The notes under the pieces: generated by a model
Seen by the model: the letters and a program-made list of their open reading frames with translations, nothing else
The model's database searches: none
Told to the model about the DNA's origin: nothing
Made by a program: the position numbers and the translations under genes
From: Clostridia bacterium
Lineage (GTDB): Bacteria > Bacillota > Clostridia > Lachnospirales > Anaerotignaceae
Direction: 5' to 3'
Assembly: GCA_029098265.1 (NCBI GenBank)
Contig: JAQXNZ010000125.1
Span: forward strand, 1 to 37,818
Length of the DNA stretch: 37,818 nt
Shown: positions 1 through 37,818 of the stretch, one piece after another
Numbering within the stretch: the first letter of the stretch is position 1
Layout: the number at the start of each line of letters is the position of its first letter

Positions 1-201
1 TTCGGTCTTCATAAACATTATTATTTCGTTTTCACGGTCAAGACCTGCGACATAGTAAAAATTTCTGTCGGGAGAGAAGGGATAGCGTTCATCTCCCCGT
101 TTATACGGAGCACGTCCGTTGAAAAGCACGAGAACGGAATCGTTCATCATTCTTTTAAGCACTTTTTTTCTGTTTTTTTCGACAAATTCTTTCTTAGTCA
201 T
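1..201 (-). CDS. pepP: Xaa-Pro aminopeptidase (aminopeptidase P), N-terminal part only
   Basis: The first 67 codons of a minus-strand gene that runs off the left edge. It begins with ATG at 201, preceded by an AAGGAGG ribosome binding site 6-7 bases upstream. The translation contains RYPFSPDRNFYYVAGLDREN, which matches the conserved start of the aminopeptidase P N-terminal (AMP_N) domain, where a YPFRQ.SDFYYLTG-type motif precedes the M24 metallopeptidase domain. The enzyme removes N-terminal residues before proline; the catalytic metal-binding half lies outside the window and cannot be checked. It is transcribed away from the DUF362 gene, apparently from a shared palindromic promoter. Family assignment rests on this motif and the start context only. 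Confidence 0.8.
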   Translation of the reverse strand, partial: MTKKEFVEKNRKKVLKRMMNDSVLVLFNGRAPYKRGDERYPFSPDRNFYYVAGLDRENEIIMFMKTE

Positions 202-245
202 ATACAGTCCTCCTTTTCGGCATAAGCCGACTGCTGAATATGCCT

Positions 246-276
246 TTGATTATAGCACAAAAACTGTTATAATCAA
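246..276. promoter_or_regulatory. Symmetrical overlapping divergent promoter (pepP / DUF362 gene)
   Basis: On the plus strand TTGATT (246-251) and TATAAT (268-273) are 16 bases apart. On the minus strand TTGATT (276-271) and TATAAT (254-249) are also 16 bases apart. The symmetry comes from an 11-bp perfect inverted repeat (CTTTGATTATA at 244-254, TATAATCAAAG at 268-278). Each -35 overlaps the other promoter's -10. Predicted starts lie about 15 nt before the DUF362 ATG and about 40 nt before the pepP ATG. Confidence 0.7.
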
Positions 277-294
277 AGCTGATGAGGTGAAGGT

Positions 295-1440
295 ATGTAT
301 AAAGTTATTTTAAACAGATGCGAAAATTATGAGTACGAAAATATAAAAGAATTACTGAAAAAACAGATTAATGCACTGGGTGGCATGGATAAATTTATTA
401 GAAAAGGCGAGACTGTGGTCATAAAGCCCAATCTTGTAATGAAAAAGGCGCCCGAGGAGGCGGCAACCACACATCCGTCATTTATAAGAGCAGCGGCAGA
501 GCTTGTAATTGAGGCAGGCGGCAGGGCGGTTATAGCGGAAAGCCCCGGCGGACCTTTCAACGAGCTTATGCTTAAGCCCATATACAAAACATGCAGAATG
601 ACCGAGGTGGCTGAGCTTTCGGGCGCAGAACTGAATTTTGATACCTCGACGGCTGAATATCCGTTTCCCGACGGTATGCTTTTAAAAAGGATAACTGCGT
701 CGGAGGCCATAGTAAAGGCGGACAAAATAATAAATGTCTGCAAGCTTAAGACCCACGGCATGGCAACCATGACGGGAGCGGTCAAAAACATGTTCGGGGT
801 AATACCGGGAACTATGAAGGCCGAATATCATCTCAACCGTTCAAACATAACGGACTTTGCCAATGCGCTGATTGATATATGCCTGTTTGCACACCCTATA
901 CTGAGTATAACCGATGCCGTGGACTGCATGGAGGGAAACGGCCCGACGGGTGGTACACCAAAGCATGTGGGTGCGGTGATGACATCGGAAAATCCTTTTG
1001 CGCTGGATATTGCTTCGGCATATATTCTCGGCATAGATACGAAAAAAATACCCGTGTGTGCGGAGGCAATAAAAAGAGGTATAAGCCCCGAAAGTATAAA
1101 GGATATTGAGCTTTCGGGCGATGACATAGAAAGCCTCAGGGTAAAGGATTTTGTTATACCGAAAACAAAGCCCATAAACGTGACGGAAAATCTTCCGAAG
1201 TTCCTATACAGGTTTGTAAACGGTATATTACAGCCCTATCCCTGCTTTGACCATACAAAATGTATAAGCTGCGGCAGGTGTGCGGCAAACTGTCCTCCGA
1301 AGGCATTGAGCATGGAAAACGGCAAGCCGTCCTTCAATAAGGAAAAGTGCATAAGATGTTTCTGCTGTCAGGAGCTTTGTCCTGCCGTGGCGGTCGAAAT
1401 CAGGAAACCACTGCTCTATAAAATGTTTTCATCCCTATAA
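295..1440 (+). CDS. DUF362 family protein with C-terminal ferredoxin-type 2x[4Fe-4S] domain
   Basis: A 381-residue protein. Residues 1 to about 300 are a DUF362-type domain, with VVIKPNLV near the start, AESPGGP, and the KLKTHGMATMTGAVKNMFG segment typical of the family. The C-terminus carries two ferredoxin cluster motifs: CISCGRCAANCPP (about 323-335) and CIRCFCCQELCP (about 352-363). It is probably a cytoplasmic iron-sulphur electron-transfer protein; the reaction is not known for the family and I do not infer one. Start is ATG at 295 behind GAGGTGAAGG. It is monocistronic: a gap and a separate candidate promoter precede ridA. No signal peptide or membrane segment is visible. Confidence 0.85.
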   Translation: MYKVILNRCENYEYENIKELLKKQINALGGMDKFIRKGETVVIKPNLVMKKAPEEAATTHPSFIRAAAELVIEAGGRAVIAESPGGPFNELMLKPIYKTCRMTEVAELSGAELNFDTSTAEYPFPDGMLLKRITASEAIVKADKIINVCKLKTHGMATMTGAVKNMFGVIPGTMKAEYHLNRSNITDFANALIDICLFAHPILSITDAVDCMEGNGPTGGTPKHVGAVMTSENPFALDIASAYILGIDTKKIPVCAEAIKRGISPESIKDIELSGDDIESLRVKDFVIPKTKPINVTENLPKFLYRFVNGILQPYPCFDHTKCISCGRCAANCPPKALSMENGKPSFNKEKCIRCFCCQELCPAVAVEIRKPLLYKMFSSL

Positions 1441-1474
1441 TGAAGAAAAATATTCACAAATCAACGCTCGTTTA

Positions 1475-1503
1475 TTGACTTAATTAAATTACAGTGGTAA
1501 GCT
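1475..1503 (+). promoter_or_regulatory. Candidate promoter for ridA
   Basis: TTGACT at 1475-1480 and TAAGCT at 1498-1503 are 17 bases apart, about 40 nt upstream of ridA. The -35 is good and the -10 is weak, so this is a tentative call. Confidence 0.4.
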
Positions 1504-1546
1504 ATGAATATGGGATTTTATTCAATTTTAAACGGAGGTAAGTATT

Positions 1547-1918
1547 ATGAAATTCACATCAACACCCAAGGCACCCGCAGCTATCGGACCCTATTCACAG
1601 GCTGTTTCAGTAAACGGATTACTTTTCACATCAGGCCAGGTTGCTTTTGACCCCGCTACAGGCGAAGTTGTAGGCACAACAATCGAGGAGCAGGCAGAGC
1701 AGGTTTGCAAGAACCTCGGCGCTATCCTTGAGGAAAACGGCATCGGCTATGAAAACGTTGTAAAGACAACATGCTTCCTTGCTGATATGGGCGACTTTGC
1801 AGCATTCAACGCTGTATACGGAAAGTACTTCACAGGAAAACCCGCTCGTTCATGTGTAGCAGTAAAGACACTTCCCAGAAACATGCTCTGCGAAGTAGAG
1901 GTTATTGCTGAACTTTGA
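1547..1918 (+). CDS. ridA: RidA family enamine/imine deaminase
   Basis: A 123-residue protein of the usual RidA (YjgF/YER057c/UK114) length. It opens with APAAIGPYSQAV, a family hallmark, and ends with RSCVAVKTLP followed by CEVEVIAEL. Arg101 and Glu116 align with the substrate-binding arginine and the catalytic-site glutamate of E. coli RidA (105 and 120, the same spacing of 15). RidA proteins hydrolyse reactive 2-aminoacrylate-type enamines made by PLP enzymes, acting as cytosolic trimers. Start is ATG at 1547 with a GGAGG site. It converges on a YheO/DauR-like regulator, an arrangement suggesting a role in amino-acid-derived imine metabolism, though the direct target of that regulator is unknown. 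Confidence 0.95.
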   Translation: MKFTSTPKAPAAIGPYSQAVSVNGLLFTSGQVAFDPATGEVVGTTIEEQAEQVCKNLGAILEENGIGYENVVKTTCFLADMGDFAAFNAVYGKYFTGKPARSCVAVKTLPRNMLCEVEVIAEL

Positions 1919-1932
1919 TATAAAACGGTTTG

Positions 1933-1967
1933 AAAAAGAGCTTCGGTCATCGACCGAAGCTCTTTTT
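1933..1967. terminator. Bidirectional intrinsic terminator between ridA and the convergent regulator
   Basis: A perfect 16-bp inverted repeat (1933-1948 and 1952-1967) with a 3-base loop, flanked by A5 on the left and T6 on the right. It can therefore terminate ridA on the plus strand and the 1973-2644 gene on the minus strand. Confidence 0.92.
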
Positions 1968-1972
1968 TACTG

Positions 1973-2644
1973 TCATTTCTTGCCTGAATTTTTAAAATTC
2001 CTGATGTGCATGTAAACTGTGTTTTTGGATATTCCCAGAAGCGCCGCTACCTTTACTACCGAATCCTTCATATTGAATATTCCGTCGGTATAGAGTGAGA
2101 AGATTATTTCTCTGTTGCGGTTTACGGCCTGTATGCTTCTGTCTGCGAAAACTTTGTCTCTGGCAACGGTGAGCTTCTCTGATATAAGCTCGTCAACGTT
2201 TTCAGCCAGCGTCTCGTTTATGACATTCTCTTTCTGTGCCGTACCGGGACTTATGGAGTCAAAGAATGCGTAAAGAGGGGAGTCCATATAAAGGTTTATG
2301 CAGAGCATGCCTATTACCTTTCCGTGCTTTCCCTTTATGGCGTTGGTGCAGGATTTAAGCGGTTTGCCTGTCATGCTCTTGTTGTAGTATGTGATGTAGC
2401 GGAAGTCGGGATTTTTCTTTATGTCGTAAAGCATTTTAAGACCGAAGTCCGTAATGGGCGATCCTTCCTTTCTTCCGGAGTGGTTGTGTACGATCTTAAT
2501 GACCGAGTGATCAAAGCTTGCAAAGCTGTGAACGACAAGCTCATAGCAGCTTCCAAGATATTCACCCAGCCCTTCGGCAAGATCGCAGTATTCCTCAAGT
2601 ATAAGCTTATCAAATTCCGTTAGTGTGACTGGTAAGTGCTCCAT
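1973..2644 (-). CDS. YheO/DauR-like transcriptional regulator (PAS-like domain plus HTH)
   Basis: A 223-residue protein. The N-terminal two thirds matches the YheO-like PAS domain: HNHSGRKEGSPITDFGLKM and GKPLKSCTNAIKGKHGKVIG followed by MLCINLYMD are its characteristic blocks. The C-terminus (about 190-218) holds a helix-turn-helix, KVAALLGISKNTVYMHIRNF. The family includes DauR, a repressor of D-arginine catabolism, and these regulators often lie beside ridA-type genes, as here. It is probably a ligand-sensing cytoplasmic DNA-binding protein; the ligand is unknown. ATG at 2644 follows an AAGGGGA site. A TTGTCC-16-TATAAT promoter lies about 20 nt upstream. Confidence 0.85.
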   Translation of the reverse strand: MEHLPVTLTEFDKLILEEYCDLAEGLGEYLGSCYELVVHSFASFDHSVIKIVHNHSGRKEGSPITDFGLKMLYDIKKNPDFRYITYYNKSMTGKPLKSCTNAIKGKHGKVIGMLCINLYMDSPLYAFFDSISPGTAQKENVINETLAENVDELISEKLTVARDKVFADRSIQAVNRNREIIFSLYTDGIFNMKDSVVKVAALLGISKNTVYMHIRNFKNSGKK

Positions 2645-2660
2645 AAAATATCCCCTTTAT

Positions 2661-2688
2661 ATTATAGTCGCGAAAGCTGCCCGGACAA
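2661..2688 (-). promoter_or_regulatory. Promoter of the YheO/DauR-like regulator gene
   Basis: On the minus strand TTGTCC (2688-2683) and TATAAT (2666-2661) are 16 bases apart, just upstream of the ATG at 2644, so the leader is short. Confidence 0.55.
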
Positions 2689-2851
2689 AAAGCAATATAA
2701 GACCCGTGAGTCTTAAAATTTGTTGATGTTCGTTCTTCTTTTAAAATTATTATATAGTAATTTATAGAAATTGTCCAGTGAATAAAGTAACAGCGCAAAA
2801 AAAACTGCTGTTTTTTAAAATTAAATTTCGGTTTTAACAAAGATTTTTGTA

Positions 2852-2880
2852 TTGATAGGTTCACGGTACTAATGTATAAT
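2852..2880 (+). promoter_or_regulatory. Sigma-A promoter of the tetR-dehydratase operon
   Basis: TTGATA (2852-2857) and a perfect TATAAT (2875-2880) are separated by exactly 17 bases. The predicted start, near 2887, falls at the left edge of the palindrome at 2889-2908. Confidence 0.85.
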
Positions 2881-2888
2881 TGTTCTGA

Positions 2889-2908
2889 TACAGACCATTC
2901 AGTCTGTA
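2889..2908. promoter_or_regulatory. Candidate TetR operator (autoregulation)
   Basis: A 20-bp near-perfect palindrome, TACAGACC-ATTC-AGTCTGTA, with 7 of 8 arm positions complementary. It begins 9 bases after the -10 box and sits at the predicted transcription start. Its size, symmetry and position fit an operator through which the adjacent TetR protein would block its own operon. Binding is inferred. Confidence 0.7.
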
Positions 2909-2934
2909 GAATATTGTCATAAGGAGCAATAGGT

Positions 2935-3552
2935 ATGAACAACAAGGATAGAGTTATGGAATCGGTCTTTGAGCTGATAATCTCAAAGGGAGAGACCGGC
3001 CTGTCTGTAAACGATATAATTAAAGAGCTTAATATGACAAAGGGAGGCTTCTACTATTATTTCAAAAGCCGTGACGAGCTTATGGAGGAAATGATAGACA
3101 GATTTATGCTTAAGGAAATGAAAAAAGAGATAGCCGAAGCCAGAGACAGCATAACGGACATAATGCCTATAAAGGACAGACTGAAACGGTGCTGTTTTAT
3201 TCTTCCCAAGCCCGGTATAACCGATGACAGCGGAAACAGGGTAAAGGAATATGACTCCGGAAGCTTTTTCATACTGCTCTACGGCCTTATGGATAAATAT
3301 CCTGCCCTTAAGGAAGGATATATGTCCTTCAGAGAGGAAAACCTTGTGCTGATAAGGGAGACACTTCTGGAGGGTATAGGCAGAGGTATAATCAAAAAAT
3401 GTATATGTCCGCAGAGCTATTCGGAGCTGCTGCTGGCTGTAAGGGACGGCATAGTTGCCCTTAGTATGATAGATGAAAATATTGATATAGAGAAAAAGCT
3501 GGAAACATCATTTGAAACGGCTTGGAATGAAATATATAACGAGGTGGCATAA
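2935..3552 (+). CDS. TetR family transcriptional regulator
   Basis: A 205-residue protein. The N-terminal 50 residues form a TetR DNA-binding domain: GLSVNDIIKELNMTKGGFYY followed by YFKSRDELMEEM. The rest is a variable ligand-binding, dimerisation domain (60-205) with no residue that identifies the ligand. ATG at 2935 has an AAGGAG site. The stop codon (3550-3552) is immediately followed by the ATG of the dehydratase-like gene, so the two are cotranscribed. With a palindrome at its own start site, it is most simply a repressor of the whole operon. An acyl-CoA-type effector would fit the partner gene, but that is inference. Confidence 0.92.
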   Translation: MNNKDRVMESVFELIISKGETGLSVNDIIKELNMTKGGFYYYFKSRDELMEEMIDRFMLKEMKKEIAEARDSITDIMPIKDRLKRCCFILPKPGITDDSGNRVKEYDSGSFFILLYGLMDKYPALKEGYMSFREENLVLIRETLLEGIGRGIIKKCICPQSYSELLLAVRDGIVALSMIDENIDIEKKLETSFETAWNEIYNEVA

Positions 3553-6500
3553 ATGACAGATTTATTAAGAATGGGCATAGACATCGGCTCAACTACCGTT
3601 AAGGTGGTCATTATAGACGATGACAACAATATGCTTTTCAGCAGATATGAAAGGCATTATTCGGAAATACTTGATACGGTTAAAAAGCTTGTAACAGAGG
3701 CCTACAGCGAGGTTGGAGAGCATAAGGTTTCGGCTATGATAACAGGAAGCGGCGGCGTTGCCCTTTCCGAGGCGGTGGGCATACCCTTTATTCAGGAGGT
3801 TGTTGCCACAGCCAACGCCATAGAACAGGTGGCACCCAAGACCGATGTAGCCATAGAGCTGGGCGGCGAGGACGCAAAGATTATATACTTTGAGGGCGGA
3901 AATGCCGAGGAAAGAATGAACGGTATATGCGCAGGAGGTACAGGCTCCTTCATAGACCAGATGGCAAGCCTGCTCCAGACAGATGCGGGCGGACTCAATG
4001 AGCTTGCCAAGAACCACAAGATCATATATCCCATAGCTTCACGCTGCGGCGTATTTGCCAAAACAGACATACAGCCCCTTATAAACGAGGGTGCGGCAAA
4101 GGAGGACTTAGCGGCTTCCATATTCCAGGCAGTAGTAAACCAGACCATAAGCGGACTTGCCTGCGGTAAGCCCATCAGGGGTCATGTGGCATTTTTAGGC
4201 GGCCCTCTGCATTTCCTTTCAGAGCTTAGAAAACGCTTTATCGAGACTCTTAAGCTTACGGATGAGACGGCGCTTATGCCTGAGAATTCACATCTTTTTG
4301 CGGCCTTCGGTTCGGCTATTTCATCTGATAGAGACAAGGCCGAGAGCTTTTCGGAAATGATAGACAATATCGGCAAAAACAATGTGCTTGCCGTTGAAAT
4401 AGCAAGACTTTCACCGCTTTTCAAGGATAAAAAGGATTATGAAGAATTCACCGAGAGACACAAAAAAGCTTCCGTTCCCAAAAAGGAGCTTGCTTCCTAC
4501 AAGGGAAATGCTTTTCTCGGCATAGATGCAGGCTCCACCACAACAAAGCTTGCCCTTGTGGCAGATGACGGTTCTCTGCTGTATTCCTTCTATGCCAGCA
4601 ATGAGGGCAATCCCCTTAAGGTAGTAATAAAGTCGCTCAATGAACTTTACGATATAATGCCCGAGGGCGTAAAGATTAAAAACTCCTGCGTAACAGGCTA
4701 CGGTGAGGGACTTATCAAAGAGGCCCTTATGATAGACTTGGGCTACATAGAGACCGTTGCCCATTACAAAGCGGCGGCATTCTTTAAGCCTGACGTTGAT
4801 TTCATACTTGACATCGGCGGACAGGATATGAAGTGCATAAGGATAAAGGACGGAGTTATCGAGAGCGTACTGCTTAACGAGGCATGCTCATCGGGCTGCG
4901 GCTCCTTTATAGAGACCTTTGCAAAATCACTGAACTACAGCGTGCAGGATTTCGCCAAAGAGGCGCTTTTTGCGGAAAACCCCATTGACCTGGGTTCAAG
5001 ATGTACCGTATTTATGAACTCCAGAGTTAAGCAGGCACAGAAAGAGGGCGCTAAGGTCAGCGATATTTCGGCAGGCCTTGCCTACAGCGTTATAAAAAAT
5101 GCACTGCTTAAGGTAATAAAAATATCAGACCCCAAGGCACTGGGCAAGAGCATAGTTGTACAGGGCGGAACCTTCTATAACGACGCCGTTCTCAAGAGCT
5201 TTGAGCTTATATCCGAGAGAGAAGCCGTTCGTCCCGACATAGCCGGTATAATGGGAGCCTTCGGTGCGGGTCTTATAGCCAGAAACAAGTACAAAGAGGG
5301 CTATGAGACAACAATGATAGACAGAGAGGCCATGAACAGCCTTGAAATAAAGACTAATCTTGTAAGATGCGGCGGATGTACAAATAACTGCCTGCTTACA
5401 ATAAATAATTTCTCCGGCGGCAGAAGATTTATAACAGGTAACCGCTGTGAAAAGGGGCTCGGAAAAGAAAAGTCATCAAAGGATGTACCTAATCTGTTCG
5501 ATTATAAATTACACAGACTTTTCGACTATGAGCCCATACCCGAGGATAAGGCTGAAAGAGGCGTAATAGGTATACCAAGAGTTCTCAATATGTATGAGGA
5601 CTATCCGTTTTGGTTCACATTCTTTACGGAGCTGGGCTTCTCGGTAAAGCTTTCACCCATATCATCCAAAAAGGTTTATGAGGCAGGTATGGAGTCCATA
5701 CCCAGTGAGTCGGTATGCTATCCGGCAAAGCTTGCTCACGGACATATAATGAACCTTATAAACGACGGCGTTAAGAGAATATTCTATCCCGGTGTACCCT
5801 ATGAGAGAAAGGACATTATGTCGGCGGATAATAACTATAACTGCCCCATAGTAGCCTCCTATACCGAAAATATAAAGAACAACGTAGAGGAACTGAGAAC
5901 AGAGAACATTGACTTTATCAATCCTTTCCTGTCTCTTTCGGATACAGACGTTGTTAAAAAGAGAATGTCCGAGGAACTGGAAAAGTATGGAATTACCAAG
6001 GGCGAGGTGGCGAAAGCCGTTGATAAGGGCTGGGACGAATGGACAGCTTTCAGAGAAGACATGCACAAAAAGGGCGAGGAAACCCTTAAATATATAGAGG
6101 AACACCATATGACAGGTATTGTCCTTGCGGGACGTCCCTATCATACAGACCCCGAGGTAAACCACGGCATACCCGAGCTTATAACAAGCTACAACATGGC
6201 GGTGCTTACCGAGGACTCCGTTGCTCATCTGGGCAATGTTGAAAGACCCCTTGTTGTAAGGGACCAGTGGGCATACCATTCAAGACTTTATGAAGCGGCG
6301 GCCTTTGTAAAGACAAGAAATGACCTGGAGCTTATACAGCTTAACTCCTTCGGCTGCGGTCTTGACGCCGTAACTACCGACGAGGTAAAGGATATACTTA
6401 TTGCGGCGGGAAAGATATACACAACACTTAAGATAGACGAGGTAAGCACCCTCGGTGCGGCAAGAATAAGAATACGTTCGCTAATAGCGGCCATAGAGGA

Positions 6501-7797
6501 CAGAAACGAAAAGGGAGTAACCGTAAAGAAAGGCGATGCCGCCCTTAAGAGAGTAGTCTTTACAAAGGAAATGAAAAAAGACTATACGGTAATCTGCCCG
6601 CAGATGTCACCCATACATTTCGACATACTGGGTGCGGCACTCAAGGCATGCGGTTTCAATATTGTCGTAATGCCTGCGGCTGACCCCGATAGTGTAGACG
6701 TAGGACTCAAATATGTAAATAATGACGCCTGCTATCCTGCGCTTATAGTTGTAGGACAGGTGCTTAAGGCACTTAAATCAGGGGACTATGACCTTAACAA
6801 GACAGCGGTTCTTATAACCCAGACAGGCGGCGGCTGCCGTGCCACAAACTATATCGGCTTTATAAGAAAGGCTCTCAAGAACGCAGGCATGGAACAGATA
6901 CCCGTAGTATCCGTAAGCGCCCAGGGACTTGAAAAGAACCCAGGACTTAAGTATACTCCGAAGCTTCTCAATCACATGGTTCAGGCGCTTGTATACGGCG
7001 ACCTGTTTATGAGGGTTCTCTACAAGACAAGACCCTACGAGGCTGTTCCCGGTTCAGCCAACGCCCTCTATGACAAATGGAACGAGAAAGTAAAGAGGGA
7101 CATCGTAAAGGCTGACCTCAAGACCTACAAAAAGAACCTCAGAGACATAGTTAAAGACTTTGATGAGCTTGAGCTTCTTGATATAGTGAAGCCCAGAGTA
7201 GGCGTAGTAGGAGAGATACTCGTAAAATATCATCCTCTTGCCAACAACAGCCTTGTGGACCTGCTGGAAAAGGAAGGCGCAGAGGCGGTTGTTCCCGACT
7301 TGTTGGGATTCGGACACTACAGTGCCTATAACTCGGTTCAGAAGGAAAAATACCTCGGCGGAACAAGCAAGGCCAGAAAACTTTCCAGCTTGGCAATCAA
7401 GGCTCTTGAATACTATCAGAAGCCTATGATGGATGCCCTCGAGGCCAGCAATAGGTTTGAAGCGCCCGTCAGCATCGAAAAGCTCGGCGAGTATGCGGAG
7501 CCCATAGTTTCCCTCTGCAACCAGACGGGTGAGGGATGGTTCCTGACAGGTGAAATGATGGAGCTCATACATACGGGAGTAAACAACATTGTCTGCACTC
7601 AGCCCTTCGGCTGTCTGCCCAACCATGTTGTGGGAAAGGGTGTTATCAAGGAGATAAGAAGAAGATATCCCCTTGCCAATATCGTTGCCGTTGACTATGA
7701 CCCCGGCGCCAGCGAGGTAAACCAGCTCAACAGAATAAGGCTTATGCTTGCGGGTGCGGTTAAAAACCTTGAAAAGAATGAGGCGATAGCCGAATAA
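3553..7797 (+). CDS. 2-hydroxyacyl-CoA dehydratase activase/dehydratase-related fusion protein (BcrAD/BadFG type, 1414 aa)
   Basis: Two activase (ASKHA ATPase) modules are fused to dehydratase-like domains. Module 1 (about 5-255) has [10 protein letters not shown] and [10 protein letters not shown]; Cys126 and Cys165 have the same 39-residue spacing as the cysteines that bind the shared [4Fe-4S] cluster in HgdC-type activases. Module 2 (about 320-580) has [10 protein letters not shown], and Cys445 and Cys484 again lie 39 apart. Next come CGGCTNNC (606-613), a DUF2229-like region with [13 protein letters not shown] (Cys722) and GRPYHTDPE (about 860), then NNDACYP (Cys1060) and a C-terminal HgdB-like region ([10 protein letters not shown]). 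Known activases use ATP to inject an electron into a dehydratase; proteins of this long architecture are widespread in anaerobes, but their substrate is not established. Cytoplasmic and oxygen-sensitive by inference. A GAGGTGG site lies inside the end of tetR. Confidence 0.88.
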
Positions 7798-7839
7798 AAA
7801 TACGGTGCGGAAAATCAGTTTTTTAAGCAGTGATAAGTT

Positions 7840-7880
7840 GGGGTGCCGATGTTGTTTCAGCACCCCGATTTTATTATTAT
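7840..7880 (+). terminator. Intrinsic terminator of the tetR-dehydratase operon
   Basis: Stem GGGGTGC (7840-7846) and GCACCCC (7860-7866) with a 13-base loop, followed by a T-rich tail (cgattttattattat). It lies 43 bp after the stop codon. Confidence 0.8.
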
Positions 7881-7959
7881 TTTCTTAAAAATTTATAAAT
7901 ATATGGTATAAGCGGCATATTATATGATACAATTAGGGTTGCATACGGAGGTGTAATAT

Positions 7960-8748
7960 ATGAAAGAAGAAAGAATGGCAATATTAAGAATGCTTGAAAA
8001 CGGAACAATTTCCGCAGATGAGGCGGAAAGACTTCTTAATGCTCTCCAGAATACAGAAAATAAAAAGGAAGTTTCCGAAGGCATAAGCAAGGTGCTTTTA
8101 AAGACAGGAGACGTGCTTGAAAATCTTGCGCATACCATCGGCAAAAAAGCCGGTTCTGCTGCTAAGATAGTGTCGGAAAAGGCTGAGGAGGCCAAACCTG
8201 AGATTAAAAAGGCTGCAAAGACAGTCAGGGATAAAGTTACAGAGGCTGCCGAAGGTATCAGAGAGGATATAAAAAACAGAAAATCAGGTGATGTATCCGA
8301 GGAGGACTTTGAGGCGGAGTACACCGAAAAGACCGATGTACCCGAGAATGAAGCCGATGTGAACGAGACACCCGAAAACGAAGCCTGCACAAACGAGACT
8401 CCCGCCGAGGAAGAACCGAAGGCGGAAGCGGACGAGCCTGCAAAAGAGCCCGAAAGCGATAAGCCCGAGGCGGAAAATGCACCCGAAGAAGCCCCTGCCG
8501 AAGAAGAAAAGACAGAAGCGTTTAACGGCTTCAGCGGCTTCAGTGAATTTGCGCCCGGTATGGATATGGATGCTATGGCCCATGAGTATGAAGAAAACCG
8601 TGATTATGAAGCTGAATTCAATAAAATGATGAGCGAAAGCAACGGAGATATTTTCGGAGAGGTTTTCAACCCCATTAATGACATACTGTTCCAGGCACAG
8701 CAGGAATGGGAAGAAATGAAAAATAACGGTGACGGAGAAGAACAATGA
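7960..8748 (+). CDS. SHOCT-like N-terminal domain protein with long acidic tail
   Basis: A 262-residue protein of three parts. Residues 1-35 (MKEERMAILRMLENGTISAD...EAERLLNAL) match the short SHOCT-like helical domain found at the start of YvlB/LiaX-type Bacillota proteins. Residues about 45-108 form a repetitive Lys/Ala/Glu amphipathic helical stretch resembling LEA or apolipoprotein-type sequence. Residues about 110-195 are a low-complexity Glu/Pro/Ala region; the last 65 residues are acidic, with Met- and Phe-rich patches. No membrane segment or signal peptide. Start is ATG at 7960 behind GGAGG. Its TGA overlaps the lepB ATG (ATGA at 8745-8748), so the two are translationally coupled. An envelope-stress role is suggested only by the N-terminal family. 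Function unknown. Confidence 0.75.
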   Translation: MKEERMAILRMLENGTISADEAERLLNALQNTENKKEVSEGISKVLLKTGDVLENLAHTIGKKAGSAAKIVSEKAEEAKPEIKKAAKTVRDKVTEAAEGIREDIKNRKSGDVSEEDFEAEYTEKTDVPENEADVNETPENEACTNETPAEEEPKAEADEPAKEPESDKPEAENAPEEAPAEEEKTEAFNGFSGFSEFAPGMDMDAMAHEYEENRDYEAEFNKMMSESNGDIFGEVFNPINDILFQAQQEWEEMKNNGDGEEQ

Positions 8749-9272
8749 GCAGTAAAGCAAAAGATGAGCTTATAAGCTGGATAAAGACCATAGCGCTGGC
8801 AGTAGCTATAGCGCTTTTCATAAACTTTGCGATTATAGTCAATGCAACGGTGCCTACGGGTTCTATGGAAAACACAATAATGACTGGAGACAGGGTAATT
8901 GCATTGAGACTCAGCTACCTTTTCGGCAAGCCCGAAAGGGGAGACGTGGCAATATTCAAATATCCCGATGCTCCCGAGGGCGAGACGGTGCTTTATGTAA
9001 AGCGTGTTATCGGTCTGCCGGGTGAAACGGTGGAGATAATAGACGGCGAAGTGTACATAGACGGCGAGGTTCTCAAGGAGGACTACATAAGAGAGACTAC
9101 CGAAGGCGACTGGGGTCCCTACGAAGTGCCCGAGGGCTGTTACTTTATGATGGGCGACAACAGAAACAATTCCCTTGACGCCAGATATTGGGAAAATAAG
9201 TATGTCGAAGAAGATGACATGCTCGGCAAGGTGCTTTTCAAGTACTATAAAAAGCCTGGAATTGTAAAATGA
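8745..9272 (+). CDS. lepB: Type I signal peptidase (Gram-positive type)
   Basis: A 175-residue serine protease that removes signal peptides from exported preproteins on the outer face of the membrane. There is one N-terminal transmembrane segment (about 12-34). The box B motif PTGSMENTI places the catalytic serine at Ser40, and YVKRVIGLPGE places the general-base lysine at Lys86. MGDNRNNSLDARYWE is the conserved C-terminal box. The single anchor and short length are typical of Bacillota SipS-type enzymes. Its ATG overlaps the previous gene's stop by 4 bases, so translation is coupled to the SHOCT-like protein. SecA is encoded 6 kb downstream, in a separate unit. Confidence 0.96.
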   Translation: MSSKAKDELISWIKTIALAVAIALFINFAIIVNATVPTGSMENTIMTGDRVIALRLSYLFGKPERGDVAIFKYPDAPEGETVLYVKRVIGLPGETVEIIDGEVYIDGEVLKEDYIRETTEGDWGPYEVPEGCYFMMGDNRNNSLDARYWENKYVEEDDMLGKVLFKYYKKPGIVK

Positions 9273-9284
9273 CAGTAAAAATGT

Positions 9285-9313
9285 TTGTATTATTACAGCT
9301 ATTGGTTTATAAT
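9285..9313 (+). promoter_or_regulatory. Promoter of the DUF1858 gene
   Basis: TTGTAT (9285-9290) and perfect TATAAT (9308-9313) with a 17-base spacer, about 44 nt upstream of the ATG at 9357. Confidence 0.75.
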
Positions 9314-9356
9314 ATACAAAAAGCTTATATGCTATATTTTCAAGGAGGATATACAA

Positions 9357-9563
9357 ATGGACAAAAAAGTAACTAAAGATACACTTATCGGAGATATGCT
9401 TATGATAGACAGAGGAATCGGTGTTATCCTTATGCAGTCAGGTATGCACTGTGTAGGCTGCCCTTCATCAGCAGGCGAGACACTTGACGAGGCTTGTGCC
9501 GTTCACGGCATGGATGCCGACAAGGTACTTGCAGATATCAACGAATACCTTGCAAATAAATAA
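9357..9563 (+). CDS. DUF1858 domain protein (small redox-disulfide/Cys-pair protein)
   Basis: A 68-residue protein; nearly all of it is the DUF1858 domain, also called the hybrid-cluster-protein-associated redox disulfide domain. The signature SGMHCVGCPSSAGETLDEAC contains the conserved CxxC pair (Cys32 and Cys35) and a third cysteine. Related domains occur beside or fused to anaerobic redox proteins; a thiol-redox or metal role is likely but unproven. I chose ATG at 9357 because AAGGAGG ends 8 bases upstream; an in-frame upstream start would add 24 hydrophobic residues with no ribosome binding site. It has its own promoter and a following hairpin, so it looks monocistronic. Confidence 0.88.
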   Translation: MDKKVTKDTLIGDMLMIDRGIGVILMQSGMHCVGCPSSAGETLDEACAVHGMDADKVLADINEYLANK

Positions 9564-9588
9564 GCTATAAAGCATTAGACTAAAAATT

Positions 9589-9639
9589 AAGAGGGTGTTC
9601 CAAACTGTTTTTTATATCACAGCTAAGGGACACCCTCTT
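9589..9639 (+). terminator. Long hairpin after the DUF1858 gene, probable terminator
   Basis: Arms at 9589-9601 (AAGAGGGTGTTCC) and 9627-9639 (GGGACACCCTCTT) pair over 12 of 13 positions around a 25-base loop. The downstream tract is only weakly T-rich, so termination may be inefficient. The hairpin arm sequence resembles the glmS terminator (GAGGGTGTCC). Confidence 0.55.
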
Positions 9640-9684
9640 GATATTATAATATACATATATTCTATATGGCAAGGCGGTGTAAGA

Positions 9685-9837
9685 ATGGATCAAATGAATA
9701 ATCAAGAACTTTGCATTTTACTTAACGGTATTCTTGCTTTGCTTGAAACAGACAATGTTGATAAGGCTAAAGAGGTTATCAAGAAAGGTATAATACGTAT
9801 TGATAAGGAAATGACATCGAACACTAAACAGGGCTAA
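9685..9837 (+). CDS. Small hypothetical protein (50 aa)
   Basis: Starts with ATG at 9685, preceded by AAGGCGG, and encodes a 50-residue, mostly helical, slightly charged peptide beginning MDQMNNQELCILLNGILALL and ending TSNTKQG. I do not recognise a family. A hydrophobic patch near residues 9-20 could be a short amphipathic helix; it is too short and too interrupted for a confident membrane span. It lies between the DUF1858 terminator hairpin and another terminator-like hairpin 14 bp after its stop, so it appears to be its own unit. Coding status rests on a plausible start site, uninterrupted frame and boundaries, not on homology. Confidence 0.5.
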   Translation: MDQMNNQELCILLNGILALLETDNVDKAKEVIKKGIIRIDKEMTSNTKQG

Positions 9838-9850
9838 AACACAGTTAGAG

Positions 9851-9877
9851 GGACAGTATACAAGTGCTGTCCTTTTA
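9851..9877 (+). terminator. Intrinsic terminator after the 50-aa gene
   Basis: GGACAG (9851-9856) pairs with CTGTCC (9867-9872) around a 10-base loop, followed by TTTTA. A short but plausible terminator 14 bp after the stop codon. Confidence 0.6.
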
Positions 9878-9911
9878 TAGTGTGTATTAATCAATATCCA
9901 CACTACACAAT

Positions 9912-9946
9912 AAAAAAGAGTACATCTACCACAACCAGATGCACTC
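9912..9946 (-). terminator. Intrinsic terminator on the minus strand, for the ABC-F transcript
   Basis: On the minus strand GAGTGCATCT (9946-9937) pairs with AGATGTACTC (9927-9918), with one G-U pair and a 9-base loop, then six T (9917-9912). It is 220 bp past the ABC-F stop codon, so that messenger would carry a long 3' untranslated region. Confidence 0.75.
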
Positions 9947-9977
9947 TAAAAAGGTGATGATACTACGACACCGATTT

Positions 9978-10067
9978 GTCCATATATGCAATATGACAAC
10001 CGGCATATTACCGATTGTCATATTGCGTTCCCTAGTGACTTTGAAACTTGGGAATACATATATGAAC
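9978..10067. other. Three-way-junction inverted-repeat structure in the 9838-10168 gap
   Basis: An outer helix (9978-9987 with 10058-10067, 9 of 10 pairs) encloses two hairpins. The first has a perfect 12-bp stem (GCAATATGACAA at 9988-9999, its complement at 10015-10026). The second pairs TTCCC (10028-10032) with GGGAA (10050-10054). It lies in the 3' untranslated stretch of the ABC-F gene. A 9-bp direct repeat ACACTACAC flanks the wider segment (9900-9908 and 10066-10074). It may be a small RNA structure or a remnant of a miniature element. No reading frame is credible here. Confidence 0.45.
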
Positions 10068-10136
10068 ACTACACTTAATACTAATCACATATCCTATACA
10101 AAATCAAATCTAAAAATGAAGGAATTCATATCTTAG

Positions 10137-10168
10137 TTTAAACAGGTTAAAACCATGTTTTCGACTTA
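10137..10168 (+). repeat. Degenerate fragment of the ~178-bp structured intergenic repeat
   Basis: These 32 bases match positions 29706-29737 of the full copy beside yabE at 27 of 32 positions, covering the lead-in and helix IV. The 11-base right arm and its 3' A are intact (TGTTTTCGACTTA), while the left arm has decayed. The match stops at the base immediately before the ABC-F stop codon (10169-10171 on the minus strand). Confidence 0.7.
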
Positions 10169-12088
10169 TCAGCTGTTTGCTTCCTCCCACTTTTCATAGA
10201 GTTCTTCAAGACGGCCTTCAAGCTCTGTCTTTTCATCGAAAAGCTCTTTAAGACGGGCGGAGTCGGCGCTTATTTCTGGGTCAAACATCAGCGAATCCAG
10301 CTCTGCTATGCGGGATTCTGTTTTTTCTATTTCTTCCTCGGCCTTTTTTATTTCATTGGCCTTTTTTCTTGCCTTTGCCTGTTCTTCCTTCTGGGTCAGC
10401 CAGTCGCTTTTTGTGGCTGATATATTCTGCGGCTTCTGCTCTGCGGGCTTTCCTGCATTTTCAAGCTCTGCAAGACGCTCTTTTTCGGCCTTTTTCTCAA
10501 GGTAGTAGGTGTAATTGCCCAAATACTGGGTAACGCCGTCTCTTGAAAGCTCCAGCGTGCGCTCGGCGGTCTTATCAATAAAATATCGGTCATGGGATAT
10601 ATAGAGCACAGTGCCGTCATAGCTGTTTATGGCGTCCTCAAGAATTTCTTTGGAATACATGTCCAGATGGTTGGTAGGCTCGTCCAGTATAAGGAAGTTC
10701 GACTTGGACAGCATTATCTTTGCCAGTGATACACGTCCCTTTTCGCCGCCTGACAGAGAGCCTATTGTTTTGAACACATCGTCCTCGGTGAAAACAAAGG
10801 CCGCAAGTACGTTCCTTATTTCGCCGTTGGTCATGTTGGGGTAGGCGTTGTGTATCTCGTCAAATATGGTGTTTCTGTCGTCCAGCTCGTGGTGCTCCTG
10901 GTCGTAGTAGCCGGGATTTACGTTGACACCCAGTGCTGTTTTGCCGCCGTCGGGTGAGAGACTGCCCAGTATTATCTTGAAAAGCGTACTTTTTCCTATG
11001 CCGTTGGGGCCGATTATCGCAACCTTTTCTCCTCTTTTTATCTCAAAGGATACATTGGAGAACAGCTTGTTGGAGCCGAAGCTCATGGACAGATTTTCAA
11101 CGGAAAGCACGTCGTTGCCGCTCTGTATTCTTGGAGTAAGACGGAAGTGCATTTTTTCGGGAAGATTTTCGGGCCTTTCCAACCTGTCCATCTTTTCAAG
11201 AGCCTTTTCTCGGCTCTCGGCACGCTTTATGGACTTTTCGCGGTTGAACTGGCGGAGGGTCTTTATGACCTCCTCCTGATGGCGTATTTCCTTCTGCTGA
11301 TCGGCATACTGCTTGAGCTGTGCTGCCCTTGCAGCGTCCTTCTGTCTTATGAAGAAAGAATAGTTGCCGTTATAGACAGTGGATTTTCCGTTTTCAATAT
11401 CGATTATTTTGGTGACTGTGCGGTCAAGAAAATATCGGTCATGGGATATAATGAGCACAGCACCCGTATAGCCTCTCAAAAAGTCCTCCAGCCACTGTAT
11501 GGATTCTATGTCCAAATGGTTTGTAGGCTCGTCCAGAAGCAGTATGTCGGGACGGGAAAGCAGCAGCCTGCCCAAAAACACACGGGTCTTCTGACCGCCG
11601 GAGAGGGTGCATACCTTCTGACTGTACTCATCCTCGCTGAAGCCTAAGCCCTTCAGAACGCCCTTTATGCGGCTCTGATAGCTGTAGCCGTCGGACTCCT
11701 CAAACTGCTGCTGAAGTCTGGCATACTGTGCCATAAAGCTGTCATATTCGCTGTCAGACAGGGAAGACATTTTTTTCTCCATGTCCCTGAGGCTTTCCTC
11801 CAGCTTGAATATGGGCTCGAATACGGACAGCATTTCTTCGTAAACGGTCTTTTCGGAACGAATGTCTATATTCTGTTCCAGATAGCCGATGGAAACGTCC
11901 TTCGGTATGTAAAGCTGACCGTCATCGTGGGAAAGCTGATCTGTTATTATTCTGAAAAGTGTAGTCTTGCCTGCGCCGTTTACGCCGACTATGGCGGCCT
12001 TTTCCTTATCCTCGAGATTGAATGTTATTTTTTTAAGGATCACATCTGTGCCGTAGCTTTTTGATATATCCTTACACGAAAGTATCAT
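10169..12088 (-). CDS. ydiF: ABC-F family ATPase (YdiF/Uup-like)
   Basis: A 639-residue soluble protein with two ABC ATPase domains and no membrane segment. Domain 1 has GVNGAGKTT at about 35-43, LSGGQKTRVFLGRLLL and LLLDEPTNHLD; domain 2 has GPNGIGKST near 358, LSGGEKGRVSLAKIM and LILDEPTNHLD. A basic, charged linker (about 240-320) and a long C-terminal coiled coil (about 550-639) are typical of the YdiF/Uup subgroup. ABC-F proteins act on the ribosome, modulating translation or relieving stalls; this subgroup is not a known resistance class. In Bacillus ydiF lies close to rex (ydiH), and here it is divergent from rex, which supports the symbol. Its 3' end abuts a repeat fragment. Confidence 0.88.
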   Translation of the reverse strand: MILSCKDISKSYGTDVILKKITFNLEDKEKAAIVGVNGAGKTTLFRIITDQLSHDDGQLYIPKDVSIGYLEQNIDIRSEKTVYEEMLSVFEPIFKLEESLRDMEKKMSSLSDSEYDSFMAQYARLQQQFEESDGYSYQSRIKGVLKGLGFSEDEYSQKVCTLSGGQKTRVFLGRLLLSRPDILLLDEPTNHLDIESIQWLEDFLRGYTGAVLIISHDRYFLDRTVTKIIDIENGKSTVYNGNYSFFIRQKDAARAAQLKQYADQQKEIRHQEEVIKTLRQFNREKSIKRAESREKALEKMDRLERPENLPEKMHFRLTPRIQSGNDVLSVENLSMSFGSNKLFSNVSFEIKRGEKVAIIGPNGIGKSTLFKIILGSLSPDGGKTALGVNVNPGYYDQEHHELDDRNTIFDEIHNAYPNMTNGEIRNVLAAFVFTEDDVFKTIGSLSGGEKGRVSLAKIMLSKSNFLILDEPTNHLDMYSKEILEDAINSYDGTVLYISHDRYFIDKTAERTLELSRDGVTQYLGNYTYYLEKKAEKERLAELENAGKPAEQKPQNISATKSDWLTQKEEQAKARKKANEIKKAEEEIEKTESRIAELDSLMFDPEISADSARLKELFDEKTELEGRLEELYEKWEEANS

Positions 12089-12123
12089 ATTATTTCACTC
12101 CGATAATGAATTTTGTTAAAAAA

Positions 12124-12152
12124 ATTATAACAGATTGAGTCAAATATGAAAA
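12124..12152 (-). promoter_or_regulatory. Candidate promoter of the ABC-F gene
   Basis: Minus-strand TATAAT (12129-12124) preceded at 17 bases by TTTTCA (12152-12147), about 36 nt before the ATG. The -10 is perfect and the -35 is weak. Confidence 0.5.
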
Positions 12153-12161
12153 GGGTTTACG

Positions 12162-12191
12162 TTGACAATAGACAAAGTTCGGTGATATACT
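12162..12191 (+). promoter_or_regulatory. Promoter of rex
   Basis: Perfect TTGACA (12162-12167) and TATACT (12186-12191) with an 18-base spacer, about 32 nt before the rex ATG. No Rex-type operator (TTGTNAA-N4-TTNACAA) is seen over it. Confidence 0.8.
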
Positions 12192-12223
12192 ATAGCTAAT
12201 AAGTAAGTGAGGAGTCTTGTTTT

Positions 12224-12877
12224 ATGGATGGCGAAAAGAAAATATCAAGTGCTGTAATCAACAGATTACCGCGATATTACAGATATTTGGGCGATTTGCT
12301 TGAAAGCGATATTACTAGGATTTCGTCCAAGGAACTTAGTGAAAAAATGAACATAACAGCTAGCCAGATTCGTCAGGATCTTAACAATTTCGGCGGCTTC
12401 GGTCAGCAGGGCTACGGATATAACGTAGAGTACTTATACAATGAAATAAAGAAGATTCTCGGCCTTGACAGAGTTTATAACCTTATTGTTGTCGGCGGCG
12501 GAAACATAGGACAGGCCCTTGTGAATTATACGAGCTTTGAAAAAAGAGGTTTTGTTATAACCGCTGTTTTTGATGTTAATCCGAGACTTATCGGCATGTC
12601 CATAAGGGGCGTTGAAATATACGATGTCGATATGATGGAGGACTATGTAAAGAGCAATAAGGTTGACGTTGCCATACTTACGCTTCCCAGGTCACAGGCG
12701 GCAAAGGCGGCTTCAGACCTTGCATCATGGGGTGTAAAGGGCATTTGGAACTTCTCACATGTGGACCTTGACCTTCCCAAGGAGGTTGTTGTTGAGAACG
12801 TACATCTTACGGACAGCCTTATGACACTCCTTTACAAAATAAATGAGGTCAATAACGAATCTGAAATGAATTCATAA
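12224..12877 (+). CDS. rex: Redox-sensing transcriptional repressor Rex
   Basis: A 217-residue protein of normal Rex length. The N-terminal winged helix (about 10-80) includes AVINRLPRYYRYL and ITASQIRQDLNNFGGFGQQG, the classic Rex DNA-binding segment. It is followed by a Rossmann domain with VVGGGNIGQALVNY and a D-rich strand (VFDVNP) for NAD(H). Rex dimers bind operators of fermentation and respiration genes when NADH/NAD+ is low and release them when NADH rises. ATG at 12224 is behind GAGGAG. The family suits the fermentative gene set here, but the ldh-type gene at 34-35 kb has no recognisable Rex site upstream. It ends at a good terminator, so it is monocistronic. Confidence 0.97.
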   Translation: MDGEKKISSAVINRLPRYYRYLGDLLESDITRISSKELSEKMNITASQIRQDLNNFGGFGQQGYGYNVEYLYNEIKKILGLDRVYNLIVVGGGNIGQALVNYTSFEKRGFVITAVFDVNPRLIGMSIRGVEIYDVDMMEDYVKSNKVDVAILTLPRSQAAKAASDLASWGVKGIWNFSHVDLDLPKEVVVENVHLTDSLMTLLYKINEVNNESEMNS

Positions 12878-12890
12878 TAATATAAAATGT

Positions 12891-12920
12891 GGGGAGCCGA
12901 AACAGGCTCCCTTATTTTGT
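12891..12920 (+). terminator. Terminator of rex
   Basis: GGGAGCC (12892-12898) pairs with GGCTCCC (12905-12911) around a 6-base loop, followed by TTATTTTG. Confidence 0.85.
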
Positions 12921-12968
12921 GGGCGAATGTGACGAAAATATTAAAAAAATATAGAAATCTCATTAAAA

Positions 12969-12998
12969 TTGTTTACTCTTTGCCGAAAAGGTTATAAA
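12969..12998 (+). promoter_or_regulatory. Candidate promoter of the macrodomain gene
   Basis: TTGTTT (12969-12974) and TATAAA (12993-12998) with an 18-base spacer, about 57 nt before the chosen ATG. Confidence 0.4.
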
Positions 12999-13054
12999 AT
13001 AAATGTTGCAGTACAGTTTTGCTATACGGCTGCAGAAAAAGGAGGAAGAGAGAT

Positions 13055-13573
13055 ATGGGCAAATTTTCGGTTGTAAAGGGTGACATAGTAAAGTCGAAGA
13101 CAGATGCAATTGTAAATGCTGCGAATACGTCTCTTTTGGGCGGCGGCGGTGTAGACGGAGCTATACACAGGGCAGCCGGAAGGGAACTTCTGGAGGAATG
13201 CGAAAAGCTCGGCGGCTGTAAGACCGGAGAAGCTAAAATAACAAAGGGCTATAAGCTCAATGCCAAATATGTTATCCACACACCGGGACCTATTTGGAGA
13301 GGCGGCACATGGGGAGAAGCGGAGCTGCTTGCTTCCTGCTACAGAAACTGTCTTAAGCTTGCCCTTGAGAACGATATAAAAACAATTGCTTTCCCATCAA
13401 TCAGCACGGGAGTATACCGTTTCCCCGTTGAACAGGCGGCGGAAATTGCGGTCAATGAGATAGTAAGCTTTATGTATGAGCATAACGAAATAGAGCAGGT
13501 AAATATGGTATGCTATGATGATACCACTTATAAGGCATATAAAAAGGCCTATGAAAACGCCATAGCACAGTAA
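13055..13573 (+). CDS. Macrodomain protein, probable O-acetyl-ADP-ribose deacetylase / ADP-ribosyl hydrolase
   Basis: A 172-residue single macrodomain of the MacroD/YmdB type. It has the ADP-ribose-binding blocks DAIVNAANTSLLGGGGVDGA with IHRAAG, and the phosphate loop PSISTGVYRFP (about 118-128). MacroD-type enzymes remove mono-ADP-ribose from proteins or hydrolyse O-acetyl-ADP-ribose; the substrate here is not determinable. I chose ATG at 13055 with GGAGGAAG 9 bases upstream; an in-frame TTG at 13019 has no ribosome binding site and would add only basic residues. Flanking terminators make it monocistronic. No sirtuin or ADP-ribosyltransferase gene is nearby that would point to a dedicated partner. 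Confidence 0.92.
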   Translation: MGKFSVVKGDIVKSKTDAIVNAANTSLLGGGGVDGAIHRAAGRELLEECEKLGGCKTGEAKITKGYKLNAKYVIHTPGPIWRGGTWGEAELLASCYRNCLKLALENDIKTIAFPSISTGVYRFPVEQAAEIAVNEIVSFMYEHNEIEQVNMVCYDDTTYKAYKKAYENAIAQ

Positions 13574-13580
13574 GAAACAT

Positions 13581-13608
13581 GGAGATGCCACTTGGTATCT
13601 CCTTTTTT
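13581..13608 (+). terminator. Terminator of the macrodomain gene
   Basis: GGAGATGCC (13581-13589) pairs with GGTATCTCC (13594-13602), one G-U pair, 4-base loop, followed by TTTTTT. Confidence 0.9.
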
Positions 13609-14070
13609 ATATGACGGAAAGCGGCATGCGGAAAGGCATAATTAAGCAGATGATGAATATCATAGAAATATGTTTAAAAAATGCGGATATTTATAGTCAA
13701 TATATAAAAACATATATTTTACCTAACTAAAGGATTTTTTTGTTGAAAATAAATTTGTGTTAGAATTATGTAAACTATTATGCATAATAATGATTTTTTT
13801 ACAAACAGCTTTTACCCAGATATATAAACAGCCTAAAAGGCTTGAAATCGGGATTATGCACAGAGTTACCCACATTATCCACAGATTTTTTCTGTTTAAG
13901 CTATGAATACAATAAACAAAGCCGGACAAAAAATGTATTAGGAAAAGCTTGTTTATATGGGCTTTCGGGATTTGACCAGAATTACAATAAAACAGTGATA
14001 ACTGCCGTTAACTGAATTATGTAAAGTTGACATCGAATATTAAATAAATAACGGATATTTAAAAATAAAA
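13609..14070. other. AT-rich gene-free stretch
   Basis: About 460 bp with no credible reading frame, very AT-rich around 13660-13800. Apart from the DnaA-box-like cluster at 13854-13883 it holds a small hairpin GCCTAAAAGGC near 13831, a near match to a WalR box at 13758-13774 (TGTTAG-N5-TGTAAA), and distant arms AAAGCC / GGCTTT. I see no known RNA family. Confidence 0.5.
13854..13883 (+). promoter_or_regulatory. Cluster of three tandem DnaA-box-like 9-mers
   Basis: TTATGCACA (13854-13862), TTACCCACA (13866-13874) and a perfect consensus TTATCCACA (13875-13883), all in one orientation with starts 12 and 9 bases apart. The first two differ from TTATCCACA at one position each. Such head-to-tail clusters occur at origins, in DnaA-titrating sites and in DnaA-controlled promoters. 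No dnaA, dnaN or rpmH is nearby and genes on both sides point the same way, so an origin is unlikely. Confidence 0.5.
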
Positions 14071-14097
14071 AGAGGAATTCGTAAACTTTTACAGAAT
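14071..14097 (+). promoter_or_regulatory. Sigma-H-like promoter of hpf
   Basis: AGAGGAATT (14071-14079) and ACAGAAT (14091-14097) with an 11-base spacer match the Bacillus sigma-H consensus RnAGGAwWW-N11/12-RnnGAAT at every defined position. The leader to the hpf ATG would be about 105 nt. The Bacillus homologue yvyD is sigma-H (and sigma-B) dependent, which agrees. Confidence 0.6.
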
Positions 14098-14212
14098 ATA
14101 TATATTATAAAAAACAAGGTAGCGGATATACCGTAGATAAGACGGGTAATATCAGACAGCTGTATAGGCAGTCTGTGAGAATATACAGTATCACCCGAAG
14201 GGAGTTGTTATT

Positions 14213-14752
14213 ATGCGTTACAACATCAAAGGAAAAAACATGGAAATCGGCGACAGAACGAGAGAGAAGGTAAGTGCCAAGCTGGACAGAGTTAAAAAGC
14301 TGTTCCCTGAAGACGCCGAGGCAGCCGTTCTGATCAAGAGTGAGAAGCTTGAATATGTTGTTGAGGTAACAATACCTATGTCAAAGAGAGTTGTCAGAGC
14401 GGAGGTTGCATCCGATGATATGATGGCAGCGGTTGACAAGGCTGTAGATATTATTGAAAGACAGATTATCAGATATAAGAAACGTCTTAAGAGCCAGATG
14501 AGAAAGAACGCAGCATTTACGGCTGAGTACGATTCGGTTCCGGTTGCAGAGGAACAGCTTGATGAAGAGCCTTTATATAAGATTGAAAAGAGCAAACACT
14601 TTGAGGTACGTCCCATGTCGGCGGAGGAAGCCGTTATGCAGATGGAGCTTCTTGACCACAGCTTCTTCGTATTCAGAAACGATACCACAGAGGCAATAAA
14701 TGTGGTATACAGGAGAAAAGACGGTTCCTTCGGACTTATTGAGCCGGAATAA
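14213..14752 (+). CDS. hpf: Ribosome hibernation promoting factor, long form
   Basis: A 179-residue long-form HPF. Residues 1 to about 100 are the S30AE/RaiA-like domain (MRYNIKGKNMEIGDRTREKV...), which binds in the decoding centre of the 30S subunit. After an acidic linker (about 105-120), the C-terminal domain (about 122-179; FEVRPMSAEEAVMQMELLDH and RNDTTEAINVVYRRKDGSFG) mediates pairing of ribosomes into inactive 100S dimers. The length is what is expected for Bacillota. ATG at 14213 follows GAAGGGAG. A sigma-H-like promoter and a hairpin-capable leader (CAGAC...GTCTG near 14155-14177) precede it, and a strong terminator follows, so it is an independent stationary-phase-type unit. Confidence 0.96.
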   Translation: MRYNIKGKNMEIGDRTREKVSAKLDRVKKLFPEDAEAAVLIKSEKLEYVVEVTIPMSKRVVRAEVASDDMMAAVDKAVDIIERQIIRYKKRLKSQMRKNAAFTAEYDSVPVAEEQLDEEPLYKIEKSKHFEVRPMSAEEAVMQMELLDHSFFVFRNDTTEAINVVYRRKDGSFGLIEPE

Positions 14753-14792
14753 TCGCCTGTCAAAACAGAAAGAATAAATACTGAAGCCTATT

Positions 14793-14820
14793 CAGCCTGA
14801 CCGTTCGGTCAGGCTGTTTT
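14793..14820 (+). terminator. Terminator of hpf
   Basis: AGCCTGACC (14794-14802) and GGTCAGGCT (14807-14815), a perfect 9-bp stem (10 with the flanking C-G) with a GTTC loop, then GTTTTG. Confidence 0.9.
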
Positions 14821-14919
14821 GATACTTTATAAAAACAATAGATATAGGCTGCTTTTTGGCTGAATGTGTGAATAAGCGGTCATAAAGAGGTTAAATTTTT
14901 CTTAATATAGATTTTTTTA

Positions 14920-14948
14920 TTGCTACCTATTTATAAATCTGTTAAACT
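14920..14948 (+). promoter_or_regulatory. Candidate promoter of secA-prfB
   Basis: TTGCTA (14920-14925) and TAAACT (14943-14948) with a 17-base spacer, about 60 nt before secA. The leader then contains TGTGGATGG and TGTGGAAAA, which loosely resemble reversed DnaA boxes. Confidence 0.45.
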
Positions 14949-15010
14949 ATTGTATTGTGGATGGACTATGTGGAAAAACATCAGTATATAAATAAAGAGG
15001 TGCACATTTA

Positions 15011-17587
15011 ATGAGTTTTCTCGAAAAGATATTTGGAAACTACAGTGAGAAAGAACTAAAAAAGATAAATCCGGTTGTAGATAAAATTGAAAGCTATGAC
15101 AGTGCTATGCAGGCCCTCTCGGATGAGGAGCTCAGAGCAAAGACAGATGAATTTAAAAAGAGACTTGCCGAGGGTGAGACCCTTGACGACCTGCTTCCCG
15201 AAGCCTTTGCGGCAGTAAGAGAAGCCGCATGGAGAGTAAGACAGATGAAGCCCTTCAGGGTACAGCTTATAGGCGGCGTTGTCCTTCATCAGGGCCGTAT
15301 TGCCGAGATGAAAACAGGTGAAGGTAAAACCCTTGTTGCAGTTATGCCCGCATACCTTAACGCCCTTGAGGGAAAAGGCGTACACATCGTTACTGTCAAT
15401 GACTATCTGGCAAGCCGTGACGCCGAGTGGATGGGCGAAATATTCAGATTTATGGGCCTTAGCGTAGGCTGTATACTCAACAGCCTTACAAGTGAGGAAA
15501 GACAGGCGGCATACGCATGTGATATTACCTATGCTACAAACAACGAGCTGGGATTTGACTACCTGAGAGACAACATGGTAGTAAGAATAGAGAACCTTGT
15601 ACAGAGGGGACTGCATTATGCCATCATCGACGAGGTTGACTCAATACTTATCGATGAAGCGAGAACACCCCTTATCATTTCGGGAAGCGGTACAAAGTCA
15701 ACACAGCTTTACGAGATAGCGGACGCATTTGCAAAGACCCTTAAAAAAGGCCGTTTGCTCAATGAGGACGATGCGCTCAATCCCCTTATAAAGGAAGAAC
15801 TCAAGGAGGAAGGAGATTTTGTTGTTGATGAAAAAGCAAAAACAGTTACCCTCACACAGCAGGGCGTCGGCAAAGCAGAGAAATTCTTTAACATCGAAAA
15901 CCTCTCGGATCCGGAAAACATTGAAATTCTCCATCACATTAATAATGCTCTTAAAGCAAACTATAACATGTTTAAGGACCAGAACTACGTTGTACAGAAT
16001 GATGAAATCCTGATTGTAGACGAATTTACTGGTCGTATAATGCCCGGCAGAAGATATTCCGACGGACTTCATCAGGCTATCGAGGCTAAGGAGCATGTTA
16101 AGGTAAAAAGAGAAAGCAAGACACTGGCTACAATCACATTCCAGAACTTCTTCAATAAATACGAAAAGAAGGCAGGTATGACAGGTACAGCCCAGACAGA
16201 GGAAGCCGAGTTCAGAAATATTTACAACATGGACGTTGTCTGCATACCTACAAACAAGCCTGTAATAAGAGACGATAAGACTGACGTTGTATATACAACA
16301 GAAGCAGGAAAGTTCCGTGCCGTTGTTGAGGAAATAAAGGCCGCCCACGAAAAGGGACAACCTGTCCTTGTCGGTACCGTTACAATTGAAAAATCAGAGC
16401 TTTTAAGCGCAATGCTTAAGAGAGAGGGCATACCTCATCAGGTGCTCAATGCCAAGTACCATGAGAAGGAAGCCGAGATAATCGCCCTTGCAGGTCAGAA
16501 AGGCGCCGTTACAATAGCCACAAACATGGCAGGACGAGGCACCGATATTCAGCTTGGCGAAGGTGTTAAGGAGCTTGGCGGACTTAAGATAATCGGTACG
16601 GAAAGACATGAGTCCAGACGTATAGACAATCAGCTCAGAGGACGTGCCGGACGTCAGGGAGACCCCGGAGAATCACGCTTCTATCTGTCTATGGAGGACG
16701 ACCTTATGCGTCTGTTCGGCTCTGAAAAGACAAAGGAAATGGTTGAAAAGATGGGTATCGGCGAGGACGAGCCCATTGAGCACAGCATGCTTGCCAAGGC
16801 CATTGAAAGTGCCCAGAAGAAGGTAGAGGGCAACAACTTTGCAACCCGTAAACGCCTCCTTGAATACGACGAGGTAATGAACGAACAGCGTGAGATAATC
16901 TATAAGGAAAGAAAACGTGTGCTCATGGGCGAAAACCTCCGTGACAGCATACAGGGAATGATAGACCAGATTGTTGAAAGAACCGTTGACAGATATATAC
17001 CCGATGATACACCCGTAGACGAATGGGATATGGTTGGCTTCAACGAAGGTATACACGAAATAATACCTCTTAAGGGCACATTCCTTGTTCCCGAGGATAA
17101 GAAAGCAACAGTAACAAAGGACAGCTTTAAGTCAGATATCCAGAAGATTGCCCATAAGCTCTATGAACTCAAAGAGCAGGAGATAAACGATGAGGAAAAG
17201 ATGCGTGAGCTGGAGCGTGTTGTAATGCTTAAGGTTATCGACTCCAGATGGATGGACCACATCGACGATATGGATCACATGCGTCAGGGTATCAGCTTAC
17301 AGTCATACGCCCAGAAGGACCCTCTCATTGAGTATAAATATGTAAGCTATGATATGTTCGAGGATATGAGCAAATCCATTCAGGCAGATACGGTCAAGAC
17401 TCTCTATCGCGTAAGGGTAGTGACAGAGGCAAAGCGTGAAGAGGTTGCAAAGCCCATGTTTACAAATAAGGACGATTCGGTTGCCGCTAAGCCGGTGCAG
17501 AGAAAGAATGCCAAGATAGGCAGAAATGACCCCTGCCCCTGCGGAAGCGGAAAGAAATATAAGAACTGCTGCGGAAGAAATGCGTAA
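15011..17587 (+). CDS. secA: Preprotein translocase ATPase SecA
   Basis: An 858-residue motor ATPase that drives preproteins through SecYEG. NBD1 carries Walker A MKTGEGKT (about 100-107) and the DEAD-type Walker [20 protein letters not shown] (about 205-223). The preprotein cross-linking region, NBD2 with [16 protein letters not shown] and the arginine-finger block [17 protein letters not shown], and the helical wing/scaffold follow. The C-terminus ends in the zinc-binding tail [16 protein letters not shown] (Cys-x-Cys-x8-Cys-Cys), which binds SecB or ribosomes in other species. ATG at 15011 follows AAAGAGGTG. prfB starts 20 bp after its stop, so the two form an operon, the same order as in Bacillus. 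Confidence 0.98.
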
Positions 17588-17607
17588 TGAATTAAAGGAG
17601 TTATATC

Positions 17608-18708
17608 ATGTTTGAACTTGACCAGATAGGAAACGAACTGTCACCCTACGAAAATAAGCTCAATGATATGGGCAGGCTTCTCGGCGTGGAAGAGGCCAAG
17701 GAAAAAATCGCCGAGCTGGAGGAAATCTCCGCAGACCCTGATTTCTGGAATGACATGGCAAAAAGCCAGAAAACCATGCAGACTATAAAGGGACTTAAGG
17801 ACAAGGTAAACGGCTATGAGTCTCTGCTCCAGAAATATGAGGATATATATACTCTCATTGAAATGGGCAAGGAGGAGGAAGATGCCGAGCTGCTTGAGGA
17901 AGTAAAGCAGGAGTCCGAGGAATTTAAGGAAAATTATGAAAAGCTCAGAATTTCCACACTCCTTGACGGCGAGTATGACAGAAACAACGCCATTGTTACC
18001 CTCCATGCAGGCGAGGGCGGAACAGAGGCCTGCGACTGGGTAAGCATGCTCTACAGAATGTACACAAGATGGTGCTCAAAGAAGGGCTTTGCCGTTGAGA
18101 CACTGGACTACCTTGAGGGCGAGGAAGCGGGCATAAAGTCCGTTACATTCCAGGTAAACGGCGAAAATGCCTACGGCTATCTTAAGAGCGAAAAGGGCGT
18201 ACACAGACTTGTGCGTGTATCACCCTTTGACTCCTCGGGAAGAAGACATACATCCTTTGCCAGCTGTGATGTAATGCCCGAAATAGATGATGATGTTGAA
18301 ATAGAGATCAGACCCGACGATATTCGTGTCGATACCTACCGTTCAAGCGGCGCCGGCGGACAGCATGTCAATAAGACATCATCGGCTATCCGTATTACCC
18401 ACTATCCCACAGGTATAGTTGTACAGTGCCAGAATGAACGAAGCCAGTTCAGCAACAAGGACACTGCCATGAAAATGCTGCGTTCCAAGCTCCTTGAGCT
18501 CAAGATTGAGGAGCAGATGAAGAAGCTTGCCGAGATAAGGGGCGACGTAAAGGAAAACGCATGGGGCAGCCAGATACGTTCATATGTATTCATGCCCTAT
18601 AACCTTGTAAAGGACGTAAGAACAGGCGAGGAAACTGCCAATGTATCGGCGGTTATGGACGGCGAGATAGACAGATTTATAAATGCTTATCTGAGCTGGA
18701 TACACTAA
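17608..18708 (+). CDS. prfB: Peptide chain release factor 2
   Basis: A 366-residue RF2 that reads UGA and UAA stop codons. The SPF anticodon-like tripeptide is at 205-207 and the GGQ hydrolysis motif (SSGAGGQHVNKTSSAIRITH) at 250-252, exactly the E. coli numbering. It is encoded in one frame: at the place where most RF2 genes have CTT-TGA-C for programmed +1 frameshifting (codons 25-26), this gene has CTT-CTC-GGC (Leu24-Leu25-Gly26 region), so the usual autoregulatory frameshift is absent. ATG at 17608 follows AAAGGAG. It is cotranscribed with secA. Its stop codon directly abuts helix V of the structured repeat. Confidence 0.97.
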   Translation: MFELDQIGNELSPYENKLNDMGRLLGVEEAKEKIAELEEISADPDFWNDMAKSQKTMQTIKGLKDKVNGYESLLQKYEDIYTLIEMGKEEEDAELLEEVKQESEEFKENYEKLRISTLLDGEYDRNNAIVTLHAGEGGTEACDWVSMLYRMYTRWCSKKGFAVETLDYLEGEEAGIKSVTFQVNGENAYGYLKSEKGVHRLVRVSPFDSSGRRHTSFASCDVMPEIDDDVEIEIRPDDIRVDTYRSSGAGGQHVNKTSSAIRITHYPTGIVVQCQNERSQFSNKDTAMKMLRSKLLELKIEEQMKKLAEIRGDVKENAWGSQIRSYVFMPYNLVKDVRTGEETANVSAVMDGEIDRFINAYLSWIH

Positions 18709-18709
18709 A

Positions 18710-18888
18710 GCGTGCGGAGCACGCTAAGTCGAAAACAGGTTTTCGACTTGTATAAATTAAGGTATGAAAAGCCATTAGCAATAAATTTGCAGGCAAATTT
18801 TTGCAAAAGGCTTTTCTCCTCGGCGAAGAGCGCGGTCTCCGCCTGCGGATTCCATTTGGAAAACGCTTCGTTTTCCAAACCTTTCCGC
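18710..18888 (-). repeat. Full-length copy of the ~178-bp structured intergenic repeat (copy A)
   Basis: Read on the minus strand it has the same five helices, in the same order, as the copy at 29582-29757. I: TTTGGAAAACG/CGTTTTCCAAA (18879-18869, 18865-18855). II: GGCG/CGCC (18843-18840, 18825-18822) around the invariant core CGGAGACCGCGCTCTTCG (18841-18824). III: GAAAAGCC/GGCTTTTC (18816-18809, 18773-18766). IV: AAGTCGAAAAC/GTTTTCGACTT (18749-18739, 18736-18726). V: GCGTGC/GCACGC (18724-18719, 18715-18710). Open reading frames across it are by-products of the repeats. It directly follows the prfB stop. Confidence 0.75.
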
Positions 18889-18918
18889 TTAAAAATCCAA
18901 CTCATCTGGATTCTGAGA

Positions 18919-18957
18919 CGTGCAGAGCACGCTAAGTCGAAAACAGGTTTTCGACTT
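18919..18957 (-). repeat. Second helix IV-V module beside copy A
   Basis: Positions 18919-18957 repeat 18711-18749 with one mismatch in 39, exactly 208 bp away in the same orientation, duplicating helices IV and V. Between copy A and this module is another small hairpin, AATCCA/TGGATT (about 18894-18912); after it (on the plus strand) is GAAATC/GATTTC (18963-18976). This suggests partial tandem duplication or a nested second element. Confidence 0.8.
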
Positions 18958-18978
18958 ATGATGAAATCAGGATTTCGC

Positions 18979-19008
18979 TTGATAAATTAAAGTGTACAGA
19001 ATTATATA
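18979..19008 (+). promoter_or_regulatory. Candidate promoter of the pseudouridine synthase gene
   Basis: TTGATA (18979-18984) and TATATA (19003-19008) with an 18-base spacer, between the repeat and the terminator-like hairpin at 19022-19052. Confidence 0.4.
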
Positions 19009-19021
19009 TTGTTAATGAGTG

Positions 19022-19052
19022 ACCCTCTGGTATGCAGTGCCGGAGGGTTTTT
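19022..19052 (+). terminator. Terminator-like hairpin just upstream of the pseudouridine synthase start
   Basis: ACCCTCTGG (19022-19030) and CCGGAGGGT (19040-19048) pair with one G-U and are followed by T5. Only 16 bases separate the T tract from the next ATG, too little for a promoter. Any transcript of the next gene must therefore read through it. Confidence 0.75.
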
Positions 19053-19068
19053 ACAAACGGTGATTTGT

Positions 19069-20025
19069 ATGAAAGAAATAGTAATAACAAAAAATGACGG
19101 CGGTCAGAGAATGGATAAATTTCTGATGAAGCATTTCTCAAAGGCGCCGAAAAGCTTCATATATAAAATGCTAAGAAAAAAGAGGATAAAGCTTAACGGA
19201 GGCCGTGCCGAGGGCAGTGAAATGCTGTCCGACGGCGACAGAATACAGCTATATCTGGCAGAGGAAACAATGGAGGGCTTTACGGAAATAAAGGCCGTTG
19301 CCCGTACCTCGTCAGGCGTTGACGTTATATATGAGGACGAAAACATACTGGCTGTCAATAAGCCTGCGGGAGTGCTGTCCCATGCGGAATCCGCCGATGA
19401 CAGGGACACCATGATAGACAGAGTATTAAGCTATCTGCATGAGAAGGGCGACTATATGCCGGAAAAGGAAATGTCCTTTACGCCCGCCCTGTGCAACCGT
19501 CTGGACAGAAACACCAGCGGAATAGTTATAGCGGGAAAAAACGCCGAGGCTTTGAGACAGCTCAATGCGGCGGTAAAGACTAAAAATATAAAAAAGCTGT
19601 ATAAGGCGTTGGTCTGCGGAACGGTAAAAGGCTCCGGCAGACTGGAGGATATGTATACCAAGGACAGAGACAGAAACAAGGCTTCTCTGGGAAGCGGGGA
19701 CAAAAAAATCGTGACCGAGTACAGACCGATTAAGTCCGACGGAAAATATACCCTTATGGAGGTAGAGCTGATTACGGGAAAGTCCCACCAGATAAGGGTA
19801 CACATGGCTTCCATAGATTGTCCGATAATCGGAGATACAAAATACGGTGATGCTAAGGTAAACGGCGATTTCAGAAAAAAATGCGGCGTAAAAAGACAGC
19901 TGCTTCATGCCTATAAAATGAAGCTGGGTGGACTTACGGGAGATTTGGCATATCTTAACGGAAAAACCATAACCGCCGATGTGCCTGATGACTTCAAAAA
20001 AGCGGAGAAGGAAATATTCGGCTGA
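19069..20025 (+). CDS. RluA family 23S rRNA-type pseudouridine synthase (RluC/RluD-like)
   Basis: A 318-residue protein. An S4-like RNA-binding domain spans about 1-70 (RMDKFLMKHF...IYKMLRKKRIKLNG) and the RluA-type catalytic domain about 85-300. The catalytic motif NRLDRNTSGI puts the nucleophilic aspartate at Asp146; TGKSHQIRVHM is the second conserved block. It isomerises uridines in rRNA in the cytoplasm; the target site cannot be read from sequence. I chose ATG at 19069 with a weak GGTGAT site; longer starts would run back through the hairpin at 19022-19052. It precedes walR, which has its own strong promoter. Confidence 0.92.
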   Translation: MKEIVITKNDGGQRMDKFLMKHFSKAPKSFIYKMLRKKRIKLNGGRAEGSEMLSDGDRIQLYLAEETMEGFTEIKAVARTSSGVDVIYEDENILAVNKPAGVLSHAESADDRDTMIDRVLSYLHEKGDYMPEKEMSFTPALCNRLDRNTSGIVIAGKNAEALRQLNAAVKTKNIKKLYKALVCGTVKGSGRLEDMYTKDRDRNKASLGSGDKKIVTEYRPIKSDGKYTLMEVELITGKSHQIRVHMASIDCPIIGDTKYGDAKVNGDFRKKCGVKRQLLHAYKMKLGGLTGDLAYLNGKTITADVPDDFKKAEKEIFG

Positions 20026-20037
20026 TGGAGGCGGACG

Positions 20038-20066
20038 TTGTAAAAATACGCAGGTTCTAGTATAAT
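20038..20066 (+). promoter_or_regulatory. Promoter of walRK
   Basis: TTGTAA (20038-20043) and perfect TATAAT (20061-20066) with a 17-base spacer, about 25 nt before the ribosome binding site of the response regulator gene. Confidence 0.85.
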
Positions 20067-20097
20067 GGAGCTATGAATTCATGTTTGGGGGTATAAT

Positions 20098-20793
20098 ATG
20101 TCACAGACGGTTCTTGTTGTAGACGATGAAAAAAATATTGTTAATATAATTGCCTTTAACCTTAAAAGAGAGGGTTATGAGGTGCTGACGGCAGAGGACG
20201 GAGAAGAAGCCGTTGCCATTGCCGATGAAAAAAATCCCGACCTCATACTGCTGGATATAATGATGCCGAAAATGGACGGCTATGAAGCATGCAGAAAGAT
20301 AAGGGAAAAGCACAACATGCCCATAATAATGCTGACAGCCAAGGCAGAGGAGCTGGACAAGGTGCTCGGCCTTGAAATGGGCGCCGATGACTATGTCACA
20401 AAGCCCTTCGGCACAAGGGAGCTTATCGCAAGAGTAAAGGCAAATCTCAGACGTGCGGTAATAAAGGCGGATGCGCCTAAAAAATCGACTAATGTTCTTA
20501 CATTTAAAAATCTCGAAATTGACTTGGATAAGTTTGAAGCAAGAAAGGAAAATAAGGTTCTTGAGCTCACGTTCAGAGAGTTTGAACTGCTTAAATTCCT
20601 TGCGCAGAATCTCGGTCAGGTGTTTTCGAGGGAATCCCTGCTTGAAAAGGTATGGGGCTATGAGTATTACGGAGACGTGCGTACCGTTGACGTAACCGTT
20701 AGGAGACTGAGGGAAAAGCTGGAGGATAACCCCAGCAAGCCTGAATACATACTTACCAAGCGCGGCGTAGGCTACTATTTCGGAGGAAATTAA
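20098..20793 (+). CDS. walR: Response regulator, OmpR/PhoB family, WalR (YycF)-like
   Basis: A 231-residue regulator. The receiver domain (1-120) has the acidic pair Asp9-Asp10, the phosphoacceptor Asp53 in [11 protein letters not shown], and the conserved Thr and Lys in MLTAK and TKPFG. The C-terminal winged helix (about 130-231) contains [15 protein letters not shown] and [20 protein letters not shown]. Neighbouring yycH- and yycI-like genes identify it as the WalR branch rather than PhoP. In Bacillota WalR controls wall hydrolases through direct repeats of TGTWAH-N5-TGTWAH; matching repeats occur at 22654-22692 and 31022-31049. ATG at 20098 sits behind GGGGGT. Cotranscribed with the kinase 10 bp downstream. 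Confidence 0.93.
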
Positions 20794-20803
20794 GGTGATT
20801 TGA

Positions 20804-22606
20804 TTGAAAGGCATAAAGTGGAGACTTATAGCCATGTATTTGGGTCTCGTTTTTATCGTAATGATAGTCACCGGCTCATTTATATTGCTGAGTATGCAGA
20901 AAACTGAAACAGATAAAGCCAGAAGCCAGCTGGAGCTGTATGCCGAAAAGGTCAGCGAGCAGGTTGTAGAAAGCTACGATGAAGCCGATTTCCAAACGGG
21001 CATAGAGCAGTTTACACGAACAAGCTCCTCAGGCAGCCAGATACAGGGTAATATTATAAACGATAAGGGTGAAACCGTGGCTTCCACAACGGTGTCACAG
21101 CCGCCATTTCCCGATTATAAAAACTCGGTTGTAGGCTTGGCGCTGTCCGGCGAGAACGGCTTTGATGACTCCAGAAAGGACGACGAAAGCAACACCACAT
21201 GGATATGCTATGCCACACCGGCAATGACAATTAACGGCAATGTTAAATATATAGTCTATGCCCAGATGGATGCCTCGTCCATGCAGGAGAGCATGACCCA
21301 GACCACAAGAACAATTATTGTGGCGGTGCTTCTGGCACTGGTGCTGGCGGTACTCATGGCCTATGGCTTTGCCAGAACCATAACGGGCCCCATTCATCAG
21401 CTTACTCTTAAGGCAAAGCTTCTGGCGGAGGGTGACCTGAAACAGACCGTTGAGGTATATTCCGAGGACGAAATCGGTCAGCTTGCCGAAAGCTTCAACT
21501 ATATGGCTTCGGAGCTGAACAAAACCGTCGGCGAGACCTTTAGGGAGAAGAACAAGCTGGAAGCCATACTGCACAACATGACCGACGGAGTTATTTCCTT
21601 TGACAAGGACGGAAACATAAGCCATGCCAACACCGTTGCGGCGGAAATGCTGGAGGTGGATAAGCTGGACTTCACTCTTGATATGTTTACAAGGAAATAT
21701 GATTTGGAGCTGGACGAGTCCAATAACAACGAGGAGGAAGGTCAGGCGGTACAACTGCAGTATACATTCCCTGTGGGCAAAAAATATATAAATGCCAGCT
21801 TTTCACCCTATTTCAACGAGACGGAAGAAATAGAGGGAATAGTCGTTGTTTTGCAGGATATAACAAAACAGAAAAAGCTGGACGATATGCGAAAGGAATT
21901 TGTCGCCAACGTGTCCCACGAAATGAGAACGCCCCTGACAACAATCAAGAGCTATACAGAGACGCTCATGTACGGCGCCCTTGAGGAAAAGGACGTGGCA
22001 ATGGAGTTCCTGAACATAATAAATAATGAGACGGACCGTATGTCCTTCCTTGTGCGTGACCTGCTGCAGCTGTCCAGATTTGACAATAAGCAGGTGCAGT
22101 TCAAGTTCGGAAAGGTAAACATAAACGAGCTTATTTCCGACAACGTGCGACAGAACAAAATACATGCGGAAAATAAAAATCAGAAGCTTATTCTGGAGCT
22201 CTGGCCCGACAATGACGCCTATGTTGTTGCAGACAGAGACAGGGTTAACCAGGTAATAAACAATATAACAACAAACGCCATAAAGTACAGTCCCGAGGGA
22301 GCGACAGTAAGGATATACGTTACCGAGGACAAAAACTGGTACAAGATAAATGTGGCGGATACGGGTATGGGAATATCCAAGGAGGATCTGCCGAGAATAT
22401 TCGAGCGTTTCTACAGGGTCGATAAGGCCAGAAGCCGTGCTATGGGCGGCACCGGTCTGGGTCTTGCCATTGCCAAGGAAATAATGGAGGGCCATGACGG
22501 AAAGCTCACTGCCGAAAGTGAATACGGCAAGGGTACAACAATGACCATGTGGTTCCTCAAGGGTCAGGACAATAGGATAACCGATGACGGCGATGACTTT
22601 GAATAA
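20804..22606 (+). CDS. walK: Sensor histidine kinase, WalK (YycG)-like
   Basis: A 600-residue membrane kinase. TM1 is at about 9-29, an extracytoplasmic sensor domain at 30-165, and TM2 at about 168-190. A HAMP domain (about 190-245), a PAS domain (about 250-365) and a HisKA domain follow; FVANVSHEMRTPLTTIKSYT gives the phosphorylated His372. The ATPase domain has NQVINNITTNAIKYS, DTGMGIS and GGTGLGLAIAKE. This TM-sensor-TM-HAMP-PAS-kinase order is that of WalK. Translation probably starts at TTG 20804: AAGGTGAT precedes it by 8 bases, and the first ATG (20834) would remove part of TM1's basic flank. It phosphorylates the upstream response regulator. Confidence 0.93.
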   Translation: MKGIKWRLIAMYLGLVFIVMIVTGSFILLSMQKTETDKARSQLELYAEKVSEQVVESYDEADFQTGIEQFTRTSSSGSQIQGNIINDKGETVASTTVSQPPFPDYKNSVVGLALSGENGFDDSRKDDESNTTWICYATPAMTINGNVKYIVYAQMDASSMQESMTQTTRTIIVAVLLALVLAVLMAYGFARTITGPIHQLTLKAKLLAEGDLKQTVEVYSEDEIGQLAESFNYMASELNKTVGETFREKNKLEAILHNMTDGVISFDKDGNISHANTVAAEMLEVDKLDFTLDMFTRKYDLELDESNNNEEEGQAVQLQYTFPVGKKYINASFSPYFNETEEIEGIVVVLQDITKQKKLDDMRKEFVANVSHEMRTPLTTIKSYTETLMYGALEEKDVAMEFLNIINNETDRMSFLVRDLLQLSRFDNKQVQFKFGKVNINELISDNVRQNKIHAENKNQKLILELWPDNDAYVVADRDRVNQVINNITTNAIKYSPEGATVRIYVTEDKNWYKINVADTGMGISKEDLPRIFERFYRVDKARSRAMGGTGLGLAIAKEIMEGHDGKLTAESEYGKGTTMTMWFLKGQDNRITDDGDDFE

Positions 22607-22653
22607 GGTTGAAGCTGTTTTCAGACAATGAAATTAAGCGGGATTTCACATAC

Positions 22654-22708
22654 TGTAATTTAATAGTAAGCTGAGTGTAATATAACTGTAACATAGAAAT
22701 TGTATAAT
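22654..22708 (+). promoter_or_regulatory. Internal promoter with four WalR-type half-sites
   Basis: Four hexamers start exactly 11 bp apart: TGTAAT (22654), AGTAAG (22665), TGTAAT (22676) and TGTAAC (22687). The last two form a perfect WalR box TGTAAT-N5-TGTAAC. A perfect -10, TATAAT (22703-22708), begins 10 bases after the box, and the expected -35 position is poor (ATATAA). This is the layout of an activator-dependent promoter. It would drive the secreted-protein gene and the yycH/yycI-like genes. Confidence 0.85.
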
Positions 22709-22775
22709 ATACTATGTCGGAAAGTATTACACGGTAGGGCGTCTGCCTTGCTGTGAAGCAAAGGAGGCGCATAGA

Positions 22776-23231
22776 ATGAGAAAAATTAAATTATTAGCAA
22801 TTCTCACAGTTATGATAACAATGCTTATCTCTGTAAATGCGTCTGCTGCTGTATATGACGGAGAACCCGGAAAAATAGAAATAACGGGCGGAATTAAAAT
22901 GGATAAGGCCTATGAGTCTACCTTCAATGACACAAGGACGATAACAGGCAGGTCCGAGTGCGGCACAAACATAATAATAAATGTCTGTACCGAGGACGAG
23001 GACGGTGTGCTTCAGATTGTGAAAACCTACAGCATAGAGGTGGGACTCAGCGGATATTTCTCAAAGAGCGTAAGGCTCTATGAGGGTGATAATATAATTG
23101 TCATAAGCACAGAGGACAACACTGCTACGGTGGTGGCGCATATAAAGAGAAAAAGCGAAGAAATAAAGAACATGCTGGAGCGGGGAATTTATATTCCGGG
23201 CAGTACGGCAAGGGTTTATTTCGCAGACTGA
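22776..23231 (+). CDS. Secreted Ig-like (Big/glucodextranase-B-like) domain protein
   Basis: A 151-residue exported protein. The signal peptide is basic then hydrophobic (MRKIKLLAILTVMITMLISV), with probable cleavage after NASA (about residue 24). The mature part has an Ig-like beta-sandwich pattern: ITGRSECGTNIIINVC, then GLSGYFSKSVRLYEGDNIIV. That is the 'gradient' of turn-strand features seen in Big and glucodextranase-B-like domains. No enzyme motif, anchor or lipobox is visible. AAAGGAGG lies 9 bases before ATG 22776. It sits between walK and a yycH-like gene and has a WalR-type promoter, so a role in sensing or shaping the wall is plausible but inferred. This position is not occupied in Bacillus walRKHI. 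Confidence 0.75.
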   Translation: MRKIKLLAILTVMITMLISVNASAAVYDGEPGKIEITGGIKMDKAYESTFNDTRTITGRSECGTNIIINVCTEDEDGVLQIVKTYSIEVGLSGYFSKSVRLYEGDNIIVISTEDNTATVVAHIKRKSEEIKNMLERGIYIPGSTARVYFAD

Positions 23232-23272
23232 AAATTGCCGTTTATTAATAACGGCTGAAATGCGGTGATCAG

Positions 23273-24652
23273 ATGAAGTATAACTGGCTGACAAATCTGG
23301 CTATATTTATACTGGCCGCCGCGGCTGTTTTTCAGACGGGGAAGTTATGGCTTGGGAATACCGACAGCCATAACTTTTTTTATTCCTTTTATTCCTCAGC
23401 GGGCAGGGGTATAAGTGAGACTGATAAAAGCTATGACATAATAGAGCCTGAAAAAACAGTCGTAGGCTACGGCAACAGAAAATTTAATATGCTGTATTCC
23501 GATAAGGAAAGCTCCTCAGTAACATCGCTGTGTGAAAATGTTATAGGTGATGTGCTCAGAAACGGAAGCTTTGATTCTGTATCCGATATTAGCTGGAGCG
23601 AATATATAGAGGGAAAGGCGGTTGTTATGAAATATCCCTTCTATATGTCCTCTAGGGAATATTTGAGAGGCTACGGACTGAGCAACAGCTCATTTTCGGA
23701 CAATGTTAAGAGCATCAACTATATAGTTGTGGTGCCGGGCAGCGGAAGCTCAGATATGACTTGCTGTTATTTCATAGACAGCAGTACTTCGGAGGCCTAT
23801 AAGTTTACCCTGACGGGTGCGGAATCTGCGGCGGCACTGTATAATTCCATACAGAATATGCAGTATTCGGGCGGAAGGCTGGAATACATATCGACGGTAC
23901 AGAGCGGAATGAATATATTCGACAGTATATATGTGCCCCAGTGGACCGACGGCGAGTATGAATACAATGCGTTAAAGGCAGTCAACCAATTTGCCGATGA
24001 AAGCGGAGAGGTGGACATTGATAAGCTGGGAGAATGTGCAGACAGCTTCTTCAGCAACTATGTGTCCGGTGATGATGCCTCGGTGGTAAACGATATATAC
24101 ACATTCAGCAATGACAATATCGTTGTAAAATACTATGAAAACGGGGTTCTGGAATACTATAACTACACAACGGGCTCACCTGATGCAGAGCAGACCCTTT
24201 CCAGTGCCTATACCATAAGCCAAAGCTTTATAAAGAAGGATAAATATATTGTCAATGATATATATCTTTCGGGAGCTGAAACAAGAAACGAAGGCCTTGT
24301 GCTCTACTATGACTATGCGGTTGATGATATACCGATTGAGTTTTCCGGAGAATTTACGGAAAGAACGGGCATGAGCCATGCCGTTGAGATAGTCGTAAGC
24401 AATGACAGCGTTAAGCGCTACAAGCGCTATGTGACCGAATTCAGGACTGACGAGGAAGAACAGGCCTATGTCAATGTGGATATGATTTCCGCATGGGACG
24501 ACGCCATAATGAACTATACGGGAACCGATGATGTTACCTCGGTTTCGGATATGTCCATAGGCTACTATTTTGAGGACGGGGAAGATGTGCTTTATATCAA
24601 ATGGTTTACATCGGTCAACGGCGAGACGATAGTCGGAGAAACATATAGATGA
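23273..24652 (+). CDS. yycH: YycH-like WalK-associated membrane protein
   Basis: A 459-residue protein with one N-terminal transmembrane helix (about 5-25, MKYNWLTNLAIFILAAAAVF) and a large, Tyr/Ser/Asp-rich extracytoplasmic domain. Sequence similarity to Bacillus YycH is low by eye. The topology, size and position (after walK, before a YycI-like gene) are those of YycH, which contacts WalK in the membrane and modulates its activity. Start ATG 23273, with GGTGAT upstream. It is 41 bp after the secreted Ig-like gene and 10 bp before the YycI-like start, so it belongs to the same transcript. Confidence 0.7.
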   Translation: MKYNWLTNLAIFILAAAAVFQTGKLWLGNTDSHNFFYSFYSSAGRGISETDKSYDIIEPEKTVVGYGNRKFNMLYSDKESSSVTSLCENVIGDVLRNGSFDSVSDISWSEYIEGKAVVMKYPFYMSSREYLRGYGLSNSSFSDNVKSINYIVVVPGSGSSDMTCCYFIDSSTSEAYKFTLTGAESAAALYNSIQNMQYSGGRLEYISTVQSGMNIFDSIYVPQWTDGEYEYNALKAVNQFADESGEVDIDKLGECADSFFSNYVSGDDASVVNDIYTFSNDNIVVKYYENGVLEYYNYTTGSPDAEQTLSSAYTISQSFIKKDKYIVNDIYLSGAETRNEGLVLYYDYAVDDIPIEFSGEFTERTGMSHAVEIVVSNDSVKRYKRYVTEFRTDEEEQAYVNVDMISAWDDAIMNYTGTDDVTSVSDMSIGYYFEDGEDVLYIKWFTSVNGETIVGETYR

Positions 24653-24662
24653 GGTGTTGGCT

Positions 24663-25562
24663 TTGGACTGGAAAAGAGCTAAAAAAATAATAATTCTGGC
24701 GCTGATTATCCTCAATGCCGCACTGTTTTTTACAAACAGGTACTATAACAGCGATTACCGTCTTACGCAGGCCGAGGAGGAAGCGGTCTATAAGCTGCTG
24801 TATCAGAACGGCATAGGAATATATACCGAGCTTATAGAGGACTATAAACCCATGAAGCAGCTGGACGTTACGGTGACATCGCCCGATGTAGATGAGCTGA
24901 AATCCATGTTCTTTGACGATGGCGAGAATGTGGAGACCGAGGTGGAATTTGACCAGGTGATACTGAGAAGCTATTCGGCCCGGCTGACAGCCGAGGACAG
25001 CAAGCTGAGTTATGTATGCCCCACGGGAGCGGGTGAGCTAAGCGGTGTCGGAAAGGATGCGGCTAAAAGACTGTCGGACAGCTTCATCAAAAAAATGGGC
25101 GACAGCTATTCGGAATATGTGCTTGACAGGATAACCTACAAAAACGGCGGATATCAGCTGGAATACTATGAATATTACAAGGGCTATAAAATATTCTGCA
25201 ACTACTGCATATTCTTTATAGACGACAGCGGCATAAGGACAATCGAGTCGGAAAACTATGATATCAACGGCTTTACCGAGGAAAGCAGGGATATATGCGC
25301 TTCATCGGAGGCAGTGCTGACATATATCTATTCCGATAAGGATGGAAACAACAAAGGCAAGTTTATTGAGGATATGGAAATAGGCTATGACCTAAGAGAG
25401 TCCGAGCAGATAGTCGAGGGCTCAAAGATAAGGCTTGTTCCCTGCTACTGTATTTATATGATAAACGATGATGAACCGTTTATAGTATACGCCTATACAA
25501 ACACCGCAAAGAACAGCACACAGACCCAGGCTGCCGATACGGCGGCACAGGGCGCTCAATAG
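24663..25562 (+). CDS. yycI: YycI-like two-component system regulatory protein
   Basis: A 299-residue protein starting MDWKRAKKIIILALIILNAA, the typical YycI opening: a short basic tail followed by a single membrane anchor. The extracytoplasmic part has an aromatic-rich region (YKNGGYQLEYYEYYKGYKIF) and a C-terminal GSKIRLVPCYCIYMI block resembling the YycI/YycH fold. In Bacillus YycI forms a complex with YycH and WalK. I chose TTG at 24663 because GAGGTG (24651-24656) is 6 bases upstream and the family begins MDW; a GTG at 24654 would overlap that site. The C-terminus ends in an Ala/Gln/Thr-rich tail. A terminator follows. Confidence 0.75.
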   Translation: MDWKRAKKIIILALIILNAALFFTNRYYNSDYRLTQAEEEAVYKLLYQNGIGIYTELIEDYKPMKQLDVTVTSPDVDELKSMFFDDGENVETEVEFDQVILRSYSARLTAEDSKLSYVCPTGAGELSGVGKDAAKRLSDSFIKKMGDSYSEYVLDRITYKNGGYQLEYYEYYKGYKIFCNYCIFFIDDSGIRTIESENYDINGFTEESRDICASSEAVLTYIYSDKDGNNKGKFIEDMEIGYDLRESEQIVEGSKIRLVPCYCIYMINDDEPFIVYAYTNTAKNSTQTQAADTAAQGAQ

Positions 25563-25576
25563 AATATTTTATGACG

Positions 25577-25608
25577 GCGGCAGGATAATTTTTCTGCCGC
25601 TGTATTTT
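25577..25608 (+). terminator. Terminator of the wal cluster
   Basis: GCGGCAG (25577-25583) pairs with CTGCCGC (25594-25600) around a 10-base loop, followed by TGTATTTTT. Confidence 0.8.
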
Positions 25609-25657
25609 TGCGGTTAAAAACAGCTTATGGGAGAAATATAATAGTAATAAGGGGTTA

Positions 25658-25686
25658 TTGCCATATTTAAAATCCGGTGATATAAT
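25658..25686 (+). promoter_or_regulatory. Promoter of glmM-glmS
   Basis: TTGCCA (25658-25663) and TATAAT (25681-25686) with a 17-base spacer. The leader to glmM is about 110 nt and contains a hairpin (GCGGAAAGC near 25700 with GCTTTCGC near 25727). Confidence 0.8.
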
Positions 25687-25801
25687 AATACAGATAATGG
25701 GCGGAAAGCGCCTGTAATTCGGGAAGCTTTCGCATTTGATATACAGACAAATATTTTTTTATGGATATAACAGCTTTTCGGTTGTTGGGAGGATAGAAAT
25801 A

Positions 25802-27151
25802 ATGGGTAAATTATTCGGCACCGACGGTGTCAGAGGCGTTGCCAATACAGAGCTGACCGGACGTTTGGCCTATGAGCTCGGCAGAGCAGGGGCATACGTC
25901 CTTACAAAGGAGACCTACCATACCCCGAGGATACTTGTGGGAATGGATACAAGAATATCAGGAGACATGCTGGAGTCTGCCCTGACGGCAGGTATATGCT
26001 CCGTGGGTGCCCATGCGGTGCTTGCGGGTATTGTGCCTACTCCGGCGGTGGCATATCTCGTTAGAAAATACAGACTGGATGCAGGCATAGTTATTTCTGC
26101 GTCCCATAACCCCGTGGAGTACAACGGAATCAAGTTCTTCAATAACGAGGGCTATAAGCTCAGAGACGAGCTGGAGGATATGATTGAGAGCATAGTTTTA
26201 AGCGACAGAGACGACCTGCCCAGACCCACAGGCGAATTTATCGGAACAAAGAGTATTGCCGAGGAAGCCCTTGACGATTATATTGACTTTCTTACGGCTT
26301 CAAGCAGTGTAAGATTCAACGGCATAAAGGTAGCCATTGACTGTGCCAACGGAGCATCATATAAGGCGGCGCCCATAGCACTGCTTAATTTGGGCGCAGA
26401 GCTTTGCATCGTTCATAATGAGCCCGACGGCAATAATATTAATCTTAACTGCGGTTCCACCCATATTGAGTCATTGCAGAAGCTTGTCAGGGAAAACGGA
26501 GCCGATATCGGCTTTGCCTTCGACGGAGACGCCGACAGATGCCTTGCTGTAGACGAGAACGGCGAATTGATTGACGGCGACAAAATACTTGCCATTTGCG
26601 GTCTTTATCTCAAGGAAAAGGGCAGACTGGCAGGGGATACCGTTGTCGGTACGGTTATGAGCAACATGGGCCTTTCGGTTATGGGAAACAAAAACGGCAT
26701 AAATATCGAACAGGCCAACGTGGGCGACAGATATGTAATCGAAAAAATGCTTGAGGGCGGGTATTCCCTCGGCGGAGAGCAGTCGGGACATATCATATTC
26801 CATGACTACAACACAACGGGCGATGGCATAATAACAGCCATTCAGATGCTTAAGGTGCTCAAATACCGAGGCTGTAAAGCCAGCGAGCTTGCGAAAATAA
26901 TGGATGTATATCCCCAGGTGCTCGTAAACGCAAAAGTAAAGAATGAAAATAAATACAGCTATATGGAAAACGCAGAAATTAAAACTGCGGTAGTTGAGCT
27001 GGAGAAAAAATTCGAGGGAGAGGGCAGAGTACTCATCCGTCCCAGCGGAACAGAGCCCCTCGTAAGAGTTATGATAGAGGGAAAAGACATAGACCAGATG
27101 CAGAAGGATGCGGAAAAGCTGGCATTAATAATCGAGCAGAATTTACAGTAA
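25802..27151 (+). CDS. glmM: Phosphoglucosamine mutase
   Basis: A 449-residue enzyme that interconverts glucosamine-6-phosphate and glucosamine-1-phosphate for UDP-GlcNAc synthesis. It opens [12 protein letters not shown], has the phosphoserine loop [10 protein letters not shown] (Ser101 aligns with the phosphorylated serine), the metal loop FDGDADRC, the sugar-binding GGEQSGHI and the phosphate-binding [12 protein letters not shown]. Length is standard. ATG 25802 has GGGAGGA 10 bases upstream; in-frame extension upstream adds non-conserved residues. glmS begins 19 bp after its stop, so one transcript makes the glucosamine-6-phosphate producer and consumer. The product feeds peptidoglycan, in keeping with the adjacent wal genes. 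Confidence 0.97.
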
Positions 27152-27170
27152 CATCAGGGAGGTGTCAGAT

Positions 27171-29006
27171 ATGTGCGGCATAGTAGGATATGTTGGTAAA
27201 AATCAGGCTCCGTCCATACTTATTGACGGACTGAATAAGCTGGAATACAGAGGATATGACTCGGCAGGCATTGCGGTGCATGACGGACAGAATATAAATA
27301 TACTTAAAACAAAGGGCAGGCTTTCTAACCTTATAAAGCTTGTTATAGAAAATCCCCTTACGGGAACATTGGGAATAGGCCATACAAGGTGGGCCACCCA
27401 CGGCGCTCCTTCGGACGTCAATTCCCACCCGCATATGAGCGAGGATCATGTAATAGCGGTTGTACACAACGGTATAATTGAAAACTACATGGAAATAAAG
27501 GCGGAGCTTCTGGAAAAGGGATATCACTTTATTTCGGAAACGGACACAGAGACCATAGCTCATCTGATAGACTGCTATTACAGAGACGGCTTCAGCTTTG
27601 AGGACGCTGTTTTCAAGGCGGTATCAAGGCTTGAGGGCGCATACGCACTCAGCATAATATGCAGGGACTGCCCCGGCACGCTTATCGCAGTAAGAAAGGG
27701 TGCTCCCCTTGTAATCGGCAAGGGTGAGGGTGAAAACTTCATTGCCAGCGATATACCGGCACTGCTTAATTACACAAGGGAGGTATACTTCCTTGAGGAC
27801 AACGAAATAGCCGTTCTTACCGAAAACAGCATAACTATATATGATAAAGATAAAAATGTTGTAAACAGGGACATATACCATGTCACATGGGACATTGAGG
27901 CAGCCGAAAAGAGCGGTTATGCCCATTTCATGCTCAAGGAGATACACGAACAGCCCAAGATTGTGAGAGAAACTATACTCAAGAGAGTGCCTGAAAACGG
28001 TGACGGTATAGTTCTTGACAACATAAAGCTTGATAAGCAAGAGCTGGACAATATCGACAGAATATATGTTGTAGCCTGCGGAACGGCCTATTATGCGGGA
28101 CTTATAGGCAAACATCTTATCGAGAAGATATGCCGCATACCCGTAATAAGCGAGGTTGCCAGTGAATTCAGATATATGGACCCCATACTTGACGAAAGAA
28201 CACTGCTTATTGTGGTTTCCCAGTCTGGTGAGACTGCCGATACTCTGGAGGCACTGAGAATAGCCAAGAGAAACGGAGCAAGGGTTCTTGCCATTGTTAA
28301 CGCTGTGGGAAGCTCCATTGCCAGAGAGGCCGACGATGTATTCTATATACTTGCGGGCCCCGAAATAGCCGTTGCCTCCACAAAGGCATATTCGGCGCAG
28401 GTAGCCGCCATGTATATACTTACCTGCCATATAGCGCTGGCTGTCGGCAAGATGACTGAGGAAGAATTTAAAGCCATAAGAGATGAGCTTTACACGCTTC
28501 CTTCGAAAATCGAGCTTATACTCCAGAAGGAAAACGTCGAGAAAAAGCTTGCCGAAAAGTATAAGGATGTGCGAAATGTATTCTTTATCGGCAGAGGACT
28601 GGACTATCTTGTTTCCCAGGAGGGCTCTTTAAAGCTTAAGGAGATTGCATATCTTCACAGCGAAGCCTATGCCGCCGGAGAGCTTAAGCACGGCCCCATT
28701 GCCATGATAGACGAAAATACCCTTGTGGTTGCCATAGCTGCCCAGGAGGAACTTATAGAAAAGACCATAAACAACATAAAAGAGGTAAAGGCGAGGGGAG
28801 CCAAGACAATGGCCATAGCCATGAAGGGCAATACAAAGATTGCCGAGGTTGCCGATGATGTTATATATATCCCCAGAACAATGGGAATACTTGCACCTGT
28901 GCTTGCCAATATACCCAATCAGCTTTTTGCGTATTATATGGCGCTCAGTCTCGGAACGGATATTGATAAACCCAGAAACCTTGCAAAGAGCGTAACTGTA
29001 GAATAA
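27171..29006 (+). CDS. glmS: Glutamine-fructose-6-phosphate aminotransferase (isomerizing)
   Basis: A 611-residue enzyme making glucosamine-6-phosphate from fructose-6-phosphate and glutamine. The N-terminal glutaminase domain (about 2-215) begins MCGIVGYVG with the nucleophile Cys2 exposed after Met removal, which fixes the start at ATG 27171 (GGGAGGTG upstream) rather than three codons earlier. Two SIS isomerase domains follow (about 290-420 and 460-600), with SQSGETADT, STKAYSAQ and HGPIAMI. It ends PRNLAKSVTVE, the conserved catalytic tail. The 19-bp gap to glmM leaves no room for a glmS ribozyme, so that control is absent here. Confidence 0.97.
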   Translation: MCGIVGYVGKNQAPSILIDGLNKLEYRGYDSAGIAVHDGQNINILKTKGRLSNLIKLVIENPLTGTLGIGHTRWATHGAPSDVNSHPHMSEDHVIAVVHNGIIENYMEIKAELLEKGYHFISETDTETIAHLIDCYYRDGFSFEDAVFKAVSRLEGAYALSIICRDCPGTLIAVRKGAPLVIGKGEGENFIASDIPALLNYTREVYFLEDNEIAVLTENSITIYDKDKNVVNRDIYHVTWDIEAAEKSGYAHFMLKEIHEQPKIVRETILKRVPENGDGIVLDNIKLDKQELDNIDRIYVVACGTAYYAGLIGKHLIEKICRIPVISEVASEFRYMDPILDERTLLIVVSQSGETADTLEALRIAKRNGARVLAIVNAVGSSIAREADDVFYILAGPEIAVASTKAYSAQVAAMYILTCHIALAVGKMTEEEFKAIRDELYTLPSKIELILQKENVEKKLAEKYKDVRNVFFIGRGLDYLVSQEGSLKLKEIAYLHSEAYAAGELKHGPIAMIDENTLVVAIAAQEELIEKTINNIKEVKARGAKTMAIAMKGNTKIAEVADDVIYIPRTMGILAPVLANIPNQLFAYYMALSLGTDIDKPRNLAKSVTVE

Positions 29007-29058
29007 AAAATGAGGGTGTCCACAAAGCCATAAATGACTTGAGGATACCCTCATTTTT
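29007..29058. terminator. Bidirectional terminator after glmS
   Basis: AATGAGGGTGTCC (ending 29021) pairs with GGATACCCTCATT (from 29043) with one G-U pair; A-rich left flank and T5 right flank. It serves glmS and the convergent gene at 29144-29419. Confidence 0.9.
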
Positions 29059-29143
29059 GCTGTTTTACGAAATAATCCTATACGGTACAAGACCGAATTT
29101 GTTCAGCCTGCGGCAAATTATAAAACTGATTTTTACAGCTGTA

Positions 29144-29419
29144 TCAGTCAAGGGATATGCTGTGCTTTACTCTGTCATGTTCTTCTGCTGTTTTAGCGTC
29201 ATTCCATCTGTCCATTGTGCCTACAAGGTAGCCGGTTATACGGCGGATTCTGTCAAAGCTTACGGGCTTGAAGGTGTACTGCATATCGACGTAGTCACCG
29301 TCGATTGTAAGCTCGAGAGTATCTACCTTTCTTGTGGGATTCTGCTTTTCTATAAGATTTATATACTGGTCTATTTCCTGCTGTTCCATAGTTCCGTTAA
29401 TTACTGTTACACTGGCCAT
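29144..29419 (-). CDS. Small protein resembling the C-terminal tail of class III ribonucleotide reductase (NrdD)
   Basis: A 91-residue protein. Its C-terminal half, RIRRITGYLVGTMDRWNDAK followed by EEHDRVKH, resembles the end of anaerobic ribonucleotide reductase NrdD (a GY-x-N-x-GK/AK-x-E-x-RV-x-H-type pattern), where the glycyl radical loop lies. The glycine here is within RITGY, but the essential NrdD active-site cysteines and the 10-stranded barrel are absent, so it cannot itself be a reductase. Stand-alone proteins like this are often annotated as NrdD in Clostridia. Possible roles are a spare radical domain or a regulatory fragment; both are guesses. ATG 29419 has a GGAGG site and its own promoter (TTGTGT-17-TATAAT). 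Confidence 0.6.
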   Translation of the reverse strand: MASVTVINGTMEQQEIDQYINLIEKQNPTRKVDTLELTIDGDYVDMQYTFKPVSFDRIRRITGYLVGTMDRWNDAKTAEEHDRVKHSISLD

Positions 29420-29460
29420 TGTTATACCTCCAATATCAATATATAGTTTGAATTGAGATT

Positions 29461-29489
29461 ATTATACTATATATTGACGGAGAACACAA
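29461..29489 (-). promoter_or_regulatory. Promoter of the small NrdD-tail-like gene
   Basis: Minus-strand TTGTGT (29489-29484) and perfect TATAAT (29466-29461), spacer 17, about 42 nt before the ATG. Confidence 0.65.
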
Positions 29490-29581
29490 TATATATTTAA
29501 TAAAACAGACTGAAGAAAAAGCTTAGACCGTAGATAAACACAACTAATTATTTGAAAGTACTCGATATTAGCCACAATAAC

Positions 29582-29757
29582 CGGGAAAGGTTCGGAAAAC
29601 CGGGAAGGTTTTCTGAGGCTTTAAATCGAGTCGGAGACCGCGCTCTTCGACTCGGAGAAGTCCTAAGACACAAGCTATGCGCAGTGTCAGGACTTCATGC
29701 ATTAATTTAAACAAGTCGAAAACGTGTTTTCGACTTAGTGTCGACTTTGTCGACACT
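29582..29757 (+). repeat. Full-length copy of the ~178-bp structured intergenic repeat (copy B)
   Basis: Five helices in order. I: GAAAACC/GGTTTTC (29595-29601, 29607-29613). II: CGAGTCG/CGACTCG (29627-29633, 29648-29654) around the core CGGAGACCGCGCTCTTCG (29632-29649). III: GAAGTCCT/AGGACTTC (29657-29664, 29689-29696) with inner GACAC/GTGTC. IV: AAGTCGAAAAC/GTTTTCGACTT (29713-29723, 29726-29736). V: AGTGTCGAC/GTCGACACT (29737-29745, 29749-29757). Core and helix IV match copy A in sequence; helices II, III and V match only in pairing. It occupies most of the 380-bp gap between the small NrdD-like gene and yabE and holds no gene. Confidence 0.8.
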
Positions 29758-29758
29758 T

Positions 29759-29789
29759 AAAAAGCGCTCATACAAAATGAGCGCTTTTT
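29759..29789. terminator. Bidirectional terminator after yabE
   Basis: A perfect 13-bp stem (29759-29771, 29777-29789) with a 5-base loop, A5 on one side and T6 on the other. It is 10 bp from the yabE stop and starts immediately after repeat copy B. Confidence 0.92.
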
Positions 29790-29799
29790 TGTGATTGTT

Positions 29800-30783
29800 T
29801 TATTGAAGAATGTATACCGTTACCGTACGTCTGCCCCAGGCATACGCTTCGTTAACGGAATTGTAACAAAGGTCGATACGACGGCCGTCAATTGCTCCTC
29901 CGGTATCCTCGGCTGTCCCGATCCCGTATCCGGGAATATAGAGCTTTGAGCCGAGAGGAATAACATTAGGATCAACTGCTACGGCACCTCGTACCGCCGC
30001 CGTTCCGGTTGCGGTGGTCGAAGTACAGCCTTCGTCAAATCTGGTGTAGCCCGTTGCCACGACCGTAAGAGATTTTGTATATTTAAAATCTCCTGCGGGA
30101 GTTGATACCATACTGGCGGTACCTCTTTCAATAATACAGGTTACAGGCTCGGTAACTACACTGCGGCTTATCTCAGTTGAGTTAGTAAGCTGACCCCCGA
30201 CATAAGTCTCCTCACTGACCACCTCGACAAGGCCGTCTGAACCCTCCTGTATTACTCTTTCGGTACCCTTTGCAAGATCAGAAGTATCTCTGTATTCTAT
30301 TGATTTTTCAATTTTTTCGTACTTTGTAGCTTCTCTGACAAGGGTGGATGACAGCTCTACGATCATTCCGTTTGTCAGAGGTGTGTCCTCGGTAATATCC
30401 TTTGCAAGATAATAATGAAGATTTTCATAGTCGCCCGAAAGGCTTTCGAGAAGCTCTCCCACGGTAAGGGAAGTTGTTTGCACCATGCGGGGAACTCCGT
30501 CATAGTCGATCATAACAGTAACGGAAGGCTTAATCTGTATTACGTCGCCATCCTCTACTATATGGTCTAATGTATAGTTAAGTTCATCATCTTCCGAAAT
30601 AGTTATTTCCTGAAGTTCAAGAAGTTTTTTAACTGATACCGGTTCAGTTAAGTTAGCTGTTGATTTTTGTGTTCCTTCAATAATTGTTACATTCAGACTT
30701 TCTCCGCTGTAGGCAGAAACAGTTCCGCCGAACATTGCCAATAACCCAATCACGATAGCGATTACTCTAAGTCGTTTTGTCAT
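29800..30783 (-). CDS. yabE: YabE-like secreted wall-active protein: DUF348, G5 and 3D domains
   Basis: A 327-residue exported protein. Signal peptide about 1-25 (MTKRLRVIAIVIGLLAMFGG). Two DUF348 repeats (about 28-80 and 82-140), a G5 domain (about 143-220), then the C-terminal 3D domain (about 230-327), whose three aspartates are visible in VAVDPNVIPLGS, EDTGGAI and RIDLC. In 3D proteins these form a lytic-transglycosylase-like active site for peptidoglycan remodelling. ATG 30783 has AAGGAGGA. The metG-tatD-yabE order equals Bacillus metS-yabD-yabE. A WalR-type array and long leader lie upstream; YocH, another 3D protein, is a known WalR target in Bacillus. Confidence 0.9.
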   Translation of the reverse strand: MTKRLRVIAIVIGLLAMFGGTVSAYSGESLNVTIIEGTQKSTANLTEPVSVKKLLELQEITISEDDELNYTLDHIVEDGDVIQIKPSVTVMIDYDGVPRMVQTTSLTVGELLESLSGDYENLHYYLAKDITEDTPLTNGMIVELSSTLVREATKYEKIEKSIEYRDTSDLAKGTERVIQEGSDGLVEVVSEETYVGGQLTNSTEISRSVVTEPVTCIIERGTASMVSTPAGDFKYTKSLTVVATGYTRFDEGCTSTTATGTAAVRGAVAVDPNVIPLGSKLYIPGYGIGTAEDTGGAIDGRRIDLCYNSVNEAYAWGRRTVTVYILQ

Positions 30784-31002
30784 AGTTTCCTCCTTAATTG
30801 CGTTTGCCTGCGATGCAGGATAAACGCTGATTGATCCGTCCCGAAGGGGAACGGTCCGATCCGATACGGCATTGAATTTTCCTTGTTCCTAATACGGACA
30901 GAGGATACCGTAACGGGGATTTCTTACTGACTAACTCTCCTTGATTAATGCGTTTGCATGAATAAATCTGGCGATGAACCAAAGCGTGAAATATGCTTTT
31001 AA
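30784..31002 (-). promoter_or_regulatory. Long structured leader of yabE
   Basis: About 220 nt of leader. Next to the ribosome binding site is a strong hairpin: GCGTTT-CCTGC pairs with GCAGG-AAACGC (30827-30800). A second copy of the GCAAACGCA...AAGGAG module lies at 30957-30937, with its own SD-like AAGGAGA. Either GCAAACGC copy could pair with the single GCGTTT strand, so two alternative folds are possible. CCGT-CCC/GGG-ACGG forms another hairpin near 30837-30855. I see no core of a known riboswitch class. Confidence 0.5.
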
Positions 31003-31049
31003 ACTATACGCAACAATTATATTAACACAAATGTAACAAATATGCAACA
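31003..31049 (-). promoter_or_regulatory. WalR-type direct repeats and promoter of yabE
   Basis: On the minus strand TGTTGC (31049-31044), TGTTAC (31038-31033) and TGTTAA (31027-31022) are spaced exactly 11 bp; the last two are a perfect TGTWAH-N5-TGTWAH box. -10 candidates are TATAGT (31008-31003) or TATAAT (31021-31016). The array directly follows the tatD stop codon. Orientation relative to transcription equals that of the array at 22654-22692. Confidence 0.75.
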
Positions 31050-31050
31050 A

Positions 31051-31809
31051 TTATTTGATGAACAGCTTTTCGGCGTTATTTTTAGTAATATTGCATATAT
31101 CTTCTACGGGAATATTTTTAATCTCACTTATTTTTTCGACCACATATTTCAAAAGTCGCGAGTCGTTTCTCTCACCCCTGAAGGGAACAGGGGCAAGGTA
31201 GGGGGCGTCTGTCTCTATCAGTATGCGTTCAATGGGTATCTGCTCAACGACCTCCACGGTCTTTTTGTTGTTCTTGAAGGTCAGACTTCCGCCGACACCT
31301 ATATAAAAGCCCATGTCGATGTAGTCTTTTGCCATAGGGGCGCTGCCGCTGTAGCAATGGATAACTCCTTTTCTGACACTGCTTCTTTTTATTATATCAA
31401 AGGACTCCTGAGAGGCCTCTCTGGAATGTACTATGATAGGCATATCAAGCTCTGCGGCCAGCTTAAGCTGACGGGCAAACCAAAGACGCTGTGAGTCTCT
31501 GGGCGAATGGTCATAGTAAAAATCAAGGCCTATCTCACCTATGGCTACTACCTTGGGGTGAGCGGCCAGCTTTCTGAGAGTGTCAATGTCATTGTCTCTC
31601 ATTTTGCTCACCTCATGGGGATGAACTCCGACAGAGGCATAGAAGTAGGGATATTTTTCCGCAAGGGCAATGGAAGCCTTTGATGATGCTATATCCGATG
31701 AAGAATTGACAACGGTGTCTATGCCCTCCGAGGGGAAAGAAGCAAGAAGCTCATCTCTGTCCTCGTCAAAGCGCCTGTCATCATAATGTGCATGGGACTC
31801 AAAATACAT
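31051..31809 (-). CDS. tatD: TatD family metal-dependent hydrolase (3'-5' DNase type)
   Basis: A 252-residue TIM-barrel hydrolase with all metal ligands: ESHAHYD at the N-terminus, GEIGLDFYY (Glu), PIIVHSRE (His), GVIHCYSG (His) and LIETDAPYL (Asp). TatD proteins act as Mg-dependent 3'-5' exonucleases on DNA or RNA and in some species as D-aminoacyl-tRNA editing enzymes. I chose ATG at 31809: GAGGTG ends 6 bases upstream, whereas the in-frame GTG at 31818 lies inside that site. A strong terminator hairpin sits immediately before this site (31822-31879), so expression depends on read-through from metG. Its stop abuts the yabE WalR array. Confidence 0.94.
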   Translation of the reverse strand: MYFESHAHYDDRRFDEDRDELLASFPSEGIDTVVNSSSDIASSKASIALAEKYPYFYASVGVHPHEVSKMRDNDIDTLRKLAAHPKVVAIGEIGLDFYYDHSPRDSQRLWFARQLKLAAELDMPIIVHSREASQESFDIIKRSSVRKGVIHCYSGSAPMAKDYIDMGFYIGVGGSLTFKNNKKTVEVVEQIPIERILIETDAPYLAPVPFRGERNDSRLLKYVVEKISEIKNIPVEDICNITKNNAEKLFIK

Positions 31810-31821
31810 ATAAATCACCTC

Positions 31822-31879
31822 AAAAAGCGGAAGTGTCAGCGCCTCCTGTGTTTTGAGAGGCAGCCTTATTCACTTCCGC
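31822..31879 (-). terminator. Terminator/attenuator between metG and tatD
   Basis: On the minus strand GCGGAAGTG (31879-31871) pairs with CACTTCCGC (31835-31827), 9 bp, with inner GCCTC/GAGGC, then T5 (31826-31822). The T tract runs straight into the tatD ribosome binding site, so no promoter fits in between. Confidence 0.8.
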
Positions 31880-31913
31880 AATATTATACTAAGCTATAAT
31901 TGACCGATATAAA

Positions 31914-33887
31914 TCAGCTGATTGCAGAACCGTCTGCGAAGTCTGCTTTATCAACGGAAGCAATGGAAAGCTCACCGTTTTCGTCCTCGGCAACAAGTAT
32001 CATGCCGTAGCTCATTTCGCCCATCATCTTTCTGGGAGGAAGGTTTGTAAGAACGATAACCTTTTTGCCTACCATTTCCTCGGGGCTGTAGTTGGGAGCG
32101 ATGCCTGACAGTATCTGTCTTGTTTCGTTTCCTATCTTAATCTGGTTCTTAAGAAGCTTTTTGGAGCCTTTCATTCTTTCGGAAGCGATAACAGTGCCGA
32201 CCTTAAGCTTTATCTTATCAAAATCGTCAATGGATATTTCGGGAACGCTTTCTTCCTCAGCTTCTTTTTCTTCCTCAGCCTGCTTTGTCTGGTTGGCAAC
32301 GGAAGCGGCCTGAGCGGCTTTCATAGCGGCTTCAAGCTCTGCAAGCTCCTTCTTCATGTCTATTCTGGGGAAGATTACACTGCCCTTTGTTACCTGAATC
32401 TCTGCGGGAAGTGTGCCCCATACCTTTGCGCTGTCCCATGTTCTTGCGGCTTCGTCATTTACGCCAATCTGCTCCCAAATAAGCTTGGGTGTGTTGGGCA
32501 TGAAGGGCTGGATGAGAACAGATACTATTCTTATGGCCTCTGCAAGATTATAGAGGGCATTGGCAAGTTTGGGCTTGTTGGCATCGTCCTTGGCAAGTAC
32601 CCAGGGCTGTGTCTCATCAACATATTTGTTTGCTCTCCTTATGAGAGTCCAAATTTCTGTAAGAGCATCGGAGAAAAGCATTTTGTCAAGAAGCTCGTCT
32701 ACCTTTGTTGTAACGGCAGCAGCTGTTTCCTTAAGAGAAGCGTCAAATTCTGTTTCTTCTCTGTCGGCAGGAAGCTTTCCGCCGAAATATTTGTCAATCA
32801 TGCCAACTGTTCTGGAAACAAGGTTGCCCAGGTCGTTGGCAAGGTCTGAATTAATTCTCTGGATAAGAGCTTCGTTTGTGAAGTTTCCGTCCTGACCGAA
32901 GGCGATTTCACGAAGCAGGAAATAACGGATAGAGTCAACACCGTATCTGTCTACGAGAACCTTGGGGTCAACAACATTGCCCTTGGACTTTGACATCTTG
33001 CCGCCGTCGATGATGAGCCAGCCGTGGCCGAATACCTGCTTGGGCAGAGGAAGGTTCAGAGCCATAAGCATAGCAGGCCATATAATGGTATGGAAACGAA
33101 CTATTTCCTTACCTACTACATGTACATCGGCAGGCCAGTATTTTTTGAACTCAGAATCATCGTCTGAGCCGTATCCGAGGGCGGTGATGTAGTTGGAGAG
33201 GGCATCAACCCATACATATACAATGTGCTTGTCATCGAATGTAACGGGAATACCCCATTTAAATGTTGTACGGCTTACGCACAGATCCTCAAGGCCGGGC
33301 TTAAGGAAGTTGTTGATCATTTCGTTCTGTCTTGTCTGGGGCTGGATAAACTCAGGGTGCTCCTCAATGTGCTTGATAAGCCTGTCCTGATATTTTGAAA
33401 GTCTGAAGAAATAGCTTTCCTCTTTAAGTCTTTCAACCTCACGTCCGCAGTCGGGGCATTTGCCGTCTACAAGCTGTGTGTCTGTATAGAAGGACTCACA
33501 GGGGGTGCAGTACCAGCCTTCGTATTCGCTTTTGTAAATATCTCCCTGGTCATAGAGCTGCTTGAATATCTTCTGTACGGCGGCAACATGATAGTCGTCG
33601 GTAGTTCTGATGAACTTGTCGTAGGAAATATCAAGCTCCTTCCAGAGCTCTTTAACGCCTGCAACTATTTTATCAACGTATTCCTTGGGTGTAACACCCT
33701 GGGCCTGGGCTATTCTCTCAATCTTCTGACCATGCTCGTCAGTGCCTGTAAGGAATTTTACATCATAGCCTCTGAGTCTTTTATAACGGGCCATTGTATC
33801 TGTCGCAACCGTGCAGTATGAATGTCCGATATGGAGCTTATCACTGGGATAGTAGATTGGCGTAGTAATATAGAATTTTTCTGCCAT
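31914..33887 (-). CDS. metG: Methionyl-tRNA synthetase
   Basis: A 657-residue class I synthetase. It has the HIGH motif (LHIGHSY, about 18-24), a zinc knuckle with two CxxC pairs (WYCTPCESF...KCPDCGRE, about 127-147), the KMSKSKGN loop (about 300), and an anticodon-binding helical domain (about 360-500). After a Glu/Ala-rich linker the C-terminus is a Trbp111/EMAPII-like tRNA-binding OB fold (about 555-657; KVGTVIASERMKGSKKLLKN and LSGIAPNYSPEEMVG). I start at ATG 33887, 11 codons after the first possible ATG, because GGAGG is 8 bases before it and the family begins MAEKFYITTPIYYPS. A TATAAT at 33929-33924 may be its -10. No T-box leader is present. Confidence 0.97.
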   Translation of the reverse strand: MAEKFYITTPIYYPSDKLHIGHSYCTVATDTMARYKRLRGYDVKFLTGTDEHGQKIERIAQAQGVTPKEYVDKIVAGVKELWKELDISYDKFIRTTDDYHVAAVQKIFKQLYDQGDIYKSEYEGWYCTPCESFYTDTQLVDGKCPDCGREVERLKEESYFFRLSKYQDRLIKHIEEHPEFIQPQTRQNEMINNFLKPGLEDLCVSRTTFKWGIPVTFDDKHIVYVWVDALSNYITALGYGSDDDSEFKKYWPADVHVVGKEIVRFHTIIWPAMLMALNLPLPKQVFGHGWLIIDGGKMSKSKGNVVDPKVLVDRYGVDSIRYFLLREIAFGQDGNFTNEALIQRINSDLANDLGNLVSRTVGMIDKYFGGKLPADREETEFDASLKETAAAVTTKVDELLDKMLFSDALTEIWTLIRRANKYVDETQPWVLAKDDANKPKLANALYNLAEAIRIVSVLIQPFMPNTPKLIWEQIGVNDEAARTWDSAKVWGTLPAEIQVTKGSVIFPRIDMKKELAELEAAMKAAQAASVANQTKQAEEEKEAEEESVPEISIDDFDKIKLKVGTVIASERMKGSKKLLKNQIKIGNETRQILSGIAPNYSPEEMVGKKVIVLTNLPPRKMMGEMSYGMILVAEDENGELSIASVDKADFADGSAIS

Positions 33888-33981
33888 TTCAATTATTCCT
33901 CCTAATATTTTCTGATGCATATTATTATATCTGTTTTATGGGAAAAAATAAAGCTATTATTAGAAATTTGATATATTAAGC

Positions 33982-34016
33982 AAAAAAAACAGCCCGACCT
34001 TATAAAAGACCGGGCT
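33982..34016 (-). terminator. Terminator of the ldh-family gene
   Basis: Minus-strand AGCCCG (34016-34011) pairs with CGGGCT (33996-33991), possibly extended inwards, followed by C and T8 (33989-33982). Confidence 0.85.
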
Positions 34017-34034
34017 TGATTTGCAATTTTTATA

Positions 34035-34994
34035 TTATTTTACCATTGCGAGAGCTTTCTGGAAGTTAGTTCTCATGGCATCGCAGGAAGCAGCAAACTG
34101 TTTGAGTTCTTTTTCGTTCATATCAAGCTCGATTACGCCCTCTACGCCGTTTTTGCCGAGAATAGCGGGTACGCTGGCAAATACATCCTTCTGACCGTAT
34201 TCTCCGTGGAGTGATACGGAAACTGTGCATACTCTCTTTTCGTCGCTGAGGATAGCCTTGATTACTTCAACAGCGGAAGCGCCGATACCGAAGTCTGTTG
34301 AGCCCTTGCCGTTAAATACGAGCCAGCCGCCGTAACGGGCATCGGCAGCAATCTTATCAAGGTCAAGCTTGCCGTATGTATCGGGATATTCCTCCATAAG
34401 CTTAAAGAGGGGCTTGCCGAATATTGTTGCACATGACCAGGGAACCATCTGGCTTTCGCCGTGCTCACCGAGAGCGTATGCATAAATTGATTTCTGGTCG
34501 ATGCCGAGCTTTCTTGAAAGCTCCTTTCTCAGACGTGATGAGTCAAGAGTTGTGCTTGTGGAGATTACCTTCATTTCGGGATAGCCTGTAGCATACTGAA
34601 TGTATCTTGCGATGATGTCTGCGGGGTTTGTAATGCTTACAATAACGCCGTCAAACTTAGAATTTTTGATACCCTCTACTATAGAGCCCATACATTCCAT
34701 AGATTTGCCCATAGCGTCAACTCTGTCTTCTCCTTTAGCAGGAAGGGGGCCTGCTGAAATAACAGCGATGTCGGCATCATCAAGGTCGCTGTAGTCGCCG
34801 ACCTTTACATTGACATGGTGAGGGCAGTAAACCGTAGCGTCAAATGTATCCTCTGCCTGGGCAACGGCTTTATCATGGTCGATATCGATATAAACTATTT
34901 CCTCGCATACTCCCTGTGTAACAAGGCTGAAGCCAACATGGGAGCCAACATGGCCTGCGCCGATAATAACAACTTTTCTTTTTCCGATACTCAT
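34035..34994 (-). CDS. L-lactate/malate dehydrogenase family NAD-dependent 2-hydroxyacid dehydrogenase
   Basis: A 319-residue enzyme with the LDH fold. The NAD site is VVIIGAGHVGSHVG (8-21) with acidic YIDID (35-39). The catalytic His is in GEHGESQMVPWS, the substrate-binding Asp/Arg pair in TTLDSSRLRKEL, and the mobile-loop arginine is Arg91 in KGEDRVD. The substrate-specificity loop is unusual: lactate dehydrogenases have GxxQKPGETR, here GPLPAKGEDR, so the specificity residue Gln102 is replaced by Pro85 (alignment by eye). Malate dehydrogenases have Arg there, so it is neither a typical LDH nor MDH; related 2-hydroxyacids are possible. ATG 34994, AGGAGG upstream. Promoter TTTACA-17-TATAAT and own terminator. 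Confidence 0.85.
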   Translation of the reverse strand: MSIGKRKVVIIGAGHVGSHVGFSLVTQGVCEEIVYIDIDHDKAVAQAEDTFDATVYCPHHVNVKVGDYSDLDDADIAVISAGPLPAKGEDRVDAMGKSMECMGSIVEGIKNSKFDGVIVSITNPADIIARYIQYATGYPEMKVISTSTTLDSSRLRKELSRKLGIDQKSIYAYALGEHGESQMVPWSCATIFGKPLFKLMEEYPDTYGKLDLDKIAADARYGGWLVFNGKGSTDFGIGASAVEVIKAILSDEKRVCTVSVSLHGEYGQKDVFASVPAILGKNGVEGVIELDMNEKELKQFAASCDAMRTNFQKALAMVK

Positions 34995-35061
34995 TTATTT
35001 TTCCTCCTAAATTTATTGAATTTATTGTCTTAAAACAGTATGTTTCAATATTAATACACCG

Positions 35062-35090
35062 ATTATAAAGGATTAAGCATTTTTTGTAAA
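35062..35090 (-). promoter_or_regulatory. Promoter of the ldh-family gene
   Basis: Minus-strand TTTACA (35090-35085) and perfect TATAAT (35067-35062), spacer exactly 17. The -35 lies right after the terminator of the upstream aminopeptidase gene. No Rex-type operator is seen. Confidence 0.8.
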
Positions 35091-35091
35091 T

Positions 35092-35131
35092 AAAAAAGTT
35101 GCCAATATCGATTTAGGATGTATGACAACTT
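35092..35131 (-). terminator. Terminator of the M29 aminopeptidase gene
   Basis: Minus-strand AAGTTGTCA (35131-35123) pairs with TGGCAACTT (35104-35096), one G-U pair, followed by T-rich TTTTTATTT. Confidence 0.75.
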
Positions 35132-35171
35132 CTTATGATAATATTAGATTTTCTTTTACACTTTAAATCGG

Positions 35172-36287
35172 TTAAATCAGATTTTCGGGATTGAGCACTT
35201 CAAGCTCGGGAACGACAAAACGCCCGTCTTTCCTTATAAGTCTGTCATCAAAATATATTTCTCCGCCGCCGTACTCGGGAGTCTGGATAAGAACCAAATC
35301 CCAGTGAATTGCAGAGCGATTGCCGTTATAGGCGTCATCATAGCAGTTTCCGGGAGTAAAATGTATGCTGCCCATTATTTTTTCGTCAAAAAGAATATTA
35401 TTCATGGGTTTTGCGATGAAAGGATTGACGCCTATGGCAAATTCGCCCACATATCTTGCACCCTCGTCTGTATCGAATACATGGTTTATTCGGTCATTGT
35501 CATTGGCACTGCATTCGACTATTTTGCCGTCTTTGAATGTAAGACTGACGTTTTCAAAGTTAAAATTGCTGTATTCGGAGGGTGTGTTGTAGGTTATTTT
35601 TCCGTTTACGGAGTTTTTAACGGGTGCGGTATATACCTCGCCATCGGGAATGTTGCATTTTCCGTCGCATTTTATGGCAGGAATGTCCTTTATGGAGAAG
35701 GTAATGTCCGTATCCTTTGCCGTAAGCCTTACTTTGTCGGTTTTGTTCATAAGCTCCACAAGGGAGTCCATAGCTTTGGACATTTTGCCGTAATCCAGAT
35801 TACATACATTATAATAGTAGTCCTCAAAGGCCTCGAGACTCTGATGGGCACTCTGAGCCATTGAGGGTGCGGGATAGCGCAGTACGACCCATTTTGTATG
35901 GGGTACCCTTATCTCATGGTGTACAGGGCTTGTATAAAGACGGTCATACATGGAAACCTTGTCTGCGGGAACATCACTCATCTCCGTCAGGCTGTCTTCG
36001 CCCCTTACACCGATGTATGCGTCCATCTGCTTCATCTTCATGGCTTCGCACTCTGCCATAATTTTTACCTGATCCTCTCTGGCACCCATAAGTATTTCCC
36101 TGTCAAGGGAGTTGGTGGTAAAGTCCACAAAGGGCATTGCTCCTGCGGCATAAACCTCTTTTATAAGCTGTTTGACCAGAGGGAGCGGATGAACGCCGCT
36201 GCAGCTTATAAGTACCTTTTCGTCCTTCTGCACACGGCATGAGTAGTTTACTAGATTATATGCAAGCTTTTTTATTCTTTCGTCCAT
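35172..36287 (-). CDS. M29 family aminopeptidase (AmpS/aminopeptidase T-like)
   Basis: A 371-residue metallopeptidase of the thermophilic-aminopeptidase (M29) family, with the expected length. N-terminal half: VLISCSGVHPLPLVKQLIKE, then YIGVRGEDSLTEMSDVP. Metal-ligand segments are NIPDGEVYTAP (Glu, about 250), YVGEFAIGVNP (Glu, about 300), IHFTPGNCYDD (His) and AIHWDLVL (His, Asp, about 335-342). These peptidases release N-terminal residues in the cytoplasm with Co, Zn or Mg. ATG 36287 has AAGGAGG 8 bases upstream. Transcribed alone: its terminator lies before the ldh-family promoter. It is divergent from the NifX-like gene. Confidence 0.92.
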   Translation of the reverse strand: MDERIKKLAYNLVNYSCRVQKDEKVLISCSGVHPLPLVKQLIKEVYAAGAMPFVDFTTNSLDREILMGAREDQVKIMAECEAMKMKQMDAYIGVRGEDSLTEMSDVPADKVSMYDRLYTSPVHHEIRVPHTKWVVLRYPAPSMAQSAHQSLEAFEDYYYNVCNLDYGKMSKAMDSLVELMNKTDKVRLTAKDTDITFSIKDIPAIKCDGKCNIPDGEVYTAPVKNSVNGKITYNTPSEYSNFNFENVSLTFKDGKIVECSANDNDRINHVFDTDEGARYVGEFAIGVNPFIAKPMNNILFDEKIMGSIHFTPGNCYDDAYNGNRSAIHWDLVLIQTPEYGGGEIYFDDRLIRKDGRFVVPELEVLNPENLI

Positions 36288-36366
36288 ATTTAAAACCTCC
36301 TTGAGTGTAGTATTTCTGATGACAGTAACAATATTACAACTTTTAATAATATTTTTGAATATAAAA

Positions 36367-36395
36367 TTGAGAAAAATCCAAAAAAATGATATTAT
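36367..36395 (+). promoter_or_regulatory. Promoter of the NifX-like gene
   Basis: TTGAGA (36367-36372) and TATTAT (36390-36395) with a 17-base spacer, about 45 nt before the ATG at 36441. Confidence 0.65.
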
Positions 36396-36440
36396 CTGTA
36401 TATGTTTAAAGAATGAAAAGAATTACGGGAAGTGATACAA

Positions 36441-36788
36441 ATGAGGATAGCAGTTCCGTCCCATAACGGGGATATATATAAAAGCTGTTCAAACAGCAGA
36501 CAGTTCACCATTTTTGAGGTGGAGGACGAAAGGGTAGTCAGCATTGAGAGAAGGTATTCCTTCATTAAAAAGCCGGAGGCTGTTGCAGACCTGCTGGACG
36601 AGTATAACGTCAGTGTGCTTATATGCAACGACATCGGAAGCCGCACAAGAAAGGCAATAAGGGAACACCATATTGAGCTTATACCCGGTGTAGTCGGTGA
36701 GGTAAATGATGCCGTAATACGTTATCTCAGCGGAGAGAGGATAGGCGTGCCCGAATATATGTATACCTGCTTTAATGACGAGGATTAA
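36441..36788 (+). CDS. NifX/NifB-C family (dinitrogenase iron-molybdenum cofactor-like) protein
   Basis: A 115-residue single-domain protein starting MRIAVPSHNGDIYKSCSNSR, the typical opening of the NifX/NafY/VnfX-like family, with ICNDIGSRTRKAI and IELIPGVVGEVNDAVIRYL. In nitrogen-fixing bacteria such domains carry iron-sulphur or iron-molybdenum cofactor precursors; in non-fixing anaerobes stand-alone copies are common and their role is not established. No nif genes are nearby. I use ATG 36441 with GGAAG 8 bases upstream; a GTG at 36432 overlaps that site. It is followed by a strong bidirectional terminator shared with the EamA gene. Confidence 0.85.
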   Translation: MRIAVPSHNGDIYKSCSNSRQFTIFEVEDERVVSIERRYSFIKKPEAVADLLDEYNVSVLICNDIGSRTRKAIREHHIELIPGVVGEVNDAVIRYLSGERIGVPEYMYTCFNDED

Positions 36789-36860
36789 CAATACTCCGTA
36801 TACAAAACAACAGTTTCTGTTTACACATGAACTATTGAGTGTCGACGTTGCCAATATTCA

Positions 36861-36898
36861 ATAACAAAACAGCGGCAATTATGCCGCTGTTTTGTTAT
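36861..36898. terminator. Bidirectional terminator between the NifX-like and EamA genes
   Basis: A perfect 17-bp inverted repeat (36861-36877, 36882-36898) with a 4-base loop. The outer part is A/T-rich in both directions. It overlaps the stop codon of the EamA gene (36895-36897). Confidence 0.92.
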
Positions 36899-37773
36899 GC
36901 GCTTTCCACATTTTCTACCGTTGAATATATGTATACACCTATTATTATGACTGCCGCACCTGCTATCTGAAGCACCGTCGGTATTTCGCCGAATATAAAT
37001 ATACCGAGTATTGTGGCGAAAACAGGCTCGCACAGCTTAACGGCGGAAACATATCCGGGAGTAAGATATTTGAGAGACCAGCTTACTATGCTGTGACCAA
37101 GAAGCGTACAGAATACGGCAAGGGCAAGACCGATAAGCAGTTCCTTTGCACCGTAGCCCGTAATGGGAGTGCCCGTTGCAAAGTCCAGCGCAAGCAGTGT
37201 AAGCAGGCACACAGGATAAGAAATCATCGTAAATGCACTGGTAGATATGTTTCTGCTTCTCATAAATCTTCCTATCAATGTGTATGAGGCTATGAGTACA
37301 GCGGCCAATAAGGCAATGGCGTTTCCGAACATGGAGCCGCCGCCTTCGCTTCCTCCCGAGAGCGCCGTTATAACACCGCCGCAAACGGTGACGATAATGG
37401 CGATTATACCTTTTTTCGGAATACTTCCGCCCATGAAAAGACAGAAGCCTATGGCTGCGAATATTACATCGGTATCCACAAGCACCGTTGCAGAGGCAAT
37501 GGTCGTATGCTTAAGGGACTCAAACCAGACGGTAAAGTGAAGGGCAAAAAGAACGCCCGCCAGCGCACCCATAAAAACTTCCTTCTTTTTTAATGTCTTT
37601 AGTTCCGGCAGTGTCTTTTTTAACGAAATCGGAATAAGTATTACAACTGTCCAGAACAGACGATATGTAGCCGTTATCAGAGACGGAGCAGAAGAAAATT
37701 TTACAAGTATAGATGATACCGATACACCCAGTACACCTAGGAAAAGCAGAAGCTTTGGATTGATTTTATTCAT
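36895..37773 (-). CDS. EamA family (DMT superfamily) transporter
   Basis: A 292-residue integral membrane protein with about ten hydrophobic segments arranged as two EamA repeats (about 8-140 and 150-290). Typical elements are LFLGVLGVSVSSILVKFS, ITATYRLFW, ALHFTVWFESLKHTTIASAT and, near the end, VSAVKLCEPVFATILGIFIF. DMT/EamA proteins are small-molecule exporters or importers (amino acids, nucleotide-sugar relatives, drugs); the substrate cannot be told. I chose ATG 37773, with AGAGG 8 bases upstream, over an upstream TTG that lies before that site. A TATAAT at 37811-37806 is probably its -10. Confidence 0.9.
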   Translation of the reverse strand: MNKINPKLLLFLGVLGVSVSSILVKFSSAPSLITATYRLFWTVVILIPISLKKTLPELKTLKKKEVFMGALAGVLFALHFTVWFESLKHTTIASATVLVDTDVIFAAIGFCLFMGGSIPKKGIIAIIVTVCGGVITALSGGSEGGGSMFGNAIALLAAVLIASYTLIGRFMRSRNISTSAFTMISYPVCLLTLLALDFATGTPITGYGAKELLIGLALAVFCTLLGHSIVSWSLKYLTPGYVSAVKLCEPVFATILGIFIFGEIPTVLQIAGAAVIIIGVYIYSTVENVESA

Positions 37774-37805
37774 TTTAATACCTCTTTTTTGCAAACTCGA
37801 AGTAA

Positions 37806-37811
37806 ATTATA
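37806..37811 (-). promoter_or_regulatory. Probable -10 of the EamA gene promoter
   Basis: Minus-strand TATAAT, 32 bases before the ATG at 37773. The matching -35 would lie beyond the end of the window. Confidence 0.5.
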
Positions 37812-37818
37812 ATCCTTT

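Follow-up and report, generated by a model that had tools for sequence, protein, structure and literature searches.

A putative non-autonomous transposon carrying a conserved structured RNA is associated with duplicated terminator stem-loops in Anaerotignaceae

Why does a 32-bp fragment at 10137-10168 end directly against the stop codon of an ABC-F gene, and do all copies of the repeat to which it belongs turn the same end toward the 3' end of a gene, as the first-pass annotation had claimed from three copies? We analysed the window, which is the whole 37,818-nucleotide stretch of DNA, together with the source genome and related genomes.

Read on the minus strand, the fragment shares 27 of its 32 bases with copy B and 26 of 32 with copy A. 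Background 32-mers, sampled from both strands of the window in steps of 16 bases, gave mostly 13-17 matches, and 24 was the highest value below the scores of 28-32, which we take to be the element's own copies. A repeat search of the window extended the fragment to 49 bp at 80% identity. A covariance model of the element, from whose construction the window copies were excluded, matched 10128-10167 (+) with its 3' end (positions 116-155, the last 40) at an E of 0.0028 in the whole window. The likeness to copy B and the contact with the ABC-F stop codon were thus both found again, and the 3' end of the model matches as well. The fragment is the decayed end of a small mobile DNA element. The relevant features of the window are as follows.

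10120-10168, plus strand: element relic, the 3' end of the folded RNA, directly past the ABC-F stop (model positions 116-155 at 10128-10167); the rest is unrecognisable
10169-12088, minus strand: ABC-F ATPase gene, its stop codon touching the relic
17608-18708, plus strand: prfB-like gene (RF-1 and PCRF domains), upstream of copy A
18709-18725, plus strand: upstream hairpin X of copy A, immediately 3' of the prfB stop and flush with helix V
18726-18889, minus strand: folded RNA strand of copy A, complete, 141 bits (covariance model)
18916-18957, plus strand: second hairpin X and helix V of copy A (repeat comparison)
29524-29580, plus strand: right end of copy B (RNA 5' side), terminal repeat ...TTTATCTAC... 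on the minus strand
29581-29736, plus strand: folded RNA strand of copy B, 74.7 bits, family-1 variant (covariance model)
29737-29757, plus strand: terminal hairpin H1 of copy B, AGTGTCGACTTTGTCGACACT, the left end
29759-29790, minus strand: terminator stem-loop of the YabE-like gene, the target hairpin X of copy B
29800-30783, minus strand: YabE-like gene (3D, G5 and DUF348 domains), upstream of copy B

In copy A, the prfB stop codon (18706-18708) is followed without gaps by the 17-nt hairpin and then by helix V, which bears out the placement of this copy at the prfB stop, and a 39-bp unit at 18711-18749 is repeated at 18919-18957 with 97% identity. Some 10 bp separate the terminator hairpin of copy B (about 29759-29790) from the YabE-like stop codon, and here too the coordinates agree with those given before; the right-hand duplicate of hairpin X, at about 29513-29523, looks decayed. 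The folded strand had been described as antisense to the neighbouring gene. This is true of all three window copies: in the relic, copy A and copy B it is antisense to the ABC-F, prfB-like and YabE-like genes, respectively, and the helix-V ends lie toward the stops.

A local repeat of three copies was rejected, because copy B as a query gave 107 matches in the source genome (2.14 Mb in 197 contigs). Pattern searches of these loci recovered 73 left ends and 47 left-right pairs; the 75 right-only matches, mostly spurious products of a lenient pattern, were left uncounted. The covariance model gave 51 matches in the same genome. The element measures about 180-240 bp, has no open reading frame for a transposase, and contains an RNA of about 155 nt. 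Its two subfamilies have common ends and different interiors. Read along the sense strand of the upstream gene, hairpin X is followed by terminal hairpin H1 (built around TGTCGACAAAGTCGACA), helix V (AAGTCGAAAAC...GTTTTCGACTT), an A/T linker, three more helical domains, an end reading ...TTTGTCTACAGTCTG, and a second hairpin X. H1 and the far end form imperfect inverted repeats with 5'-TGT (TGT...ACA type), in which 8-11 of 12 bases agree in each of eight genomes; these terminal inverted repeats are absent from copies without H1. The element is short, multicopy and devoid of a transposase gene, with imperfect terminal inverted repeats and a target site duplication, all of them features typical of MITEs.

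Smaller repeats were seen within it. A hairpin element (AAGTATAGTCAGTATTTTGCTAAAGCAAAACCGC...GCGGTACTAG) lies inside helix V of many source-genome copies (L035, L037, L041, L047, L079 and others), the window copies being free of it, and a related one (ATTGACCGCAC...GTCATGACAGTA) occupies loops of sister-genome copies. Another repeat, with the motif GCAAACCG...CGGCGCCGTAGGCGTTCCCGTAGGGAATTTGAGAACCTGC, is found at one point of a variable stem (L018-L022 and L027-L029, larger in L017, L024 and L025); it has a structured appearance and could be a mobile RNA-like element in its own right.

The covariance model of the folded strand matched 48 of 58 Anaerotignaceae genomes, representing 14 of 17 genera, with up to 51 matches per genome. 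Among named genomes, a first exact pattern had no match; a second pattern matched five named records, four labelled Anaerotignum (including Anaerotignum sp. MSJ-24) and one labelled 'Bacillota bacterium', and the source organism is placed with Anaerotignum. A DNA similarity search outside the family found none of 24 genomes of the same order positive. Spread on plasmids or phages was rejected after a search with one element copy gave no plasmid or phage match and one pattern scan of viral contigs likewise gave none.

Inside the element lies a strongly covarying, undescribed structured RNA. RNAalifold predicted 48 pairs from 15 copies, 15 of them changed on both sides. From 18 copies of several genera it predicted 47 pairs, with 98.6% of cells paired and double-sided changes in 21 pairs, amounting to 86 cells; the alignment values were reached in 0 of 500 shuffles, and slid versions of the 18-copy alignment were all at or below 54% paired. 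When the structure was predicted without G.U pairs, the antisense strand held 33 G.U and 7 A.C cells versus 7 and 33 on the sense strand, and two G.U pairs were invariant in 15 of 15 copies on the antisense strand only. Five helical domains are kept by compensatory change on the strand antisense to the upstream gene. The G.U bias and the two invariant pairs support the first-pass choice of the core-bearing strand, and with it a folded strand antisense to the upstream gene; single-stranded DNA could fit too, and the independent events are few.

Rfam gave no family match in the window at the gathering score. In eight copy-bearing loci, searched to an E of 1, the sole match above the gathering score was a T-box beside the element, and the element itself had no group II intron match. 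A known Rfam family was rejected, the sub-threshold matches (MicX and Termite-leu among them) being at chance level. Elsewhere in the window, 1909-1964 gave a sub-threshold cyano_het_sRNA match (30 bits versus a gathering score of 35.7), which is probably just the terminator of the open reading frame at 1547-1918. In several Anaerotignum metagenome-assembled genomes (L087, L096, L099, L100), a copy lies between the T-box region and alaS at apparently the same place, suggesting retention in a regulatory leader.

We then compared the position of the copies relative to genes. In the source genome, 43 of 49 copies face a gene 3' end within 150 bp of the helix-V (left) end and 6 do not, so the statement that all copies lie one way round at a gene 3' end fails genome-wide. 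The ratio of left ends with and without a nearby gene 3' end was 16:3 in the sister genome and 35:15, within 200 bp, in 11 others. Across the three sets, the intergenic regions with the element were 41 convergent, 55 tandem and 7 divergent. The baseline, neighbouring gene pairs free of the element, comprised 11 convergent, 48 tandem and 21 divergent cases and was taken from simple codon-usage gene calls, not from annotation. The convergent to divergent ratio differs (41:7 with the element versus 11:21 without, p=4e-6), and elements avoid divergent regions. Orientation can be read from tandem regions only, as convergent regions offer a 3' end either way round. The tandem split was 14:4 in the source genome and 7:1 in the sister genome (21:5 in the genus) versus 15:14 in the 11 other genomes, and the groups differ with p=0.045. 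Whether T residues follow the hairpin or A residues precede it, as a measure of terminator polarity, showed no clear difference, either where means alone were compared or in the other-genome copies (p=0.14). The convergent excess and the tandem split therefore indicate that the target is the gene 3' end or the terminator, and that a strict orientation rule is a local bias at most. Fixed orientation is unsupported by the tandem regions outside the genus, although the bias holds within it. The pattern that would speak against the original proposal, namely equal orientations unrelated to stop codons, was found in its first half, orientation being near-equal outside the genus, but not in its second, since the tie to gene 3' ends is strong.

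The element is positioned at gene 3' ends because the terminator stem-loop is the target and is itself duplicated, and the suggestion of targeted insertion at 3' ends is thereby supported. Both flanks were available for 43 of the 47 left-right pairs of the source genome. In 24 of these 43, the left and right flanks match each other above 99% of a null of 1,806 mismatched (off-diagonal) pairings. The same holds for 32 of 60 copies in 11 other family genomes, these 60 having been chosen from listed high-scoring matches and not at random. Several flank matches are perfect over 27-30 bp. Flank duplication was not seen in the other 19 of 43 and 28 of 60 copies, and some copies (for example C12 and C28) carry different hairpins on either side, as would be expected if the flanking hairpins were two unrelated terminators brought together by chance. 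That explanation is scarcely credible overall, and for the matching copies it is refuted by the counts above the null and by the perfect matches. In the sister genome, an isolate assembly, stem-loops are doubled at L112/L135, L113/L125, L115/L131, L128 and others, and several duplicates of 22-31 bp are perfect or almost so.

The extent of the duplicate follows the hairpin. Hairpin length, measured independently of the 3' edge of the duplicate, correlates with duplicate length (Spearman 0.72, Pearson 0.54), and the duplications defined by alignment range from 17 to 49 bp, tracking the hairpin. In 43 of 49 cases no more than 2 nt separate the 5' edge of the duplicate from the hairpin base, and in 45 of 49 the 3' edge is -2 to +5 nt from the other base. 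The duplicates fold with a median energy of -12.2 kcal/mol, compared with -2.0 in random stretches, and 29 of 56 reach the 1% level of the random set or lie below it; the duplicates at C58, L201 and L242 are without a strong stem-loop. The duplicated stretch is a stem-loop, usually an intrinsic terminator, and not a fixed length. In eight instances a flank matched the opposite flank of another place, and two of these fall in a single locus of contig C124, which suggests that some copies with two unlike hairpins may result from recombination between copies or from misassembly of the 197-contig genome. Several copies of the sister genome lack the left hairpin and have helix V at the stop codon. 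Stem-loop duplication marks insertion events. The ancestral, single-terminator state was checked at 30 rpsR loci, of which the RNA model matches three: the rpsR 3' end carries the element in the source genome, between two terminator copies, and in G021, and the match in L272 lies at the far end of the locus.

A mobilising enzyme was sought in seven genomes with four Pfam models. PF05598 (DUF772, the IS1182-type N-terminal domain) gave no match in the seven, the proteins matched by PF00665 all looked IS3-like or Mu-like, PF01609 had no match in the genus, and PF00078 had none in the source genome and a single one, a group II intron, in the sister genome. For the genomes searched, a partner of the IS1182, DDE_Tnp_1, rve or reverse-transcriptase kind was thus rejected. 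An autonomous copy adjoining the RNA was rejected as well, since none of the recurring open reading frame clusters beside the element is transposase-like. The group II intron of the sister genome (L162, 830-2660) lies directly behind an intrinsic terminator.

We consider it probable, at roughly 0.75, that the element is a non-autonomous transposon with TGT...ACA-type ends that inserts at the feet of hairpins, duplicates them, and carries a conserved RNA. Its placement at 3' ends, the strong conservation of the RNA, and the long retention suggested by copies that several related genomes carry behind the alaS T-box region would also suit a 3' element that serves the host, with an RNA kept to stabilise messages, terminate transcription or make antisense RNA and with mobility secondary. 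However, the copies of one genome adjoin unrelated genes, most relatives' rpsR loci are without the element, orientation to the gene is not kept outside the genus, and the stem-loop duplication marks insertion events. We regard a primarily host-serving element as unlikely; the alaS T-box copies leave room for occasional host use. Reverse transcription of the antisense-strand RNA into terminators by a group II intron reverse transcriptase appears quite improbable, because the source genome has no match to PF00078, the paired TGT...ACA ends suit a DNA transposase, the orientations are near-equal outside the genus, and the flanking hairpins are duplicated here, which is not known of group IIC introns. 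The facts that would favour it are the sister-genome intron directly behind a terminator, the RNA-like appearance of the folded strand, and helix V as the constant 3' end of that strand.

The fold could instead act as single-stranded DNA, not RNA, in a one-strand transposon read by an HUH or other structure-reading enzyme. Recognition of single-stranded DNA would likewise be compatible with a fold specific to one strand and with a hairpin at each end, and the smaller hairpin insertions cluster within the element, yet it has both terminal inverted repeats and target duplications, which IS605-type elements and PATEs lack (PMC3119063). This alternative seems improbable.

In the preferred reading of a non-autonomous hairpin-targeting transposon, a transposase acting in trans would recognise the extruded stem-loop, either as a cruciform or as a single-stranded hairpin. 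The element would be joined to each strand at the 5' foot of the hairpin, comparable to pathway b in PMC5678879, and gap repair would then copy the entire stem-loop. The downstream stem-loop copy would keep its T-tract, so that termination would survive and the insertion would do little harm; this would explain the accumulation at 3' ends. The folded strand, whether as RNA or as single-stranded DNA, may serve the element's own mobility or its control. We favour such a role, as a guess, since dispersed copies next to unrelated genes keep the fold. A more specific version is doubtful, namely that in a family-wide class of such elements the transposition machinery includes the conserved RNA of the antisense strand as a functioning component, as guide, scaffold or switch for an enzyme in trans, with the target read as a hairpin shape and not as a sequence and with terminators duplicated whole.

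We file the element as a variant of non-autonomous DNA transposon carrying an undescribed RNA. It offers a large natural data set of whole-stem-loop duplication tied to intrinsic terminators, which IS1272 itself does not perform (PMC5678879). It also provides a testable account of target duplications that are long and of variable length, the IS1202 group being an example in which no target had been found (PMC10132070). The undescribed structured RNA is present in most sampled genomes of one bacterial family, at up to about 50 copies each; the family consists of gut bacteria, and the element occurs dozens of times per genome. The literature searched, with subscription journals outside it, gave no description of the element or of any element that duplicates whole terminators.

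Group IIC introns insert behind intrinsic terminators and consist of a large ribozyme with a reverse transcriptase. The element shares the position behind terminators, but it has neither an Rfam intron match nor a PF00078 match in its source genome, and duplicated flanking hairpins are not known of group IIC introns. IS elements that break REP sequences are described with repeats of 0-6 bp (PMC1525189), in contrast to the duplication of a whole stem-loop seen here. Prokaryotic MITEs such as RUP, BOX and QMITE are short, lack open reading frames, have inverted-repeat ends, occur in many intergenic copies and give transcripts predicted to fold (PMC10969869). The description consulted there mentions no whole-terminator duplication for them, and the interior RNA of the element is conserved in 14 of 17 genera. 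PATEs and IS605-type elements have in common with the element that they are short and non-coding, with palindromes near the ends, and are targeted by smaller repeats; PATEs are without the terminal inverted repeats and target duplication that the element has (PMC3119063). The IS1202 family has 5'-TGT...ACA-3' ends, unusually long target duplications of 16-28 bp and elements of about 1.5 kb with a transposase, and no target was found for its long-duplication group (PMC10132070). The ends agree with those of our element, whereas the duplications here are 17-49 bp and follow the hairpin, and no such transposase was among the PF00665 matches in seven genomes. IS1272, of the IS1182 family, transposes in a structure-dependent manner into stem-loops, often just downstream of genes. 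It encodes a transposase and replaces the stem-loop, and duplication of the whole stem-loop is only drawn as a possible pathway b (PMC5678879). The two systems share the stem-loop target, and the element differs in duplicating the loop, in carrying a structured RNA and in the absence of PF05598 from 7 of 7 genomes. The element thus behaves like structure-dependent transposition, a likeness of conduct and not an assignment to IS1182.

Follow-up and report, generated by a model that had tools for sequence, protein, structure and literature searches.

The wal locus and its accessory operon

The window, by which we mean the whole stretch of 37,818 nucleotides analysed here from a genome of the Anaerotignaceae, carries a walRK gene pair followed by genes for a secreted protein, yycH and yycI. 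An array of four short half-sites with a period of 11 bp lies between walK and the secreted-protein gene, ahead of a -10 element. The features, all on the forward (+) strand, are:

20038 to 20066, +: predicted walRK promoter, TTGTAA-17-TATAAT, with no paired WalR box
20098 to 20793, +: walR (yycF), the predicted binder of the array
20804 to 22606, +: walK (yycG), sensor kinase with HAMP, PAS, HisKA and HATPase domains
22654 to 22659, +: half-site 1, TGTAAT, at about -61 to -56; TGT core in 54/54 orthologous promoters
22665 to 22670, +: half-site 2, AGTAAG, at about -50 to -45; conserved core GTAAG
22676 to 22681, +: half-site 3, TGTAAT, at about -39 to -34; first half of a perfect WalR box
22687 to 22692, +: half-site 4, TGTAAC, at about -28 to -23; second half of the WalR box
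22703 to 22708, +: -10 element TATAAT, 10 bp after half-site 4; predicted start near 22715
22776 to 23231, +: secreted protein of 151 aa, signal peptide and Ig-like beta-sandwich; good ribosome site AAAGGAGG at 22760-22767
23273 to 24652, +: yycH (walH), membrane-anchored WalK modulator; fold match to B. subtilis YycH (2fgt)
24654 to 25562, +: yycI (walI); Pfam PF09648 in 21/35 relatives
25574 to 25603, +: strong intrinsic terminator that ends the operon

WalR scores 352 bits against the NCBIfam YycF model NF040534, above its cut-off of 340, and WalK finds its best match in NF033092 at 509.9 bits, though below the cut-off of 725; its domain order and gene position fit the assignment, and the wal cluster setting proposed in the earlier note holds on this evidence. 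The same note had placed yycHI-like genes downstream of the array, which is borne out by fold for YycH and by the Pfam matches of its relatives for YycI. The AlphaFold model of YycH (pLDDT 85), with a membrane anchor at N-terminal residues 5-27, matches 2fgt (Foldseek E 5e-15) and the WalK-YycH model 9a5d_B (E 6e-18), so that its identity is supported by the modelled fold; Pfam YycH is absent among the families matched by 34 yycH-like members at E 1, and a profile of the family has no match among PDB sequences. The best PF09648 match among the YycI relatives has an E of 3e-12; the window copy itself does not match this family, and the YycI-like family profile finds only chance matches among PDB sequences. 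By comparison with relatives, the real start of yycI is probably the TTG at 24663. The secreted protein has a conserved C-terminal motif and a single Ig-like beta-sandwich, but fold comparison returns only the common Ig-like sandwich, with Z near 10 to many proteins including glucodextranase domain B, so no function follows from it.

The next gene begins at about 25736, past the terminator, with promoter-like sites of its own, and, judged from these signals, a single complete transcription unit would extend from 22715 to 25603. Farther upstream, a repeated segment (gcgtgcggagcacgctaagtcgaaaacaggttttcgactt) at 18711-18950 of the window lies between two genes and is apparently an intergenic repeat element.

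Architecture of the array promoter

The four half-sites and the TATAAT lie exactly where the earlier note had read them, with half-sites beginning at 22654, 22665, 22676 and 22687, and, taking TATAAT as the -10, all four fall on one face of the helix. Boxes 3 and 4 (TGTAAT-ATAAC-TGTAAC) agree with the WalR direct repeat TGTWAH-N5-TGTWAH without a mismatch, so the description of the last pair as a perfect WalR box is correct. The wider description of four WalR-type half-sites needs a qualification: the sites are real and conserved in all 54 orthologous promoters, but box 2 (AGTAAG) does not itself match TGTWAH. As the family keeps its GTAAG core throughout, we regard this box as a real element. 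Likewise, the last pair is indeed centred on the -35 position, as had been claimed, but it does not take the place of a recognisable -35: at 16-18 bp, the best match to TTGACA is at most 3/6 in every one of the 54 family promoters. Lack of a -35 hexamer is expected for an activator-dependent promoter.

This layout, with sites over the -35 region, a constant 10-bp gap to the -10 and no consensus -35, is that of a class II, PhoB-type promoter. PhoB-activated promoters with tandem pho boxes, such as that of E. coli pstS, likewise have four half-sites spaced by 11 bp over the -35, about 10 bp to the -10 and no consensus -35. The array thus shares with pstS the number of half-sites, their period, the coverage of the -35, the gap and the missing hexamer, and differs in the half-site itself (TGTAAY here, TGTCAT for PhoB), in the regulator and in the target.

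Conservation and association with the secreted-protein gene

Of the 58 family genomes, 52 gave a match to the secreted protein, and two more (G019 and G021) did so when relatives served as queries. All four boxes, their spacing and the 10-bp gap between box 4 and the -10 are kept in 54/54 orthologous promoters; even in the most decayed array (G043) the period is intact, and the array sequence of Anaerotignum sp. MSJ-24 is identical to that of the window. When the 54 promoters are aligned on the array, the boxes and the -10 carry about 1.3-1.5 bits per column, against 0.11 in the preceding 40 bases and 0.14 in the following 24. The search pattern that located 49 of the 54 specified boxes 3-4 and the -10, so these columns reflect selection in part; boxes 1-2 lie outside that pattern, and zero promoters were discarded.

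Genomes with rearranged loci separate the array from its neighbours. Where the secreted gene and yycH lie apart from walRK, on other contigs or 17 kb away on the opposite strand (G014, G016, G040, G041), the array is still upstream of them, and where walK is followed directly by yycH and the secreted gene is absent (G054, G036), the two genes have no array between them. The array tracks the operon with the secreted-protein gene rather than the kinase or yycHI alone, for loci with yycHI but no secreted gene lack it; the earlier note had missed this point. Of 295 genomes in the order, 77 carry the array, and the secreted protein family is present in 76 of those, compared with 85 of the 218 genomes without the array (Fisher p ~1e-23, which overstates the number of independent events because the genomes are related). 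A scan of DNA alone over 84,980 species gave, among the 80 matches listed, 45 that precede the secreted gene, yycH or yycI, these including Anaerotignum, strain ASF356, Tyzzerella An114, Defluviitalea, Epulonipiscium-labelled and Tissierellaceae entries. Several of these operons (L175, L190, L244) have no walRK in the upstream stretch examined.

No clear terminator was seen between walK and the array, so read-through from walK may, on the sequence, also supply yycHI. As the sole source of yycHI expression, read-through from walRK was rejected as insufficient, because detached operons retain the array.

The probable regulator of the array

The boxes fit the WalR consensus, and the half-site is the published WalR half-site; this consensus has been applied to both B. 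subtilis and C. difficile (PMC9210968). Elsewhere in the source genome, WalR boxes precede genes for SH3-NlpC/P60, 3D/G5, CAP and VanW/G5 proteins, which by analogy is the classical type of WalR regulon. WalR is probably the protein that binds the array.

The alternative with most in its favour is a paralogous OmpR-family response regulator (G000:C88) that would bind the array instead of WalR or together with it, and would place the operon under a second envelope system. This protein is 55% identical to WalR, has a nearly identical recognition helix (RTVDVHVRRLREK), is near-universal (55/58 family genomes) and also has YycF as its best NCBIfam match, below the cut-off (287 vs 340). We tried to exclude it by its distribution, which failed, as it is nearly as widespread as WalR. 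We nevertheless consider it an unlikely binder: within and outside the family the operon recurs beside walRK and in the loci read never beside the paralogue, the half-site is the one published for WalR, and the remaining boxes of the genome are at WalR-type targets. The paralogue is encoded in an operon with a kinase and a lipoprotein (L171 817-3891, on G000:C88) that is near-universal in the family and WalRK-like.

Two other sites in the source genome deserve mention. A second exact TGTWAH pair in the window (31022-31038, - strand) is 239 bp upstream of a gene (29800-30783, - strand) whose product, a 3D/G5-domain protein, is similar to YocH, a WalR target. A WalR box at L009 1501-1517 (G000:C38) lies 188 bp before the gene for a small RelA/SpoT-type synthetase; sasA of B. 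subtilis is under WalR repression (PMC6853874).

Probable sign of regulation and the proposed feedback loop

We propose that the array serves as promoter for an operon of three genes, encoding the secreted Ig-like protein, YycH and YycI. Phosphorylated WalR would bind the four 11-bp-spaced half-sites as two tandem dimers, the inner of which would cover the -35 region and end 10 bp before TATAAT, and would bring in RNA polymerase by class II activation, in the manner of PhoB on tandem pho boxes. How much YycH, YycI and secreted protein is made would then depend on WalRK activity, and the loop would close on the modulators of WalK rather than on walRK. The prediction in the earlier note of direct WalR activation of these modulator genes is supported in this form.

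By analogy with PhoB, activation is the likely sign of this control. WalR might instead repress, the inner dimer overlapping the -35 to -10 region and blocking polymerase so that high WalR activity lowers YycHI; half-site 4 does lie between the -35 and the -10. That reading is improbable, as there is no -35 through which polymerase could use the promoter independently of an activator, three of the four boxes are at or upstream of -34, and the constant 10-bp gap is the geometry of PhoB-activated promoters. In S. aureus, position sets the sign of WalR action, with sites upstream of the -35 activating and those between the -35 and the -10 associated with repression (PMC10746227).

Because YycHI act on WalK in Bacilli where tested, we infer that the loop feeds back on WalK. 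The effect of YycHI on WalK is inhibitory in B. subtilis and activating in S. aureus (PMC10746227), which would allow the loop either sign. Altogether, we put at roughly 0.7 the probability that the array is a class II PhoB-like promoter by which WalR controls the secreted Ig-like protein and YycHI, with feedback on WalK.

Rarity of the array and related sites

The genome-wide motif search that the earlier note had suggested was run with reversed patterns as controls, and it finds the promoter form essentially once per genome. The 2.14-Mb source genome has 15 copies of TGTAAY-N5-TGTAAY and none of its reversed control; for the looser TGTWAH-N5-TGTWAH the counts are 38 and 11. Three GTAA units at an 11-bp period are unique to the array within the source genome, and four such units occur about once per family genome, with a single control match, in one genome. 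The promoter form, TGTAAY-N5-TGTAAY-N10-TATAMT, has 56 matches in 51 of the 58 family genomes, all but about six of them at the secreted-protein gene, while its reversed control has 0 matches in these genomes and also in the 295 of the order. That the repeats arose by chance, or from the AT-richness of intergenic DNA, has a negligible probability: single TGTWAH pairs do arise randomly, as the 11 reversed matches show, but the promoter-form controls are 0 in both the 58 and the 295 genomes, and conservation in 54/54 amid random flanks rules out such an origin.

Comparable arrays stand before other genes. In Clostridia MAGs, a TGTAAY array with TATAAT precedes a conserved protein of ~365 aa with the sequence MxIKRxLKREGIEI... 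(L189, L198, L204, L216, L218, L225) and no Pfam match in the one copy scanned. TGTAA arrays at L228 4137-4179 and L248 3202-3244 are directly upstream of a WalR-like regulator and kinase, where their position makes direct autoregulation possible in another lineage. Four genomes of a single genus (L083-L086) also have ladders of four to six GTAA units with an 11-bp period outside the walRK locus.

Comparison with known wal systems

In B. subtilis the wal genes are co-transcribed, and S. aureus walRKHI has two promoters upstream of walR and no WalR site there (PMC4801191); WalH sequences are reported to be poorly conserved (PMC4801191). The wal operons of C. difficile and other Firmicutes are stated not to be autoregulated (PMC9210968). 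The contrast with Bacillus drawn in the earlier note is documented by these accounts of S. aureus and B. subtilis (PMC4801191) and of C. difficile and other Firmicutes (PMC9210968). Autoregulation of walRK itself by WalR was also rejected here, since none of 35 loci (0/35) has a WalR box upstream of walR. In the open-access papers searched, a part of the whole literature, no account of yycHI under WalR control was found.

The array has in common with the WalR boxes of B. subtilis and S. aureus (TGTWAH-N5-TGTWAH) the half-site, the 11-bp direct repeat, a YycF-type regulator and cell-wall genes elsewhere in the genome as targets, but has four half-sites and would control wal accessory genes. Like the walRKHIJ operon of Bacilli, the locus runs from walR and walK to yycH and yycI; unlike it, the locus has an internal promoter, an extra gene for a secreted Ig-like protein between walK and yycH and a terminator after yycI, and its accessory operon can be separate from walRK. 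The walA-walR-walK-truA2 operon of C. difficile is another wal operon from the Clostridia that encodes an additional exported protein (PMC9210968), but WalA is a lipoprotein encoded upstream of walR; that paper does not mention yycH and reports no autoregulation by RNA-seq (PMC9210968).

Implications

WalRK is an essential system for envelope control in many Bacillota, and its operons are described as lacking autoregulation. If our reading is true, a conserved promoter of WalR type in front of the modulator genes would create a feedback circuit through YycHI. The secreted protein, as yet uncharacterised, is a candidate for a third accessory factor, and the array offers a near-unique DNA signature. 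On balance, we favour the view that in the Anaerotignaceae and related Clostridia WalRK has an extra, undescribed component, a secreted Ig-like protein made together with YycH and YycI from a WalR-activated promoter, and that a dedicated transcriptional feedback, unknown in Bacilli, would set the level of the extracellular sensing complex.
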